Below, piece by piece: positions 1 to 64,000 of a stretch of DNA of 64,000 bases. Numbering within the stretch: the stretch's first letter is position 1; each line of letters begins with the position of its first letter. Source of the stretch: Apibacter adventoris (GTDB lineage: Bacteria; Bacteroidota; Bacteroidia; Flavobacteriales; Weeksellaceae); the NCBI RefSeq assembly GCF_002964975.1, contig NZ_PSZM01000046.1, positions 186,001 through 250,000 on the forward strand, given 5' to 3'. A model generated the notes under the pieces. The model searched no databases. It was not told where the DNA came from and saw only the letters and a program-made list of their open reading frames with translations. Made by a program: the position numbers and the translations under genes.

Positions 1-1277
1 TGAAAAGAAGCGGTGATAATGGAATAAATGAAAGCCAGTTATTTAATTTAAGTAAATGGGATTCTCAATATTATTATAATATATATATAATAAATAAATT
101 TGACGGTAATGATGCTTCTAATGGAGGTTTAGCAGGATATGCCTATTATCCAGGCGGAAACAAAGATGCAGCTATAATGGTTTCAAATATAGTTAAAAAT
201 AATAATACAATACTTTCACACGAATTTGGTCACGCTATAGGCTTAAAACATACCTTTGGTACAGCATCCGGTAATGGTGGAGAATGTCCTGCTAGTACTG
301 GCGATTGTACTGTAGATGATGATTCAGTTTGCGATACTGAGCCTTCACAAAGTTTATTGAAAACCTATCCGGTTCCTACAAATTCGGATATAAACCCTTG
401 TACAGGGAAATTTTACGAAGGTGTTCAGTATAATATTATGAACTATGGATATAAACTTACACGTTTTACCAATGGACAAAGTGATCGTGCAGTTGCTCAT
501 TTGATAGAATATAGAGGAAATCTGTTGAAATCTAAAGGGGGAATAGCACCCGATCTTACTTCAAAACCAAACTTAGTATCAGCTTGCACGCCTTCTTCTA
601 TTATGTATCCGAATTATGACTACAATATGGGGCCCGCTAAGGTAAATTTTGGCGAAATTGATTATACATCTAGAGGATATTTTTTAGATGGATATATTTT
701 TTATATAGATAACATAGCTAAATGTAATTTAAAAGGGACGCATACAGAGTTAAAGATAGGAGTAGCTACACCTTTGAGTATATCAGTGGAAGATAATCCC
801 CAGAGAGTAAAAGCTTATATTGATTATAACAACGACGGGGTTTTTGATGAAACTAAGGAAATTGTTTTTAACATGCAAGTGGAAAAAAATACCACCGGTA
901 CTGTAAATGTAACGCCTCCGGATGGAGCTATATTGGATACACCATTACGGTTAAGAATAATTGCTGATTTTTATACTGTAGAGGTCTCTCCGTGCTATAA
1001 TCCTACATATGGGCAAGTAGAAGACTTTTCTGTAACCTTACGTTCTTCTGCATCCAATGAAAAAATATGGCAAGGAATTGACAGTGATTGGTTCAATGCT
1101 GCTAACTGGTCGCCTGGAGGAGTGCCGGATGGAACTCATAGTGTTAAAATACCAGAGACTCCTGTAATTCCGATTCTTAATGGAAATGCAGAAGTGGAAA
1201 GTATAGATTTTATTGGGGGAGAAATGAAAATAGAATTAAACGGACATTTAAAAATTTTAGGAAAAACTAATAAATAA
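1..1277 (+). CDS. Secreted pappalysin-like (M43) metalloprotease, C-terminal part
   Basis: The frame is already open at the left edge (codons run from base 3 through the first internal ATG at 177), so the 5' end of the gene lies outside the window. The zinc motif HEFGHAIGLKH (about base 220) is the metzincin signature HExxHxxGxxH, and NIMNYG is the Met-turn; Cys-rich spacing between them fits the cytophagalysin/pappalysin branch of M43. A GEVED-type domain follows, with an acidic DYNNDGVFDE segment and GQVEDFSV near its end. The last 70 residues hold an NWSPGGVPDG segment as found in Bacteroidetes surface proteins. No type IX sorting domain is visible at the C-terminus, although family members are usually exported that way. 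Likely an extracellular or surface peptidase; substrate unknown. Confidence 0.85.
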   Translation, partial: KRSGDNGINESQLFNLSKWDSQYYYNIYIINKFDGNDASNGGLAGYAYYPGGNKDAAIMVSNIVKNNNTILSHEFGHAIGLKHTFGTASGNGGECPASTGDCTVDDDSVCDTEPSQSLLKTYPVPTNSDINPCTGKFYEGVQYNIMNYGYKLTRFTNGQSDRAVAHLIEYRGNLLKSKGGIAPDLTSKPNLVSACTPSSIMYPNYDYNMGPAKVNFGEIDYTSRGYFLDGYIFYIDNIAKCNLKGTHTELKIGVATPLSISVEDNPQRVKAYIDYNNDGVFDETKEIVFNMQVEKNTTGTVNVTPPDGAILDTPLRLRIIADFYTVEVSPCYNPTYGQVEDFSVTLRSSASNEKIWQGIDSDWFNAANWSPGGVPDGTHSVKIPETPVIPILNGNAEVESIDFIGGEMKIELNGHLKILGKTNK

Positions 1278-1289
1278 TTTAATAAAATA

Positions 1290-1328
1290 AAAATACCAGT
1301 GAGAATAGTAGTAATTCACTGGTATTTT
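1290..1328. terminator. Bidirectional terminator between convergent genes
   Basis: Perfect 13-bp inverted repeat (arms 1290-1302 and 1316-1328, core ATACCAGTGA) with a 13-nt loop, A-rich on the left and T-rich on the right. It sits between the ends of the protease (1277) and the TPR gene (1340) and can serve both. Confidence 0.8.
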
Positions 1329-1339
1329 ATATATTTTTA

Positions 1340-1816
1340 TTATTTTTTTTTTCTTTTAATTTGTTTTTCTCGCGAATCAAGATAAGTCATGAAATTGTTA
1401 TTAAACGTATATAAACGAGCATTATCGATAACCTTTAAGGCTTTCTTATATTTTTTCTGATATTCCAAGAGAATAGATTTTTTATTTAAAAGTACAGCCT
1501 TATCAATTCCTTTAATTGTTAATGCAAAGTCTATAAGTCTTTTAGCCTCTTTATAATCTTCATTCCATAATAAACAATCTATATAATAAGGATATAAATT
1601 TAAAGACTGAATATTTACCGTAATGGCTTCTTCGAAATATTCCTTAGCAGTTTCATAATCATTTAGTATTTCAGAATATATTCTGGCTAATAAACATAAA
1701 CAATCTTCATTTTTATCATAAGACAAGGCATATGTTAACGCCTCTATGGTCTCTCCCATATTAAAAGGATAGTTATCTAATGCCTGAAAATAGTATTTGT
1801 TTTGTGTTGCATTCAT
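1340..1816 (-). CDS. TPR-like protein of unknown role
   Basis: 158 residues, all predicted alpha-helical, with tetratricopeptide-like pairs of helices (for example LLARIYSEILNDYETAKEYFEEAI around residues 42-67 and a second YKKALKVIDNA unit near 123). No signal peptide or membrane segment, so probably cytoplasmic. The C-terminus is a basic tail of lysines and arginines. It is a single-gene unit, convergent with the protease and facing a long gene-poor stretch upstream. TPR folds bind partner proteins; nothing here shows which partner. Confidence 0.6.
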   Translation of the reverse strand: MNATQNKYYFQALDNYPFNMGETIEALTYALSYDKNEDCLCLLARIYSEILNDYETAKEYFEEAITVNIQSLNLYPYYIDCLLWNEDYKEAKRLIDFALTIKGIDKAVLLNKKSILLEYQKKYKKALKVIDNARLYTFNNNFMTYLDSREKQIKRKKK

Positions 1817-2759
1817 TATTTAATTTTTTTTATAATTTATAGTTATATCTTTTTCTAAATAATACCTATATCAGATTGTTCCTTTTCAAATCCAGGTTTT
1901 AATTCCTTTTTTTCTGAATTTGAGTTGCTTTCAACCTGAATAAAATTCAGTTTAGATAAATATTTCAAATGCAGTTTTTACCGGAGTTTTCTTTATAATT
2001 CTGAAATAGATCCATAGAGAAAACGAAATTTAAAGGGGAGGTATGATTCAAGTTGCTGTTTTTATTCACAGGGTTTATATTTTGCCTAATGAAACTTCAT
2101 ATACGGAACGTTTGAAATTTAAATATCTGATTCAGATATTTGTATATGTTTCTGCATTGTTACATAATGCAAACCATTAAAAATCTTTTATTTATGAAAC
2201 TTAGGATAAGTATTTTTTCAATTATTTTTTTATCAAAGTTTTTCTGCATTACTTCTATAGCTGTGTTTATTATTTTTGTGTTAGGATATCTTTTCCTTTT
2301 AATTTTAATTTACCCATGATGATTAATTTTAAAATAGGATATTATGTTGTACTTTTTTTACGCAGAGTATTGATATTAAAATATCAAGCTGAAAACTATA
2401 TGGACTTAAATTTTAAACTTATTTAAAAAATTAATAATAAAACCCGAAAGTTTGGCTTCAAGTTTATTTTTAACATTTTGTTTTATATATTTTGATGAAA
2501 TACTCGAAGCTAGGATTTTTCTACAATTGAAAAATCATTCATTTTTTGTATATATGATAGTGTATTAAACATTTTGCTTCGTTTTTTTTTTGAATGGTTA
2601 AATGGTATTTTGAAATACAAGTTTTACAGTAAAATATTTAATATGCAAATTTATAATATTTTTAATTTGATAAAAATTAATTTAGTATTAATATTTATTA
2701 ATAACTTTGTTATTTTTGTATATAAATAAATTCTAAATATAAATTAATATAAAGTTAAG
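1817..2759. other. Gene-poor gap of 943 bases
   Basis: Very AT-rich. I find no convincing gene. Two short plus-strand frames with an ATG exist: 2043-2180 (45 codons, preceded by a GGGGAGG run) and 2194-2319 (41 residues, hydrophobic). Neither has a recognisable product. An imperfect inverted repeat (GGCTTCAAGT near 2453 against ACTCGAAGC near 2502) lies further on. The last 60 bases hold TATTTTTG at 2711-2718, a -7-like box for the gene at 2760. Together it looks like decayed coding sequence, without proof. Confidence 0.4.
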
Positions 2760-3701
2760 GTGAGGAATAATACTGTATTTTTAGGTGTTCTATTATGGGG
2801 TCTTTTATCGTTTAATTTATCTGCACAAACTAAATTAATTTTTTATAAGAGTCATAGTGGTAAAGCTGTTAATTTCAGTTTAAAAGAAGAGGGTAATTTA
2901 GGAAGTTACATTGGACAGTTTTATAAATCAGAGAATGTTTCTGAAAATAATGAAAAAGATGGATTAACTACTGAAGATTTAAACCATAATAATGAGAAAC
3001 AAAGTAATAATAGAAGTTCAAATGTCATAAAAATTAAAGAAGGTTTACTCTTTAATAAAAATTCAGATTTTAATAAATATAAAGAATTAAAAGGTACTAA
3101 TGGTAAATTAGGTTTATTATTGATAATACTTAATGAAAATTCTGTTTTTGATAAAAGAATAATAAATGAGTTAACAGATGCATTAATGAAAAATGATGTT
3201 GTAAGATATTATATTAGATCAAAAGATGGTTTTATTTTTGAAACAAAAACTGAATACGAAATTTATGGAAAATTAAGAAATAAAAGGGAGAAAATGGGGA
3301 TAAAAATATGTGAACTGAAAGAGGGGATAGATTCTTTAAAAATCAATCAGTTGACAGACCAAACTATGAGGCAAGGCAAAACAGTTTTTTTTATTAAAAC
3401 TAAAGACGGAGCTGTTTTTGACCTGAGATCAACCTTTGAGAATTATAAAATATTAAGAGAAATAAAAGATAAGAATATAGATTTGAAATTGATTCCAGTT
3501 TCAAAAAATGATTCTATACTGAAGCTTGAGACAGATACAACATTTTTGCATAAAAAGGAGGAAAATGAATTATTTCCTTTTGTCACTAAAGGATCTAAAC
3601 CTAATGATAAGACTCCATATTTAATTTTTATAATATCTGTTTCAATGATTATAATAGGCTATTTACTATGGAAAAAAGAAATGAAGAAAATAAATTATTA
3701 A
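2760..3701 (+). CDS. Unknown membrane-anchored protein with internal repeats
   Basis: 313 residues, starting at a GTG; an in-frame stop lies just upstream and the first residues form a signal peptide (hydrophobic core VFLGVLLWGLLSF, then SAQ as a likely signal peptidase I site). The middle carries two clear copies and one weaker copy of a 60-70 residue module: a helix ending in LTDALM/LTDQTM, then a strand Y(I/F)I(R/K)(S/T)KDG with FxF/FD, then Y-K-LR. A single transmembrane helix (YLIFIISVSMIIIGYLLW) near residue 290 is followed by a short basic tail, so most of the protein should lie outside the inner membrane. The stop overlaps the next gene by 34 bases, implying co-translation. No family recognised. 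Confidence 0.6.
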   Translation: MRNNTVFLGVLLWGLLSFNLSAQTKLIFYKSHSGKAVNFSLKEEGNLGSYIGQFYKSENVSENNEKDGLTTEDLNHNNEKQSNNRSSNVIKIKEGLLFNKNSDFNKYKELKGTNGKLGLLLIILNENSVFDKRIINELTDALMKNDVVRYYIRSKDGFIFETKTEYEIYGKLRNKREKMGIKICELKEGIDSLKINQLTDQTMRQGKTVFFIKTKDGAVFDLRSTFENYKILREIKDKNIDLKLIPVSKNDSILKLETDTTFLHKKEENELFPFVTKGSKPNDKTPYLIFIISVSMIIIGYLLWKKEMKKINY

Positions 3702-4885
3702 TTAAATTAGGTGTAAATGTTTTATTTATTTTTATAACGGGATATATTTTATTTTTTTCTTTACCAATTTATAGTTTTTATAACCCACAAAAAGTAATAG
3801 TTACTCTTATTCAACCTATAGTACGTTGGATAGGAATTCATTTTTTTGGTTTAGATACAAACTTTACAGGACTTATCATTTCAGATTCTCAAGGATTGCT
3901 TATTTTTTTGTTCCTATTATTAGTTATTTCTTTTTTTATAGGACTTTTATGGTTAAAATTTATACCATATCATATTGAGAAGGTTAAATATTGGATGAAA
4001 ATAATAATTAGTTATTATTTGTCTTTTGTATTATTTATATATGGTGCAAATAAAATATTTAAATGTCAATTTTATGAACCAGAGCCCAATATTTTATTTA
4101 CTCCTCTAGGATATCTGTCTAAAGATATTTTATATTGGAGTGCGTTAGGGAGTTCTTATTCTTACAATATAATTATCGGACTTGTACAAATTATTACGGC
4201 CTTTTTTTTATTTTTTAAGAAGTCTCGTATAATAGCAGCTACAGCAGCGGTTGTTTTATTTGTGAATATAGTTATAATTAATTTTACTTATGATATTTCT
4301 GTAAAGGTTTTTTCATCTTTCCTTCTTTTTATTAGTATAATTGTAGCTTTTCCGTTATTTAAATTTATATATCTATTTTTCTATAAAGAGCAAAGATCAT
4401 TGCCTACTTATAAAGAATGGAGTCCTCAGAGAAAATCTAAAAAAAGTATTTTAATTTACGTTATTTTGAAAACTTTGGTAATAGGAGGTATTTTGTTTGA
4501 AACATTTTTTATTTATTTTAAAGAAAATGCATTTAATGGAGATAAAGTGCCTAAGTATTCTTTATTTGGTGCATATCAAGTTTTTTCTTCAAAAACTTCG
4601 ATTAATAGGTTTTTCTTTCATAGTGGAGGGTATTTTATTATTCAAGAAAATAATGAAAATATGAAAGATTATAAAATTATGACTGTATATTCGGAAGCAA
4701 TTAAATTAAAGGATTATAATGATCAAATTTATTATTTGAATTATAGAATGGTAAATGATACTATATATTTGCAAGGAATGATAAATTCAACTCCAATTTT
4801 TGTAAATGGAAAGAAAATAGATTTAAAAAAACTGCCCTTATTACAAAACCAGTTTCATTTAACAATAGATAATATTAAGGAATAA
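3668..4885 (+). CDS. Polytopic membrane protein, DoxX-like
   Basis: 405 residues with about eight predicted membrane helices in the first 240 residues, another near 265, and a soluble C-terminal domain of roughly 125 residues rich in beta strands. The segment YYLSFVLFIYGANKIFKCQF, followed by YWSALGSSYSYNIIIGLVQI and later NFTYDISVKVFS, resembles the DoxX-like proteins that are common in Flavobacteriia. Its start lies inside the end of the upstream gene, so the two products are probably made together and may interact. No catalytic residues are evident. The next gene downstream is convergent; I see only weak hairpins in between. Confidence 0.55.
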   Translation: MEKRNEENKLLIKLGVNVLFIFITGYILFFSLPIYSFYNPQKVIVTLIQPIVRWIGIHFFGLDTNFTGLIISDSQGLLIFLFLLLVISFFIGLLWLKFIPYHIEKVKYWMKIIISYYLSFVLFIYGANKIFKCQFYEPEPNILFTPLGYLSKDILYWSALGSSYSYNIIIGLVQIITAFFLFFKKSRIIAATAAVVLFVNIVIINFTYDISVKVFSSFLLFISIIVAFPLFKFIYLFFYKEQRSLPTYKEWSPQRKSKKSILIYVILKTLVIGGILFETFFIYFKENAFNGDKVPKYSLFGAYQVFSSKTSINRFFFHSGGYFIIQENNENMKDYKIMTVYSEAIKLKDYNDQIYYLNYRMVNDTIYLQGMINSTPIFVNGKKIDLKKLPLLQNQFHLTIDNIKE

Positions 4886-5031
4886 TGTTTTTATAGAATA
4901 AAAAGGCTTTATTAATGCAATTTAATTTTTTATTAATATAATTTAATATAGTATAAATGTTCTTTATGTTTATGTAGATATAAAACTTGAGAAAATTTTT
5001 TAAAAGTTAAATACACCGATTTTTAGCCATT

Positions 5032-7083
5032 TTACTCTAGTAAATTTTTTTGAAATTCTAGTAAATCTTTTTTTCTTAGAATAAGAATTTTAATTATAAA
5101 ATCTGAATATTCATTAATAGAATTGAAGAGTGAGTTTAATGCATTATCATAATATTTTAATTCTTCTTTATAGAAGTATGTATATTCATTTGATAAATAC
5201 TCATCCCATATTTTTTTTGTTTTTTCAGAGAGTATAGAATTATAATAGTTATCGTTGATAATGATAGTTAAATTTTTTTTGAATTCAATTTCAGCATGAT
5301 ATAATTCATTCAGCTTTTTTATAATTATATCCACTGAGTTTTCATACTGAATAAATTCAGTTTTTTTAATGAAATTATCTATATATTCCCTTTGGGCATT
5401 ATATTGATTTTCTGATTTTTTAAATAAAGCATATATGTCAATAAACATTTGGTCTTTATTTCTCTTTTTTGCAAGTTGATAAAATCCTGAAAATATATTT
5501 TTATCGTTTTCTTCTATTTTTAAATTATAATCTTGTAATTTTTCTTCAAGTCTATTGATCAAATTTTTTACATCTTTAAGAGTGTATTTTACCCCATCAT
5601 AATCAAATGATTTTATTTTGTAATTTTCATTTTCAATTTGTTTCAATAAATCTATATCACTTTCTAATGCTTGAGAGATATAAATATTTTCTACTTTTTC
5701 AGGTGTAAATAGATCTTTTATATTTCCTTCAAAAAAAGTTTTATTATATTCTTCTTCAAATTTTATTGGGTTTTTAGAATTGTAATATCCATTGTATATA
5801 GGGTCAAAACTGTTTTTCTTAAAATCAGACATATAAGAGGAAATGAATTCTTCTAAAGAATATTCTGTTACTTTGCCTGAATATTGAACATTCGAAAAAA
5901 CTATATCTGTTAGCTTACTTTGCAAATTTTCTATATTTGAAAATAATTTATTAGCAGGCAGTAAATTGTCAGGTTCTTTTATAATGTTTGTTTTTTCTAA
6001 AGCAGCTATACGATCTTCAATATTAGGGTGCGAGCTCCATTGAGAATCAAAATTCAATTTGGATTTATTGTATCTGTTCAGATGCTCAATAGTAACACAA
6101 GGAATATCTTCTTTTATTTCGATATTATTTTCTTTAGCTAAAAAATTCATAATGTACTTTTGCTCTTTGAATATATTTTTACTTTTTATACATTCATGAA
6201 TTTTATTTGAATAAAAATCTATAACAGCTCTGTAAGAAGAGTCAGAAAGACTCAATCTTAATAAAGAAGTTTTTAAAGGAATATAGCCGGTAACATTTGC
6301 TGCAACTTCATCTGCATGAAATTCCATCTCACGTGATAATTTCAGATGATTTTTATTAACTAATGTATACATTTTTTGTAAAATCCATTGAATTCCATTT
6401 ATGAATTTTATTACTATACTGGCTGCTAAATAAGTAACATTACTAAAACTTGCAAATTTTTGGATAAAGTTATTATAAGAAGTGTCTTCATAAATTGTAT
6501 TATATATAATATGATTTACATTGTATACATAACTTCCTATTTTCATGCTTTTTTGAGAAAAATGACCAAATTCATGAGCTAATATTGCTTTTAATTCCGT
6601 TTGACTAACAGTATTTATTAACCCTAATCCTATTTGTAAGTTTTTTCTTACAGGTAAAAACATGCTCCAAAAAGTGGAATCGTAAAAAACAGAAGCGTTG
6701 ACATCTTCTGATACATATATTTTTTTCGGAAATTTAGTTTTAACTTCTTTAACTATATCATTAATAAATAAAAATAAATCAGGTTCTTCCTCTTGGGTAA
6801 TTTCTATAAGATTAGAATTATCAATAGTCTTTTTTTTGAAAAAGAATTTAACTAGGAAAATAAAAATTAATATACCTATTCCAATTACAGCTATTCCAAA
6901 CAATAATGTTTTTAAATGGAAACTAATGGTCATAATGCTATAACCAATATAGCCGCAAAATAAAGTTAAAATAACAGATAAGATTAATAATGAGATATAT
7001 ACAATTATAAATAAAAGGATAGATAATATAGCTCCAATAGTATTTTTTTTAAATTCAGGAGATATAGTTACTTTGCTATTCAT
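5032..7083 (-). CDS. M48-family membrane metallopeptidase
   Basis: 683 residues from the ATG at 7083; a TTG two codons earlier is possible but less likely. Two or three hydrophobic segments at residues 15-85 anchor it in the membrane. HEFGH near residue 170 is the zinc motif, and EFHADEVAA about 85 residues later supplies the third zinc ligand, as in Ste24/HtpX-like M48 enzymes. The C-terminal half (residues 350-680) is a long, charged, helical region without recognised homology; it makes the protein roughly twice as long as HtpX. Expected to cut membrane or misfolded proteins near the inner membrane. A TATTTTTG box lies about 20 bases upstream of the start. Confidence 0.8.
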   Translation of the reverse strand: MNSKVTISPEFKKNTIGAILSILLFIIVYISLLILSVILTLFCGYIGYSIMTISFHLKTLLFGIAVIGIGILIFIFLVKFFFKKKTIDNSNLIEITQEEEPDLFLFINDIVKEVKTKFPKKIYVSEDVNASVFYDSTFWSMFLPVRKNLQIGLGLINTVSQTELKAILAHEFGHFSQKSMKIGSYVYNVNHIIYNTIYEDTSYNNFIQKFASFSNVTYLAASIVIKFINGIQWILQKMYTLVNKNHLKLSREMEFHADEVAANVTGYIPLKTSLLRLSLSDSSYRAVIDFYSNKIHECIKSKNIFKEQKYIMNFLAKENNIEIKEDIPCVTIEHLNRYNKSKLNFDSQWSSHPNIEDRIAALEKTNIIKEPDNLLPANKLFSNIENLQSKLTDIVFSNVQYSGKVTEYSLEEFISSYMSDFKKNSFDPIYNGYYNSKNPIKFEEEYNKTFFEGNIKDLFTPEKVENIYISQALESDIDLLKQIENENYKIKSFDYDGVKYTLKDVKNLINRLEEKLQDYNLKIEENDKNIFSGFYQLAKKRNKDQMFIDIYALFKKSENQYNAQREYIDNFIKKTEFIQYENSVDIIIKKLNELYHAEIEFKKNLTIIINDNYYNSILSEKTKKIWDEYLSNEYTYFYKEELKYYDNALNSLFNSINEYSDFIIKILILRKKDLLEFQKNLLE

Positions 7084-7200
7084 GATCAATAGTAATTAGT
7101 GATTGCAAAAATAAAAATATTATATAAAATAAAATGAGAACCTGATATTTGTTAGTGAATTTTTCGAATTATTATTTATAGTTGGTATATATAAAGCATT

Positions 7201-7243
7201 AACAAAAAGAAGACTTTTTTATTTAAAAAGTCTTCTTTTTGTT
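7201..7243 (-). terminator. Strong terminator after the nitric oxide reductase gene
   Basis: Perfect 19-bp inverted repeat (arms 7201-7219 and 7225-7243, core AGAAGACTTTTT) with a 5-nt loop and its own terminal U-run in either direction. It lies 30 bases past the stop of the gene ending at 7275. Confidence 0.85.
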
Positions 7244-7274
7244 ATATTTATTTTTATAAAAATTAAATTTACAC

Positions 7275-9506
7275 TTAAGTTATCTTTTTTATACAAAGTT
7301 TCATTATAAATCCCACTCCGCTGAATATACCCACAGCAAATATAATATCTCCAATAGATCTTAACCATTTTAAAAAAATTATTTCAGGTTTTTGCATTAG
7401 TTCTATCGAACGAGCGTACCACATTCCTTTATCAATACTTTCAAAAGCTTGCCATATTCCGATAGGAAGTAAGCTAAATACTCCCATAACTAAAAGACCT
7501 ATATTTAGCCCCCAAAAACATATTTTTAATAATTTATCATTCCATTTCATCTTTCTGTACATACTTCGTAGAACAAAGAATATAAAACCTATTCCTAACA
7601 TCCCATATACACCAAATAAAGCTGTATGAGCATGCAAAGCAGTAGTATTTAATCCTTGAACGTAATATAATGCTATGGGCGGATTTATTAAAAAACCGAA
7701 AATTCCGGCACCTAGGAAATTCCAAAAAGATACAGATACCATAAAATATATCGGCCATTTATAATCTTTCATCCACGGTGTAGCTTTAGAGGCTTTATAA
7801 TTTTCAAAAGCTTCAAAACCAATCAAAGTTAATGGGACTACTTCTAAAGCACTAAAACATGCCCCTAAAGCCATTATAACCGGAGTAGACCCGGCAAAAT
7901 ATAAATGGTGGAATGTGCCTATAATTCCCCCCGAAAGAAAAATAATTGTAGAAAATAGTACATTAACAGTGGCTGTTTTTTCTTTTAATAATCCTAATCT
8001 AACAAAGATAAAAGCAATAACCACGGTGGCAAAAACTTCAAAAAAACCTTCTACCCATAAATGAACAACCCACCATCTCCAATATTCAGATATACTAAGA
8101 TGTGTGTGTTGTCCCCACATTAATCCGGCAGCATAAAATAAGGCTATAGATATGCAAGAAATTAAAAATAAAAGTAAGAGACTTTTTTTTTGTGGTTTTT
8201 CTTTTATTACAGGAAGTATAGGGCGTATCATTAATATTAACCAAAGCAGTAAACCAATAAATAAAAATAATTGCCAGAATCTTCCCAAATCTACATATTC
8301 AAATCCTTGATGTCCGAACCAGAAATTTATCTCTGGATTTAGTTTTTGCATTATAGCCATCCATTGCCCTGCCATTGAAACTAAAACAATAATTAATAAT
8401 GCAAAAAAAAGAAAATCTACTCCAAAACTTTGAAATTTTGGGTCTTTTCCAGATAATGCAGGAGCCATATATAAACCTGTAGCCAGCCAGGCTGTCGCTA
8501 TCCAAAAAATAGCCAATTGGGTATGCCAGGTCCGGGTTACAGAATAAGGAAGTATCTTGCTTATAGGAATTCCATATAGACCTTTGCCTTCTACTCCATA
8601 GTGTGCAGTAACGATACCTAATAGCACCTGAAGCGTCATAAGTAGCCCAACTATAATTAGATATTTTTTTATTCGTTTCATAGATGGGGTTATTTTTTCG
8701 TTAATCAGGGGATTCTGTGTCGGAGTAATAAACTCTTCATCTTTAGATTGTGCATGATAATAAGCTAAAATACCGATAAATAAAATAAGTAATATAATGC
8801 TTACACCAGACCATATAAGGAGATCGGGAGTAGATTTATTCCCTACTAATTCTTCTGATGGCCAATTATGTGTATATGAAATATTAGTTCCTGGTCTTTC
8901 GGTAACCGTAGCCCAGGTAGCCCACCAAAAGAAAGCATTCATTTTTTTCATTCGTTTCGGATCTTTGATAGTATTTTCCGTAAGGGCATAGTACTCTCTA
9001 AGTTGAGCAAACTTTGGGTTATTCATAAATAACCCTTGATAATAATTACATAAATATTTTATAGCTTTTAGTCTGTTTTCTGAAATCGTAATGGATTTAG
9101 TTTTCTTATCATAAGTATTAATTCGCAAATCATTTTGAAGTTTAATTTTTAATAAAGCTTGTTTTTCCTTATTTAGTTTTTCATAAGAAGTAAAATAAAA
9201 CTTTTCAGAATATTCGTTAAGTATAAATATTGCTTCTTTATGCAACCAATCAGCTGTCCAGTCAGGAGCTAAGTAAGCACCATGTCCCCAAATTGATCCT
9301 ATTTCTTGCCCACCTATGCTTTGCCAAATGTTTTGACCTTCTATAATATCTTGTTTAGTAAAAATTACTTCTCCTTTCTGGGATACTACTTTTTCGGGAA
9401 TAGGAGGAGATTGCTGGTAAATCTGTATTCCATAATATCCAAGAGTTGAAAATGAAGCAAGTAGAACAAATGCTAATAAAAACCATAGTTTTTTTTCTTT
9501 TTTCAT
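7275..9506 (-). CDS. norZ: Quinol-dependent nitric oxide reductase
   Basis: 743 residues from the ATG at 9506 (a TTG three codons upstream is the only longer choice). One protein carries the N-terminal soluble domain joined to a NorB-like 12-helix catalytic part, the qNor arrangement that takes electrons directly from quinol: 2 NO to N2O. Visible signatures are GQNIWQSIGGQEIGSIWGHG near residue 60, HLWVEGFFEV (non-haem iron ligands, His and Glu), the His pair in TFHHLYFAGS, and HAHTALFGVYGMLG near the C-terminus for haem binding. No other denitrification gene is present in the window, so the likely job is NO detoxification or a partial respiratory chain. It stands alone between a strong terminator and a 250-base upstream spacer with a TATTTTTG box. 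Confidence 0.93.
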   Translation of the reverse strand: MKKEKKLWFLLAFVLLASFSTLGYYGIQIYQQSPPIPEKVVSQKGEVIFTKQDIIEGQNIWQSIGGQEIGSIWGHGAYLAPDWTADWLHKEAIFILNEYSEKFYFTSYEKLNKEKQALLKIKLQNDLRINTYDKKTKSITISENRLKAIKYLCNYYQGLFMNNPKFAQLREYYALTENTIKDPKRMKKMNAFFWWATWATVTERPGTNISYTHNWPSEELVGNKSTPDLLIWSGVSIILLILFIGILAYYHAQSKDEEFITPTQNPLINEKITPSMKRIKKYLIIVGLLMTLQVLLGIVTAHYGVEGKGLYGIPISKILPYSVTRTWHTQLAIFWIATAWLATGLYMAPALSGKDPKFQSFGVDFLFFALLIIVLVSMAGQWMAIMQKLNPEINFWFGHQGFEYVDLGRFWQLFLFIGLLLWLILMIRPILPVIKEKPQKKSLLLLFLISCISIALFYAAGLMWGQHTHLSISEYWRWWVVHLWVEGFFEVFATVVIAFIFVRLGLLKEKTATVNVLFSTIIFLSGGIIGTFHHLYFAGSTPVIMALGACFSALEVVPLTLIGFEAFENYKASKATPWMKDYKWPIYFMVSVSFWNFLGAGIFGFLINPPIALYYVQGLNTTALHAHTALFGVYGMLGIGFIFFVLRSMYRKMKWNDKLLKICFWGLNIGLLVMGVFSLLPIGIWQAFESIDKGMWYARSIELMQKPEIIFLKWLRSIGDIIFAVGIFSGVGFIMKLCIKKIT

Positions 9507-9700
9507 GATAAGCAATTTAATAAAGGATATTTTTATCTTCTATTATTTTGCAGCGAAAATAGTAATTTTTCAATAAAGGACAAAAATATCTTTTATTATT
9601 TTTTTAAAGCTGTTATCTATAGATTTTTCTTGTATAATTTAAAAATATACACCATAAAAGAAATTGTTATAATTTGATTTGTTTTTGCTTGAAATAAAAA

Positions 9701-9722
9701 AGTTTAAGGTTTACCTTAAACT
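9701..9722 (-). terminator. Terminator of the SH3/BON gene pair
   Basis: Arms 9701-9709 and 9714-9722 (AGTTTAAGG / CCTTAAACT) with a 4-nt loop, flanked by an A-run on the plus strand that becomes the U-run for minus-strand transcripts. It follows the stop at 9757 by about 35 bases. Confidence 0.8.
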
Positions 9723-9756
9723 CTTTTTGAATTTGTATATTTATTTATGATGTTTA

Positions 9757-10176
9757 TTAAATTGCAGATAAATATTCAGTATTACAGTATCCCTCTATTC
9801 CATCAGTAGAACGTATAAGATACCAGTCTTCATTATATTTGCTAAGGAAAGTTACTGTAGATTGATGAGCTGCCTTACCTAAAATGGGTTGGTCAGTTCC
9901 TGGTCCTTTTCTAATATTTAAATTAGAACTGTGAGTAGTTACTTTATATTGGGAAGAAGGAGCATTAGGAGATACGTTTATATTTAGTATTAAATCGCCA
10001 GATCTGAAATCAGGGTCAATTTTGTTGTAAATATTCCATAATTGATCTTTAGCTTTTCCATCAGGAACTTCTCCATTAATATAAAGAACATTATTTTGTT
10101 CTCTAACAGAAAGATTATGAGAGCCTAAATTTTTTGCTGCATTAATTAGTTCAGCATATTTATCTTGTAAAGCCAT
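9757..10176 (-). CDS. Small SH3-domain protein with BON/LysM-like N-terminus
   Basis: 139 residues without a signal peptide. Residues 75-137 form a bacterial SH3 domain (SNLNIRKGPGTDQPILG, then DWYLIRSTDGIEGYCNTEYL), a fold that usually binds peptidoglycan stem peptides. The first 65 residues (NNVLYINGEVPDGKAKDQLWN) resemble the BON/LysM-linked modules of periplasmic proteins such as LysM peptidoglycan-binding YgaU. It starts 8 bases after the BON lipoprotein gene ends, so the two are one operon. The lack of an export signal is odd for an SH3 protein that would meet the wall; it may be exported with its partner or act inside the cell. Confidence 0.65.
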   Translation of the reverse strand: MALQDKYAELINAAKNLGSHNLSVREQNNVLYINGEVPDGKAKDQLWNIYNKIDPDFRSGDLILNINVSPNAPSSQYKVTTHSSNLNIRKGPGTDQPILGKAAHQSTVTFLSKYNEDWYLIRSTDGIEGYCNTEYLSAI

Positions 10177-10184
10177 AATTGTTT

Positions 10185-10652
10185 TTATTTTAATGTTAAT
10201 TTTTGTTCAATTTTTTTAGGTTGTAAGGCATTAATGGCTTGCATTAATTTAGGTAGATCGGCTCTGTTTAGTTGACCATTTAGGGTAACTACTCCATCTT
10301 TTACATTCGCCAAAACTCCTGTATAATCCTTTATAACAGCGTTAACTTTTGTTGTTAATTCATTATCCATTGGGAATTCTACAGGTTTAACAGTAGTTTG
10401 ATCTATAATTGATTTTATTCCGGGTATAGCTTTCAATGAGTTTTCGGTAGATTGTTTGGCTAAATCATCACTAAATTCTCCAGATATCGTTACAATTCCT
10501 TTTTTTACATCAATGCTAATCCCTGTAGGGAGTTTTGCTTGAGCCTGAGTTTTTAATTCAGAATCTTTAGGGCCTGATTTGCATGATGATAATGATAAAT
10601 TTAAAAAACTTGCTATAGCTAAAACCCAACATAATCGTCTTAATTGTTTCAT
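10185..10652 (-). CDS. BON-domain lipoprotein
   Basis: 155 residues. The N-terminus is a lipoprotein signal peptide ending in the lipobox LSSC, so the mature protein should be attached to a membrane, probably facing the periplasm. Two BON domains follow (ISIDVKKGIVTISGEFSDD and VLANVKDGVVTLNGQLNRAD), the fold of OsmY-type envelope proteins that bind phospholipid or stabilise membranes. First gene of a two-gene operon with the SH3-domain protein. Likely an envelope-stress or envelope-maintenance function; no enzymatic motif. Confidence 0.75.
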   Translation of the reverse strand: MKQLRRLCWVLAIASFLNLSLSSCKSGPKDSELKTQAQAKLPTGISIDVKKGIVTISGEFSDDLAKQSTENSLKAIPGIKSIIDQTTVKPVEFPMDNELTTKVNAVIKDYTGVLANVKDGVVTLNGQLNRADLPKLMQAINALQPKKIEQKLTLK

Positions 10653-11614
10653 ATTGTATTTTTTTAATATTTTTAATTTAAAATCAAAAATTATTCCATT
10701 TTAACATTGAAAACTATATTATTATATTGATATAATTACATGTTGTATTTTGGTCATATATAAATAATATATATATAATTAAAAATTGAAGAAATTATTA
10801 AAAGCAAGAGTTGTTTTAAGCTTTTGTTTTTAGAGTTTATTTTCGTTAAAAATTAAATAATCTCTATATCTTTTGGTATTTATTCCTACATTACCATGTT
10901 GTTATGCTATTTGATTCAGAAAATAATACTAAATCAAAAGGCCTGGTTTTCTAAGTGAAATTTTCGAGAAGTTGAGAATCTTTGCTTTTTTTAACTAAAT
11001 ATTATATTGATAAGTACAGAGCCATTTATTGTAAATTCCAAACAACCTTTGGAATTTACAATATTTTCTTTTTCCCTAAAGGAGATGATTTCCTTTCCAT
11101 TGATTTTTATGAAAAAATTGACTTTCTGTTTTTAAGATTTTCCAGTTTAGTTATTCAGAAGGAAGATTATAATCTATTTTGGTTAGATATCCCAGATGAC
11201 CGAAAAGATAAGCCTTTCCGAATATTCTTCAGAAAATATGGAAAGGTCTTTTAAGCAAAATAATTATTTAGTTTATCAAGTAAAAATCTAAGATAAATAT
11301 TATTATGAAGTGTGTTATAAGTTCAAATAAATACGATTGAGCGTTTACTATAGTAGAAAAACTTAAAATATAATTTTCAGGAAGTACTTTAATTATGTAA
11401 TAAAATTCCCCAATACAGAGAATTTCGTTCTCCTTTTAGCCTAAGATTATAACACTATTCCATTCATCAGTAATGATAGTCCATTTTTTAAAGAATTTTG
11501 CATAATGAAAATTTGCTTTAAAAATAATTTTATTTTTGTATATGACAGGATGTTGCTCTTATAGTAATAAAAAAAATAGAAAATTTATATAGGAAAATAT
11601 TGAAGTTTCATAGG
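10653..11614. other. Gene-poor gap of 962 bases
   Basis: Lies between the end of the arginine cluster and the start of the BON operon. The longest frame (10982-11254, plus strand, TTG start, 90 codons) is crossed by a perfect hairpin at 11027-11063 and has no recognisable product. A second hairpin has arms CCTTTCC (11212-11218) and GGAAAGG (11240-11246). The rest is low-complexity AT-rich sequence. A remnant of a decayed gene or an unannotated structured RNA are both possible. Confidence 0.4.
11027..11063. repeat. Perfect 16-bp hairpin in an intergenic gap
   Basis: Arms 11027-11042 and 11048-11063 (TATTGTAAATTCCAAA and its reverse complement) enclose a 5-base loop, CAACC. A plus-strand transcript would continue into ATTTTCTTTTTC, which is only moderately U-rich. 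It is 550 bases from the nearest gene end, too far to be an ordinary terminator for argH. Confidence 0.7.
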
Positions 11615-12895
11615 TTATAAAGATTCATACATTTTCTTTTTTATTTCATCCAGACAAAGATTGTTTATACTTCCTTCATGGGTATGAGTAGTTTTTTTTG
11701 GAGATTGAAAAGTTCCTTTTTCTACCTGTTCCCCGATTATTCTATAAGCATCACGGAACGGAATCCCTTGTGATACTAGCTCATTTAACGCATCAACCGT
11801 AAATAAGTAATTGTATTTTGGGTCTTCTAAAATGTTGTCATTAATTTTTATGTCTTTTAATGAATAATGTGTCATATCAAGGCAGGCTTTCATGGTTTGA
11901 ATCGCAGGAATGAGTCCTTCTTTCAATAATTGTAAATCGCGATGATAGCCGCTTGGAAGATTATTGGTAATCAGAGTTAATTCATAGGGTAAAGCCTGAA
12001 TTTTATTGCATTTTCCTCGTATTAATTCAAATACATCCGGATTTTTTTTGTGAGGCATAATACTAGATCCGGTAGTAAGGTGGGAAGGAAGAGAAACAAA
12101 ATTAAAATTCTGACTCATATATAATGTAACATCCATTGCCAGTTTAGATAAAGTTCCGGCTAAACTGCAAAGGGCAAAGGCGGTACTCTTCTCAGATTTT
12201 CCACGACTCATTTGTGCCGCAACCGAATTATATTTCAAGGTTTTAAATCCAAGTTCATTAGTAGTATAAGTACGATCTATAGGAAAGGAACTACCATATC
12301 CGGCAGCAGAACCTAAAGGATTTTGATCTACTATTTTTAAAGCTGCGTTTACTAAAATTATATCGTCAATCATACTTTCTGCATAGGCAGAAAACCACAA
12401 ACCAAAAGAAGAAGGCATTGCAATCTGAAAATGTGTATATCCTGGCATTAAAATATTTTTATATTTTTCAGCCAATTCCATTAATAGATCGAATAGCTGC
12501 CGGATTTGATTTTTGATCTGGTTTAACTCTTCTTTCAGGAACAAATTCATATCTACCAAAATCTGATCATTTCGTGAACGAGCTGTATGTATTTTTTTTC
12601 CCGCATTACCTACCTTTTCTGTAAGTAAAAACTCTATTTTGGAATGCACATCTTCAAAATCGTTTTCGATCTGAAAATCTCCTTTTTCTATATCTATTAA
12701 AATTTCATTTAGAGCTTGTAATAAGTCAGTTTTTTCATTAACGGAAATTAAACCTACTTTTTGAAGCATTTTAGCTTGTGCTATAGAACCCAGTACATCA
12801 TATTTAGCCAATACAGTATCAAGTTCTCTGTCATTCCCTACAGTAAAAAAATCTACTTGTTTATCTGTTGGAATACCTTTTTCCCAAAGTTTCAT
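11615..12895 (-). CDS. argH: Argininosuccinate lyase
   Basis: 426 residues, slightly shorter than the usual 450-470. Catalyses the last arginine step, argininosuccinate to arginine plus fumarate. The fumarase/ASL superfamily signature GSSIMPHKKNPD is present (loop with the catalytic Ser), as are HTARSRNDQ and TAFALCSLAG. Last gene of the argB-argE'-argH unit, starting 18 bases after the deacylase. In this argF' pathway the lyase still works on ordinary argininosuccinate because the acyl group has been removed at the citrulline stage. No clear terminator follows within 300 bases. Confidence 0.95.
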   Translation of the reverse strand: MKLWEKGIPTDKQVDFFTVGNDRELDTVLAKYDVLGSIAQAKMLQKVGLISVNEKTDLLQALNEILIDIEKGDFQIENDFEDVHSKIEFLLTEKVGNAGKKIHTARSRNDQILVDMNLFLKEELNQIKNQIRQLFDLLMELAEKYKNILMPGYTHFQIAMPSSFGLWFSAYAESMIDDIILVNAALKIVDQNPLGSAAGYGSSFPIDRTYTTNELGFKTLKYNSVAAQMSRGKSEKSTAFALCSLAGTLSKLAMDVTLYMSQNFNFVSLPSHLTTGSSIMPHKKNPDVFELIRGKCNKIQALPYELTLITNNLPSGYHRDLQLLKEGLIPAIQTMKACLDMTHYSLKDIKINDNILEDPKYNYLFTVDALNELVSQGIPFRDAYRIIGEQVEKGTFQSPKKTTHTHEGSINNLCLDEIKKKMYESL

Positions 12896-12913
12896 TTTTG
12901 TAATATATAAATG

Positions 12914-13996
12914 TTAGGATTGTATGACGGTTTTATTTAATATTTGGATATAAAGAGGAATAGCTTCTTCAATTTCATTTCGGTAAATATATTCATCTGC
13001 AGTATGAGATCTCAGCGAATTACCTGGACCCATTTTTAAAGATTGACAATATAAAACAGATTGATCTGAAAGGGTAGGAGAGCCATAGGTTTCTCGTCCT
13101 AATTCTATTCCGGCTAAAACTAAAGGATGATCTATAGGAATAGAGGAAGATTTCTGTCTTAGGGAGCGTGGTGTAATGATTATTTTATCAGAAGATAAAT
13201 TATCCTGAATAATAGAATATACTTCCTCATTGGTATAACAGTCATTGACTCTAATGTCTACGACTATTCTACATTCATTTGGAACCAAATTATGTTGTTT
13301 TCCTGCTTCAATCTGTGAAACAGTCATTTTCATAGGTCCTAAAACATCAGATATCTTCTCAAAAGAGAAATTTTTAAACCAGTTAATCACCTGTAAAGAG
13401 TTATATATTGGATTGTCTGTGTTATTATGAGCTGCATGGCTCGCAGTTCCTTTTACAAGGATATCTAATACCAGTAAGCCTTTTTCAGCAATAGCCAGCT
13501 GCATAAGGGTAGGTTCTCCTATTATAGCACAATCTAAGTGAGGTAAGTGCGAAACCACACTGTTTAAACCGTTTTTTCCACTATTTTCTTCTTCAGCTGA
13601 AGCAACCATAATTAAATTATATTTTAAATCTTTCCTGGAATAAAAATAAGTGAAAACAGCCAAAAGAGATACTAAACACCCTCCCGCATCATTAGATCCC
13701 AAACCATAGATTTTTCCATCTTTTTCTATAGCTTCGAAAGGATTGTGGATATACCCTTTATTGGGAAAAACAGTATCTTGGTGAGAGTTTAAAAGCAAGT
13801 TGGGTTTAGATTCATCAAAAAATTGATTGTATGCCCATATATTGTTATTTTCTCTTTTAAAAGGTATATTATGGTGGGTAAACCAGGATTCTATTATTAA
13901 AGCTGTATGAGACTCTTCTCCTGAAAAAGAAGGAGTCTCAATTAATTTTTTTAATAAATCAATAGACTCTAAAGTGAGTTTTTGTATTATTTCCAT
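12914..13996 (-). CDS. argE: M20 deacylase of arginine synthesis (acyl-citrulline/acyl-ornithine deacylase)
   Basis: 360 residues, M20 zinc amidohydrolase. Metal ligands and catalytic acids are visible: LLNSHQDTVFP (His and the Asp two residues on), GSNDAGGCL, SAEEENSGKNG (catalytic Glu pair), IIGEPT, and HTADEY near the end. The operon also contains an argF'-type transcarbamylase, so this enzyme should remove the acyl group from N-acyl-citrulline rather than from acyl-ornithine. Whether the acyl group is acetyl or succinyl cannot be read from this protein alone. It starts 9 bases after argB. Confidence 0.88.
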   Translation of the reverse strand: MEIIQKLTLESIDLLKKLIETPSFSGEESHTALIIESWFTHHNIPFKRENNNIWAYNQFFDESKPNLLLNSHQDTVFPNKGYIHNPFEAIEKDGKIYGLGSNDAGGCLVSLLAVFTYFYSRKDLKYNLIMVASAEEENSGKNGLNSVVSHLPHLDCAIIGEPTLMQLAIAEKGLLVLDILVKGTASHAAHNNTDNPIYNSLQVINWFKNFSFEKISDVLGPMKMTVSQIEAGKQHNLVPNECRIVVDIRVNDCYTNEEVYSIIQDNLSSDKIIITPRSLRQKSSSIPIDHPLVLAGIELGRETYGSPTLSDQSVLYCQSLKMGPGNSLRSHTADEYIYRNEIEEAIPLYIQILNKTVIQS

Positions 13997-14005
13997 AAGA
14001 CTTTG

Positions 14006-14788
14006 TTATAATGAAATATGTGTATGAAGCATAAGGGGATTTATAATGATATCCGGATTGGCAATAATTATATTTTTGACCCCCTGTTTCAGAGCTTTAA
14101 AACAATTATCCAGTTTAGGTATCATTCCTGAGTGTATAATGTTTTCATTTTTCAAATATTGATAAGTATTGTAATTAAGTTCTTCAATAATACTATCCTC
14201 ATCCTCCATATTTTGTAATACCCCTTTTTTTTCAAAACAATATATTAAATTAATATTATATATCGAAGAAAGACCTACCGCTAAAGATTGAGCAATCGTA
14301 TCTGCATTAGTATTTAGCAACTGACCTTTTTTGTCATGGGTTAAAGCGCAGAATACAGGAGTTGTTCCAGTGTCTATGATTGCCTGAATCCATTTTGCAT
14401 TAACCTCGACAACATCTCCAACATATCCATAATTGATGGTAGTGTGTTCTCTTTTTTTCGATAATATACTGTTCCCGTCAGCTCCTGTTAATCCTATTGC
14501 CTGAATATTGAAATTTTGTAACTGTGCTACAATTTTTTTGTTGCATAATCCTGCATAAGTCATTATAGCAACATCTAACATTTCTTCATTTGTAATACGT
14601 TTACCTTCAATCATAATTGTTTCTACGCCTAATTTTCCTGCTAGTCTTGTAGCTGCTTTCCCTCCACCGTGAACTAAAATTTTCAAGCCTTTATATTGAG
14701 AGAAATTTTTTAAAAAAGTAGAAAGGGTCTCAGAATTATCTATTACATTTCCTCCTATTTTTATTATGGTGAGAGTATCTTTTTCCAT
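14006..14788 (-). CDS. argB: N-acetylglutamate (N-acylglutamate) kinase
   Basis: 260 residues, amino-acid kinase family. IIKIGGNVID at the N-terminus binds ATP phosphates, LVHGGGKAA holds the acylglutamate, and the C-terminal NADTIAQSLAVGL and SGMIPKLDNC segments are typical. Second arginine step. First gene of the argB-argE'-argH unit, separated from argF' by 205 bases that contain a terminator; a TATTTTTG box (14804-14811) 15 bases upstream suggests its own promoter. The pathway may use succinylglutamate here (see argF'). Confidence 0.93.
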   Translation of the reverse strand: MEKDTLTIIKIGGNVIDNSETLSTFLKNFSQYKGLKILVHGGGKAATRLAGKLGVETIMIEGKRITNEEMLDVAIMTYAGLCNKKIVAQLQNFNIQAIGLTGADGNSILSKKREHTTINYGYVGDVVEVNAKWIQAIIDTGTTPVFCALTHDKKGQLLNTNADTIAQSLAVGLSSIYNINLIYCFEKKGVLQNMEDEDSIIEELNYNTYQYLKNENIIHSGMIPKLDNCFKALKQGVKNIIIANPDIIINPLMLHTHISL

Positions 14789-14957
14789 TTTTTAAATTAT
14801 ATACAAAAATAGTTTAGATTTATTCTTTATACATTAAAAAGCTGATTTTTTTTTATATAAAATATTTTTATACTTCAAGAAAGTCTTTTTGTTTATTTGT
14901 AGGTTAAATATTTAAATTTATTAATAATTAAACAGTTTTCTGATAAATAAATAAATA

Positions 14958-14987
14958 AAAAAGACCGAATTATTTTTCGGTCTTTTT
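14958..14987 (-). terminator. Terminator inside the arginine cluster (after argF')
   Basis: Perfect 12-bp inverted repeat (14958-14969 and 14976-14987, core AAGACCGAA) with a 6-nt loop; on the minus strand it is followed by a T-rich tail. It begins 7 bases past the argF' stop codon and splits the arg cluster into two transcription units, or tunes read-through to argBEH. Confidence 0.88.
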
Positions 14988-14993
14988 GAGTAT

Positions 14994-15947
14994 TTATTTT
15001 TTAAATTCTTCCAGTATTTTGGTAATAATAACTTGAGCGGAATAAATTCGGTTATTTGCTTCAGGAATAACAATCGAGGAATCCCCATCTAAAATTTCGT
15101 CAGTAACAATTACATTTCTACGTACAGGCAGACAATGCATAAATTTTGCATTTCGGGTTAAATTCATTTGTTTTTTTCCAACCGTCCAATTAGAATCCTG
15201 ATTAGTTATTTTACCATAGTCTATATAATTACTCCAGTTTTTAGCATAAATGAAGTCTGCATTTTTAAATGCTTCTTCCTGGTTATATTCTATTTTTACA
15301 CCTTCTGTAATTTTAGGATTCAGTTCGTAACTTTCTGGATGAGTGATGATAAAGTCTACATCCATTTTTTTCATCATTTTAACGAATGAATTGGGGACGG
15401 ACTGGGGAAGCGCTTTGGGATGAGGTGCCCAGCTTAATACTACTTTAGGTCGATCAGATTTTTTGTATTCTTCAATAGTAAGAGCATCTGCTAATGCTTG
15501 TAAGGGATGTTCGGTAGCTCCTTCCAGACTAATTACCGGGACAGAAGCATATTTAACAAATGAAGAAATCACAGTTTCTGCCTCATCTTTTTCTTTATTT
15601 TTTAAAGTTGGGAAACTTCTAATTGCAATAATATCGCAATATTGAGAAATAACAGGCGCAGCTTCTTTAATATGTTCAGAGGCAGAACCATTCATAATAA
15701 CCCCATCTTCAAATTCTAATGTCCATCCTTCTGTATTTAAATTCATTACCATACATCTCATGCCTAGGTTTTGTGCTGCTTTTTGAGTACTCAACCGAGT
15801 TCTGAGACTAGAGTTGAAAAATATTAATCCTATAGTTTTATCTTTTCCTAACTGCTTGTTAGCTAAAGGGTTTAATTTAATTTCTTTTGCTGCCTGCAAA
15901 ATTTCATTTAAGTTGCTTATATCATCAACAGAAGTATATTTTTTCAT
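14994..15947 (-). CDS. argF': N-acyl-L-ornithine carbamoyltransferase (argF' type), predicted N-succinyl
   Basis: 317 residues, transcarbamylase fold. The carbamoyl-phosphate motif is FNSSLRTRLSTQ, with SLRTR in place of the STRTR of ordinary ornithine enzymes; this form and the long 80s loop mark the acyl-ornithine subfamily. HPLQALADALT and HCLPVRRN are also present. The residue just before the conserved EH of the 80s loop (EHIKEA) is Ser90. At this place the Xanthomonas acetylornithine enzyme has Glu92 and the Bacteroides succinylornithine enzyme Pro90; changing Glu92 to Ser was reported to switch specificity to succinylornithine. I therefore infer a succinyl enzyme. Follows argD after 10 bases. 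Confidence 0.9.
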   Translation of the reverse strand: MKKYTSVDDISNLNEILQAAKEIKLNPLANKQLGKDKTIGLIFFNSSLRTRLSTQKAAQNLGMRCMVMNLNTEGWTLEFEDGVIMNGSASEHIKEAAPVISQYCDIIAIRSFPTLKNKEKDEAETVISSFVKYASVPVISLEGATEHPLQALADALTIEEYKKSDRPKVVLSWAPHPKALPQSVPNSFVKMMKKMDVDFIITHPESYELNPKITEGVKIEYNQEEAFKNADFIYAKNWSNYIDYGKITNQDSNWTVGKKQMNLTRNAKFMHCLPVRRNVIVTDEILDGDSSIVIPEANNRIYSAQVIITKILEEFKK

Positions 15948-15957
15948 TTTTCTGGTT

Positions 15958-17085
15958 TTATTCCAAACAGGATTTTAAATTTTCAAAAAGTATATCGATT
16001 TCATTTTGCGTTATACTCAAAGGAGGAAGAACTCTAAGTAAGTTTTTATTATTAGAATTTCCTGTAAAAATTTTCTTTTCGTAAATCAATTTTTTTCTCA
16101 ATTCAGCTACTTCAAAATCAAATTCAAGTCCCAACATTAATCCTCTACCTTTGATTTTTTTAATTTGCGGAAGTGATTTAAATTTTTTCATGAAATAAGA
16201 TGATTGTCGTTTTACATTATCCAAAATATTTTCGTTTTTAAAAACTTCTAAAACAGCAAGTGCAGCTGCGCAGGCAAGATGATTACCCCCAAAAGTAGTT
16301 CCCAACAAGCCATAGGAAGGTTTAAACTCAGGTGATATTAAAATCCCTCCTATAGGAAATCCATTTCCCATTCCTTTTGCTAAAGAAATAATATCAGCCT
16401 TTATCCCATGATGCTGATGGGCAAAGAATTTACCGGAGCGTCCATATCCGCACTGTATTTCATCAAGGATTAAAACAACTCCACTTTCTTTACAAACCTT
16501 TTCCAGTTCTTTAAAAAATTCTGTATTTCCTTCATCCAGACCACCTACTCCTTGTATCGTTTCAATAATAACCGAAGAAATATCTCCTTTTGCAATTTCT
16601 TTTTTTACAGCGTTTATGTCATTTAAATCACAGAATATAACTTTTTGTTGAGCATTGAGTGGAGCTACAATTTTAGGATTATCCGTAACGGCAACTGCTG
16701 CTGAAGTTCTACCATGAAAACTATTTTTGAAAGCAATAACTTTAGATTTTCCATTGTGGAAAGAAGCCAGTTTTAAGGCATTTTCATTGGCTTCTGCACC
16801 TGAATTACATAGGAATAAAGTATAATCGGGATATTCTGAGATTTTAGGTAATAAGTTTGCTAATTTTTCCTGTAGAGGATTGATAATAGAGTTGGAGTAA
16901 AACCCTATTTTATTTACCTGTTCAGTTATATGTTTTACGTAAATGGGATGAGAGTGTCCTATGGAAATAACTCCATGTCCTCCGTAGAAATCAAGATAAG
17001 CATTTCCGTTTTCGTCCCATACGGTAGCACCTGAAGCTTTTTCCGGAGCTATATTATAAAGAGGATATACGTTGAATAAACTCAT
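15958..17085 (-). CDS. argD: N-acylornithine aminotransferase
   Basis: 375 residues, class-III PLP aminotransferase. NSGAEANENALKLA and FHGRTSAAVAVT are family signatures, LDEIQCGYGRSG carries the Asp that binds the PLP ring, and SLAKGMGNGFPIGG contains the Schiff-base lysine. Converts N-acylglutamate semialdehyde to N-acylornithine with glutamate as donor. Located between proC (323-base spacer with a folded structure) and argF' (10 bases). It may, as in many bacteria, share activity with lysine synthesis. Confidence 0.93.
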   Translation of the reverse strand: MSLFNVYPLYNIAPEKASGATVWDENGNAYLDFYGGHGVISIGHSHPIYVKHITEQVNKIGFYSNSIINPLQEKLANLLPKISEYPDYTLFLCNSGAEANENALKLASFHNGKSKVIAFKNSFHGRTSAAVAVTDNPKIVAPLNAQQKVIFCDLNDINAVKKEIAKGDISSVIIETIQGVGGLDEGNTEFFKELEKVCKESGVVLILDEIQCGYGRSGKFFAHQHHGIKADIISLAKGMGNGFPIGGILISPEFKPSYGLLGTTFGGNHLACAAALAVLEVFKNENILDNVKRQSSYFMKKFKSLPQIKKIKGRGLMLGLEFDFEVAELRKKLIYEKKIFTGNSNNKNLLRVLPPLSITQNEIDILFENLKSCLE

Positions 17086-17408
17086 TTTTTTAATATTTTG
17101 TATTTAAAATCCATTTTTCGATCATTTTCGGGAATAAAATTTTTCCAATCATTCCATATTTGGAATCGTTAAATGGATTTTTTTGATTTTATTTTTTGTT
17201 TCATTACTCTGATTTCGGGCTCATAATAATTAGAATGTACAAAATATATATTATTATTGTTAGTATAAATAAATAAATGCTATATGATTATCTAACCTAA
17301 CTATATAGAAGTCTTTTTCTTTCTTTTCATAATAAGATTACGTAAGAAAAGTAATACAGAATAAAGATAATATTTTTTTATATGCTTCTATCGACATTAA
17401 TTAATAGT
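17086..17408 (-). promoter_or_regulatory. Structured spacer between proC and argD
   Basis: No gene is present. The argD-proximal half folds: an 11-bp outer stem (17106-17116 with 17171-17181, AAAATCCATTT/AAATGGATTTT) encloses a perfect 6-bp hairpin (17151-17156/17161-17166, ATTCCA-TATT-TGGAAT). It lies 19 bases ahead of the argD start in the arg transcript. It is not followed by a U-run, so it is not a simple terminator; it could set RNA processing or differential expression. The proC-proximal half (17182-17408) shows nothing clear. Confidence 0.45.
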
Positions 17409-18203
17409 TTAATTCTTTGCGATTTTACTAATTTTATTATAAGAAGCTAAAAGTCCTTTTATAATAGAAGAACTTAATCCTTGATGTTCCATTTCATTTA
17501 ATCCTGCAATAGTACATCCTCCAGGAGTGGTAACCTTATCAATTTCCTGTTCTGGGTGGTTATTTCCTGATATAAGCAAACGAGCAGCACCTATACATGT
17601 ATGAGTAATCATATCAACTGCTTCTTTAGGTTCTAACCCTAGTTCTATGGCTCCTTGGGTTTGAGCATGAATAAGCCTCATCCAGAAAGCTATTCCACTG
17701 GAACATATGACTGTTGCAGCTTGCATTTGTTCTTCAGGAACTTCTATAGAATATCCCAATTGATTAAAAATATTCTGGGCAAGGTTAATTTTTTCTTTTC
17801 CTTTTTTATTGCTACAAATGCAAGTCATGGATTGATTAACAGATATAGCGGTGTTGGGCATGGCTTGTATAATAGATAGATTATCTCCTATAATATCTTC
17901 AATTTTATGAATATTGAATCCTGCTACTACAGATATTAAGGTTTGTTCTTCTTTAAATAAATCTTTACAATCAAGTATAATTTCTTGCATATGAGCAGGT
18001 TGAATAGCAAAAATAACTATATCGGAATTTTTTACAGCTTCCCTGTTGTCAGAAGTAAGGAACACATTATCTAAAGTATCCAATTCTTGCAGGGTTTTTA
18101 TATTTCTTTTAGTTATATACAATGTTTCGGTTATTTTGCTATTAATGATTCCTTTAGCTATAGCCAATCCTAAATTTCCGGCTCCAATAATTGCTATTTT
18201 CAT
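17409..18203 (-). CDS. proC: Pyrroline-5-carboxylate reductase
   Basis: 264 residues. N-terminal Rossmann motif IGAGNLGLAIAKG binds NAD(P)H; IFAIQPAHM, QAMPNTAISV and the C-terminal signature TPGGCTIAGLNEME are typical of ProC. Last step of proline synthesis. Placement inside an arginine cluster is common in Bacteroidetes and links proline to the same glutamate pool. Follows the small GNAT gene after 20 bases and precedes argD after a long structured spacer. Confidence 0.95.
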   Translation of the reverse strand: MKIAIIGAGNLGLAIAKGIINSKITETLYITKRNIKTLQELDTLDNVFLTSDNREAVKNSDIVIFAIQPAHMQEIILDCKDLFKEEQTLISVVAGFNIHKIEDIIGDNLSIIQAMPNTAISVNQSMTCICSNKKGKEKINLAQNIFNQLGYSIEVPEEQMQAATVICSSGIAFWMRLIHAQTQGAIELGLEPKEAVDMITHTCIGAARLLISGNNHPEQEIDKVTTPGGCTIAGLNEMEHQGLSSSIIKGLLASYNKISKIAKN

Positions 18204-18223
18204 ATTACAGGTTTTTGGTTTTA

Positions 18224-18628
18224 TTATATATTATATTGCATGCCTGGGGCATCATTTGGACGTTCTGAAAAATTATTTTTTAAATAAAAATTTTTTTTTC
18301 CTTTTGCACAAAAAAGTTGAATATCTGTGATTCCTTCTTTTAGAATTTCATTTGTTAAACGGTGCAAAATTTCAGTTCCTATTTTTTGTTTTTTAAAATT
18401 AGGAGAAATAATTAAGTCTACAATAAATGCATGTAATCTGCCATCAGAAATAATTCTTCCAAATCCTATAAGATTTTCATCATAATAAGCGGATAATATA
18501 TACCAGCTTTTATTTATTGCTTGAAATAGTTCTTCTTTAGTTCTATTTTTATCATTCCATCCGGTAGTTTCATATAGAGAGAAAAATGAATTGATATCGG
18601 GTATTTTATTTGTGTATTCAATCTCCAT
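18224..18628 (-). CDS. Small GNAT N-acetyltransferase
   Basis: 134 residues, complete single GNAT domain: central strand FIVDLIISPNF followed by KKQKIGTEILHRLTNEIL, where the Q/R-x-x-G-x-G/A acetyl-CoA loop is represented by KKQKIGTE, and the final NFYLKNNFSERP. It sits between argC (30 bases) and proC (20 bases) on the same strand, so it is co-transcribed with arginine genes. Substrate unknown; it is distinct from the larger Cys-containing acyltransferase at the head of the operon and is unlikely to be the first pathway enzyme. Confidence 0.75.
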   Translation of the reverse strand: MEIEYTNKIPDINSFFSLYETTGWNDKNRTKEELFQAINKSWYILSAYYDENLIGFGRIISDGRLHAFIVDLIISPNFKKQKIGTEILHRLTNEILKEGITDIQLFCAKGKKNFYLKNNFSERPNDAPGMQYNI

Positions 18629-18658
18629 ATTGAGTAAATTATAATATTATGTTTTGAT

Positions 18659-19639
18659 TTAAAAAGCCACAGGTTTTAATTGTAATCCTTCAGTTTCCTT
18701 AAATCCGAACAGTAAATTCATATTTTGTACTGCCTGTCCTGAGGCTCCTTTTGTCAAGTTGTCAATTACAGAAGTAATTAATAAAATATCTTTGTGCTTT
18801 TGTATTTCCAATAAACATTTATTTGTGTTAACTACTTGTTTGAGAGCGATAGGAGTATCGGAAACCATAGTAAAAGGATGATTTTTATAATACTCTTTGT
18901 ACATGCTTTTAGCTTCTTCTACCGATAAATCGGATTTTAAGTAAACACCTGCCAGAATTCCTCGGGCAAAGTCTCCACGCATCGGAAGAAAATAAAGTTC
19001 ATGTGAATTATTTCCTAATTGGTGGATGCTTTGTGAAATTTCAGCTTCATGTTGATGAGTAAATTCTTTGTAAAAGGAAGCATTATTATTTCTCCAGGTG
19101 AAATGGGTAGTTGCAGAGAGTGATTGCCCCGCTCCGGTGGAACCGGTTACAGCATGAATATGAATATCCTGATTTAGTTGATCTTTTTGTGCCAAAGGAA
19201 GTAAAGCCAGTTGTATAGCAGTGGCAAAGCATCCTGGATTTGCGATATTTTTAGCGGATTTTATTTTTTCTCTTTGTAACTCGGGTAATCCGTATACAAA
19301 ATTTCTTTTTTGAAAAGTATGATGAGGGTGCAGTCGGAAATCATTGCTTAGATCAATAATTTTTGTATTTTCTGAGTAAAGATTATTTCCTAAAAATTCT
19401 CTGGATTTACCATGACCTAAACATAGAAAAACAACATCTGAATTCGGATCTGTTTTGTCTGTGAAAACTAAATCGGTTTCTCCCAGAAGATCATCATGTA
19501 CTTTGATAACAGGGTTCCCTGCATTGGAAGTGCTGAATACAGAGGTTATTTTTACTTGAGAATGATGTATAAGAATCCGTAATAATTCTCCGGCCGTATA
19601 ACCAGCCCCTCCAACAATACTTACTTTTATTTTACTCAT
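18659..19639 (-). CDS. argC: N-acyl-gamma-glutamyl-phosphate reductase
   Basis: 326 residues. N-terminal NADP-binding GGAGYTAGELLRIL, the catalytic cysteine in IANPGCFATA, and STGAGQSLSATTHFTWRNN are the ArgC signatures. Reduces acylglutamyl phosphate to the semialdehyde (third step). It follows argG after 15 bases. As with argB, the acyl group may be succinyl. Confidence 0.94.
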   Translation of the reverse strand: MSKIKVSIVGGAGYTAGELLRILIHHSQVKITSVFSTSNAGNPVIKVHDDLLGETDLVFTDKTDPNSDVVFLCLGHGKSREFLGNNLYSENTKIIDLSNDFRLHPHHTFQKRNFVYGLPELQREKIKSAKNIANPGCFATAIQLALLPLAQKDQLNQDIHIHAVTGSTGAGQSLSATTHFTWRNNNASFYKEFTHQHEAEISQSIHQLGNNSHELYFLPMRGDFARGILAGVYLKSDLSVEEAKSMYKEYYKNHPFTMVSDTPIALKQVVNTNKCLLEIQKHKDILLITSVIDNLTKGASGQAVQNMNLLFGFKETEGLQLKPVAF

Positions 19640-19654
19640 TTTTTTCTATATCCT

Positions 19655-20839
19655 TTAGTTATTATCTTCAAAACTATGATAGATTTTCAACTGGTTTCCA
19701 AATATTTTTATGAATCCTCTGGCATCTCTGCTATCCCAGGCTTCATTTTCTTCTCCATAAGTAGCTACCTTAGATTGCATCATATCATAAGGAGATTCTA
19801 TTCCTATCAGATGAAAATGATAAGGGTTGAGTTGTATTTTCACTTTTCCGCTTACATGTTTTTGAGAAGATTCCAAGAAGGCTTCTATATCCCTCATCAC
19901 CGGGTCTAAATATTGAGCTTCATGTAGTAAAGTCCCATACCAGTTTGCTAAAGAATCTTTATGTAATAACTGCCAACGGGAAAGGGTATGTTTTTCCAAT
20001 AAGTGATGCGCTTTAATTATTATCATAGGAGCAGGAGCTTCAAAACCAACACGGCCTTTAATGCCTAAAATGGTATCTCCTACATGAATATCTCTTCCAA
20101 TAGCATATTTTCCTCCGATTTCATTAAGTTTTTGAATTAATTGGACAGAATTCATTTTTTCTCCATTCAATCCAACAGGTTCACCTTTTAAAAATTCAAT
20201 TTCAATTGTGGCGGGAGTTGTTTCGGAAATTTGTGTGGGATAGGCTTCTTCGGGTAAAGCCAAGTCGGAAGAAAGAGTTTCCACCCCTCCGACAGAAGTT
20301 CCCCAGATGCCCTTGTTAATAGAATATTTTGCTTTTTCCCAATTCATGTCTACTCCATTTTTTTGTAGATAATCAACTTCTTGTTGTCGAGATAATTTTT
20401 CATCTCTAATAGGAGTGATAATCTCTGAATTAGGTGAAATTACAGCGAAAGCTACATCGAAACGTATCTGGTCATTGCCTGCTCCGGTACTTCCATGAAC
20501 TATATAGGGAGCATTTACGGATTTTGCATATTCTGCAATTGCTATAGACTGAAACATCCTTTCGGCACTAACAGATAAAGGATAGGTATTATTTTTTAAT
20601 ATATTACCATAGATTAAGAAACGTAGGCAATTTTTATAATATAGTTCTGTAATATCTAGAGTTTTGTGTTTTGAAGAGCCCAATTCATAGGCTCTGTTTT
20701 CAATTTGTGCAAGTTCTTCAGGAGTGAAACCACCTGAATTAACAATAACTGTATGAACTTTATATCCTTCTTTTGTTAAACGAACTAAACAATAGGAAGT
20801 ATCTAATCCTCCACTATAAGCTAAAACGGCTGTTTTCAT
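19655..20839 (-). CDS. argG: Argininosuccinate synthase
   Basis: 394 residues. AYSGGLDTSYC at the N-terminus is the PP-loop ATP-binding motif; GSTGAGNDQIRFD and the SINKGIWGTSVGG segment match the family. Joins citrulline and aspartate with ATP. Only five bases separate it from the acyltransferase gene upstream, indicating tight coupling of the first and second-last enzymes of the pathway. Confidence 0.94.
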   Translation of the reverse strand: MKTAVLAYSGGLDTSYCLVRLTKEGYKVHTVIVNSGGFTPEELAQIENRAYELGSSKHKTLDITELYYKNCLRFLIYGNILKNNTYPLSVSAERMFQSIAIAEYAKSVNAPYIVHGSTGAGNDQIRFDVAFAVISPNSEIITPIRDEKLSRQQEVDYLQKNGVDMNWEKAKYSINKGIWGTSVGGVETLSSDLALPEEAYPTQISETTPATIEIEFLKGEPVGLNGEKMNSVQLIQKLNEIGGKYAIGRDIHVGDTILGIKGRVGFEAPAPMIIIKAHHLLEKHTLSRWQLLHKDSLANWYGTLLHEAQYLDPVMRDIEAFLESSQKHVSGKVKIQLNPYHFHLIGIESPYDMMQSKVATYGEENEAWDSRDARGFIKIFGNQLKIYHSFEDNN

Positions 20840-20844
20840 GGGTT

Positions 20845-21504
20845 TTATTTATTATCTTTATGAATGATTTCATTTTCTTTTTTATGTGGGGATAATAAAA
20901 AAGCTTGTTTTATTTTTTTCAACCGGGAAAGGACTTTTTTATCAAAAGTATATTTTTCTTCTTTTGAATTTTTTTGGGCTTTAGGATCAAAAAGCATTCC
21001 AGTACAAAGACACATTTTATTTTGTTTACTTTGTAATATTCCAAAATTAGTACAAGTTTTACATCCATTCCAAAAATCAGGATCGTCAGTCAATTCAGAA
21101 AAAGGAACAGGTTTATATCCTAATTCAGAATTGATTTTCATAACAGCTAATCCAGTGGTAATACCAAATATTTTAGCATTAGGAAATTTTTTTCTTGTAT
21201 ATTCAAACACAAATTTTTTAATTTTCTTTGCAAGGCCTAAGCTTCTATAATCTGGATGTACAATTAACCCGGAATGAACTACAAATTCCCCATTCTGCCA
21301 TTTTTCGATATAACAAAATCCTGCGAATTTTTCACCATCGGTGGCTATAATCGCTTGTTTTTGATCCATTTTTTTCTGTATGTATTCAGGAGTTCTTTTG
21401 GCTATTCCAGTTCCTCTTACAATTGCAGACTGATATATGGTTTCGCAGATTTGTTCGGCGTATTTATAATGTCTTTGATCGGCAACAACAATGTTAATAT
21501 TCAT
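20845..21504 (-). CDS. GNAT acyltransferase, probable N-acylglutamate synthase
   Basis: 219 residues, first gene of the arginine cluster. The GNAT core covers residues 1-140 (HSGLIVHPDYRSLGLAKKIKK contains the acyl-CoA loop RSLGLA). A cluster of four cysteines follows, GCKTC at about 155 and CLC about 15 residues later, suggesting a small zinc site, then a basic tail. It is unrelated in domain make-up to classical ArgA (no amino-acid-kinase domain) and to ArgJ. By position and by the absence of any other candidate it should acylate glutamate; proteins of this type in Bacteroides have, as I recall, been linked to N-succinylglutamate synthesis. The acyl donor (acetyl- or succinyl-CoA) is not visible from sequence. 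Confidence 0.75.
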   Translation of the reverse strand: MNINIVVADQRHYKYAEQICETIYQSAIVRGTGIAKRTPEYIQKKMDQKQAIIATDGEKFAGFCYIEKWQNGEFVVHSGLIVHPDYRSLGLAKKIKKFVFEYTRKKFPNAKIFGITTGLAVMKINSELGYKPVPFSELTDDPDFWNGCKTCTNFGILQSKQNKMCLCTGMLFDPKAQKNSKEEKYTFDKKVLSRLKKIKQAFLLSPHKKENEIIHKDNK

Positions 21505-21567
21505 TCTTTTAACAATAAATTTAAAGTGAAATTTAAAAAATAGTTAAAGGTAAATTACTATTTATAG

Positions 21568-21597
21568 CAAAGGTAGCGGCTCTGAAAGATCAAAGCC
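21568..21597 (-). promoter_or_regulatory. Putative promoter and operator of the arginine cluster
   Basis: On the minus strand TACCTTTG (21568-21575) fits the Bacteroidetes -7 box and lies 64 bases before the first start codon. Directly upstream is an imperfect palindrome GGCTTTGA-TCTT-TCAGAGCC (21578-21597, 7 of 8 positions paired) whose TTTG could be the -33 box, though the spacing of 15 is shorter than the usual 18-20. A repressor bound here would block the promoter. The regulator is not in the window. Confidence 0.45.
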
Positions 21598-21897
21598 TAA
21601 CCTGCCTACAGAATTTTTCTGAGAAGGAAAGGGAATAAAAATTATTTGCAATTTTAATTAGAATATTGCTTGCAGATAATTTTAAAATTTTAAAATTTAA
21701 TTTCAATTAATCGATATTTTTAAAATAGCAAAGTTAATAACTTTATCTGACACAAATGTATAATATATTTTATTATAAAAAAAAATAATTTTTATGAAAT
21801 GAGTAAGGCTGAATTTTTTTGAAGAAAGTTAATCATCCATATCTAAATATAATAAAATATTTATATTTGTTATAATAAAAATAAGATTTAAAATAAT
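21598..21897. other. Divergent intergenic region
   Basis: Separates the arginine cluster from the plus-strand phosphatase gene. Apart from the arg promoter it holds TATATTTG at 21862-21869, a good -7 box for the gene starting at 21898. I could not match a -33 box. The remaining sequence, including a GC-richer patch at 21598-21640, shows no gene or terminator. Confidence 0.4.
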
Positions 21898-22617
21898 ATG
21901 AGTACAAAGGTAACTTTTTACATAGCTCGACATGGAAAAACGATTTTAAATACATTAGGGAAAGTTCAGGGGTGGAGTGATTCTCCTTTAACTCATGAAG
22001 GAGCTAAGGTTGCAAAATATTTAGGAGCAGGTTTATCTGATATTCAATTTTCTTCTGCCTATTGTAGTGACTTACGTAGAACACATGAAACTATTAATAT
22101 TATTTTGGAACATCATAGACAAAAAAGTGTGAAGGTTGTAGAAAAAACTGAATTTAGAGAGGTATGTTTTGGAAGTTACGAGTCTGACCCTACTAATAAT
22201 ATGTGGAAAGATGCTGCTTTATATTTACAATATAAGAGTAGTAAAGATTTATTACGTGATGTTTTTGATGTGAAAAAAAATATTACTTATGAACAGGTGG
22301 CAAATGTTATAAAAAAATTGGATGAATTAGGTATGGCAGAAGGGTTTGATGAGGTGGAAAAAAGAACGCAAAAAGCCCTATTAGAAATTGCTAAAAAAGA
22401 AAGTAAGGGAAATGAAGAAAAAAATGTTCTTATTGTAGCTCATGGTATGTGCATAAAATTTATGTTACAAAATTTAGGAGGAAGAGATTTAGTTACAGAT
22501 GATTTAGGTAATGCTTCTGTTTGTAAGGTTTTTTTTAAAGATGGTAAGTTTAAGGTTGAATCCATGGGAGATATGAGTTATGTTGAAAAAGGAAAGAAAT
22601 TGATAAAAATGAAATAG
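21898..22617 (+). CDS. Histidine-phosphatase (phosphoglycerate-mutase-like) protein
   Basis: 239 residues. YIARHGKT near residue 8-15 is the RHG motif with the phosphoryl-accepting histidine; FREVCFGSYE supplies the acid, and LIVAHGMCIKF near residue 190 the second catalytic histidine. The layout is that of cofactor-dependent mutase-like phosphatases (SixA/PhoE/GpmB group); the long insert between the halves and lack of mutase-specific residues favour a phosphatase. Substrate unknown. No signal peptide. Monocistronic or weakly linked to the helix-hairpin-helix gene 71 bases downstream. Confidence 0.85.
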   Translation: MSTKVTFYIARHGKTILNTLGKVQGWSDSPLTHEGAKVAKYLGAGLSDIQFSSAYCSDLRRTHETINIILEHHRQKSVKVVEKTEFREVCFGSYESDPTNNMWKDAALYLQYKSSKDLLRDVFDVKKNITYEQVANVIKKLDELGMAEGFDEVEKRTQKALLEIAKKESKGNEEKNVLIVAHGMCIKFMLQNLGGRDLVTDDLGNASVCKVFFKDGKFKVESMGDMSYVEKGKKLIKMK

Positions 22618-22688
22618 AAATTTTAAATAATAAGCATATTAGTTGATTGTAATAATATGTTAATAAAGGATGATCTTTAAAAAAATTT

Positions 22689-23828
22689 ATGAAAATCGGA
22701 TATAGGTTTAAAATGATCAGAGAACAAAGGGTAGGACTTTTGTTTTTATTAGCCTTTATTATAGGAACAGAAATTTATATTCATAGAGATTCTTTATTTT
22801 CCGGAAAGGTAGAAAAGGACTCTTTACCTTTAAATATACAGAATATTATAAATTCTGAAAATCAAACAGATTCAAAGCCTATTCTTACAACTTACTTTAA
22901 TCCGAATGCTTATTCAGAAGCAGATTGGCAACATATAGGTTTCTCTAAAAAACAAGCATCTATCATTATTAAATATAAAAATTTAGTAGGGGGACACTTT
23001 GTTTCTAAAGAACAACTTAAACAGTGCTTTGTAATTTCTGAGGAGAAATATAATGAATTAGCTCCTTTTATTCAGTTACCTGAAAAAATAACTGGGAATA
23101 AAACTGATCATTCAACTTTTACTCAATATACTTTAAAAAAATTTAATCCCAATAGTTTTATTCTTACGGATTGGAAAAATATTGGTTTTACACAAAAACA
23201 AGCTGAGGTTATCATAAAATATAAAGAACTTATAGGAGGAAAATTTATCTCTAAAGATCAATTAAAGAAATGTTTTGTGATTTCTGAAAGTAAATATAAA
23301 GAATTAGCCCCTTTTATTGAGCTTCCTGAAAATATCAATCAAAATAATCAAACATATACGAATACAACATATACACTTAGTCAATTTAATCCTAATCAAT
23401 TCAATTCTTTAGATTGGCAAAAGATAGGTTTTACACAAAAACAGGCTGAAAGTATTTTAAAATATAAAAAAAGTATAGGAGGAATTTTTATTTCTAAAGA
23501 TCAGATAAAAAAATGTTTTATCATTTCAGAAGAAAAATACAAAGAATTGGCTCCTTTTATTCAGTTACCTGAAAAAATTAATAAAAATGAACAAGAAAAA
23601 TTTTCAATAGATGATAAAACAATTAAATATACTTTGAGCAAATTCAATCCTAATCTTTATTCTTCTGCTGATTGGCAAAAAATTGGTTTTTCTCAGAAAC
23701 AGGCAGAGGTAATAATTAAATATAAGAATAAATTGGGAGGGAGGTTTACATCTAAACAACAGATAAAGCAATGTTTTGTAATATCAGAAAATAAATTTAA
23801 TGAAATAGAACCTTACATACAGTTTTAA
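22689..23828 (+). CDS. Membrane-anchored protein with four helix-hairpin-helix repeats
   Basis: 379 residues: a short basic N-terminus, one membrane helix (VGLLFLLAFIIGTEIYI, residues 16-32), a linker, and four tandem copies of an approximately 80-residue unit. Each unit has FNPN, DW-IGF-(T/S)QKQA, IIKYK, GG-F-SK-Q-KKCFVIS and (L/I)-P-IQLPE. The QKQA-IIKYK-GG-F core is the ComEA-type helix-hairpin-helix, which binds DNA backbone. Copies are close enough to suggest recent internal duplication. With its DNA-binding part outside the membrane it could act in DNA uptake; a structural role is equally possible. No competence genes are adjacent. Confidence 0.8.
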   Translation: MKIGYRFKMIREQRVGLLFLLAFIIGTEIYIHRDSLFSGKVEKDSLPLNIQNIINSENQTDSKPILTTYFNPNAYSEADWQHIGFSKKQASIIIKYKNLVGGHFVSKEQLKQCFVISEEKYNELAPFIQLPEKITGNKTDHSTFTQYTLKKFNPNSFILTDWKNIGFTQKQAEVIIKYKELIGGKFISKDQLKKCFVISESKYKELAPFIELPENINQNNQTYTNTTYTLSQFNPNQFNSLDWQKIGFTQKQAESILKYKKSIGGIFISKDQIKKCFIISEEKYKELAPFIQLPEKINKNEQEKFSIDDKTIKYTLSKFNPNLYSSADWQKIGFSQKQAEVIIKYKNKLGGRFTSKQQIKQCFVISENKFNEIEPYIQF

Positions 23829-24039
23829 CTTTCGCTCTTTAACCGTATGTATATTTTTAATTATAAATATAAAAATAGTCATTTAGTTCAATGCCTTCAG
23901 TTTATAAGGAATTATTATTACTGAAATTTAATTATACTTGTAACTTTAAAATAAAGAAAATAAAGATTATTATATTAATAGATAGTGTTTATTATTATAT
24001 GAATTAAATAAAAATTACTTACTAAATAGGAATAAAAAA

Positions 24040-24061
24040 ACTCTGCTTATTCTAGCAGAGT
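24040..24061 (-). terminator. Terminator after ribBA
   Basis: Perfect 8-bp stem (ACTCTGCT, 24040-24047, with 24054-24061) and 6-nt loop. An A-run on the plus strand at 24034-24040 gives a U-run for minus-strand transcripts. 25 bases past the ribBA stop. Confidence 0.8.
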
Positions 24062-24085
24062 CTAAATAAATTGGTTTTATTTTTA

Positions 24086-25216
24086 TTAAAGTAGAGTTTC
24101 TTTAATGATTTCTATTCCATAACCACTATTTAATGTAATGGTTTTCCCTGGAGTAGAAGAAAGTATATTAATTTTTTTAATTCCTAAATTTTTAATGATT
24201 TGAGCGCCAATCCCTAAATTTCTTTGATCGGAATTAATAAATAATTTATTGTTTTTTCCTGAAATATAATCTTTTATTTCAGATAAGTGATTTTCAATTA
24301 TTTTATCTTTATTTGGGTTGTTAATAAATATAGCAGCTCCTTTTCCCTCCTTATTTATTTGTTGCATAGTTTTACTTAAAGTGTTTTCTTCTCCTAGAGC
24401 CAAGTTTTTAAATAAATCAGTATAAGTATTCAAAGCCTGAACTCTTACCGGTATTGTTTCCCCCTCTTTAAACACACCTTTTATTAAAGCAAAATGAATC
24501 TGATCGTTTGTTTTATCTTTATAAGATACTAACCTAAGTTTTCCATAATGAGTTTCTAATAAGGAATCATCAATTTTTTCAATTAAGGTATCATTTCTTA
24601 GACGATAAGCAATGAGATCTTCAATGGTAATTATCTTTAAATTAAATTTTTCTGCTACTTTTGCTAATTCTGGTAAACGCGCCATACTACCGTCTTCATT
24701 CATAATTTCTATAAGAACTCCTGTAGAAGGCAAGCTGGCTAAATTTAATAAATCTACTGCTGCTTCAGTATGTCCGTCTCGTTTTAAAACTCCTCCTTTT
24801 TTTGCAATTAAAGGGAATATATGTCCGGGACGTGCAAAATCTTTAGGTAACATATTTTCATCAGCTAATGCTTGTATAGTTTTAGCACGATCTGAAGCAG
24901 ATATACCGGTAGTTACCCCATGCCCCAATAAATCTACAGAAACCGTAAAGGCTGTTTTTTTTGGATCAGTATTTTTTTCAACCATAAAATTCAAATCCAA
25001 TTTTTCGGCTCTTTCATAAGTAAGAGGTACACATACAAGTCCTCTGCCATATTGGGTGATAAAATTTATAGTTTCGGCTGTCATGGTAGAGGCTGCTGCT
25101 ATAAAATCCCCTTCATTTTCTCTGTTTTCGTCATCTACTACAATAATGACTTTTCCTTGTTTTAAATCTTCTAAAGCTTCAGGTATAGTATTTATTTTTA
25201 CATCTGTTGTAATCAT
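24086..25216 (-). CDS. ribBA: Dihydroxybutanone-phosphate synthase with degenerate GTP cyclohydrolase II domain
   Basis: 376 residues. Residues 1-205 are a complete RibB domain: DDENRENEGDF (acidic loop), RPGHIFPLIAKKGG and HTEAAVDL; it makes 3,4-dihydroxy-2-butanone 4-phosphate for riboflavin. Residues 206-376 align in position with RibA, but where RibA has the zinc site HSECLTGD...RCDCG this protein reads RVQALNTYTDLFKNLALGE, without cysteine. The later Arg/Tyr catalytic motif is also poorly kept (FINSDQRNLGIGAQI retains the C-terminal LGIGAQI). The second half is therefore unlikely to be an active cyclohydrolase; flavobacterial relatives show the same loss as far as I recall. Its start overlaps the lptF stop by ATGA. 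Confidence 0.9.
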   Translation of the reverse strand: MITTDVKINTIPEALEDLKQGKVIIVVDDENRENEGDFIAAASTMTAETINFITQYGRGLVCVPLTYERAEKLDLNFMVEKNTDPKKTAFTVSVDLLGHGVTTGISASDRAKTIQALADENMLPKDFARPGHIFPLIAKKGGVLKRDGHTEAAVDLLNLASLPSTGVLIEIMNEDGSMARLPELAKVAEKFNLKIITIEDLIAYRLRNDTLIEKIDDSLLETHYGKLRLVSYKDKTNDQIHFALIKGVFKEGETIPVRVQALNTYTDLFKNLALGEENTLSKTMQQINKEGKGAAIFINNPNKDKIIENHLSEIKDYISGKNNKLFINSDQRNLGIGAQIIKNLGIKKINILSSTPGKTITLNSGYGIEIIKETLL

Positions 25217-26676
25217 TGGTATCTACTATGTTCTATATTTTTTTTCTTTTTAAATTTACTGAAAAATTTTTTTACAGGACCTAAATATTTGTCTATATCA
25301 AACAATTCCGAATCTCGCATGGATTTAATTGTTAAAAAAATTCCTAATGGTAAAAAAATAGCGTTGGGTAACCAAGAAGCCCAATAAGCATTCAAAATTT
25401 GATTTTTTGCAAGGTTTTCCATATATAATCCGGAAACATAAAAAATAATGAAAATTATAACAGCTACTACTACAGGCATTCCTACTCCGCCTTTTCTTAT
25501 AATTGACCCTAACGGGGCCCCAATAAGAAAAAAAACAATGCAGGTAATGGAATAAGAGACTATATTTTTATGTTGCCAGATAATCATTTTTGAGACAAAT
25601 TTTCCTGTTGATTTTATTTCAGAAGACCTAGAACCCAAATCATCTTTATCTATTTTAATCTGATTAATCGCTGAGCGAACAAGTTGGAATTTGGTGTCGT
25701 CATTTAATTTATTCCAGTCGAAAGGTAATTTTTTATGAAATTTTTTATAGTCAATTGAATCCATTGGGTAGGTATCACCAAATAAAATTAGAACCCTGTT
25801 TCTTGATAGATCTTTATAGTAAACCACATTAGATTTTTTAATGGAATCTATATATTTATTTAGTTCCGAAAATGATTTATATCTAAAGTTATCACCTCCG
25901 GATTCTTTATCTAAAGCTTTTTTAATTAATTCAGAAATATCATAATACTGTGTTAAAGTATCAAATTTTACTTGAGTAGCTCCCTGTCTTTGTAATTCTT
26001 CTCTATTTTTTCCATTTATATTATTTTGATAAAGGTATCCATTGTATAATTCTAATTTTAAATAGTAATTATCTTTAGAAACAATATTTCCTTTTTCTGC
26101 AATAATAGTTAGTTGATCTTCACTAGAAGGGGCATTTTTATGAATAAATACTTGTTCCCATTCGCTATCATTTTTTCCTCTCTTTTTTTCAATTTTAATG
26201 CTAAAAGGTTCCATTTCCTTAATAAATCTTCCTTCCTCAAAATTTAGAGCAGGTCGTGTCTGATTAATATTTATTAACATATTTCTTGCTCGCCTTTGAT
26301 TGTCCGGAAGGGTAGTATTGCAAAAATAAAATAACCCAATTGACATTATGACAACAAAACCGAAAAGTGGAAACATGATTCTAGGTAAAGATATTCCTGC
26401 AGATTTCATAGCTGCTAATTCGTATCTTTCTCCGAAACCTCCAAATGCCATAATAGATGAGAGGAGTATAGTTAAAGGAAGTACTAAACGTATAACATCT
26501 AATCCTAAATAATATAATAATTTAGTAATGTCCCATATATTTAAACCTTTTCCCAAAAATTTATCCATTTGAGTAAAGGCAAATTGAATGACAAAAATGA
26601 ACATTAAAACACTAAAGATAAAAAGGAAAGGACCGAAAAAAGTGCGTATAATATACCAATCAAGTTTCTTTATCAT
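25213..26676 (-). CDS. LptF/LptG-family permease (YjgP/YjgQ)
   Basis: 487 residues. Three membrane helices in the first 115 residues, a large periplasmic beta-rich domain (about 130-350), then three more helices with FLIGAPLGSIIRKGGVGMP, a conserved feature of the family. It extracts lipopolysaccharide from the inner membrane as part of the Lpt transporter. Downstream of lolA by 6 bases and overlapping ribBA by 4, so in the ftsK-lolA-lptF-ribBA operon. The second permease and the LptB ATPase are not in the window. Confidence 0.88.
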   Translation of the reverse strand: MIKKLDWYIIRTFFGPFLFIFSVLMFIFVIQFAFTQMDKFLGKGLNIWDITKLLYYLGLDVIRLVLPLTILLSSIMAFGGFGERYELAAMKSAGISLPRIMFPLFGFVVIMSIGLFYFCNTTLPDNQRRARNMLININQTRPALNFEEGRFIKEMEPFSIKIEKKRGKNDSEWEQVFIHKNAPSSEDQLTIIAEKGNIVSKDNYYLKLELYNGYLYQNNINGKNREELQRQGATQVKFDTLTQYYDISELIKKALDKESGGDNFRYKSFSELNKYIDSIKKSNVVYYKDLSRNRVLILFGDTYPMDSIDYKKFHKKLPFDWNKLNDDTKFQLVRSAINQIKIDKDDLGSRSSEIKSTGKFVSKMIIWQHKNIVSYSITCIVFFLIGAPLGSIIRKGGVGMPVVVAVIIFIIFYVSGLYMENLAKNQILNAYWASWLPNAIFLPLGIFLTIKSMRDSELFDIDKYLGPVKKFFSKFKKKKNIEHSRYQ

Positions 26677-26682
26677 TATCTT

Positions 26683-27306
26683 TTATAACTCTGTGAGTGT
26701 GTAATCTTTGTAATTATTTTTATCAAAGGTAAGTAAAGATTTATTAACAATTAAGTTTTCTTTAAAATCTATAATAGTTAATATAAGGGAACTTCCGTCT
26801 TTATAATTTTCAGTAACTTTTATTAAATTATTATTAGAGATTGCTAGGATAATAGATTTTGATTGCTTATTGTTAGTAGGAACTAACTTAATAATAGAAC
26901 ATTTTTTATTATTAATTGTAGAAGTTCCTTCAAAAGAAATGTCGAAATTTTTTTTGTAAAGATTTAAAATATTTGTAGGTGATAGACTTTCTCCATCTTC
27001 TTTATTAGAAGAAGTAATTTCCTTATCCTCTTTAGAAATGGTATATATTTTATTGCCATCGAATATTTGAGTAGTAGTAGGTAATATTAAATGATATTTA
27101 ACACCTGCAGCATAAACTTGTCCTGTTTCTGTGATGCTTTTTTGTTTTGGAACAACATATAGATAATTAAATTTTATGTAAAATGTGGAATTTTTACTTA
27201 ATCTTTCACTAACATTATCCAATAATTTTTTAGCATTAGCATCTATTTTTTGAGACCATGCTATTAATGAGAAGCTTATAAATATAAATACAAATAATTT
27301 TTTCAT
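26683..27306 (-). CDS. lolA: LolA-like periplasmic lipoprotein carrier
   Basis: 207 residues with a signal peptide (KLFVFIFISFSLIAWSQ, residues 3-19) and the single beta-sheet fold expected for LolA: ISERLSKNSTFYIKFNYL early on and GQVYAAGVKYHLILP, IYTISKEDKEIT in the centre. Carries lipoproteins from the inner to the outer membrane. Neighbours ftsK upstream (16 bases) and the lptF permease downstream make this an envelope-biogenesis operon. Confidence 0.82.
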   Translation of the reverse strand: MKKLFVFIFISFSLIAWSQKIDANAKKLLDNVSERLSKNSTFYIKFNYLYVVPKQKSITETGQVYAAGVKYHLILPTTTQIFDGNKIYTISKEDKEITSSNKEDGESLSPTNILNLYKKNFDISFEGTSTINNKKCSIIKLVPTNNKQSKSIILAISNNNLIKVTENYKDGSSLILTIIDFKENLIVNKSLLTFDKNNYKDYTLTEL

Positions 27307-27322
27307 AATTTATTTTTTACTT

Positions 27323-29758
27323 TTATAAATTTTCCAATAACTGTTCCAAAGTATTTAAATCTGTTATTAAAACTTTTCTTGCTTTACTACCTTCAAAAGG
27401 TCCTACAATACCTGCTGCTTCAAGTTGATCCATAATTCTTCCGGCTCTGTTGTAACCCAAGGACATTTTTCTTTGAATCAGAGAAGTGGAACCTTGTTGT
27501 GCGGAAACTATGACCCGGGCAGCATCATTGAATAATTCATCTTTTTTAGAATCAAGGGCTTCACTTCCATTGCCGGATGTATTTTCTCCATAAAATTCAG
27601 GTAATAAATAAGCATCGGTATATCCTTGTTGGCTTCCTATGTATTCTGTTATTTTGTCTACTTCCGGAGTATCTACAAAAGCACATTGCATACGTATAAG
27701 TTCATTTCCGGTTGTAAATAACATATCTCCTTTACCTATCAATTGATCTGCTCCATTACCGTCCAAAATAGTTCGGGAATCTATTTTAGAGGTAACTCTA
27801 AAAGCAACTCTTGCAGGGAAATTAGCTTTGATCATACCTGTAATTACATTTACAGAAGGTCTTTGAGTAGCAATAATTAAATGAATTCCAATAGCTCGTG
27901 CTAATTGTGCTAAACGTGCAATCGGAAGTTCCACTTCTTTTCCTGCCGTCATAATTAAATCTGCAAACTCATCTATAACTAAAACAATATATGGGAGAAA
28001 ACGATGACCTTTTTCAGGATTGAGTTTTCGTTCTTTAAATTTTTCATTGTATTCTTTAATTGTTCTTACATAAGCTGATTGTAACAATTTGTAACGATTA
28101 TCCATTTCTACACAAAGGGAATTGAGTGTATTTATTACCTTGGTAGTGTCTGTTATGATAGCTTCTTCAGAATCTGGAAGTTTAGCAAGAAAATGACGTT
28201 CAATTTTATTATATAAAGTAAGTTCAACTTTTTTTGGGTCTACAAAAACAAATTTTAATTCACTAGGATGTTTTTTATAAAGTAAAGAAGTCACTATAGC
28301 GTTTAATCCAACTGATTTTCCTTGTCCGGTTGCCCCTGCCATTAATAAGTGAGGCATCTTAGCCAGGTCAGTGACAAAAGTTTCATTCGAAATAGTTTTA
28401 CCAAATACAATAGGAAGCTCCATTTCTGTTTTCTGAAACTTTTGAGAGGCAATAACCGTTCTCATAGAAACCATCGTAGGGTTACTGTTGGGGACTTCAA
28501 TACCAATAGTTCCTTTTCCAGGAATAGGCGCAATTATTCGGATACCTAGGGCAGCTAAACTTAAAGCTATATCATCTTCCAGATTTTTTATTTTGGAAAT
28601 TCTAACTCCTGCTTCCGGAACAATTTCGTATAAAGTGACTGTAGGTCCTATAGTTGCTTTTATGCTAGAGATTCCAATTCCATAATTTGCTAGAGTTGTA
28701 ACAATTTTATTTTTATTTTCTTCTAACTCCTCATTATTTATTGTTATAGGTTCTATGGAATTATATGCTTTCAATAGGTCCAGTGTAGGGTATTTATATC
28801 TAGCTAATTCTAATTTAGGGTCATAAGGTCCAAATTCTGTTACTATTTTTTCACTGATATTTTCCTCCTCATTTATATTTTCTATTGGAGTTTCTTCAAT
28901 AGTCAAACTAACTTCATCTATTATTTCTTCATCAGCAGGTATATCGATCTCAAATTCTGTAGGAGATTGTATTGCCTCTACAGGTTTACTTTCCATAACT
29001 TTAGGCTCTAAGCTAGAAATTATAGGTATTTCTTCTTTATTTTCTTCTATATTTTTTGGGAGAGAATCTTTTACGGATTTAGATATTTGAGTTTCAGATT
29101 TTATTGTTTTAGGATCTTCAATTTTTTCGTAGATTATTTCTTCTTCAAAAGGTTCTTTTTCCTCCTCTTTCTCAGATACAGATATTTCTTTTTTTTGTTT
29201 TAGAGTATTAAATTTAGTTGATACAGCATCTACACTCAAATTAAACTCTAAGATAAAATAAATAGCTAAGGTCAAAAATAATAATATAGCCGTTCCTACA
29301 GTCCCTAGTAAAGTCTTTAGATAATCGTATACTTCAAACCCTATTAAACCGGAAAGCAGCCATTGGGTTCCAAAAATCATAGCTAGAAAAATAGGAATCC
29401 ATATTATAAAAAAAATTCCATGAGATAAAAGTTTCCAGATTTTAAGAATTTCTTTTCCGAATAAAATTTTAATTGAAAGAATGAAAAGAAAGAAAGGGAT
29501 AAAAAAAGCAATAATTCCAATTCCATTAAAAATAAATATTTCTCCTAAGTTAGCACCTATTTTTCCAATTAAATTTTCAGCCGTTATGTTTTTATTAAAA
29601 AAAGAGGTGAGTTGGCTTTGATCATCTTTCCATGAAAAATAAAAAGAGATAAAAGAAATAAGTAATATAATAGAAGAAACCAATAGCAGCAACCCTAAGA
29701 TTGTTTTTATAAGAGATTTTTTTCGCTTTATTTCTTCATCATTAGAATTATTTTTCAT
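27323..29758 (-). CDS. ftsK: FtsK/SpoIIIE DNA translocase
   Basis: 811 residues. Four or five membrane helices in the first 175 residues, a Glu/Ile-rich linker (about 195-310), then the motor: Walker A GATGQGKSVGLN, Walker B IVLVIDEFADLIM, and HLIIATQRPSVNVITG. The C-terminal winged helix (gamma domain, RKMSLGYNRAGRIMDQLE) recognises the polar sequences that steer translocation. Moves chromosome ends through the closing septum. First gene of the ftsK-lolA-lptF-ribBA operon. Confidence 0.96.
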   Translation of the reverse strand: MKNNSNDEEIKRKKSLIKTILGLLLLVSSIILLISFISFYFSWKDDQSQLTSFFNKNITAENLIGKIGANLGEIFIFNGIGIIAFFIPFFLFILSIKILFGKEILKIWKLLSHGIFFIIWIPIFLAMIFGTQWLLSGLIGFEVYDYLKTLLGTVGTAILLFLTLAIYFILEFNLSVDAVSTKFNTLKQKKEISVSEKEEEKEPFEEEIIYEKIEDPKTIKSETQISKSVKDSLPKNIEENKEEIPIISSLEPKVMESKPVEAIQSPTEFEIDIPADEEIIDEVSLTIEETPIENINEEENISEKIVTEFGPYDPKLELARYKYPTLDLLKAYNSIEPITINNEELEENKNKIVTTLANYGIGISSIKATIGPTVTLYEIVPEAGVRISKIKNLEDDIALSLAALGIRIIAPIPGKGTIGIEVPNSNPTMVSMRTVIASQKFQKTEMELPIVFGKTISNETFVTDLAKMPHLLMAGATGQGKSVGLNAIVTSLLYKKHPSELKFVFVDPKKVELTLYNKIERHFLAKLPDSEEAIITDTTKVINTLNSLCVEMDNRYKLLQSAYVRTIKEYNEKFKERKLNPEKGHRFLPYIVLVIDEFADLIMTAGKEVELPIARLAQLARAIGIHLIIATQRPSVNVITGMIKANFPARVAFRVTSKIDSRTILDGNGADQLIGKGDMLFTTGNELIRMQCAFVDTPEVDKITEYIGSQQGYTDAYLLPEFYGENTSGNGSEALDSKKDELFNDAARVIVSAQQGSTSLIQRKMSLGYNRAGRIMDQLEAAGIVGPFEGSKARKVLITDLNTLEQLLENL

Positions 29759-29790
29759 CCTATACTGATAATTTTATTCTATACAAAAAT

Positions 29791-29845
29791 ACAATTTCTT
29801 TGGGTAATTGAAATTGTAAATACTTTTTGTAGATAAAAAGTATTT
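29791..29845 (-). repeat. Two hairpins upstream of ftsK
   Basis: ACAATTTC (29791-29798) pairs with 29811-29818; AAATACTTTTT (29818-29828) pairs perfectly with 29835-29845. They lie between the terminator of the Bax-inhibitor gene and the ftsK start and would be in, or next to, the ftsK 5' untranslated region. Confidence 0.55.
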
Positions 29846-29852
29846 TATAAAC

Positions 29853-29886
29853 AAAAGGTTAAATAACAGATGTTATTTAACCTTTT
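29853..29886 (-). terminator. Terminator after the Bax-inhibitor-1 gene
   Basis: Arms 29853-29868 and 29871-29886 (AAAAGGTTAAATAACA and complement) form a 16-bp stem, with the central bases opening to a small loop; the plus-strand A-run gives a U-run on the minus strand. 26 bases past the stop. Confidence 0.85.
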
Positions 29887-29912
29887 ATTTACTATAATTA
29901 ATACTTCTGATA

Positions 29913-30551
29913 TTATCTTCTATTACCTAAAAATCTTAGTAAAAATAAAAATAAGTTAATAAAATCAAGATATAAAGACAATGCACCTAAAATAGAAGCT
30001 TTAATAAAGTTGTCCTGATCTGAATTTCCTACTTCTGTCCCGATTGCTTTAATTTTTTGAGTGTCATAAGCAATTAAACCTACAAAAACCAATACTCCAA
30101 CTATAGAAACGATTAAATCTAACATAGCATTTTTTAAAAATAAATTTACTACTATGGACAGAATAATACCGATTAAAGCCATGAACAAAACTTTGCCTAG
30201 TTTTGTAAGATCGGTTCTAGTAAAATATCCATAAGCACTCATAATAGCGAAAGTTCCAGCAGTAATAAAAAAAGTAGTAGCTATTGAACTCATGGTATAA
30301 GCAAAGAAAATCATTGAGAGGGTCATACCGTTTATAAAAGAGTAAAATAAAAATACGGCAGTAGCTAAACCAGCGGTCATTTTCTGAATAGCAGCACTTA
30401 ATGAAATTACCAATAATAATTCACCGATAATAAGTGCATAAAATAAAAATGTAGGACCAGTTTCAGTAAACATAAGTTTAAGAATTCCTGTAGATGCAGA
30501 GGTAAAATAGGCGGTAAAACCGGTAACTAATAAAGCTAAACTCATCCACAT
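29913..30551 (-). CDS. Bax-inhibitor-1 family membrane protein (YbhL/YccA-like)
   Basis: 212 residues from the first in-frame ATG, with seven predicted membrane helices. FVGLIAYDTQKIK and the C-terminal LYLDFINLFLFLLRFLGNRR match E. coli YbhL closely. The family acts as a calcium-leak or protease-modulating membrane protein. The start is problematic: in the same frame upstream of the ATG the sequence reads QATFISKVYMWM, which aligns with the TYMAQVYGWM region of YbhL, yet no ATG, GTG or TTG precedes it before two stops at 30603-30608. Either an ATT start is used, or the N-terminus has been lost by mutation and translation begins at 30551. Confidence 0.85.
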   Translation of the reverse strand: MWMSLALLVTGFTAYFTSASTGILKLMFTETGPTFLFYALIIGELLLVISLSAAIQKMTAGLATAVFLFYSFINGMTLSMIFFAYTMSSIATTFFITAGTFAIMSAYGYFTRTDLTKLGKVLFMALIGIILSIVVNLFLKNAMLDLIVSIVGVLVFVGLIAYDTQKIKAIGTEVGNSDQDNFIKASILGALSLYLDFINLFLFLLRFLGNRR

Positions 30552-30794
30552 ATATACTTTTGAAATAAAAGTAGCCTGATCTTTAACCCTCGTTTCTTGT
30601 CCTTATTATGTTTTCTTATTCTTGATATTCCATTTTTTATAATTTTAATTTTTTCAAAGTTATTAAATGATTTTAGTAAAGGCAAAATTTGTACCTTATT
30701 TTTTTTGTATTATTCTTCTTTTTATAATATCAGGAAAACATGTAATAATAAATTTTTGTATATATATTTGTATAAATTACTAAAAAAAGACATT

Positions 30795-31199
30795 ATGATT
30801 AAAAAAATTTTAATATTAGGGCTAAGTAGTATTCTTTTAGCAGGCTCTATGATTAACTGTAATCAAAAAAAAGCAGATGATAAATTTGTTAAGATAGCAG
30901 AGCAAACCAATGCTCATTTACCCATGACCATAAGTCCAGGGATTTCTTTGGAAAAAGCTGAAGCTGTTTCGAATAAAGAATTTAAGTTTTATTATAAATT
31001 AAATGATAAGCCCAATATCTCTGCAGAAGAATTTGTAAAAAATGCTAAACCTCGGGTTATAGAAGCATTAAAAGCAGCAAATTCACCGGATATAAAATTA
31101 TTTTCTGAAAATAAAATGACTTTGGTATATATTTACAATACAAATGAGGGAAAATTTGCAGAAATAAGATTAAATCCAGAAGAATATGTAAAAAAATAA
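30795..31199 (+). CDS. Small lipoprotein of unknown function
   Basis: 134 residues from the ATG at 30795; the frame is open 66 codons further but that part is low-complexity and unlike a protein. The N-terminus is a signal peptide (KKILILGLSSILLAGSMINC) with a cysteine at the lipobox position. The mature part is a small alpha/beta domain with a long helix (SAEEFVKNAKPRVIEALKAA). A TATATTTG box at 30773-30780 supports a start at 30795 with a very short leader. Found divergent from the Bax-inhibitor gene. Conserved domain not recognised. Confidence 0.7.
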   Translation: MIKKILILGLSSILLAGSMINCNQKKADDKFVKIAEQTNAHLPMTISPGISLEKAEAVSNKEFKFYYKLNDKPNISAEEFVKNAKPRVIEALKAANSPDIKLFSENKMTLVYIYNTNEGKFAEIRLNPEEYVKK

Positions 31200-31208
31200 A
31201 TTTTGTTT

Positions 31209-31245
31209 ATAAAAGAGCTCTTAATTTTATTAAGAGCTCTTTTAT
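31209..31245. terminator. Bidirectional terminator between convergent genes
   Basis: Perfect 16-bp arms (31209-31224 and 31230-31245, core AAGAGCTCTTAA) with a 5-nt loop, A-run before and T-run after. Serves the lipoprotein gene (plus) and rpiB (minus). Confidence 0.9.
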
Positions 31246-31249
31246 AATC

Positions 31250-31681
31250 TTACCATTTAGCTATTTTATTTATTCTTGTTTGGTGTCTTCCTCCATCAAA
31301 TTCAGTGGAAAGAAAAGTATCAATAATTTCTTGAGCCAGTTCTTTGGCAATAAAACGAGCGGGAATGGCTACTATGTTAGAGTTATTATGTTGGCGAGTT
31401 AAACGGGCAATATCTGTTTGCCAGCATAGTGCACAACGAATACCTGCGTGTTTATTAGCAGTTATAGAAACCCCTTCACCACTGCCACAAAAAATAATTC
31501 CAAAATCAAATTCTTTATTTTCTACAGCTATAGATAATGGGTGTATATAATCAGGATAATCACAACTTTCAGAAGAATAAGTTCCGAAATCATGTATTTG
31601 ATGTCCTTTTTCTGAGAGGTATTTAAAAATATAATTTTTATATTCAAATCCTGCATGGTCTGCGGCTAATGCTATTTTCAT
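31250..31681 (-). CDS. rpiB: Ribose-5-phosphate isomerase B
   Basis: 143 residues, the usual length. AADHAGFEYKN at the N-terminus and CGSGEGVSITANKHAGIRCA (with the catalytic Cys region) are RpiB signatures; HNNSNIVAIPARFI follows. Interconverts ribose 5-phosphate and ribulose 5-phosphate. Follows gltX after 11 bases. Confidence 0.94.
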   Translation of the reverse strand: MKIALAADHAGFEYKNYIFKYLSEKGHQIHDFGTYSSESCDYPDYIHPLSIAVENKEFDFGIIFCGSGEGVSITANKHAGIRCALCWQTDIARLTRQHNNSNIVAIPARFIAKELAQEIIDTFLSTEFDGGRHQTRINKIAKW

Positions 31682-31692
31682 ATTATTTGGGT

Positions 31693-33201
31693 TTAGATTT
31701 TTAATTCAAGATTTTTTATACGTTGTAAACTTTCTTTTTTTCCTAATATTTCCATTATTATTGGGATATCAGGACCTTTAAGTTCTCCTACTAACGCTAG
31801 GCGTAAAGGTTGCATAACTTTACCAAAGCCCAAACCTGATTTTTCTACATAATCATGTATATAATCATGCAGTTCTCTTTCAGAGAACAAAACGGATTGT
31901 AAGCCTGTGTATAATTGAGAAAGTATAGTAGCAGTTTCACCTTTTATAACTTTTTTATAATTTTTTTCTTCGTAAGAAGAGGGAGCAATCCAGAAAAAAG
32001 AACCGATTTTCCATATTTCCTGTATAAAATTTACTCTTTCTTTTAATAATTCTATAATACGAAGATCTTTTGTATTATAAGGCTCTATACCTTTTTCCTT
32101 TAATATTTTTTGGAAATGTGGAAGAAGCATAGAAGCATTGGATTGTACTATATATTCATGATTGAACCATTTTGCCTTTTCCGGATTAAATCGGGCTCCT
32201 GATTTATGGACTTTTTCTAAATCAAATTCCTGGACTAGTTCTTTCATAGATAAAATTTCTTTATCATTAGTCGGAGACCATCCTAGTAGAGCTAACATGT
32301 TTATAAAGGCTTCAGGTAAATACCCTTCTTCTCGATATCCGATAGAAGAAGTTCCATCTTTTTCATTTATCCAGGCAAGAGGAAATACAGGGAATCCGGA
32401 TTTATCTCCGTCCCGTTTACTTAATTTTCCTTTTCCTTCGGGTTTTAATATTAATGGGAGATGAGCAAATTTAGGGGCATTCCAACCAAAGGCTTCATAT
32501 AATAAGACGTGAAGTGCAAGTGAAGGTAACCATTCTTCTCCGCGTATGACATGAGTAATTTCCATAGTATGGTCATCTACAATATTAGCCAAATGATAGG
32601 TAGGCATTCCATCCGTTTTTACTAATACTTTATCATCTAATGTAGAAGTGTCAATTGAAAAATTACCACGGATAATATCTGATAGTACTAGAGTGCGGTG
32701 CGGAGGTATTTTGAAACGTATTACATAAGGAACCCCAGAATTTATTTTTTGCTGTACTATTTCATTACTTAAATTTAAACTATTATTTAAATTATTTCGT
32801 ATTTCAAAATTATAAGAAAATACTTTTCCTTGAGCTTCATAATCAGTGCGTAATTTTTCTAACTCTTCAGGAGTATCAAAAGCTATGTAAGCATAGTCTG
32901 TTTTAAGTAAATCTGCAACATATTGTTTGTAAATATCTTTTCTTTGCGATTGTTTATAAGGAGCAAAAGGTCCACCTTTTTCAGGACTTTCATCTGGTTC
33001 TAATCCACACCATTTCAGGGCTTCATTAATATATTCTTCAGCACCTTTTACAAAACGGTTTTGGTCTGTATCTTCTATTCTTAAAATAAATTTTCCATTA
33101 TTTTTTTTTGCAAAAAGATAATTATATAATGCGGTTCTTACACCACCTATATGTAAATATCCGGTAGGACTAGGAGCAAAACGTACTCTAATTTCTGACA
33201 T
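31693..33201 (-). CDS. gltX: Glutamyl-tRNA synthetase
   Basis: 502 residues from the ATG at 33201; a longer in-frame start ten codons upstream adds residues unlike the family. RFAPSPTGYLHIGG contains the HIGH-type motif, and KLSKRDG is the KMSKS-type loop. Class I synthetase charging tRNA-Glu; the full C-terminal anticodon-binding region is present. A TATTTTTG box lies about 20 bases upstream. Confidence 0.95.
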   Translation of the reverse strand: MSEIRVRFAPSPTGYLHIGGVRTALYNYLFAKKNNGKFILRIEDTDQNRFVKGAEEYINEALKWCGLEPDESPEKGGPFAPYKQSQRKDIYKQYVADLLKTDYAYIAFDTPEELEKLRTDYEAQGKVFSYNFEIRNNLNNSLNLSNEIVQQKINSGVPYVIRFKIPPHRTLVLSDIIRGNFSIDTSTLDDKVLVKTDGMPTYHLANIVDDHTMEITHVIRGEEWLPSLALHVLLYEAFGWNAPKFAHLPLILKPEGKGKLSKRDGDKSGFPVFPLAWINEKDGTSSIGYREEGYLPEAFINMLALLGWSPTNDKEILSMKELVQEFDLEKVHKSGARFNPEKAKWFNHEYIVQSNASMLLPHFQKILKEKGIEPYNTKDLRIIELLKERVNFIQEIWKIGSFFWIAPSSYEEKNYKKVIKGETATILSQLYTGLQSVLFSERELHDYIHDYVEKSGLGFGKVMQPLRLALVGELKGPDIPIIMEILGKKESLQRIKNLELKI

Positions 33202-33694
33202 TTGTAATGTTTTTCTATGCAAAAATAACAAAGAAAAAGAACTTTTTCGGAAAATATTATACGATTTGTCAAGAAAAAATAATGAAAAATTTATTTTACA
33301 TTATATTCTTTTAAATTATCATTTCATGTAGTAAAAAAAATACTTAAAAAAAACAGATTTAAAAACTCAAAAGAAATGGAACCACTATTTTATCTAAATA
33401 AAGCTCTAGGTGGGGTAATGGGTGTAAATGCAATTAGTGAAACTATGGGAATCTTACAATTTAGGATAAGGCATTCAGATGCAGGTTATTTGCCTACTAG
33501 TTCTTACTCTTTTTTTTTATTTTAAAAATCATGAGAAGAAAATTTCCCTAAAATTAAATAAAGTGATTTAAAGAGTGAAGATTTTTCCTATGGAAATGTA
33601 TTTAAATATAGAAAAAGTTCGAAATAGATGATATGTAATGTGTAATGCCTTATTATGGCATGATGAATATATATGAAGAAATAAATAATAAATA
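33202..33694. other. Gene-poor gap between gltX and the ilv terminator
   Basis: About 490 bases. A 49-codon plus-strand frame (33376-33525, starting MEPLFYLNKALGGVMG) has protein-like composition at its start but a low-complexity end; it may be a gene remnant. I see no RNA gene or repeat. Confidence 0.35.
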
Positions 33695-33744
33695 GATAAA
33701 AAAATAGAGGGTAATTACTAATTATTACCCTCTATTTTTTTATC
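33695..33744 (-). terminator. Terminator of the ilv operon
   Basis: Perfect 21-bp inverted repeat (33695-33715 and 33724-33744, core TAGAGGGTAAT), 8-nt loop, 14 bases past the ilvC stop. One of the strongest hairpins in the window; U-runs in both directions. Confidence 0.93.
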
Positions 33745-33758
33745 ATTTTAGGAAATTA

Positions 33759-34805
33759 TTAATTGTTTTCAGGTCTTAGCTCTCTAACTACTGTTCCGGT
33801 TCTCCACATTTCACTTTCACGAAGAGCTTTTAATTCTTCGTTTAGTTTTTCACGGTAATCTGGTTTAGAGTTGGTATCAATAGATCGTTGTGCTTCATTT
33901 CCAGAAGCAACTTCAGCATATAATTTTGCAAATACGGGTTTGGTAGCGTCATGAAAAGGACCCATCCAATCAAGGGCTCCTCTTTGTGCAGTAGTAGAGC
34001 AGTTGGCATACATCCAGTCCATTCCTTTTTCTGCAAATAAAGGCATTAAAGATTGAGTAAGTTCTTCTACAGTTTCATTGAACGCTTCGGAAGGGGTGTG
34101 ACCGTTTTCGCGTAATACCTCATACTGAGCTAATAAAATTCCCTGAATAGCTCCCATTAAAGTACCTCTTTCTCCAGTAAGATCAGAATATACTTCGCGT
34201 TTAAAGTCTGTTTCAAATAAATATCCAGATCCAACTCCTATTCCTAAAGCAATTGTTCTTTCTTTGGCTTTTCCGGTAGCATCTTGGTAAATAGCATAGC
34301 TTGAGTTAATTCCCCTTCCTTCTAAAAACATACGTCTCAGGCTGGTTCCGGAACCTTTAGGGGCTACTAGAATTACATCTACATCAGAAGGAGGAACAAT
34401 TCCGGTTCTATCATTAAAAGTAATTCCGAAACCATGGGAAAAATATAGAGCTTTTCCTGCAGTTAAATGAGGTTTTAACTTGGGCCAAACTTGAATTTGC
34501 GCAGCATCAGATAAAAGGTATTGAATAATAGTACCTTTGGCCGCTGCTTCTTCAATTTCAAATAAGGTTTCTCCGGGTACCCAACCGTCAGCAACAGCTT
34601 TATCCCAGGTTTTACTAGCTTTTCTTTGTCCTACAATTACATTAAATCCGTTATCACGTAAGTTTAATGCCTGTCCCGGACCTTGTACTCCATATCCGAT
34701 TACGGCAATTGTTTCGTTTTTTAATATTTCTCTTGCTTTTTCTAAAGGATATTCTTCACGAGTAACAACATTTTCTGTTACTCCTCCAAAATTCATTTTT
34801 GCCAT
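33759..34805 (-). CDS. ilvC: Ketol-acid reductoisomerase
   Basis: 348 residues, class I (short) size. IGYGVQGPGQALNLRDNG is the NADPH-binding GxGxxG segment; FSHGFGITF and the C-terminal knotted helical part with the metal-binding acids (DLTGERGTLMG, EETVEELTQ) are present. Converts acetohydroxy acids to dihydroxy acids for valine, leucine and isoleucine. Last gene of ilvD-ilvB-ilvN-ilvC, 12 bases after ilvN. Confidence 0.95.
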   Translation of the reverse strand: MAKMNFGGVTENVVTREEYPLEKAREILKNETIAVIGYGVQGPGQALNLRDNGFNVIVGQRKASKTWDKAVADGWVPGETLFEIEEAAAKGTIIQYLLSDAAQIQVWPKLKPHLTAGKALYFSHGFGITFNDRTGIVPPSDVDVILVAPKGSGTSLRRMFLEGRGINSSYAIYQDATGKAKERTIALGIGVGSGYLFETDFKREVYSDLTGERGTLMGAIQGILLAQYEVLRENGHTPSEAFNETVEELTQSLMPLFAEKGMDWMYANCSTTAQRGALDWMGPFHDATKPVFAKLYAEVASGNEAQRSIDTNSKPDYREKLNEELKALRESEMWRTGTVVRELRPENN

Positions 34806-34817
34806 GATATTTTTTAT

Positions 34818-35384
34818 TTAATTATTTTTAATTATTGATTCTTTTGCTTTAAGTTCTGACAGCATATCACTCAATCGTTCAATTTTTGAAGTGTTTATTG
34901 CAATTCTACCGGAACGTATAAATTGTAATACTTGAATGGTTTTACTTAATTCTATAAAAAGAGCTTGCGTATCAGAATAGTGTCCGGTTTTTTGAATGAC
35001 TACACATACTTCATTTATTTCAAGGATTTGAGCATTGTATTTTCTAATTAAATTTTCAACGGAACCTATTTTTAAAAATTCAGGTGTTGAAAGTTTGTAT
35101 AAGGCAATTTCCTGATATATCAGCTCATCATCTGTATTGTAATAGGATTTTAATACGTCTACACTTTTATCTATTTGCTTTACTACTTTTTCAATGGTTT
35201 CTTTATTACACTTAACGGTTATGGTAAATTTGTGAATTCCTTCTATAGCAGAAGGTGATACGGATAAAGTTTCAATGTTTAGAAACCTTCGAGTAAAAAC
35301 ACTTGTTATTTGCCCTAAAAGTCCTACGGTATTTTCAGAGAAAATTGTTACCGTATATACGGTTTTATTGGTTGTTTTTTCCAT
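34818..35384 (-). CDS. ilvN: Acetolactate synthase regulatory subunit
   Basis: 188 residues from the ATG at 35384; a TTG seven codons earlier is possible. The N-terminal ACT domain (TVTIFSENTVGLLGQITSVFTRR) binds valine in characterised relatives; a C-terminal subunit-contact domain follows. Activates and feedback-controls IlvB. Longer than the E. coli 83-residue IlvN/IlvM, matching the IlvH-type. Confidence 0.92.
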   Translation of the reverse strand: MEKTTNKTVYTVTIFSENTVGLLGQITSVFTRRFLNIETLSVSPSAIEGIHKFTITVKCNKETIEKVVKQIDKSVDVLKSYYNTDDELIYQEIALYKLSTPEFLKIGSVENLIRKYNAQILEINEVCVVIQKTGHYSDTQALFIELSKTIQVLQFIRSGRIAINTSKIERLSDMLSELKAKESIIKNN

Positions 35385-35443
35385 GAATATTTTGTTGTTT
35401 CCCAAGATTTATTTCTAAAAATTGGTTTTATTAATTAATGAAA

Positions 35444-37153
35444 TTATACTTTTTTAGATTCCCCTAATAATATATTAGTAACACAGGTTCCGGCAGGAAC
35501 CATAGGGTAAACCATTCCTTGTAATTCAACCTGTACATCTAATAAATAAGGTCCTTTGTGAGTAATCATTTCTTTTATAGCCTCATCTAATTCTTCTCTC
35601 TTTTTAATTGTACGAGAGGTTATTTTGTAAGCTTTAGCAATCGCTGCAAAATCAGGATTGGTCATAATAGTTTCAGAGTATCTTTCATCGAAAAATAATT
35701 CCTGCCATTGACGAACCATACCTAAAAAATGATTATTTAAAATAATTATTTTTACGTTTATATTGTATTGCATAATGGTGCCTAGTTCTTGTAATGTCAT
35801 CTGAAATCCTCCATCTCCTGAGAATAAACATACAGTTCTTTCAGGGTTACCAATTTTAGCTCCTATAGCTGCTGGTAATCCAAACCCCATAGTGCCTAAC
35901 CCACCTGAAGTTATGACACTTCGGGTTTTTTTGTATTTAAAGTAACGTACACCCATCATTTGATGCTGCCCTACATCAGTTACAAGAATTCCATCATTAT
36001 GTGTTGCTTCAGAAACTTTTTGTACTACTTCACCCATTTTTATTCCTCCCGAATCAGGATATACTTCGTCTTTGATAACAGCTTCAAATTCTTCTTTCTG
36101 GTAATTTTTAAAACTATTCCTCCACTCTGTATGCTTATTTTCACTAACTAGTTTAGATACCTCGCATAAAGTTTTTTTAGCATCTCCTAATACCTTAACT
36201 GTAGTTTTGACATTCTTATCTATTTCAGATGGGTCTATATCAAAATGAATAATTTTAGCTTGTTTGGCATAGGTGTTTAAGTCCCCGGTTACCCGATCGT
36301 CAAAACGCATTCCTATGGCTATTAATAAATCACACTCATTAGTTTTCATATTTGGAGCTACATTTCCATGCATTCCTAAGAGGCCTACATTTAATGGATG
36401 TTCTGAAGGTAAGGCAGATAATCCTAGCATTGTAGAAGCTCCGGGTATATCTGCTTTTTCTAACAAAATTTTTAATTCTTCTTCTGCATTACCTAGTATA
36501 ACCCCTTGACCTATTAATGCCAATGGCCTTTTAGATTCATTAATAAGTTTTGCAGCCTTTTGTATGTCCTCTTTATTTAGGTCAGGATTAGGTTGATAAC
36601 TTCTTATAAAATTCATTTTCTGATAAGAAAATTCTAATAAGCCTTGTTGTGCATCTTTGGTTATATCTATAACTACAGGTCCTTTACGGCCTTTATTGGC
36701 TATGTAAAAAGCTCTTGCTATAATTTTAGGAATATCCTCGGCTTTTCTTACCTGATATGCCCATTTGCTAATAGGTTTAGTGATACCCACTACGTCTGCT
36801 TCCTGAAAGGCATCACTACCTAATAATCCGGAAAATACTTGTCCAGTAAGAACTACTAATGGGGTACTGTCCATCATAGCATCGGCAATACCTGTGACTG
36901 TATTGGTTGCTCCCGGACCGGAAGTTACAAGAACTACACCCGGTTTTCCGGTTACACGAGCATAACCTTGTGCTGCATGAGCAGCAGCTTGTTCATGTCT
37001 GACTAAGTAGTGATTTATTTTATCTTTATAATCGTATAAGGCATCAAATACTGGCATAATTGCTCCGCCCGGATATCCGAAAATCGTATCTACTCCTTCG
37101 GCAATTAGTGAATGAATGAGAGCCTCGCTTCCAGAAATTTTATTGTTACTCAT
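35444..37153 (-). CDS. ilvB: Acetolactate synthase catalytic subunit
   Basis: 569 residues. GYPGGAIMPVFDAL and RHEQAAAHAAQGYAR (catalytic Glu) are in the N-terminal domain; the C-terminal thiamine-diphosphate motif runs from GDGGFQMTLQELGT to the asparagine of LNNHF. Makes acetolactate or acetohydroxybutyrate. Follows ilvD after 21 bases. Confidence 0.95.
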   Translation of the reverse strand: MSNNKISGSEALIHSLIAEGVDTIFGYPGGAIMPVFDALYDYKDKINHYLVRHEQAAAHAAQGYARVTGKPGVVLVTSGPGATNTVTGIADAMMDSTPLVVLTGQVFSGLLGSDAFQEADVVGITKPISKWAYQVRKAEDIPKIIARAFYIANKGRKGPVVIDITKDAQQGLLEFSYQKMNFIRSYQPNPDLNKEDIQKAAKLINESKRPLALIGQGVILGNAEEELKILLEKADIPGASTMLGLSALPSEHPLNVGLLGMHGNVAPNMKTNECDLLIAIGMRFDDRVTGDLNTYAKQAKIIHFDIDPSEIDKNVKTTVKVLGDAKKTLCEVSKLVSENKHTEWRNSFKNYQKEEFEAVIKDEVYPDSGGIKMGEVVQKVSEATHNDGILVTDVGQHQMMGVRYFKYKKTRSVITSGGLGTMGFGLPAAIGAKIGNPERTVCLFSGDGGFQMTLQELGTIMQYNINVKIIILNNHFLGMVRQWQELFFDERYSETIMTNPDFAAIAKAYKITSRTIKKREELDEAIKEMITHKGPYLLDVQVELQGMVYPMVPAGTCVTNILLGESKKV

Positions 37154-37174
37154 AACGTTCTTTTTATTCTTTTT

Positions 37175-39004
37175 TTATTTTATTAACCTTACCGCACCTA
37201 AGTCTGCAGAGCTTACCATACTGGCATAAGCTTTTAAAGCTTTGGATATTTTTCGTTCTCTATTGGGTTTAAATGCTTTTTCGCCTTTGGATAATTCTTG
37301 TTGTCTGCGGAATTCCAGTTCTTTTTCTGATATTTTTACATTAATGGAACGATTGGGAATGTCTATTTCTATTATATCACCATCTTCTACCAATCCTATA
37401 GCTCCACCGGCAGCAGCCTCCGGTGAAACGTGACCAATAGATAATCCAGAAGTTCCTCCGGAAAATCTACCATCTGTTATCAAAGCACATTCTTTTCCCA
37501 GGTGTCTAGATTTTATGTATGAGGTAGGATAAAGCATTTCTTGCATTCCAGGTCCGCCTTTAGGACCCTCATAGGTAATAATTACTACATCTCCGGCTTG
37601 TACTTTTCCTTCTAATATACCGACACAAGCATCATCCTGAGAATGAAAAACTTTAGCAGTTCCGGTAAATTTAAATATACTTTCATCAACACCTGCGGTT
37701 TTAACTACGCAGCCGTTTAGTGCTATATTTCCTTTTAAAATTGCTAATCCTCCATCTTTGGTATATGCATGTTCTATATCTCTTATGCAGCCTTTTGTAC
37801 GATCTGTATCTAATGTTGGGTATGTATTGTTTTGTGATCCCATTATTAAATTAAATTTATTACCCGGAGCAGATTTATATAAATCTACAGCTCTGTTTTC
37901 TGGATTTTCTTTATTAATTGTATATTTTTCTATGGCTTGTTCTAGGGTAATTCCTTCTATTCTAGATACTTGGGTATCAATAAGATTTCCTTTAGCTAAC
38001 TCCCCTAAAATACCTAATATACCTCCGGCTCTATTTACATCTTGTATGTGATATTTGGCTGTATTAGGAGCAACTTTGCATAGACAAGGTGTTTTTCTGG
38101 ATAAAGCATCAATATCATCCATAGTAAAATCAACTCCTGCTTCATTAGCTATTGCTAAAAGGTGAAGTATTGTATTCGTTGATCCGCCCATGGCTATATC
38201 TAATGTCATAGAATTTAAAAAGGCTTGTTTAGTGGCTATGTTTAAGGGTAACACAGAATCATCCCCATCTCTGTAATATTTATAAGCATTTTCTATTATA
38301 AGTTTTGCTGCATCTTTGAATAGTTTTTTTCTATGCGAATGCGTGGCTACAATAGTTCCGTTACCCGGTAAGGCAAGTCCTATAGCTTCGTTTAGGCAGT
38401 TCATGGAGTTAGCAGTAAACATGCCAGAACAAGAGCCACAGGTGGGACAAGCCATTCTTTCAATAGCGTTTACTTCCTTATCAGAGACTGTATCGTCTGC
38501 AGATTTAATCATGGCATCAATTAAATCAAGATGCTGGTTATTATATTCTCCAGCTTCCATGGGACCTCCGGATACAAAGATTGTGGGAATGTTTAAGCGC
38601 ATGGTTGCCATTAACATACCGGGGGTTATTTTATCACAATTGCTGATGCATATCATAGCATCTGCTTTATGTGCATTTACCATATATTCTACACTGTCAG
38701 CGATAAGATCTCGGGATGGTAGGGAATATAACATTCCATCATGTCCCATGGCTATCCCATCATCAATAGCTATCGTATTGAATTCAGCAGCAAAACATCC
38801 ATGTTTTTCTATTTCGGATTTAACGTATTGTCCTATTTCATGTAAATGTACATGTCCTGGAACAAATTGTGTAAAAGAGTTAACTATGGCAATTAAAGGT
38901 TTTCCCATTTGTTCTTCTTTCATTCCATTAGCTCTCCATAAAGCTCTTGCTCCTGCCATTCTTCTGCCTTGTGTACTACTATGGCTTCTTAGTTGGTTTT
39001 TCAT
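37175..39004 (-). CDS. ilvD: Dihydroxy-acid dehydratase
   Basis: 609 residues from the ATG at 39004. The frame is open upstream to 39103, but that extension runs through the attenuator terminator and is not coding. Iron-sulphur cysteines are visible in [13 protein letters not shown] and [17 protein letters not shown]. Produces the 2-oxo acids of valine and isoleucine. First structural gene of the ilv operon; 30 bases separate its start from the attenuator's U-run. Confidence 0.95.
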
Positions 39005-39033
39005 TTTTATTTTTACTGTTTGCTTTTGTGAAT

Positions 39034-39119
39034 AAAAAACCCTTTTTCTAGAATCAGAAAAAGGGATATATGAATATATTTTTAAACTACAATAGAAACA
39101 CACTACATTCCTTTTTCTG
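39034..39119 (-). promoter_or_regulatory. Transcription attenuator of the ilv operon
   Basis: On the minus strand a 10-bp terminator hairpin, CCCTTTTTCT-GATTCT-AGAAAAAGGG (39065 to 39040), is followed at once by TTTTTT and lies just before ilvD. The segment CAGAAAAAGG at 39119-39110, which begins two bases after the leader-peptide stop, is perfectly complementary over 10 bp to the terminator's 5' arm plus one base (39064-39055) and would form a competing antiterminator. The segment GTTCCT at the end of the leader gene can pair with AGGAAT next to that segment, giving a protector helix. This is the arrangement of ribosome-mediated attenuation. Confidence 0.85.
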
Positions 39120-39120
39120 T

Positions 39121-39171
39121 TTAGGAACCAATGACCAGAATGAGAGTGACAATGTAGTTGTGTAATAGCAT
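39121..39171 (-). CDS. ilv leader peptide
   Basis: Minus-strand gene of 16 codons, [16 protein letters not shown], then TAA. Nine of 16 residues are Leu (4), Ile (3) or Val (2). Codons used include CTA, CTC, CTG and GTC, which are uncommon in this AT-rich genome; scarce control codons sharpen ribosome stalling in known attenuators. It begins about 15 bases after the expected transcription start and ends two bases before the antiterminator segment. Confidence 0.85.
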
Positions 39172-39194
39172 AAGTATTTTTTTAAATCACAATT

Positions 39195-39226
39195 CAAAAT
39201 TAAAATAGTTTTTTGTTATATCCAAA
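39195..39226 (-). promoter_or_regulatory. Promoter of the ilv operon
   Basis: On the minus strand TTTG (39226-39223), 20-base spacer, TAATTTTG (39202-39195): a full match to the Bacteroidetes -33/-7 pattern. Transcription would start near 39188, 15-20 bases before the leader peptide. Confidence 0.7.
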
Positions 39227-39556
39227 TATTTTTCAGTAAATAAATTAAATATTTATGGTTTTAAAAGATGTTTTAATGATAAAAACATAAAAAAATATTT
39301 ATTATTTATATTGTATTGATTAGTTTGTTTTTTTGGAATTCTGAATAAATAAGTTAAATATTTGTTCATATGTAAATAAAAAGGGAGTTATTTGCTAAAA
39401 TAATGTTGAATTGGTAATGAAAAACAAATGGTCAAATGAATAAAATTGTTAGCTTTTTTATTATTTTTGATTCAACTAATATGGTATTTATTAATAAATA
39501 AATTGCTTAAAATATTTATATTATTTTTTATTTAATATATTAATAATTAGATGCAT
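39227..39556. other. Intergenic spacer between the ilv promoter and the leu terminator
   Basis: 330 bases of AT-rich sequence separating the ilv and leu operons, which point the same way. No gene or additional hairpin of note. Confidence 0.5.
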
Positions 39557-39598
39557 TAAAAAAAGACTTCTATATCATATGTAAGAAGTCTTTTTTTA
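39557..39598 (-). terminator. Terminator of the leu operon
   Basis: Perfect 15-bp inverted repeat (39557-39571 and 39584-39598, core AAAAGACTTCT), 12-nt loop, U-run on the minus strand; 27 bases past the leuB stop. Confidence 0.88.
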
Positions 39599-39624
39599 TT
39601 AATATAGATACTAATAAATCAATA

Positions 39625-40695
39625 TTAAGCATTTTTGATATAATCAACGATCCAATTTCCTACTTCTGAAGTGGAATAAGCTTTTTCTTCAAAAGCAATA
39701 TCTTCTGTTACGATTTTTTGTTCCATAGAAGCATTTACTGCTTTTCTAATTAAAGCTCCTTCATCTTTAAGATTGAATGCATATTCAAACATAAGTGCAG
39801 CAGATAAGATTGTAGCTAATGGATTCGCAATATTTTTACCCGCAGCTTGTGGGTAAGAGCCATGAATAGGTTCGAATACTGATGTGTGTATCCCAATAGA
39901 AGCAGAAGGAAGCATACCTAAAGATCCGGTAATTACAGAGGCTTCATCAGTAAGTATATCTCCAAATAGATTTTCAGTAACTAAGACGTCAAATCTTTTA
40001 GGCCATTGAATGATCTGCATAGCAGCGTTATCTACAAACATATATTCAGTTTGAATATTAGGAAATTCTTTTTCAATTTCTTGTGCAGTTTGTCTCCATA
40101 ATCGTGAAGTACAAAGAACATTAGCCTTATCAACTACAGTTAATTTTTTATTTCTTTGCCCCGCTAGTTTATAGGCTAAACGTAATATTCTTTCCACTTC
40201 TTCACGAGTGTATACGCAGGTGTCATAAGCTGTATCACCATCCTCGCTTCTTCCTTGAGGGCGGCCAAAATATAACCCTCCTGTTAATTCGCGAATACAC
40301 ATAAAGTCTGCTCCATCAACTAATTCAGCTCGTAATGGAGATTTGTGAATTAAAGATTTAAAAGTATTAATTGGACGAAGGTTAGCATAAAGACCTAGTT
40401 CTTTTCTCATTTTTAATAAACCTTGTTCAGGTCGAACTTTGGCTGAAGGATTATTATCGTATTTGGGATCTCCGATTGCTCCGAATAAAACTGCATTTGA
40501 TTTCATACATAGTTCATGAGTTTCTTTAGGGTATGGTGATCCGGTTTTATCTATAGCAGTAGCTCCCACTAAAGCTTCTTTATATGTAAGCTCATGATTA
40601 AATTTAGTACATATAGTTTTTGTTACTTCTAAAGCTTGAGCTACAATTTCCGGACCTATTCCATCACCGGGTAATACAGCAATATTTAATTTCAT
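39625..40695 (-). CDS. leuB: 3-Isopropylmalate dehydrogenase
   Basis: 356 residues. NAD-binding and substrate motifs [32 protein letters not shown] and the signature [25 protein letters not shown] are present. Oxidises and decarboxylates 3-isopropylmalate; with LeuCD it may also act on methylmalate (the citramalate route). Last gene of the leu operon, 16 bases after an unrelated secreted-protein gene. Confidence 0.95.
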
Positions 40696-40711
40696 TTTTT
40701 TTAATATTAAT

Positions 40712-41458
40712 TTAATTTATATATTCTTTTTTCTCAAGAAAGTAAACACCTTCTCCTTTATCACCATTTTCCAAATCAGTTATTTGTATGCGAAAGATAT
40801 CATAGAGCAGGGGATTTTTTTTGGTAGGTAGTCCTACGGATATTAAATAAGCTCCGCTTGTTTCTTGTCTATCAAAATATTCTATAACTTCTTGTTTATA
40901 TTGAAGAGGTACTTCTTCGTCATTTATGGTAATTTTTATATCTATTTTATTGGGAGGGGGAGAAAGATTCATATGTGGAGTTTTATTTTTTTGATAAGTA
41001 AATGCTTTTGTTAAGCTCATAGGTCGACAAAATATAGTATATCCTTGCCCCCCTCCTTGGACATGGAATACATTAATACCGTATACTTCCATACGATGAT
41101 ATTTCATATTGAAGATAGTGTCTTTATCGGCAATAAAATTCCATGCCCAAAATTCTAAACGTTGATCTTTTTCCGGAAGTATAGAACCTGCGTTAGGATA
41201 TTCACTCATATTAATTGCTCCCAAGGAATAATAACGTCCTTTCTTTATTTTAGTTTTATAATATCCATTTTTATCTGTTAAAGTCTCTTTTATGACCTCA
41301 AATTTTGTGTTTTGCCAAAAAATAGATACACTGTCTAATGGATTATTGTCATAGTCATTAACATAACCCTGTATAGTGACTGAATCATTATCTACTTGTG
41401 ATTTTAGTGGATAGCATATTATAAATAAAATACTAATTATAAATAATTTATTTTTCAT
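40712..41458 (-). CDS. Secreted protein with carboxypeptidase-regulatory-like domain, inside the leu operon
   Basis: 248 residues. A signal peptide ([18 protein letters not shown]) is followed by a beta-sandwich domain of the carboxypeptidase regulatory type ([22 protein letters not shown], then [12 protein letters not shown]), which in Bacteroidetes is common in TonB-receptor plug regions and surface proteins. The last 100 residues have no recognised domain. It lies between the cimA-like gene (20 bases) and leuB (16 bases) on the same strand, so it must be transcribed with them although its product is exported. No metabolic role is apparent; probably a lineage-specific insertion. Confidence 0.7.
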
Positions 41459-41478
41459 TTAATATATATATATATTTA

Positions 41479-42987
41479 TTACATACTTTCTATTAAATTC
41501 AACATTTTTTCAGTGGCTTTTATAGCTGCTTCTATCTGATCAGCATCTAATCCACGGGTTTTAAATTCATTTTCATGAAATTTCCAGGAAATTACAGTTT
41601 GAACTAATGCATCGGTTTGTCCCCCTAGAGGAATGATCACTCTATAATTAGTTAAAATCGGTTTAGTTTTATTAAGTTTATCATATATTAGGCTGATTGC
41701 CTGAAAAAAAGCATCATATTGTCCGTCTCCTGAAGCTGTTTGTTCAAAAATTTTTTTGTCTATTTCCATCCTTAATGAGGCCGTAGGATGAAGCCCTTTA
41801 CTTAAAACCAAAGCATAGGATAGTATTTTTACTTTTTTTTCATTTTCGTTAGAATTTAATACATCGGAAATAATAAAAGGTAAATCTTCTTGAGTAATAA
41901 TTTCTTTTCTGTCTCCCAATTCTATGACCCTATTGGTAACTTTGATCATGTCTTTTTCGTCTAACTCAATTCCTAATGCTTCTATATTCTTTTTAATATT
42001 GGCTTTTCCTGATAATTTTCCCAAGGCATATTCTCTTATGCGGCCAAATCTGTCGGGATGAAGATCGTTATAATAAAGATTATTTTTATTATCTCCATCT
42101 GCATGAATTCCTGCAGTTTGGGTAAAAACATTTTCTCCTATAACGGGTTGATTAGAAGATATAGTTTGTCCGGAATAAGTTTCCACTACTCTGCTGACTT
42201 TATTAAGCATTTTTTCATTTATAGTGGTTTTGATTTTCATTTGATCATGAAGAACAGCAATAACACTGGGTAGGGGAGCATTTCCTGCTCTTTCTCCCAA
42301 ACCATTCATTGTAACATGAATTCCCTGAATTCCAGCTTCTACTGCAGACATTACATTAGCTACAGCCAAATCATAGTCGTTGTGAGCATGAAAATCAAAA
42401 TGATTTTTAGGGTATCGGGTTAATATTTGTGTGCAAAATTCTTTAGTATTATTTGGGTTTAATATTCCTAAGGTATCGGGTAGCATGAAACGTTTTATAG
42501 GTAAGTCTTTAAGATTGTCTAACAAGTAATATACATAATCTGGAGAATTAAGCATTCCGTTTGACCAATCTTCTAAATACAAGTTTACAGAAATTCCTTT
42601 GGATTGCGCAAGAAATATATCATATTTAATGTCTTTTAAATGTTGTTCCGGTGTTTTTCGTAATTGTAATGTAACGTGTTTTAAAGATCCTTTTGTCAGT
42701 AAATTTATAGTTTTGCAGCCGGTATTTTCAATCCAGTTTAAAGATATTCCTTTATCTACAAAACCGAGTATTTCTAATTTATCTAGGTGTCCTGCTACTT
42801 TTGCCCATTCTGCAATCTTTTGGATTGTTAGAAATTCTCCTTCAGAAACTTTAGCTGAGGCAATTTCCAATCTATTTACCCCCATGTCTATAAGGAGACG
42901 GGTTACACTAAGTTTTTCCTGCGTTGAAAACGAAACTCCTGAAGTTTGTTCTCCATCACGCAGGGTGGTATCCATAATTTCTAACAT
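41479..42987 (-). CDS. cimA: Second isopropylmalate/citramalate-synthase-like enzyme, probable citramalate synthase
   Basis: 502 residues, HMGL-like TIM barrel with the LeuA dimer/regulatory domain at the C-terminus (about 370-500). [13 protein letters not shown] holds the metal-binding Asp and the catalytic Arg; FHAHNDYDLAVAN gives the two metal histidines. It is clearly different from the leuA in the same operon (LEIASAKVSEGE in place of [12 protein letters not shown] after the first motif). Two synthases in one leu operon and the lack of a threonine dehydratase in the neighbouring ilv operon favour citramalate synthase (pyruvate plus acetyl-CoA), feeding isoleucine through LeuCDB. A redundant isopropylmalate synthase cannot be excluded. 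Confidence 0.65.
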   Translation of the reverse strand: MLEIMDTTLRDGEQTSGVSFSTQEKLSVTRLLIDMGVNRLEIASAKVSEGEFLTIQKIAEWAKVAGHLDKLEILGFVDKGISLNWIENTGCKTINLLTKGSLKHVTLQLRKTPEQHLKDIKYDIFLAQSKGISVNLYLEDWSNGMLNSPDYVYYLLDNLKDLPIKRFMLPDTLGILNPNNTKEFCTQILTRYPKNHFDFHAHNDYDLAVANVMSAVEAGIQGIHVTMNGLGERAGNAPLPSVIAVLHDQMKIKTTINEKMLNKVSRVVETYSGQTISSNQPVIGENVFTQTAGIHADGDNKNNLYYNDLHPDRFGRIREYALGKLSGKANIKKNIEALGIELDEKDMIKVTNRVIELGDRKEIITQEDLPFIISDVLNSNENEKKVKILSYALVLSKGLHPTASLRMEIDKKIFEQTASGDGQYDAFFQAISLIYDKLNKTKPILTNYRVIIPLGGQTDALVQTVISWKFHENEFKTRGLDADQIEAAIKATEKMLNLIESM

Positions 42988-43039
42988 AATTATAGTTTAA
43001 GTTTAATTTAATTTTTATTAATGTAGTATTAATAAATTA

Positions 43040-43636
43040 TTAATATTGAAAAATGCGATTTTTTTCATATTCTTCAATTTTATCTTTTTTAGATAATAGG
43101 TAATCTATGTCATCTAAACCATTTAAAAGACATTCTTTTTTATATGAATTAATTTCGAAACTTTCTGAATTTCCTGTAGCATTATTGGTAATGGTTTGTT
43201 TTTCTAGATTAATTGTAATAGTATTTTCAGGATTGGTATGTATACATTCAAAAAGTTCTGACAAAAAATTGGGAGTTACTACTACGGGAAGAAGTCCGTT
43301 ATTTAGAGAATTATTTTTAAAAATATCTGCAAAATAGCTGGAAACTACAGCTCGAAATCCATATCCAGCTACTGCCCAGGCAGCATGTTCACGACTGGAA
43401 CCACTTCCAAAATTTTTTCCGGCTACTAAAATAGTACCTTTATAAGTTGAATTGTTTAACACAAAGTCTGGTTTAGGATTTCCTTCTTTATCATATCTCC
43501 AATCCGCAAAAAGATTATTTCCAAATCCTTCTTTATCAGTAGCTTTTAGAAAACGTGCAGGTATTATTTGATCTGTATCTACGTTTTCTATAGGGAGAGG
43601 AATACAAGTTGATGTTATGGTTTGAAATTTTTCCAT
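43040..43636 (-). CDS. leuD: 3-Isopropylmalate dehydratase small subunit
   Basis: 198 residues. NVDTDQIIPARFL and GKNFGSGSSREHAAWAVAGYGFRAV are the LeuD/aconitase swivel-domain signatures. Pairs with LeuC (18 bases upstream). Isomerises 2- to 3-isopropylmalate. Confidence 0.95.
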   Translation of the reverse strand: MEKFQTITSTCIPLPIENVDTDQIIPARFLKATDKEGFGNNLFADWRYDKEGNPKPDFVLNNSTYKGTILVAGKNFGSGSSREHAAWAVAGYGFRAVVSSYFADIFKNNSLNNGLLPVVVTPNFLSELFECIHTNPENTITINLEKQTITNNATGNSESFEINSYKKECLLNGLDDIDYLLSKKDKIEEYEKNRIFQY

Positions 43637-43654
43637 GTTTAATTTTTTTCTTGA

Positions 43655-45049
43655 TTAATTAAGTTTTCTTGGGTCAGTAATTTTACCGGTGATAGCCGCT
43701 GCAGCAGCAACTAAAGGGCTGGCCAATATAGTTCTGGCACCAGGCCCTTGTCTTCCTTCAAAATTTCTATTAGTTGTGGAAACAGCATATTTTCCGGTAG
43801 GAACTTTATCATCATTCATGGCTAGGCAAGCAGAACATCCGGGTTGGCGAACTTCGAAACCGGCATCTTCCAATATTTTATAAAGTCCTTCATCTCGGAG
43901 TTGCTGTTCTACGCGATGACTTCCGGGAACTAACCAAACCGTAACATTATTTGCTTTTTTCTTTCCTTTTACAAAATTAGCAAAGGTTCTAAAATCTTCT
44001 ATTCTACCATTGGTACAGCTTCCTAAGAAGACATAATCTATTGGTTTACCTTCCATTTTTTCTCCTGGATTAAATCCCATATATTCTAATGATTTTTTAA
44101 ATGAAATTTTTCCGGTTTCATCTAATCCTTCCAGGGTAGGTATGGTTCCGGTTATGAAAACTCCCATTCCTGGATTAGTTCCGTAGGTAACCATAGGTTC
44201 TATTTTTGAAGCATCAAAAATATATTCTTTATCAAATTTTGCTCCTTCATCGGTTTTAAGGGTTTTCCAATACTCTACAGCCATATCCCATTTTTCACCT
44301 TTAGGAGAAAAATCTTTTCCTTTAAGATATTCAAAAGTGGCTTCATCAGGTGCAATTAATCCTCCACGGGCGCCCATTTCTATACTCAAGTTGCAAAGAG
44401 TCATCCTTTGTTCCATGTTTAAATTCCGGATAGCTTCTCCGGCATATTCTACAAAGTATCCGGTAGCTCCTCCCGTAGTCAATTGCGAAATCATAAATAA
44501 AGCTAAGTCTTTGGCTGTAACTCCGTCACTTAATTTATCATTAAAAGTAATTCTCATCGTTTTAGGTCGACTTTGAAGGATACATTGGGTCGCTAGAACC
44601 ATTTCTACTTCACTGGTTCCTATTCCAAAGGCAATAGCTCCAAATGCACCATGGGTAGAAGTGTGACTATCACCACAAACAATGGTCATTCCGGGTTGAG
44701 TATATCCGTTTTCTGGTCCAATAATATGTACAACACCATTTCTTTTATTTCCAAGAGCGTAAAGTGTAAGTCCAAATTCTTCTGCATTTTTAGATAATGT
44801 GTCTAATTGTTTTCTAGATATAGGATCTTTTACTGGTTGGTCTTGATTGCAGGTTGGAGTATTATGATCTGCCGTTAAGGTTGTCTGGTTGGGTCTAAAT
44901 ACTTTTAACTTTCTTTCTCTAAGTCCATTAAAAGCTTGAGGACTAGTAACCTCATGGCAGAAATGCCTATCTATATACAATTGGGTAGGACCATTTTGTA
45001 TAGCCGTTACTGTATGGGCATCCCAAATTTTATCAAATAATGTTTTCAT
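43655..45049 (-). CDS. leuC: 3-Isopropylmalate dehydratase large subunit
   Basis: 464 residues. Aconitase-type 4Fe-4S cysteines are visible in [14 protein letters not shown] and [32 protein letters not shown] is the classic signature. Forms a complex with LeuD. In the citramalate route the same complex would isomerise citramalate. Confidence 0.96.
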
Positions 45050-45104
45050 ATTCTGTATCGGTTTGTATAAATTATGTTTTTATTTTGTTATTAACTGGTA
45101 TTTT

Positions 45105-46607
45105 TTATACTGGAAATTTGTTCATTGCATCAATAAATGACTCAACAGAGGCAACGACTATGTCTGTATTTGCAGAAAATCCGTAATAATTTATTCCTTT
45201 ATATTCGACTTGCATATGAACTTTTCCAAAATCATCACTACCTTTATTGATTGCTTGAATTAAAAATTCTTGAATATTTATTTGTTTTTTTACTATTTCT
45301 CTTACTGCTTTGATGGCAGCATCTACAGGACCATTTCCAAATGAAGTGGCAGTGAACTTTTCTCCGGAAATATCTAAAGTTACTACTGCTACACATTTTA
45401 TTCCAATGCCTGAGTTAACTTGTAGATAATCAAGTTTAATACGGTTGGATTTTCCTACTTCTTTACCTGCTAAAATTAATAAATCATCATTATTAATATC
45501 TTTTTTGTTGTCTGCCAACACTAAGAATTTCTCATAAATTTCTGATAATTTATCAGCATTTACTTTAATTCCTAGTAGGTCTAATCTGCTTTTTAAGGCA
45601 TGTCTACCACTACGGGCTGTAAGAACGATAGAATTATCGTTGATTCCAACTTCTTTCGGATCTATAATTTCGTAGGTGGAAAGATTTTTTAAAACGCCGT
45701 CTTGATGAATTCCGGAAGAGTGTGCAAATGCATTTCTACCTACTATCGCTTTATTGGGTTGTATGGGCATGTTCATTAAATTAGAAACCATTTTACTTAA
45801 TGGATATATTTTTTGCGTATTTATATTGGTCTCTATGTTTAATTCTTTGTGGCTTTTTATTGCCATTACAACTTCTTCTAATGAAGTATTACCGGCTCTT
45901 TCTCCAATACCATTTATAGTTACTTCTACTTGACGGGCTCCATTTATTACACCCATAAGTGAATTAGCTGTTGCCATTCCTAAATCTTGATGGCAATGTG
46001 TAGAAAGAATAGCATTTTTCATGTCTACATGGTCTATAAGATATTTGATTTTTTCTGCATATTCAGTAGGTAAGCAATACCCTGTAGTGTCCGGTATATT
46101 AACTACGGTAGCGCCGGCATTGACCACAGCCTGAACTACTTTTGCTAAATATTCATTGTCTGTTCTTCCGGCATCTTCTGCATAAAATTCAACATCTTCC
46201 ACAAACTTTTTAGCATAGGTGGTTGCATCAACAGCACGTTTTATAATTTCATCCTGAGTGGAATTAAATTTATATTTAATATGGAAATCAGAAGTCCCAA
46301 TTCCTGTATGTATTCTTTTTTTCTTTGCATGTTTCAAAGCTTCTGCTGCTATTTCAATATCCTTTTCTACAGCTCTTGTCAATGCACATATGGTCGGCCA
46401 TGTAACAGCTTTTGATATTTCTACCACAGAATTAAAATCACCTGGACTTGAAACTGGAAATCCGGCTTCAATAACATCTACACCCAGTTCTTCCAATGCT
46501 TTGGCTATCTCTATTTTCTCAATTGTATTTAATTGACATCCTGGTACTTGCTCTCCATCTCTTAAAGTAGTATCAAAAATAAATAATTTCTCCATTTTAT
46601 GATTCAT
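45105..46607 (-). CDS. leuA: 2-Isopropylmalate synthase
   Basis: 500 residues (an internal ATG at 46595, starting MEKLFIF, is an equally good start). [29 protein letters not shown] (metal histidines) and [15 protein letters not shown] are LeuA signatures; the C-terminal regulatory domain (about 370-495) is present. Commits 2-oxoisovalerate to leucine. First gene of the leu operon; begins 14 bases after the attenuator's U-run. Confidence 0.94.
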
Positions 46608-46620
46608 TTTTTTAATATTA

Positions 46621-46705
46621 AAACAAAAAAGCCTTCTCAGTTAAGTGAGAAAGGCTTTTTTATATTTTGGATCATTTATAACATAAGCATTTACTCACTC
46701 TGAGA
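46621..46705 (-). promoter_or_regulatory. Transcription attenuator of the leu operon
   Basis: On the minus strand the terminator GCCTTTCTCA-CTTAAC-TGAGAAGGC (one bulged T, 46655 to 46631) is followed by TTTTTT and sits directly before leuA. The segment TCTCAGAGTGAG (46705-46694), which forms codons 17-20 of the leader peptide, can pair over 12 bp with CTCACT-taa-CTGAGA (46649-46635, a 3-base bulge), destroying the terminator. A ribosome stalled at the Ile/Leu run would leave this segment free; one that reaches the stop would cover it. This is the logic of attenuation, with different sequence from the ilv attenuator. Confidence 0.85.
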
Positions 46706-46753
46706 TTGTCCCAGAATCAGAATAATGCTGATAATGTTAGTAAATAATGACAT
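46691..46753 (-). CDS. leu leader peptide
   Basis: Minus-strand gene of 20 codons, MSLFTNIISIILILGQSQSE, then TAA. Five Ile and three Leu, seven of them within eight codons (7-14), but no Val. CTG, a rare codon in this genome, is used for two of the three Leu. Its last codons form the antiterminator segment. Confidence 0.85.
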   Translation of the reverse strand: MSLFTNIISIILILGQSQSE

Positions 46754-46789
46754 TGGCTATTGTATTGGTTTGTTTTTTTATTTCGATTG

Positions 46790-46820
46790 CTAAATTATGA
46801 CATTTTTTATAAAAAACAAA
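46790..46820 (-). promoter_or_regulatory. Putative promoter of the leu operon
   Basis: On the minus strand TTTG (46820-46817), 19-base spacer, TAATTTAG (46797-46790), which differs from TAnnTTTG at one position. It would start transcription roughly 30 bases before the leader peptide. Confidence 0.5.
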
Positions 46821-47223
46821 TAAAAAATAATAAAAATGTTTTGCCTTATCAATTTTTATAAGTACAAAAGCTGCGATTTATTGGTTAAATGATATAATTT
46901 TATTTAATATAAAAATTATATAATAAAAATAGTTTTTATATTTCATGTTTTTTTAAAGATTATTCAAAAATATATTTTTATAGTATGAAAGGGTTTAAAA
47001 AATCATTCATAAGATATGTATAATTTACAAAATTCTAAGAATTGTATTATTTTATATTTGTTTTGTTAGAGAATTTGTGATTAATATATTTGGATAATTA
47101 TTAATTAATGTTTTGTAATTTATTTTGTTATAATAATTTAATTTGTATTGTTAGTTTTAATATTCAAATTTTAAAAAGCTAAGGTTATTTTTATTTTATA
47201 TTTGTGTTTTATTTAAAGTAACA
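46821..47223. other. Divergent intergenic region
   Basis: About 400 bases of very AT-rich sequence between the leu promoter and the plus-strand membrane-protein gene. TATATTTG at 47197-47204 is a good -7 box for the latter, 20 bases before its GTG start. A short hairpin (AATTC-TAA-GAATT, near 47032) is the only other structure. Confidence 0.4.
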
Positions 47224-48372
47224 GTGATAAAAAAAATTTGCTTATTTATATACAGTATTATTTTAATTGAAATGATTCTTAAGTTTATGGATTATTTTAA
47301 TTATGAAAAACTTATTGTAAAGGGGTTTTATATAAATTATGAAGCTGGATTTATTCGTAGAGGTTTATTTGGGAGTATATTACTGTTTTTGGCAAAAAAT
47401 ATTTCCATAAATCCGTTTAAGTTTCAAATTATTTTTGAAGTTATTTTAATTGCTTTTTTAATGTATTTAATTATTAAGGATTTTTATAAATATAAAATAC
47501 AACCTTATATTCTGTTTGGAAGTTTTATGCTTCTAAATATTATTGCATATAAAATGTTTTTTACTCTAGATGTTTTCATGTTTATTTTTTTCATTTTACA
47601 GATGAATCTTATTAATAAAATAAATACTTTTAATATTAAGATTATTACAATAAACTTGACGAGTATTTTTATGATTCTTATTCATGAAGCTTATTTTATA
47701 TTTACTTTTTTTCCAATATTATACTTACTTAATGTAAATAGTTTAAGTGCTCAAAATATAAAAAAATTATTTTTATTGTTTCCATCTTTTATTGTCTTTC
47801 TATTGGTAGGAATTTGCTTCAATGGTTTTGGTGTTGATATAAATGTCATAATTAATAGTTGGGGAGAATTTGGAACGATGCATTTGAAGGAAATCGGTGA
47901 ATTATATTGGGTATTTAATTCTAGTGATGAGGTTATAATGTGGAAAATTCCAATTTTTAAAAGTCATCCTATCTATCTTTTAGGTTTCTTACTTAATACC
48001 ATTTTGATATTTTTTTGTATGTTGATTTATTTAAACAAAAATTTTCAATCAAAATCAAATAATATTTTTACGTTTTTAATGTGTCAATATATAGCTATTA
48101 TTTTAATATCATTAATAGCTGTTGATTATGTTAGATGGTTTTGGCTATCCAATATAATTACGATATTTACTTTAATATATGTAAAAACAAATAATGGATT
48201 TTTAAAAATTGTAAATTTAAAACTTACTAATAAATTATATTCTGTTAATAAATTTATACTTTTATTTATCGGATTACCATTAGGAGCAAGTTGGTCTCCT
48301 ACGCAGTTTATATATACAATGCCAATAAAGCATTTTTTTGATTTTGGGAAAAGATTTTTGTTACTGTTTTGA
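47224..48372 (+). CDS. Polytopic membrane protein of unknown function
   Basis: 382 residues, GTG start, about ten predicted membrane helices and very rich in Ile, Phe and Leu. INYEAGFIRRGLFGS near residue 40 resembles a motif of uncharacterised integral membrane proteins found with cell-surface polysaccharide genes. A WGEFGTMHLKEIGELYW loop faces one side. No transport or transferase signature that I can name. The stop codon lies inside the end of the convergent ABC gene (12-base overlap) with no terminator between them. Confidence 0.55.
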   Translation: MIKKICLFIYSIILIEMILKFMDYFNYEKLIVKGFYINYEAGFIRRGLFGSILLFLAKNISINPFKFQIIFEVILIAFLMYLIIKDFYKYKIQPYILFGSFMLLNIIAYKMFFTLDVFMFIFFILQMNLINKINTFNIKIITINLTSIFMILIHEAYFIFTFFPILYLLNVNSLSAQNIKKLFLLFPSFIVFLLVGICFNGFGVDINVIINSWGEFGTMHLKEIGELYWVFNSSDEVIMWKIPIFKSHPIYLLGFLLNTILIFFCMLIYLNKNFQSKSNNIFTFLMCQYIAIILISLIAVDYVRWFWLSNIITIFTLIYVKTNNGFLKIVNLKLTNKLYSVNKFILLFIGLPLGASWSPTQFIYTMPIKHFFDFGKRFLLLF

Positions 48373-49812
48373 TAGTGTAAAAACTTTATTGGTAATAGTT
48401 GGTATTTCCTCCTTGTAATGGGTTACATATATTAATGCTTTATTTGCGGTACAGAATTTTTCTATTAATTTTTTTATTTGTTGTTTATTTGCCATATCAA
48501 GCCCATGTAAAGGTTCATCTAAAATAATTAAAGAAGGATCTTTTACAAATACTCTGGCTAAAAGAACCAACCGTTGTTCGCCCGTAGATATTGATAGGAA
48601 AGAAGTATTTTTCAGATTTTCTATTCCAAATATCTTCATCCATTTTAAGGCAGTGATTTTTTGATTTTCCTTGCATTTTTTATAAAGTCCAATGGTATCG
48701 AAGAATCCTGATCCAACCACATCAAGACAATTTACATTTTTATGATAATATAAATGCATTTCAGGAGATATATATCCTATGTGTTTTTTTATATCCCATA
48801 TGCTTTCTCCGGTTCCTCTTTTTCGATCAAACAATGTAATATCATTAGCATAGGCTTGCGGATTGTCTGCAGCAATTAAACTTAAAAGGGTTGATTTTCC
48901 TGAGCCATTTGGACCCAGCAATGCCCATTTTTCGCCTTTCTTCACCTTCCAGGATAAATTTTTGAGAATTGTACGTGTTCCATAACATATAGTAATATCT
49001 TTTAAAAGTAAAGCATATTTAAAATCATTTTTTTCATTTTTATCAGATAGATGAGGAAGAAGAGATTCATTAATTTTAGATTGAAATAGACTTTTGTGTA
49101 AATTATAATTTAATAAAAAATCAGATTTTAAAGAATAGGGGAGTAATTTTTTGTCTTTTATGGGAAGTATATGGGTAATTATTGGTGGAATATCGTGAAT
49201 ATCTGAGGCAATAATGATAATTTGTAAATTATCTATCTTAGCTAAGTCTGTAAGTACTTTTTGTAAAATTTTTCTTGAACTTTTATCTAATCCTATAAAT
49301 GGATTATCCAAAATTAAAATTCTGGGTTTAGTAGATAAGGAGCGGACTATTAAAAATTTACGTAATTCTCCGCTAGAAAGTAAATTAATTTTTTTTTCAA
49401 GTAAATCAGTTATCTTAAAGATTGAAATTAAATAATTTATCCATTCTTGATTCCTTTCTTTAAAAAGAATATTTTTTACAATAGGTATATCTTCTTCCAG
49501 CCCAATATTCCATCGTTGTTGGTAATATCCGTTTTGGAAATCAGTTAAAGAATATATATCACGAAAAGCTACAAATTTTATAAAATCTTTTATAGGTTTT
49601 TGCAAACCATTTTCATCCAAACAAATTATCACGCCATCTTTTAATGCATGTTTTCCTATAAGAATGTCTATAAGTAGTGATTTCCCTGAACCATTAGGTC
49701 CTATAATTGCCCAATGTTCATTTTTATTAATTGTCCAATTTATAGGGTGTTGAAATTGGGAATAATCCATTCTAGGTATTACATTTTCTATTTTAATGAT
49801 TTTTTTATTCAT
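48361..49812 (-). CDS. Tandem ABC ATPase (ModF/PhrA-like)
   Basis: 483 residues from the ATG at 49812; earlier in-frame starts add low-complexity sequence. Two ABC domains in one chain: Walker A GPNGSGKS occurs twice (about residues 34 and 300), with signature motifs LSSGELRKF and LSISTGEQRLVLLA and Walker B segments PRILILDNPF and SLIILDEPLHG. There is no membrane domain and no permease gene nearby. The two-domain soluble layout resembles ModF, a putative molybdenum-linked ATPase, but no molybdate gene is present in the window; a role in another process is equally possible. Confidence 0.8.
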   Translation of the reverse strand: MNKKIIKIENVIPRMDYSQFQHPINWTINKNEHWAIIGPNGSGKSLLIDILIGKHALKDGVIICLDENGLQKPIKDFIKFVAFRDIYSLTDFQNGYYQQRWNIGLEEDIPIVKNILFKERNQEWINYLISIFKITDLLEKKINLLSSGELRKFLIVRSLSTKPRILILDNPFIGLDKSSRKILQKVLTDLAKIDNLQIIIIASDIHDIPPIITHILPIKDKKLLPYSLKSDFLLNYNLHKSLFQSKINESLLPHLSDKNEKNDFKYALLLKDITICYGTRTILKNLSWKVKKGEKWALLGPNGSGKSTLLSLIAADNPQAYANDITLFDRKRGTGESIWDIKKHIGYISPEMHLYYHKNVNCLDVVGSGFFDTIGLYKKCKENQKITALKWMKIFGIENLKNTSFLSISTGEQRLVLLARVFVKDPSLIILDEPLHGLDMANKQQIKKLIEKFCTANKALIYVTHYKEEIPTITNKVFTLSKQ

Positions 49813-49977
49813 AGGTGAATTTTTAAGGGAAAAATTATATATCGAATTAACATGAATTAATATTTGAACAGTATTCTTTACAAATGTACTAAGCATATTT
49901 AAATAAGTATATTTAAAAAAGTATAAAACCAATTCTTAGGTTTATATTAAGAATGAAAAGTATTACCTTTGTTAATT

Positions 49978-50949
49978 ATGAGTTTTTTAGAAAAATATCA
50001 AAATATAATTAGTCAATCTATTAATAATTTTATCCCTGATGGAGAGCCTTCTGAGTTGTATGAACCTATGAAATATATCTTACATTTAGGAGGAAAACGA
50101 CTAAGACCTGTAATATTATTAATGGCATATAATTTATTTAGAGAAGATATAGAAAAAGCAATAAAACCTGCATTAGGAATTGAATTTTTTCATAATTTTT
50201 CTTTGATACACGATGATATTATGGATCAGGCTCCATTAAGAAGAAATAAAAAAACTGTTCATGTAAAATATAATGAAAATACAGCAATTTTATCTGGAGA
50301 TGCTTTATTTGTTAAATCTTTTCAAATGCTTGAAGATTTGGAGCCTAGCTTATTTAAACCTTGTTTTGAATTATTCTCAAAAACAGCTTTAGAAGTTTGT
50401 GAAGGTCAACAATATGATATGAATTTTGAAACTCGGAAGGAAATTTCCTTCGAAGAATATATTCATATGATTACAGGTAAAACAGCTGTTTTATGTGCTT
50501 GTGCAATTAAAATGGGAGCAATTATTGCTAAAACGGATAAAGAAAATTCAGATAATTTATATGAATTTGGGAAATATTTAGGAATAGCTTTTCAATTAAT
50601 GGATGATTATTTAGACGTTTTTGGAAATGAAAGAATGGTAGGTAAAAAACATGCAGGAGATATTTATGAAAATAAAAAAACCATTTTGTTTTTTTTAGCT
50701 TTAAAAAGAGGAGATGAAAAACAAATAGAAAAACTAAATTATTGGTTTTCTATAAAAGATGATAGTGATACTAAAGTAAATGAGGTAATAAATATATTTA
50801 AAGAACTAGAGGTAGATAAGATGTGTTTAGAATTAGTGGATAGCTATACAAATCTTGCTAAGGAATATTTAAATAAAGTGAAAGTATCCTCAGAAAAAAA
50901 ACAGTCTTTTTTTGAGTTAATAGATTATTTATTATTAAGAGAAAGTTAA
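49978..50949 (+). CDS. Polyprenyl synthetase (prenyl diphosphate synthase)
   Basis: 323 residues from the ATG at 49978. Both aspartate-rich motifs are present: LIHDDIMDQAPLRR (first, DDIMD) and LMDDYLDVFG (second), with LHLGGKRLRPVILL upstream. Elongates allylic diphosphates with isopentenyl diphosphate, for quinones, carotenoids or undecaprenyl carriers; chain length is not obvious. A TACCTTTG box (49964-49971) ends seven bases before the ATG, which would give a very short or leaderless mRNA. Confidence 0.92.
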   Translation: MSFLEKYQNIISQSINNFIPDGEPSELYEPMKYILHLGGKRLRPVILLMAYNLFREDIEKAIKPALGIEFFHNFSLIHDDIMDQAPLRRNKKTVHVKYNENTAILSGDALFVKSFQMLEDLEPSLFKPCFELFSKTALEVCEGQQYDMNFETRKEISFEEYIHMITGKTAVLCACAIKMGAIIAKTDKENSDNLYEFGKYLGIAFQLMDDYLDVFGNERMVGKKHAGDIYENKKTILFFLALKRGDEKQIEKLNYWFSIKDDSDTKVNEVINIFKELEVDKMCLELVDSYTNLAKEYLNKVKVSSEKKQSFFELIDYLLLRES

Positions 50950-50960
50950 ATAATATAATA

Positions 50961-51956
50961 ATGGTATTTAGAACAGAATTATTTTATAAACCTAATTCTA
51001 TTAAATTAGATTATTCTAGTAATGTATTTACAATAGGTTCTTGTTTTGTGACAGAAATAGCAGAAAAGTTATCCCGTTACAAATTTTCTGTATTACATAA
51101 TCCTTTTGGTATATTATTTCATCCCTTAGCTATTGAGAATGCATTAATGCGAATATACTCAAATGAAGAATACCAACCGGCAGAAATTTATAAACATGAA
51201 GAACTTTATTTGAGTTGGGATCATCATTCATCATTTAATAATGTATCATCAGAAAAAATTCTTAGTCAGATTAACAAGAATATTCAAAAAGCTAATCATT
51301 TTTTGCAAAATACCGATCTTGTAATAATCACCTTAGGAACTTCCTATGTTTATAAATTAAAACAATTTGATTTAGTTGTAGCAAATTGTCATAAAATACC
51401 TAATTCACAATTTTCAAAAATACTATTGGCCGAACATCAAATTAAAACTTCTCTCAAAAATATTATAGAGATGTTAAAAGACCTAGGAAAAAAAGGAATG
51501 AAAATTATTTTTACCCTTAGTCCTGTTCGACATATTAGTGATGGAATAATTGAAAATAATCTAAGTAAATCTCGTTTACTTTGTGCAATTCATTCAGTAG
51601 TTGAAACTTATGAAAATTGTGAATATTTTCCATCTTATGAGTTTTTATTAGATGATCTTAGAGATTATAGGTTCTATAAAGAAGATTTAATTCATCCCAA
51701 TAAATTTGCTATAGAATATATATGGAACAAATTTAAAGAAGCATATATTTCAGAAGAAGTTTTGCCTTTAATGAAAAAAGTAGAAAAAATTATTCAGGCA
51801 TTGAAACATAAACCTTTTAATCCACATACCATTGCATATAAAAAATTTTTATACAGTATTTTAAAAGATATACAGGAAGTAGAAGAATTATTACCACAAA
51901 CATCTTTTAGGCAAGAAATATTGGAGTTGAAAAAAAGGATGCAGGATTCTTATTAA
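50961..51956 (+). CDS. GSCFA-domain protein
   Basis: 331 residues. TIGSCFVTEIAEKL near residue 26 contains the GSCFA motif that names the family; HNPFGILFHPLAIENAL, VITLGTSYVYK, FTLSPVRHISDG and DLIHPNKFAIEYIW follow in the family order and resemble SGNH/GDSL esterase blocks (Ser, Gly, Asn/Thr, then Asp-His). Likely a hydrolase or esterase; substrate unknown. Eleven bases after the polyprenyl synthetase gene, same operon. Confidence 0.85.
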   Translation: MVFRTELFYKPNSIKLDYSSNVFTIGSCFVTEIAEKLSRYKFSVLHNPFGILFHPLAIENALMRIYSNEEYQPAEIYKHEELYLSWDHHSSFNNVSSEKILSQINKNIQKANHFLQNTDLVIITLGTSYVYKLKQFDLVVANCHKIPNSQFSKILLAEHQIKTSLKNIIEMLKDLGKKGMKIIFTLSPVRHISDGIIENNLSKSRLLCAIHSVVETYENCEYFPSYEFLLDDLRDYRFYKEDLIHPNKFAIEYIWNKFKEAYISEEVLPLMKKVEKIIQALKHKPFNPHTIAYKKFLYSILKDIQEVEELLPQTSFRQEILELKKRMQDSY

Positions 51957-52047
51957 TTGAACTATTGGTATTTTTCGTTATATATAAAATTTCAATAATA
52001 CTTTATAAGTAGCAATAATAATCCACAATAAATATATATATTACTTA

Positions 52048-52818
52048 ATGAAATTAATAGATACTCATACTCACTTATATTCAGAACAATTTGATACAGA
52101 TCGAGATGAAATGATTTTAAGAGCAATAAATGCAGGAGTTGATCGATTTTATCTACCATCCATAGATTCTTCATACTATCCTAAGATGGTAGAATTAAAA
52201 AATAAATATCCACAAAAAATGTTTCTTATGATAGGGCTACATCCTTGTGATGTTAAACCGGATACTTATGAAAAAGAATTATTCTTTGTAAAAGAAAAGT
52301 TGAGTGAAGAAAGTTTTGCCGCTATAGGGGAAATTGGATTGGATTTATATTGGGATACCTCAACATTAGAAATTCAACTATATGCTTTTAAAAAACAAAT
52401 ACAATGGGCCAAGCAATATAAACTTCCTATTGTAATTCATGTAAGAGAAGCATTTGAAGAAACTCTGAATATTTTAAGACAAGAAAAATCTCCAGATTTA
52501 TATGGAATTCTTCATTGTTTTACTGGAACTTTGGAACAAGCAAAAGAATTTATCCAATTAGGATTTTATTTAGGAATAGGAGGGGTTGTGACTTTTAAAA
52601 ATGGTAAAATAGATAAGTTTTTAAAAGAAATTCCGTTACAACATATTGTATTAGAGACAGATTCACCCTATTTAGCCCCGGTACCCTATCGTGGGAAAAG
52701 GAATGAATCTGCATATATACAATCTGTAGCAGATAAACTTTCTGATATTTATGAAGTTATTCCAGAAGAGATAGGAAGGATTACTTCTGAAAATGCTCTG
52801 AAAGTTTTTAAGTTATGA
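52048..52818 (+). CDS. tatD: TatD-family metal-dependent deoxyribonuclease
   Basis: 256 residues, metal-dependent hydrolase. DTHTHLYSEQFD (metal histidines), GLHPCDVK, AIGEIGLDLYW (Glu ligand), PIVIHVREA, LHCFTGT and LETDSPYLAP are in the expected order. Removes nucleotides from DNA ends in characterised relatives. Its stop overlaps the next start by ATGA. Confidence 0.93.
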   Translation: MKLIDTHTHLYSEQFDTDRDEMILRAINAGVDRFYLPSIDSSYYPKMVELKNKYPQKMFLMIGLHPCDVKPDTYEKELFFVKEKLSEESFAAIGEIGLDLYWDTSTLEIQLYAFKKQIQWAKQYKLPIVIHVREAFEETLNILRQEKSPDLYGILHCFTGTLEQAKEFIQLGFYLGIGGVVTFKNGKIDKFLKEIPLQHIVLETDSPYLAPVPYRGKRNESAYIQSVADKLSDIYEVIPEEIGRITSENALKVFKL

Positions 52819-53349
52819 AAATTTTATTTTTTATTTTATTGGTTATAATTGTTTCTATAAGTTATTCCCAAAATGTAAAAGAAACAAAAATTATAAAAGT
52901 AGGTAAAGAAATTCAAGGCGATTTTAATGGAGATGGAAAATTTGAAACTGCAAGGTTACAAATAGTAGAGAAAGGTATATTTGATGAAAAAGAATGGATT
53001 TTATCTGTGGTTTTTTCAGATCTATCCATTCCATCTCTTTTATTTAAATGTGATAAAGATTATTCTGTTTTAATAAATGAAGGATCGTTAAATAACATTT
53101 CAGGAGATGGAAATTACTATTTATTCACCACCTAATCATGGGTGTACCTTTATGATGACTATTTATTCTTTGTCAAAATGGAAATGGGAGGTAATGATTC
53201 CTACTTTTTTATTTCCTACTTTCTGCAATTATATATCAGATGAATATTTAGAAAATATTATATTTAGAAAAGGAGATTCTGTCTATTATTATGAAGCAGA
53301 TAATAGCAACGATACTTTTAATTTGATTAAGAAAAAAGTGAATTTGTAA
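52815..53349 (+). pseudogene. Frameshifted gene for a small exported protein
   Basis: The first frame (52815-53135) encodes a signal peptide (FFILLVIIVSISYSQ) and a beta-rich region with DFNGDGKFE and SGDGN. At about 53111 the family continuation EITIYSPPNHGCTFMM switches to the next frame, which runs to 53349 (ending IIFRKGDSVYYYEAD and a basic tail). A single missing base at 53111-53112 (GGA GAA to GGA AA) would restore one reading frame of about 178 codons. Either an inactivating mutation or a sequencing error. Start overlaps tatD by ATGA. Function unknown; the DGDG-type motif hints at a calcium-binding or FG-GAP-like surface protein. Confidence 0.7.
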
Positions 53350-53369
53350 AGAGAATTAAAATCAATAAA

Positions 53370-53398
53370 AAAGTCCGATAATACACATATCGGACTTT
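53370..53398. terminator. Bidirectional terminator between the frameshifted gene and rpmA
   Basis: Perfect 11-bp stem (AAAGTCCGATA, 53370-53380, with 53388-53398) and 7-nt loop, with A-run and T-rich flanks. Serves both convergent genes. Confidence 0.85.
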
Positions 53399-53424
53399 AT
53401 TATTTTTTACAAAACAAATTCTAA

Positions 53425-53691
53425 TTATGCCTGAGCCTCATTAGGCTGTATGGAAACATAAGAACGATTATTTTGTTTTTTTCTAAAAACTACAACTCCA
53501 TCTATAAGAGCAAACAAAGTATGGTCTTTACCCATTCCTACATTATCGCCTGGGTGGTGGGTAGTTCCTCTTTGTCTAACTAAGATGTTACCTGCTTTGG
53601 CTTCCTGACCCCCGAAAATCTTTACTCCTAATCTTTTGGAGTGTGATTCTCTACCGTTTTTGGAGCTACCTACTCCTTTTTTGTGTGCCAT
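53425..53691 (-). CDS. rpmA: Ribosomal protein bL27
   Basis: 88 residues. [20 protein letters not shown] at the N-terminus, with a Lys/Arg-rich tail that reaches the peptidyl-transferase centre, is diagnostic. No extra N-terminal cleavage extension as in Firmicutes. Second gene of the rplU-rpmA operon (23 bases). Confidence 0.97.
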
Positions 53692-53714
53692 GCTATAATT
53701 TCTTTTTTATTAGA

Positions 53715-54113
53715 TTAATCTTCTGTTTTTACTTCTTCGTTTTTTACAACTTCTTTTTCTTTTTTAGGAGTTGCTTTTTTTGCAGTTTTTTTAGGAGCTG
53801 CAGTACTTCCTCCTATAGATACAATTTGTATTTGAGTAAATTGTTGTCTGTGACCATTTTTTACTTTGTATCCTTTTCTTCTTTTCTTTTTGAAAACAAT
53901 TACTTTGTCTCCTTTTACCTGATCTAGAACTTTAGCGACTACTGTCACTCCATCTATAACCGGGGCGCCAACTGTTACAGAACCATTATCTGTTAATAAT
54001 ACCTTGTCGAATGTTACTTCTTCACCTATATTAGCTTTTAAACGGTTTACGAACAATTTTTGGTCTTGCTCAACTTTGTATTGAAGCCCTGCTATCTCTA
54101 CAATTGCGTACAT
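53715..54113 (-). CDS. rplU: Ribosomal protein bL21
   Basis: 132 residues. [20 protein letters not shown] and [16 protein letters not shown] are bL21 signatures. The family is normally about 103 residues; here about 28 Lys/Ala/Glu-rich residues ([12 protein letters not shown]) extend the C-terminus, a common and probably disordered feature in this phylum. Confidence 0.96.
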
Positions 54114-54142
54114 AAAATATTCGTTTTTTATTTTTTGGACTG

Positions 54143-54171
54143 CAAATATAGTGATTTTTTTTAATATTCAA
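54143..54171 (-). promoter_or_regulatory. Promoter of rplU-rpmA
   Basis: On the minus strand TTG (54171-54169), 18-base spacer, TATATTTG (54150-54143): a full -33/-7 match. The start codon lies 30 bases downstream. Confidence 0.7.
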
Positions 54172-54278
54172 GTATTAAATAATATAATATAGAAAGATGA
54201 AAAAATATATATAAATACAAAAAACAGCATTAACAATGTTTACATTTGTAAAACCAAAATTTTTTATAAATATTTTTT

Positions 54279-55241
54279 ATGATAAAAAATAAATTAAAAA
54301 TAATCTATATGGGAACACCTGAATTTGCGGTAGCTCCTCTAGATGAAATTGTAAAATCTGGATTTAATGTGGTCGGAGTTGTTACAACTCCAGATAAACC
54401 TGCAGGAAGAGGACAGAAAATAGCTGAATCTGCAGTTAAAAAATATGCAGTAAAACACCAACTGAATTTATTACAACCTCGGAAAATGAAAGATCCAGTT
54501 TTTGTAAATCAGTTAAAAGAATTAAATCCAGATGTAATAGTAGTAGTTGCTTTTCGTTTATTGCCTAAAGAGATTTGGTCAATGCCTAAGTTAGGTACTT
54601 TTAATTTACATGCTTCTTTATTGCCTCAATATAGAGGTGCATCTCCAATTAATTTTGCAATAATAAACGGAGATAAAGAATCTGGAGTAACCACTTTTTT
54701 TATTGATGATAAAATTGACACAGGAGAAATTTTACTTCAGGAAAAAACCCAAATCAAAGATAATGAAGATGCAGGAACCTTACATGATAAGTTACAAGAA
54801 ATAGGGAAAAATTTGGTAGTAAAAACTTTAGAAGGAATTTCAACAGGTAAATTAAAACCACAAAAACAAATTTATGAGGAGGGGATAGAATATAAATATG
54901 CCCCTAAAATATTCAAAGAAGATTGTTTGATACAATGGAATGAACCATTAGAAAAAGTATATAATTTAATCAGAGGATTAAGTCCTTATCCGGTAGCATT
55001 CACAAATTTAATAATTAATGATCATTCTAAAATCCTGAAAATTTATAAAGGTCATTATAAATTAGAAAAACATATCTTACCCATTGGAACTGTTATTGTA
55101 GAGGGCAACAAAACTTTTAAAATAGCAGCAAATAATGGATTTTATTTTCCTAGTGAAGTTCAATTAGAAGGGAAAAAAAGAATGAGTATTTCAGATTTTA
55201 TAAATGGATTGACACAAAAACATAATTTATTTGTAAAATAG
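54279..55241 (+). CDS. fmt: Methionyl-tRNA formyltransferase
   Basis: 320 residues. YMGTPEFAVAPL at the N-terminus, SLLPQYRGASPINFAIING (with the catalytic Asn/His/Asp neighbourhood) and the C-terminal OB-like domain (VYNLIRGLSPYPVAF) match Fmt. Formylates the initiator tRNA. TACATTTG at 54241-54248 is a likely -7 box, giving a leader of about 25 bases. Confidence 0.95.
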   Translation: MIKNKLKIIYMGTPEFAVAPLDEIVKSGFNVVGVVTTPDKPAGRGQKIAESAVKKYAVKHQLNLLQPRKMKDPVFVNQLKELNPDVIVVVAFRLLPKEIWSMPKLGTFNLHASLLPQYRGASPINFAIINGDKESGVTTFFIDDKIDTGEILLQEKTQIKDNEDAGTLHDKLQEIGKNLVVKTLEGISTGKLKPQKQIYEEGIEYKYAPKIFKEDCLIQWNEPLEKVYNLIRGLSPYPVAFTNLIINDHSKILKIYKGHYKLEKHILPIGTVIVEGNKTFKIAANNGFYFPSEVQLEGKKRMSISDFINGLTQKHNLFVK

Positions 55242-55285
55242 AATAAGAACGATTATAAATAACAAATTTTTTAATCATTTAAAAC

Positions 55286-56119
55286 ATGCCTCAAAATAAA
55301 ACTAATATGAAAAATTATAAAAATGTAAAACTGATAGTTACAGATATGGATGGTACCTTACTTCATTCAGATTATACCTTAAATCCATTATTTTTTGATA
55401 TTTATAACCAGATAAAAACATTAGGGATTTCATTTGCAGTTGCAAGTGGAAGACAATATGAAAGTCTTTTTAATATCTTTAAAGAAATACAGAATGATAT
55501 TTATTTTATTGCAGAAAACGGAGGGAATGTAGTTTATCAAGGAAAACAACAGTTTGTGCAGGAAATAGATCCGAAAATTATAAAGGAAGTTGTCAAAATT
55601 ATTCGTTTGATACCCAACACAGAGCTTATTTTATGTGGTGTAAAAAGTGCTTATATAGAAGAATCTAAACCAGAATTTGAAGAACATATAGCTCCTTATT
55701 ATCCGCTAAGAGAACTTGTTTCAGATTTCCTAAAACCTATAAATGACCAAATTGTAAAAATTGCTATTTATAATCCTGAAAGTTCTGAAGATAATATTTT
55801 TCCTCATGTGGGATATTTGAAGGATAAATTTCAGGTCGTAATATCAGGAAAGCATTGGGTTGATATATCTGTTAAAAATTCAAATAAAGGATATGCATTA
55901 AAAAAAATCCAAAATATATTACAAGTGTCAAAAGAAGAAACTATGGTTTTTGGAGATTATTTAAATGACATAGAAATGATGAGTAATGGTTATTACAGTT
56001 TTGCTATGGATAATGCACACCCATTATTAAAGGAGAAGGCTCGTTTTCTTGCATCTTCCAATGATGAAGATGGGGTATTAAAAATACTAAAAGATATAAT
56101 AGAACAGAAAAATAAGTAA
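55286..56119 (+). CDS. Cof-type HAD-superfamily phosphatase
   Basis: 277 residues (an internal ATG at 55307, seven codons on, is an alternative start). VTDMDGTLL holds the nucleophilic and acid aspartates; VFGDYLNDIEMM is motif 4; SNKGYAL supplies the lysine. A C2-type cap lies between. Hydrolyses phosphorylated sugars or cofactors; substrate not predictable. Confidence 0.88.
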   Translation: MPQNKTNMKNYKNVKLIVTDMDGTLLHSDYTLNPLFFDIYNQIKTLGISFAVASGRQYESLFNIFKEIQNDIYFIAENGGNVVYQGKQQFVQEIDPKIIKEVVKIIRLIPNTELILCGVKSAYIEESKPEFEEHIAPYYPLRELVSDFLKPINDQIVKIAIYNPESSEDNIFPHVGYLKDKFQVVISGKHWVDISVKNSNKGYALKKIQNILQVSKEETMVFGDYLNDIEMMSNGYYSFAMDNAHPLLKEKARFLASSNDEDGVLKILKDIIEQKNK

Positions 56120-56175
56120 AAATAGAATAAAAAAATTCAAACAATATTTCTACTTTTAGAAATTAATTTTTTAAA

Positions 56176-57489
56176 ATGAAAAAAATTATATTACCATTTA
56201 TATTGTTGACAGGTTTTATGTTTTCTCAACAAATAAAATTTGAAGAATATGATCTTTCCAACGGTTTGCATGTAATTCTTCATAAAGATAATAGTAATCC
56301 CGTAGTTGCAATTTCTGTCTCTTACCATGTAGGAAGTAAAAATGAAAAACCCGATAGAACCGGATTTGCACATTTTTTTGAACATTTATTATTTGAAGGT
56401 TCAGAGAATATAAAAAGAGGAGAATTTTTTCAGTATATAAACAAAGCAGGAGGACAAAATAATGCAAATACAAAGCAAGACAGAACTTACTATTATGAAA
56501 TATTACCTTCTAATCAGTTAGGTCTTGGTTTATGGCTGGAAAGTGAAAGAATGCTTCATGCTAAGGTTGATAAAGAAGGAATTGAAACTCAAAGAAAGGT
56601 GGTCAAAGAAGAAAAAAGATTACGAATTGATAACCAACCCTACTCAGATGCCATCACTAGAATTTTATGGAATGACCTTTTTCCAACTCATCCATATCAT
56701 TGGTCTGTGATAGGATCTATGGAAGATTTAGACGCTGCATCTGAAGAAGACTACGTTCATTTTTATAAAACTTTTTATGTTCCCGATAATGCGGTATTAA
56801 CTATAGCTGGAGATATTGATTTAGATCAGGCTAAAAAAATGATAAATGATTATTTTGGATCAATTCCACGCGGAAAAGAGAAAATAATAAGACCAGCGAT
56901 AGAAGAAAAGCCGATTACCAAAGAAATAATAGTCGATGCAGAAGATAAAAATGCACAGGTTCCAGCTTTAATTTTAGGATATAGAACTCCTAAACAAACA
57001 GATAAAGATGCCTATGTTCTTACCATTATTGGTAATATACTATCCAACGGAGAATCGTCAAGAATTGTAAAAAATGTTCAGAATAAAAAACAATTGGCAA
57101 TGTATACAGGTTCATTTTTATGGCCTTTAGAAGATTATGGAGTGTTCCTTGTTTTAGGACTTACAAATTTAGGAGTTACTATAGATCAATTAGGCGGAGC
57201 TATTGACGAAGAAATAGAAAATCTTAAAAAGAATGGAATTACTCAAAAAGAATTAGATATACAAATAAATAAATTAGAAAAGGATTTTATTGATGCCAAT
57301 TCCACAGTAGAGGGTGTAGCAGAAAGTTTATCAGATTATTATTTATTTTATCATGATACGAATTTAATTAATTCCGCAATTGAGATTTATAGAAGCATTA
57401 CTATTGACGATGTGAAAAGAGTAGCAAATCAGTATTTGAATGAAAACCAAAGAGTACGATTAACTGTAATGCCAGAAAAAAAACCATAA
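56176..57489 (+). CDS. M16-family zinc peptidase, active subunit
   Basis: 437 residues with a signal peptide (KKIILPFILLTGFMFSQ). The inverted zinc motif HFFEH near residue 67, with the third ligand Glu in the region EEKRLRID about 75 residues later, makes it a catalytically competent M16 member. Together with the next gene it forms the active/inactive pair typical of bacterial M16B peptidases, probably in the periplasm or outer envelope. Confidence 0.9.
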   Translation: MKKIILPFILLTGFMFSQQIKFEEYDLSNGLHVILHKDNSNPVVAISVSYHVGSKNEKPDRTGFAHFFEHLLFEGSENIKRGEFFQYINKAGGQNNANTKQDRTYYYEILPSNQLGLGLWLESERMLHAKVDKEGIETQRKVVKEEKRLRIDNQPYSDAITRILWNDLFPTHPYHWSVIGSMEDLDAASEEDYVHFYKTFYVPDNAVLTIAGDIDLDQAKKMINDYFGSIPRGKEKIIRPAIEEKPITKEIIVDAEDKNAQVPALILGYRTPKQTDKDAYVLTIIGNILSNGESSRIVKNVQNKKQLAMYTGSFLWPLEDYGVFLVLGLTNLGVTIDQLGGAIDEEIENLKKNGITQKELDIQINKLEKDFIDANSTVEGVAESLSDYYLFYHDTNLINSAIEIYRSITIDDVKRVANQYLNENQRVRLTVMPEKKP

Positions 57490-57505
57490 AACCTCTACAA
57501 AAACC

Positions 57506-59554
57506 ATGAAAAAATTATTATTTACATTAACAGTTATTATAGCATCTACAGCAATGATATTTTCTCAGGTAGACAGAAAACACCCTCCTAAACCATTACC
57601 TGAAAGAGATATACATTTTGGAAAAACAGAACAATTTACTTTATCTAACGGATTAAAGGTAATAGTAGTAGAAAATCATAAATTACCTATAGTTCGGGTA
57701 GATCTAACCTTGGACATTACAGCAATAAAAGAAGGAGAAAAGGCTGGGTACTTGGGGATGTTTGGACAGATGCTTAGAGCCGGAACTCAAAATTTCACAA
57801 AAGAGGATTTAGATGAAAAGATAGATTATTTAGGCTCAGATTTTTATATAGGAAGTACATCTATGGGAGTTTATGCATTAAAAAAGCAAATCAAACCCAG
57901 TATGGAAATATTTAAAGAACTATTATACAACCCAACTTTTTCAAATCAAGTAGAATTAGATAGACTAAAAAAACAGGCTAAGGCAGAATTGGAGGCAGGA
58001 GATAAAACACCTGATGTAATATCCGGTAGAGTTGAAAATGTACTTCTTTACGGCAAAGAAGATGCTTGGGGAGAATATGTGACAGAAAAAACTCTAAATA
58101 ATATAAACCTATCCGATTTTAAAACTTATTATACAAACTATTTTAAACCTAATATAGGTTATGTAACTATCGTAGGAGATATAACTTTATCAGAAGCGAA
58201 AACTATGGCAAAAGAATGTTTTTCCTCATGGAAAATAGGAGAAGTTAAGCAAGACATTCCGACATTAAAAAGGAACACTTCTGCAATAAAGATAGCTTTT
58301 GTGGACTTGCCTACTGCCACTCAATCCTCAATTAGTGTAATAGGTTTGGTAGATTTGAAAAAATCTGATAAAGATTATTTTACTAATGTGTTAGGAAATA
58401 GTGTTTTAGGTGATGGAACTTCAGGTAGGTTATTTAAAGACCTTAGAGAAAAACACGGATGGACCTATGGAGCCTATTCTATTTTAAATGATAATTACAA
58501 ACGGTTAGGAAAATTCGGAGCCTATGCACAAGTAAGGAATGAGGTTACAGATAGTGCCGTGGTTGAATTTATAAAAAACATAAGAGATATTACAATAAAA
58601 CCGCCAACAGAAGAAGAATTAAGCCTTAAAAAATCTGAATATAACGGAAATTTTGCGTTGATGTTAGAAAAATCAGAAACGGTGGCTCGTTTTATAAGAA
58701 CACAAATGATGGAAGGTCTTCCCATTAATTTTTATGAAAACTATCTTAAAAGCCTCAATAAAGTATCCGCGAAACAAATACCTATAAGTTTAAATAAAAC
58801 CATTCATCCTGATAATCTTATTATATTAGTTGTAGGAAATGGTGAAGAGGTATTATACGGATTAGAAAAATTAGGCTATCCTATAGAGTTTTATGATAAG
58901 TTCGGGAATCCTGTAAATAAACCTACAGGGATAAAAGAAGTGACAGATATTACTTTAAAGGAGGTTTTAAATAAATTTTATGTAGGTGTAGCTGGGAGTA
59001 AAGAAAAATTAGAAAAATTAAAATCATTGATTATAGAAGGAGAAATGAAATTATCACAAATTCCCCAACCTTTACCTTTTGTATTTAAATTTTTAGCACC
59101 CAATAAAAACATAACTTTAATTTCTTTTATGGGACAAACTATGAAGCATGGTTTTGATGGTATTAATATATTCTCTAGCATGGGGGAAAGTGACAAAGAT
59201 CAAATTGAGGAGTTTAAGCATCAAAAGGGATATTTTCCTGAATTATTTTATACAGATTCCGAAGCAAAAATAGAAGGAAAGGTTAATATAGATGGTAAAG
59301 AAACCTATAAAATATCTATTACTAACGGAAATAATAAAAAAAATATTTATTACGATTCAAAAACGGGATTGAAACTGAAAGAAGAAGCTACAGGTAAAAT
59401 AGGAACAGCTATTACGGAGTTTTATGATTATAAAGATTTTGGTGGATATAAATTTCCTACTAAAATTAATACCATTACTCAAGAGCAAAATATGTCTCAA
59501 TTTATAAAAAAATATACTATAAATCCTAAAATATCGGATGAAGAGTTTAAATAA
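57506..59554 (+). CDS. M16-family peptidase, non-catalytic subunit with C-terminal extension
   Basis: 682 residues with a signal peptide. The M16 fold occupies residues 40-450, but the position of the zinc motif reads LGMFGQMLRAG, without HxxEH, so it cannot bind zinc the usual way; KLFKDLREKHGWTYGAYS is the conserved M16 C-terminal block. Roughly 230 extra residues at the C-terminus (GFDGINIFSSMG and FYDYKDFGGYKFPTKI) resemble an outer-membrane-lipoprotein-sorting-like beta domain. Starts 16 bases after its partner. Confidence 0.88.
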   Translation: MKKLLFTLTVIIASTAMIFSQVDRKHPPKPLPERDIHFGKTEQFTLSNGLKVIVVENHKLPIVRVDLTLDITAIKEGEKAGYLGMFGQMLRAGTQNFTKEDLDEKIDYLGSDFYIGSTSMGVYALKKQIKPSMEIFKELLYNPTFSNQVELDRLKKQAKAELEAGDKTPDVISGRVENVLLYGKEDAWGEYVTEKTLNNINLSDFKTYYTNYFKPNIGYVTIVGDITLSEAKTMAKECFSSWKIGEVKQDIPTLKRNTSAIKIAFVDLPTATQSSISVIGLVDLKKSDKDYFTNVLGNSVLGDGTSGRLFKDLREKHGWTYGAYSILNDNYKRLGKFGAYAQVRNEVTDSAVVEFIKNIRDITIKPPTEEELSLKKSEYNGNFALMLEKSETVARFIRTQMMEGLPINFYENYLKSLNKVSAKQIPISLNKTIHPDNLIILVVGNGEEVLYGLEKLGYPIEFYDKFGNPVNKPTGIKEVTDITLKEVLNKFYVGVAGSKEKLEKLKSLIIEGEMKLSQIPQPLPFVFKFLAPNKNITLISFMGQTMKHGFDGINIFSSMGESDKDQIEEFKHQKGYFPELFYTDSEAKIEGKVNIDGKETYKISITNGNNKKNIYYDSKTGLKLKEEATGKIGTAITEFYDYKDFGGYKFPTKINTITQEQNMSQFIKKYTINPKISDEEFK

Positions 59555-59574
59555 ATTTTAAATAATGTAAAAAG

Positions 59575-59607
59575 CAAAAGAACAAATATTTAATATTTGT
59601 TCTTTTG
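59575..59607. terminator. Bidirectional terminator between convergent genes
   Basis: Perfect 16-bp inverted repeat (59575-59590 and 59592-59607, core AGAACAAATATT); the innermost bases open to a small loop. Flanked by A-run and T-run, between the M16 gene and the Fe-S protein gene. Confidence 0.87.
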
Positions 59608-59641
59608 TTTTTTAATTTATACATATGCTTTATATAATTCT

Positions 59642-60424
59642 TTAAGTTAAACTTTCATTCAACAGTTCAGCTAAATCTTTAACAAATATTATATTTTCCT
59701 TATTATGTCCTTTTACACCATCAGTTAACATTGTATTACAAAAAGGACAGCCCGTTGCAATAATGTTAGGATTTAGCTCTAGAGCTTCTTCAGTCCTTTC
59801 AATATTAATGTCTTTATTTCCTTTTTCAGGTTCTTTAAACATCTGTGCACCGCCTGCCCCACAACATAAGCCATTTTGTCGGCATCGTTTCATTTCTAAT
59901 AAATCTGCTTCTAACTGAAGAAGGACTTTCCTGGGAGCCTCATACTCATCATTTGCACGTCCCAAGTAACAGGGATCATGAAATACAATCTTTTTTCCTT
60001 TAAAAATTCCTCCTTCTACTTTTAATCGTCCTTCATTTAAAAGAGATTGTAAAAGCTGAGTATGGTGTAATACTTCATAATTTCCTCCTAATTGAGGATA
60101 TTCGTTTTTTAAAGTATTAAAACAATGTGGGCATGTAGTTACAATTTTTTTTATCTCATAAGTATTTAACACTTCAATATTCATTATAGCCTGCATTTGA
60201 AATAAAAATTCATTTCCAGCTCTTTTGGCAGGATCTCCCGTACAACCTTCTTCCTTACCTAAAATAGCAAATTCTACATGAGCTTTTTGTAGCAGGGAGG
60301 CAAAAGCTCGAGTAATTTTTTTAGCTCTATCATCAAAACTTCCGGCACATCCTACCCAAAATAAAATTTCGGGAGACTTACCCTCAGCTTTGAAATCAGC
60401 CATAGTTTTTATAGGTTGTTCCAT
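59642..60424 (-). CDS. Cysteine-rich (CCG-domain) Fe-S oxidoreductase subunit
   Basis: 260 residues, soluble. Two CCG domains as in HdrB, GlpC and LutA: GCTGDPAKR and TCPHCFNTLKNEYP in the first, FHDPCYLGR and GLCCGAGGAQMF plus GCPFCNTML in the second. These bind unusual 4Fe-4S clusters and pass electrons to or from quinones or disulphides. Follows the membrane ferredoxin gene by 18 bases; the two probably form one complex of unknown substrate. Confidence 0.88.
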   Translation of the reverse strand: MEQPIKTMADFKAEGKSPEILFWVGCAGSFDDRAKKITRAFASLLQKAHVEFAILGKEEGCTGDPAKRAGNEFLFQMQAIMNIEVLNTYEIKKIVTTCPHCFNTLKNEYPQLGGNYEVLHHTQLLQSLLNEGRLKVEGGIFKGKKIVFHDPCYLGRANDEYEAPRKVLLQLEADLLEMKRCRQNGLCCGAGGAQMFKEPEKGNKDINIERTEEALELNPNIIATGCPFCNTMLTDGVKGHNKENIIFVKDLAELLNESLT

Positions 60425-60442
60425 GATCTTAGTTTAAAGAAA

Positions 60443-61762
60443 TTATTCTTTGCTCCAGTTTTCTCTGTCACTTGGGTTAAATTGCCATGGAGCTCTATTA
60501 TTTTCAATATTATTCATCATCATATTCAATTCCTGAGGGGCCGCAGATTTCTCCATAACTAAATAACGACGTAAATCTATAATAATAGATAGGGGATTAA
60601 TTAATATAGGGCAAGCTTCTACACAAGCATTACAAGTAGTACAAGCCCAAATTTCTTCCGGAGTAATATAATCACCTAGTAATTGTTTACCATCATCTAT
60701 AAAGCTTTTATTCTTATCAATATTTCTACCTACTTCTTCAATTCGGTCTCTTACATTCATCATTATTTTACGAGGAGATAGTTTCTTTCCCGTAATATTA
60801 GCCGGACAGCTAGAGGTACAACGTCCACATTCTGTACAAGAATATGCATTCAATAACTGAATCCAGGAAAGATCTGTAACATCACTCGCACCAAATTTTT
60901 CTGGAGTATTTCCATCAGAAGCTGTAGTAAAAGGGTCTGCATTAGGATCCATTAACAGTTTTACCTCATGAGTAATAGAGTCAAGATTATTTATTTGTCC
61001 AATCTTATTAAGATTTGAAAAATAGGTATTAGGAAAAGCAAATAATATATGTAAATGCTTAGATAAATATAAATAATTTAAAAAGAATAAAATTCCTAAA
61101 TAATGAAACCACCAGGTAGATTTTTCTATAATTTCTAAACTATGTACAGATAGTTCTGAAAATAAACCTCCAAAAATAAAATTACTAATAGGGAAATTGC
61201 CAATTGTTATATATACACCTAACTGTTGAAGTCTATAATCGGAAGCATTCATAGAAAAAAAAGCCATCATTAAAAGAAATTCAATTACTAAAATTAAATT
61301 TCCATCTATTTTAGGCCAGCCTAATAAATCTTTAGAATTTAACCTAGGAACATTTATGATATTTCTTCTAAAAAAAAATATAAGTACAGCAAAGGTTACT
61401 AGTAAAGCAAAAATATCTAAAATAGAAGTAATGTAATTATAAATAGTATTTGGCAATAAATATCCTATATACCTGTGAGATCCCCCAATACCATCTATGA
61501 AAATTTCAATTAACTCAATATTGATAATTATAAAACCTATATATATAATTATATGAAAAAATCCGGAAATAGGTTTTTTCAACATTTTTCCTTGCCCTAT
61601 AGCAACTAAGCACAGTATTTTCCATCTTTCAAAAGAATGGTCTGAACGATTTTCATCTTTTCCAAGGAAAATATTTCTTCGGATTTTTAAAATATTACGT
61701 ATAAAAAGACCAAATCCTAAAATAGCAAAAACTATAAATAATATATTGGGTATATATTCCAT
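60443..61762 (-). CDS. Membrane-bound 4Fe-4S ferredoxin-type oxidoreductase subunit
   Basis: 439 residues. Five or six membrane helices in the first 240 residues with histidines suited to b-type haem, then two ferredoxin clusters: CTECGRCTSSCPANITG and CTTCNACVEACPILINP. Layout resembles a fusion of HdrE/NarI-like and HdrC-like parts. With the neighbouring CCG protein it would couple a quinone pool to a soluble donor. Located between the MlaD-like gene (29 bases) and the CCG gene. Confidence 0.87.
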   Translation of the reverse strand: MEYIPNILFIVFAILGFGLFIRNILKIRRNIFLGKDENRSDHSFERWKILCLVAIGQGKMLKKPISGFFHIIIYIGFIIINIELIEIFIDGIGGSHRYIGYLLPNTIYNYITSILDIFALLVTFAVLIFFFRRNIINVPRLNSKDLLGWPKIDGNLILVIEFLLMMAFFSMNASDYRLQQLGVYITIGNFPISNFIFGGLFSELSVHSLEIIEKSTWWFHYLGILFFLNYLYLSKHLHILFAFPNTYFSNLNKIGQINNLDSITHEVKLLMDPNADPFTTASDGNTPEKFGASDVTDLSWIQLLNAYSCTECGRCTSSCPANITGKKLSPRKIMMNVRDRIEEVGRNIDKNKSFIDDGKQLLGDYITPEEIWACTTCNACVEACPILINPLSIIIDLRRYLVMEKSAAPQELNMMMNNIENNRAPWQFNPSDRENWSKE

Positions 61763-61791
61763 AAATAAACATTTTTATGGTTTTTTAGTTT

Positions 61792-62778
61792 TTATTCCGG
61801 ATTTTTAGGTTCTAATTGATGTGTATTTTTTTTGCTTTTACCTCCTCCGAAAATTGAAAAATGGACATAATTTTTAGGGTTAGCTTTTAAATCTTCCAAT
61901 AAAAGAGAAAGGTTTTTTGAAGCCTCACTTAGATTATTGTATAGCTGATTATCATTCATTAATTTACCCATAGTTCCTTGTCCGGAATTAATTTTTGAAG
62001 TTAACTGATTTACATTATCCAAAGTGCTTTCTAATTTTTTTATGGATTGGTCTATATCAGTTTTATTTAATTTATCAGCTATTGTACCATATTTTTGTAC
62101 TGTAGTATTAGTCGTTACCAACATTTTGTCGGCATGATCTAATACTGAGGTTAATTTAGAAGAATTTTTAGAAATAAGTCCGTTAGCATTTTTTCCTAAT
62201 AGTTGGAATTCTTTAATTGCTTGATTTAAATTAGATAATGCAAGTTCTATATTTTGCCTGTTTTTATCATTTAATAACTTATTGGTAGCCGCAAGTGTAG
62301 AATCTAATTTTATTAATACATCATTTGCATTATTACTTAAAGGTTTAATTTGAGAAGCAGCAGAATCAAATAAACTAGGTTCTATTTTTCCTTTTAAGGT
62401 ATCACCGGATTTTGCAATGTCAGCATTATCTTCAGCCAAAATAAGGTTAATTTCAGCTCCATTCATAAAACTGGAAGATATTTGGGCTATAGTGTTTTTA
62501 GAAAATGTATATGTTTTATCTACTTTTATTTCCACTATGAAAGATATATTTTTATTACCGGCAGGTATAGGGGTTATAGACTCAATCATACCTACTTTTA
62601 ATCCGTTTATATTTACATTTTTTGATTTGGAAAGTCCTTCTACATTGTTATACTTCACATAATAAATATTTTGGTCTGAAAATAAATTCTTTCCTTTTAA
62701 GAATTGAAATAACCACCAAAAAGCTAATAAACTTATAATTACTATGATACCCGCTTTTACTTCCTTTCTAATTTTCAC
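61792..62778 (-). CDS. MlaD/MCE-domain lipid-transport protein
   Basis: 328 residues. One N-terminal membrane helix (AGIIVIISLLAFWWLFQFL, residues 9-27), a single MCE domain (VKYNNVEGLSKSKNVNINGL and GMIESI), then a long helical tail (about 140-300). MCE proteins form rings that move phospholipids between membranes. No MlaE/MlaF partner genes are next to it, and the downstream Fe-S genes have no obvious link; the order is nevertheless seen in other Flavobacteriia as I recall. Confidence 0.88.
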   Translation of the reverse strand: MKIRKEVKAGIIVIISLLAFWWLFQFLKGKNLFSDQNIYYVKYNNVEGLSKSKNVNINGLKVGMIESITPIPAGNKNISFIVEIKVDKTYTFSKNTIAQISSSFMNGAEINLILAEDNADIAKSGDTLKGKIEPSLFDSAASQIKPLSNNANDVLIKLDSTLAATNKLLNDKNRQNIELALSNLNQAIKEFQLLGKNANGLISKNSSKLTSVLDHADKMLVTTNTTVQKYGTIADKLNKTDIDQSIKKLESTLDNVNQLTSKINSGQGTMGKLMNDNQLYNNLSEASKNLSLLLEDLKANPKNYVHFSIFGGGKSKKNTHQLEPKNPE

Positions 62779-62962
62779 TTTTTAATAAATTTAACTTTAT
62801 CAGCAAATATAGAAATAAATAAAAAAATTCAGTGTATTTTTTTATATTTCCTAAATTGGATAAGTAAGGTTGGTTAGTACTATAAAATATTTTATCAAAA
62901 TTTTGTATTTTAAGTAGATAAATATAACATAGTAAAAAAATATATGTCAAAAAGAAAAAAAA

Positions 62963-62994
62963 TTTGCAGAAATAAAAAATCAATTCTATATTTG
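62963..62994 (+). promoter_or_regulatory. Promoter of the tRNA pair
   Basis: TTTG (62963-62966), 20-base spacer, TATATTTG (62987-62994): a full match to the Bacteroidetes pattern, about 30 bases before tRNA-Gly. Confidence 0.75.
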
Positions 62995-63026
62995 CAATCC
63001 AATTAAGGGAAAACGCTAATTGAAAC

Positions 63027-63099
<73 letters not shown>

Positions 63100-63134
63100 C
63101 ACAGTTGATATTTTAAATATTAAAAAATACTGAG

Positions 63135-63218
63135 GCCCCGGTGGTGGAATTGGTAGACACGCAGGACTTAAAATCCTGTGGCCATTAGGCTGTACGGGTT
63201 CAAGTCCCGTCTGGGGTA
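63135..63218 (+). tRNA. tRNA-Leu (anticodon UAA)
   Basis: 84 nt, class II with a long variable arm (TGGCCATTAGGCTGT region). Anticodon stem CAGGA/TCCTG with loop CTTAAAA; T arm ACGGGTTCAAGTCCCGT; acceptor closed by a G-U first pair. Co-transcribed with tRNA-Gly, 35 bases upstream. Confidence 0.97.
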
Positions 63219-63225
63219 CATTTTT

Positions 63226-63264
63226 AAAGGCTTAAACATTTGGTTATAAATAGTTTAAGCCTTT
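63226..63264 (+). terminator. Terminator of the tRNA pair
   Basis: Perfect 12-bp stem (AAAGGCTTAAAC, 63226-63237, with 63253-63264), 15-nt loop, then TCTTTTTT. Eight bases after tRNA-Leu. Confidence 0.88.
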
Positions 63265-63500
63265 TCTTTTTTATAAAAAATTGATATTCTATACTGAAAT
63301 TGAATTAAAAAAAGTAATTTTCTTCAGTTTACCTAATTTAATTCATTACATTATTTTTATTATTGCATTTTTAATTAATTTTAAATATTGTTTAATAATA
63401 TCTTATAAAATTATATTAATACTTTAACCAAGTAAAAAGAAAATAAAGTTTAAAAATAATAGTTTATCGGTTTAAAAAAAACCTTTATTTATTAAATTAG

Positions 63501-64000
63501 TTAAAGTAAAACTCCTCTTAATATAAGGGAAGCAATGGTAAAATAAATGATCAATCCGGTAACATCTACCATGGTTGCTACAAACGGAGCAGAGGAAGTG
63601 GCAGGATCTAACTTAAATAATCTCAGAATAAAAGGAATCATAGAGCCTGAAAGCGTTCCCCATAATACAATGCCAATAAGAGAAGTCGCTACTGTAATAC
63701 CAATTAAACACCAATGAGGTCCATAATCGTATAAATTTAAGTTTTGCCAGATAACGATTCGTATGAAGCCTATAATTCCAAGAGTAATCCCTAATAAAAT
63801 ACCTGAAAAAATTTCTTTTTTCATTACATACCACCAGTCTTTTAGTTTAATTTCATGTAAGGCCATAGCCCGAATAATCAGTGTTGCAGCTTGTGATCCG
63901 GAATTTCCTCCACTGGAAATAATTAAAGGAACAAACAAAGCTAAAACAACCGCTTTTTCTATTTCCTCTTCAAAATGTACCATAGCGCTGGCAGTCAACA
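63501..64000 (-). CDS. mgtE: MgtE-family magnesium transporter, C-terminal part
   Basis: The last 165-166 codons; the gene continues beyond the right edge. The visible part is the five-helix membrane domain: [22 protein letters not shown] is the MgtE pore signature and [20 protein letters not shown] follows, ending in [17 protein letters not shown]. The cytoplasmic N-domain and CBS pair, which sense magnesium, would lie outside the window. Confidence 0.93.

Follow-up and report, generated by a model that had tools for sequence, protein, structure and literature searches.

The closest described systems are the attenuators of the enterobacterial ilvGMEDA, ilvBN, leu, trp and his operons, whose well-established features serve here for comparison. 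Attenuation across bacteria was reportedly surveyed by Lopatovskaya in 2010 (cited in PMC4833913). Outside Proteobacteria and Actinobacteria, leader peptides had yet to be demonstrated as far as the authors of a paper from that year were aware (PMC2965389). In the actinobacterium Streptomyces, leader-codon substitutions in the ilvB leader were without effect despite a similar layout (PMC1262725), so layout by itself does not prove attenuation. For Bacteroidota, leader-like short ORFs have been mentioned in Bacteroides thetaiotaomicron (PMC7366714), and the transcriptome of Flavobacterium psychrophilum yielded strong clues that leader-peptide attenuators precede amino-acid operons (PMC9723704). 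A preliminary description of the DNA analyzed here had called such an architecture little described in this lineage, which is a fair assessment, if not an absolute one given the flavobacterial clues.

Here, we report on the leader region of the ilvDBNC operon in Apibacter adventoris, contained in a window of 64,000 nucleotides (contig NZ_PSZM01000046.1, positions 186,001 to 250,000). Judging by its anatomy, its conservation, the compensatory changes in its helices and its geometry, we consider it highly probable that this leader is a classical ribosome-mediated transcription attenuator, in which ribosome stalling and premature termination would respond to amino-acid supply.

Anatomy of the region upstream of ilvD

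The attenuator was read directly from the sequence and lies in its entirety upstream of ilvD, on the minus strand (Table 1). Its promoter, its 16-codon leader with nine Leu, Ile or Val residues, and its 10-bp terminator with a U-run are all found as the preliminary description had listed them. The promoter elements are separated by a spacer of 20 nt and fit TTTG / TAnnTTTG, which we take to be the Bacteroidota promoter pattern. The candidate translated leader extends from an ATG at 39171 to a TAA stop codon at 39123-39121. Ribosomes of Bacteroidota rely little on Shine-Dalgarno sequences, and no Shine-Dalgarno-like site was seen before this leader. The antiterminator strand CAGAAAAAGG is perfectly complementary to CCTTTTTCTG (39064-39055), as had been claimed, and begins one base, rather than two, after the leader stop. 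Antiterminator and terminator are mutually exclusive, the terminator 5' arm being common to both. The terminator stem, CCCTTTTTCT/AGAAAAAGGG, comprises 10 perfect pairs, or 11 counting a closing G-U; it is the only terminator-like site between 38900 and 39700, where 0.2 would be expected by chance, and folding of the leader RNA lies 3.95 sd below shuffles. A possible protector helix, AACTACA/TGTAGTT, is kept in most of the genus, with a score (18.4 versus 14.5 for shuffles, sd 2.7) that is statistically weak.

Table 1. Features of the ilvD and leuA leader regions and of the ilvDBNC genes (window coordinates)
Feature	Positions	Strand	Basis
-33 promoter element TTTG	39223-39226	-	Read directly; kept in 9/9 genus genomes
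-7 promoter element TAATTTTG (TAnnTTTG)	39195-39202	-	Read directly; TAnnTTTG retained in genus alignment
Candidate leader peptide, control codons including CTC ATT CTG GTC ATT	39121-39171	-	Read directly; homologous Leu/Ile/Val-rich leaders in relatives
Possible protector helix, 5' side AACTACA, within leader codons	39153-39159	-	Pairs with 39091-39085; weakly supported
Antiterminator 5' strand CAGAAAAAGG	39110-39119	-	Perfect complement of 39064-39055; helix covaries in 39 sequences
Possible protector helix, 3' side TGTAGTT	39085-39091	-	Not clearly above shuffles
Terminator 5' arm / antiterminator 3' strand CCCTTTTTCT	39056-39065	-	Terminator search; covariation of both helices
Terminator 3' arm AGAAAAAGGG (39049-39040) and T6 run (39039-39034)	39034-39049	-	Terminator search; covariation
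ilvD, dihydroxy-acid dehydratase, first gene of controlled operon	37175-39004	-	NCBIfam PRK12448 and TIGR00110 above cut-off
ilvB, acetolactate synthase large subunit	35444-37153	-	TIGR00118 above cut-off
ilvN/ilvH, acetolactate synthase small subunit	34818-35405	-	TIGR00119 above cut-off
ilvC, ketol-acid reductoisomerase	33759-34805	-	TIGR00465 above cut-off
Second attenuator in window: leuA leader peptide MSLFTNIISIILILGQSQSE and stop	46691-46753	-	Sequence; conserved in 9/9 genus genomes
leuA attenuator terminator	46625-46660	-	Sequence; second-best match of the ilvD covariance model in whole genome

Small ORFs rich in Leu, Ile and Val are common at this base composition (26 in the window versus ~14 per shuffled window), which could favor a chance arrangement of A+T-rich intergenic DNA. 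However, none of 60 control windows obtained by dinucleotide-preserving shuffling contained such an ORF with a terminator suitably spaced behind it, and under strict criteria only the ilvD locus of the real window also carried an antiterminator of at least 8 bases. A chance origin is already refuted by the phylum-wide conservation with compensatory changes reported below, and we consider its probability negligible.

Upstream of the attenuator are leuA, leuC, leuD, a gene for a CimA-like citramalate synthase (its score being under the cut-off of the CimA model), and leuB, as assigned by NCBIfam. Direct reading of the sequence shows that leuB is equipped with a perfect inverted repeat and T-run of its own, AAAAAAAGACTTCT/AGAAGTCTTTTTTT, so ilvD probably forms a separate transcription unit. 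The genus carries an IlvD protein of a Bacteroidales-like type (PRK12448). In the rest of its family, most genera have either a distant type (~35% identical) or none; exchange or differential loss are possible explanations for this distribution.

Conservation and paired change of the competing helices

The preliminary description had made its interpretation hinge on the conservation of leader peptide and competing helices in relatives. Leader, antiterminator strand at the leader stop, terminator, and promoter are all present in 9/9 genomes of the genus, and four order-level relatives, whose IlvD proteins are 67-73% identical, also carry the leader and both helices. A scan of named genomes gave 80 loci, and most Bacteroidales among those checked (Bacteroides, Phocaeicola, Tannerella, Paludibacter, Alistipes, and others) keep the attenuator, with leaders of 15-32 codons, about half of them Leu/Ile/Val, and a terminator core of GCCTTTCTC...GAGAAAGGC. 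The same scan found no attenuator in Desulfobulbaceae, spirochaetes, and other non-Bacteroidota with related IlvD, nor in many Prevotellaceae from the rumen that share the IlvD type. Leu/Ile/Val leaders are also present at four loci of same-family genomes that have the other IlvD type.

Covariation of the helices, which had been proposed as a check, was counted in an alignment of 39 sequences. Two-sided, pairing-preserving changes occur in 11/14 terminator pairs and 7/10 antiterminator pairs, counts that are inflated by kinship of the sequences, and 0/500 shuffles reached any of five measures. Given this inflation, sliding and swapping of the helix arms provide better controls: terminator pairing fell from 89% to 38-68% when the partner was slid out of register, and own pairs scored a mean of 23.6 versus 18.96 when arms were permuted between species (sd 0.48, maximum 20.4; 500 permutations). 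Conservation and compensatory change in both helices thus lend support to the original interpretation of this region as a ribosome-mediated attenuator.

These data also bear on translation coupling, by which the leader would act as a uORF passing ribosomes to ilvD through reinitiation, rather than by transcription termination. Leader-gene reinitiation has been put forward for bacteria, Bacteroidetes among them, where the distance peaks at 11-14 bp (PMC4833913); here, however, 116 nt separate the leader stop from the ilvD start downstream. Given that distance and a terminator that covaries and is followed by a U-run, we regard coupling as very improbable and retain transcription attenuation as the preferred interpretation.

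One core of the helix arms in the alignment, GAGAAAGG/CCTTTCTC, is nearly identical from the genus to Bacteroidales and is common to the leuA and ilvD attenuators. Because the shared arm has to pair with two partners, pairing is under a three-way constraint, which may explain the conserved core, as may shared ancestry or another constraint. The idea that GAGAAAGG acts as a Shine-Dalgarno mimic that matches the 16S tail was dropped, as the pattern of the 16S end was not found in five genomes (from which rRNA is perhaps absent) and three-way pairing may suffice.

Ribosome position, control codons and proposed mechanism

The effect of ribosome position was predicted by folding the transcript as far as the last base of the terminator 5' arm, while every nucleotide through the 11th beyond the A-site codon was masked; a ribosome footprint of 9-13 nt ahead of this codon was assumed. 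Across 39 loci, the predicted probability of the antiterminator averaged 0.81 with the ribosome at Leu/Ile/Val codons versus 0.02 at the stop codon. At the ilvD locus of the window, it was 0.9 through Val13, 0.8 at Ile14, 0.5 at Gly15, 0.1 at Ser16, and 0 at the stop. Ahead of the occlusion point, 60% of codons specify Leu, Ile, or Val, compared with 15% beyond it; this holds for footprints of 9, 11, and 13 nt. As the mean without a ribosome was 0.51, some species may possess a protector structure. In some relatives, for example at two of the loci, the antiterminator is predicted to be weak.

Rare codons are a known feature of the control region in enterobacterial leu. The corresponding suggestion for Leu and Val codons at ilvD was supported: GTC accounts for 6.2% of Val codons in 39 CDS of the window versus 12/17 in the nine leaders of the genus, and CTG for 4.3% of Leu codons versus 8/43, with CTC and CTA at 2.1% and 9.0% of Leu codons in the same CDS. 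The theory of rare control codons is treated in PMC1183508.

We propose that RNA polymerase starts near 39190 and is followed by a ribosome translating the leader. If charged Leu, Val, or Ile tRNA is scarce, the ribosome would stall in CTC-ATT-CTG-GTC-ATT (codons 10-14) and leave CAGAAAAAGG free to pair with the emerging CCTTTTTCTG, which would block the terminator and allow transcription of ilvD. When amino acids are plentiful, the ribosome would reach the stop codon and cover CAGAAAAAGG, in which case CCCTTTTTCT would pair with AGAAAAAGGG and transcription would end at the T-run near 39034.

Further leaders and comparison with known systems

A second attenuator, absent from the preliminary description, precedes leuA in the same window. 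Its antiterminator strand AGTGAG (46699-46694), at the leader stop, pairs with CTCACT (46649-46644), and compensatory change is seen across 9/9 genomes of the genus. The Ile codons of its leader would fit the citramalate synthase of the isoleucine route in that operon. A covariance model trained on ilvD attenuators alone, with leuA outside the training set, ranked the ilvD and leuA attenuators as the top two sites of the whole genome (E 1.8e-4 and 0.002; next 0.11). Across the phylum, the model is unspecific: about 11 of the best 30 loci are attenuators by our own reading and the rest are ordinary terminators, many matched on both strands, and the tally of 57/296 is not usable as a prevalence.

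A His-rich leader (MIQFHLHHHHLQTYTFR in this genome, at ~235 kb on contig 1) with a terminator precedes hisG in 9/9 genomes of the genus. In other Bacteroidota, cognate leaders were found before a thrA-like gene (Thr/Ile; MTINNTIITTIITTGIKDGGR) and before trpE-like genes (several of them Trp-rich), at four loci in all, and the covariance model also led to leaders before ilvE or ilvN-like genes; these gene names are from reading N-termini. The match between leader residues and product, Leu/Ile at leuA and His at hisG as well as Thr/Ile and Trp elsewhere, supports attenuation, while no leader or attenuator was found before thrA (six genomes of the genus) or trpE, and we count these operons against it.

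The same leaders help to judge whether the terminator is instead constitutive or under another signal, such as an RNA-binding protein, a T-box, or a riboswitch, with the leader ORF being incidental or encoding an unrelated small hydrophobic membrane peptide. Peptides rich in Leu, Ile, and Val are also hydrophobic, and a lone terminator could merely tune basal expression. However, the hisG, trpE, and thrA leaders are rich in His, Trp, and Thr/Ile, and so are not merely hydrophobic; moreover, the antiterminator strand is near or at the leader stop in 39 loci, with the control codons ending just ahead of the occlusion point. Searches with Rfam at gathering thresholds, including the T-box, riboswitch, and PyrR covariance models, matched no family to the ilvD leader or to any other locus scanned, the best weak match being PyrR (28.4 bits versus a cut-off of 54). 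We therefore consider another signal very unlikely, and attenuation by the translating ribosome remains our explanation for the ilvD terminator.

Several Bacteroidota families carry leader attenuators in tandem before ilvE, ilvN-like genes, or ilvD; these ten arrays consist of two successive units, and one of them (L160) apparently of three. We lean towards the view that Bacteroidota have an uncatalogued, phylum-wide leader-attenuator regulon (ilvD, leuA, ilvE, ilvN, hisG, thrA, and trpE), stacked in several families as two to three complete leader-terminator units in series. If so, transcription must clear successive amino-acid checks before one operon, and the arrays offer a way into serial attenuation. 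The titles and abstracts of the literature on tandem leader attenuators held nothing relevant. Branched-chain attenuation through coupled transcription and translation appears, by covariation and not by eye alone, to have been kept through Bacteroidota, including gut Bacteroides and Phocaeicola. Leaders of the ilvD type provide a direct handle on ribosome-polymerase coupling in this phylum by means of simple reporters.

The F. psychrophilum candidates belong to the same broad lineage, and leader-peptide attenuation was likewise inferred upstream of amino-acid operons; the main text of that report contains no ilv case or structure, whereas the ilvD helices were checked here by phylum-wide covariation (PMC9723704). 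Actinobacterial ilvB leaders, including those of Corynebacterium ilvBNC, share the Leu/Ile/Val-rich leader and the terminator before an ilv operon, but are found in a different phylum and have ilvB as first gene (PMC1262725; PMC11857589; PMC10272879). The ilvD leader resembles the enterobacterial ilvGMEDA, ilvBN, leu, trp, and his attenuators in its promoter, its short leader rich in the product amino acids, the antiterminator strand at the leader stop, the mutually exclusive antiterminator and terminator, the U-run, and the rare control codons. In contrast to these, it belongs to a different phylum, ilvD comes first in the operon, a Shine-Dalgarno-like site is not visible, and the protector hairpin is weakly supported; the likeness considered here is one of layout. 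The proposed attenuation mechanism of the ilvD leader is the textbook one, and its phylum-wide extent and the tandem arrays are the less familiar parts.
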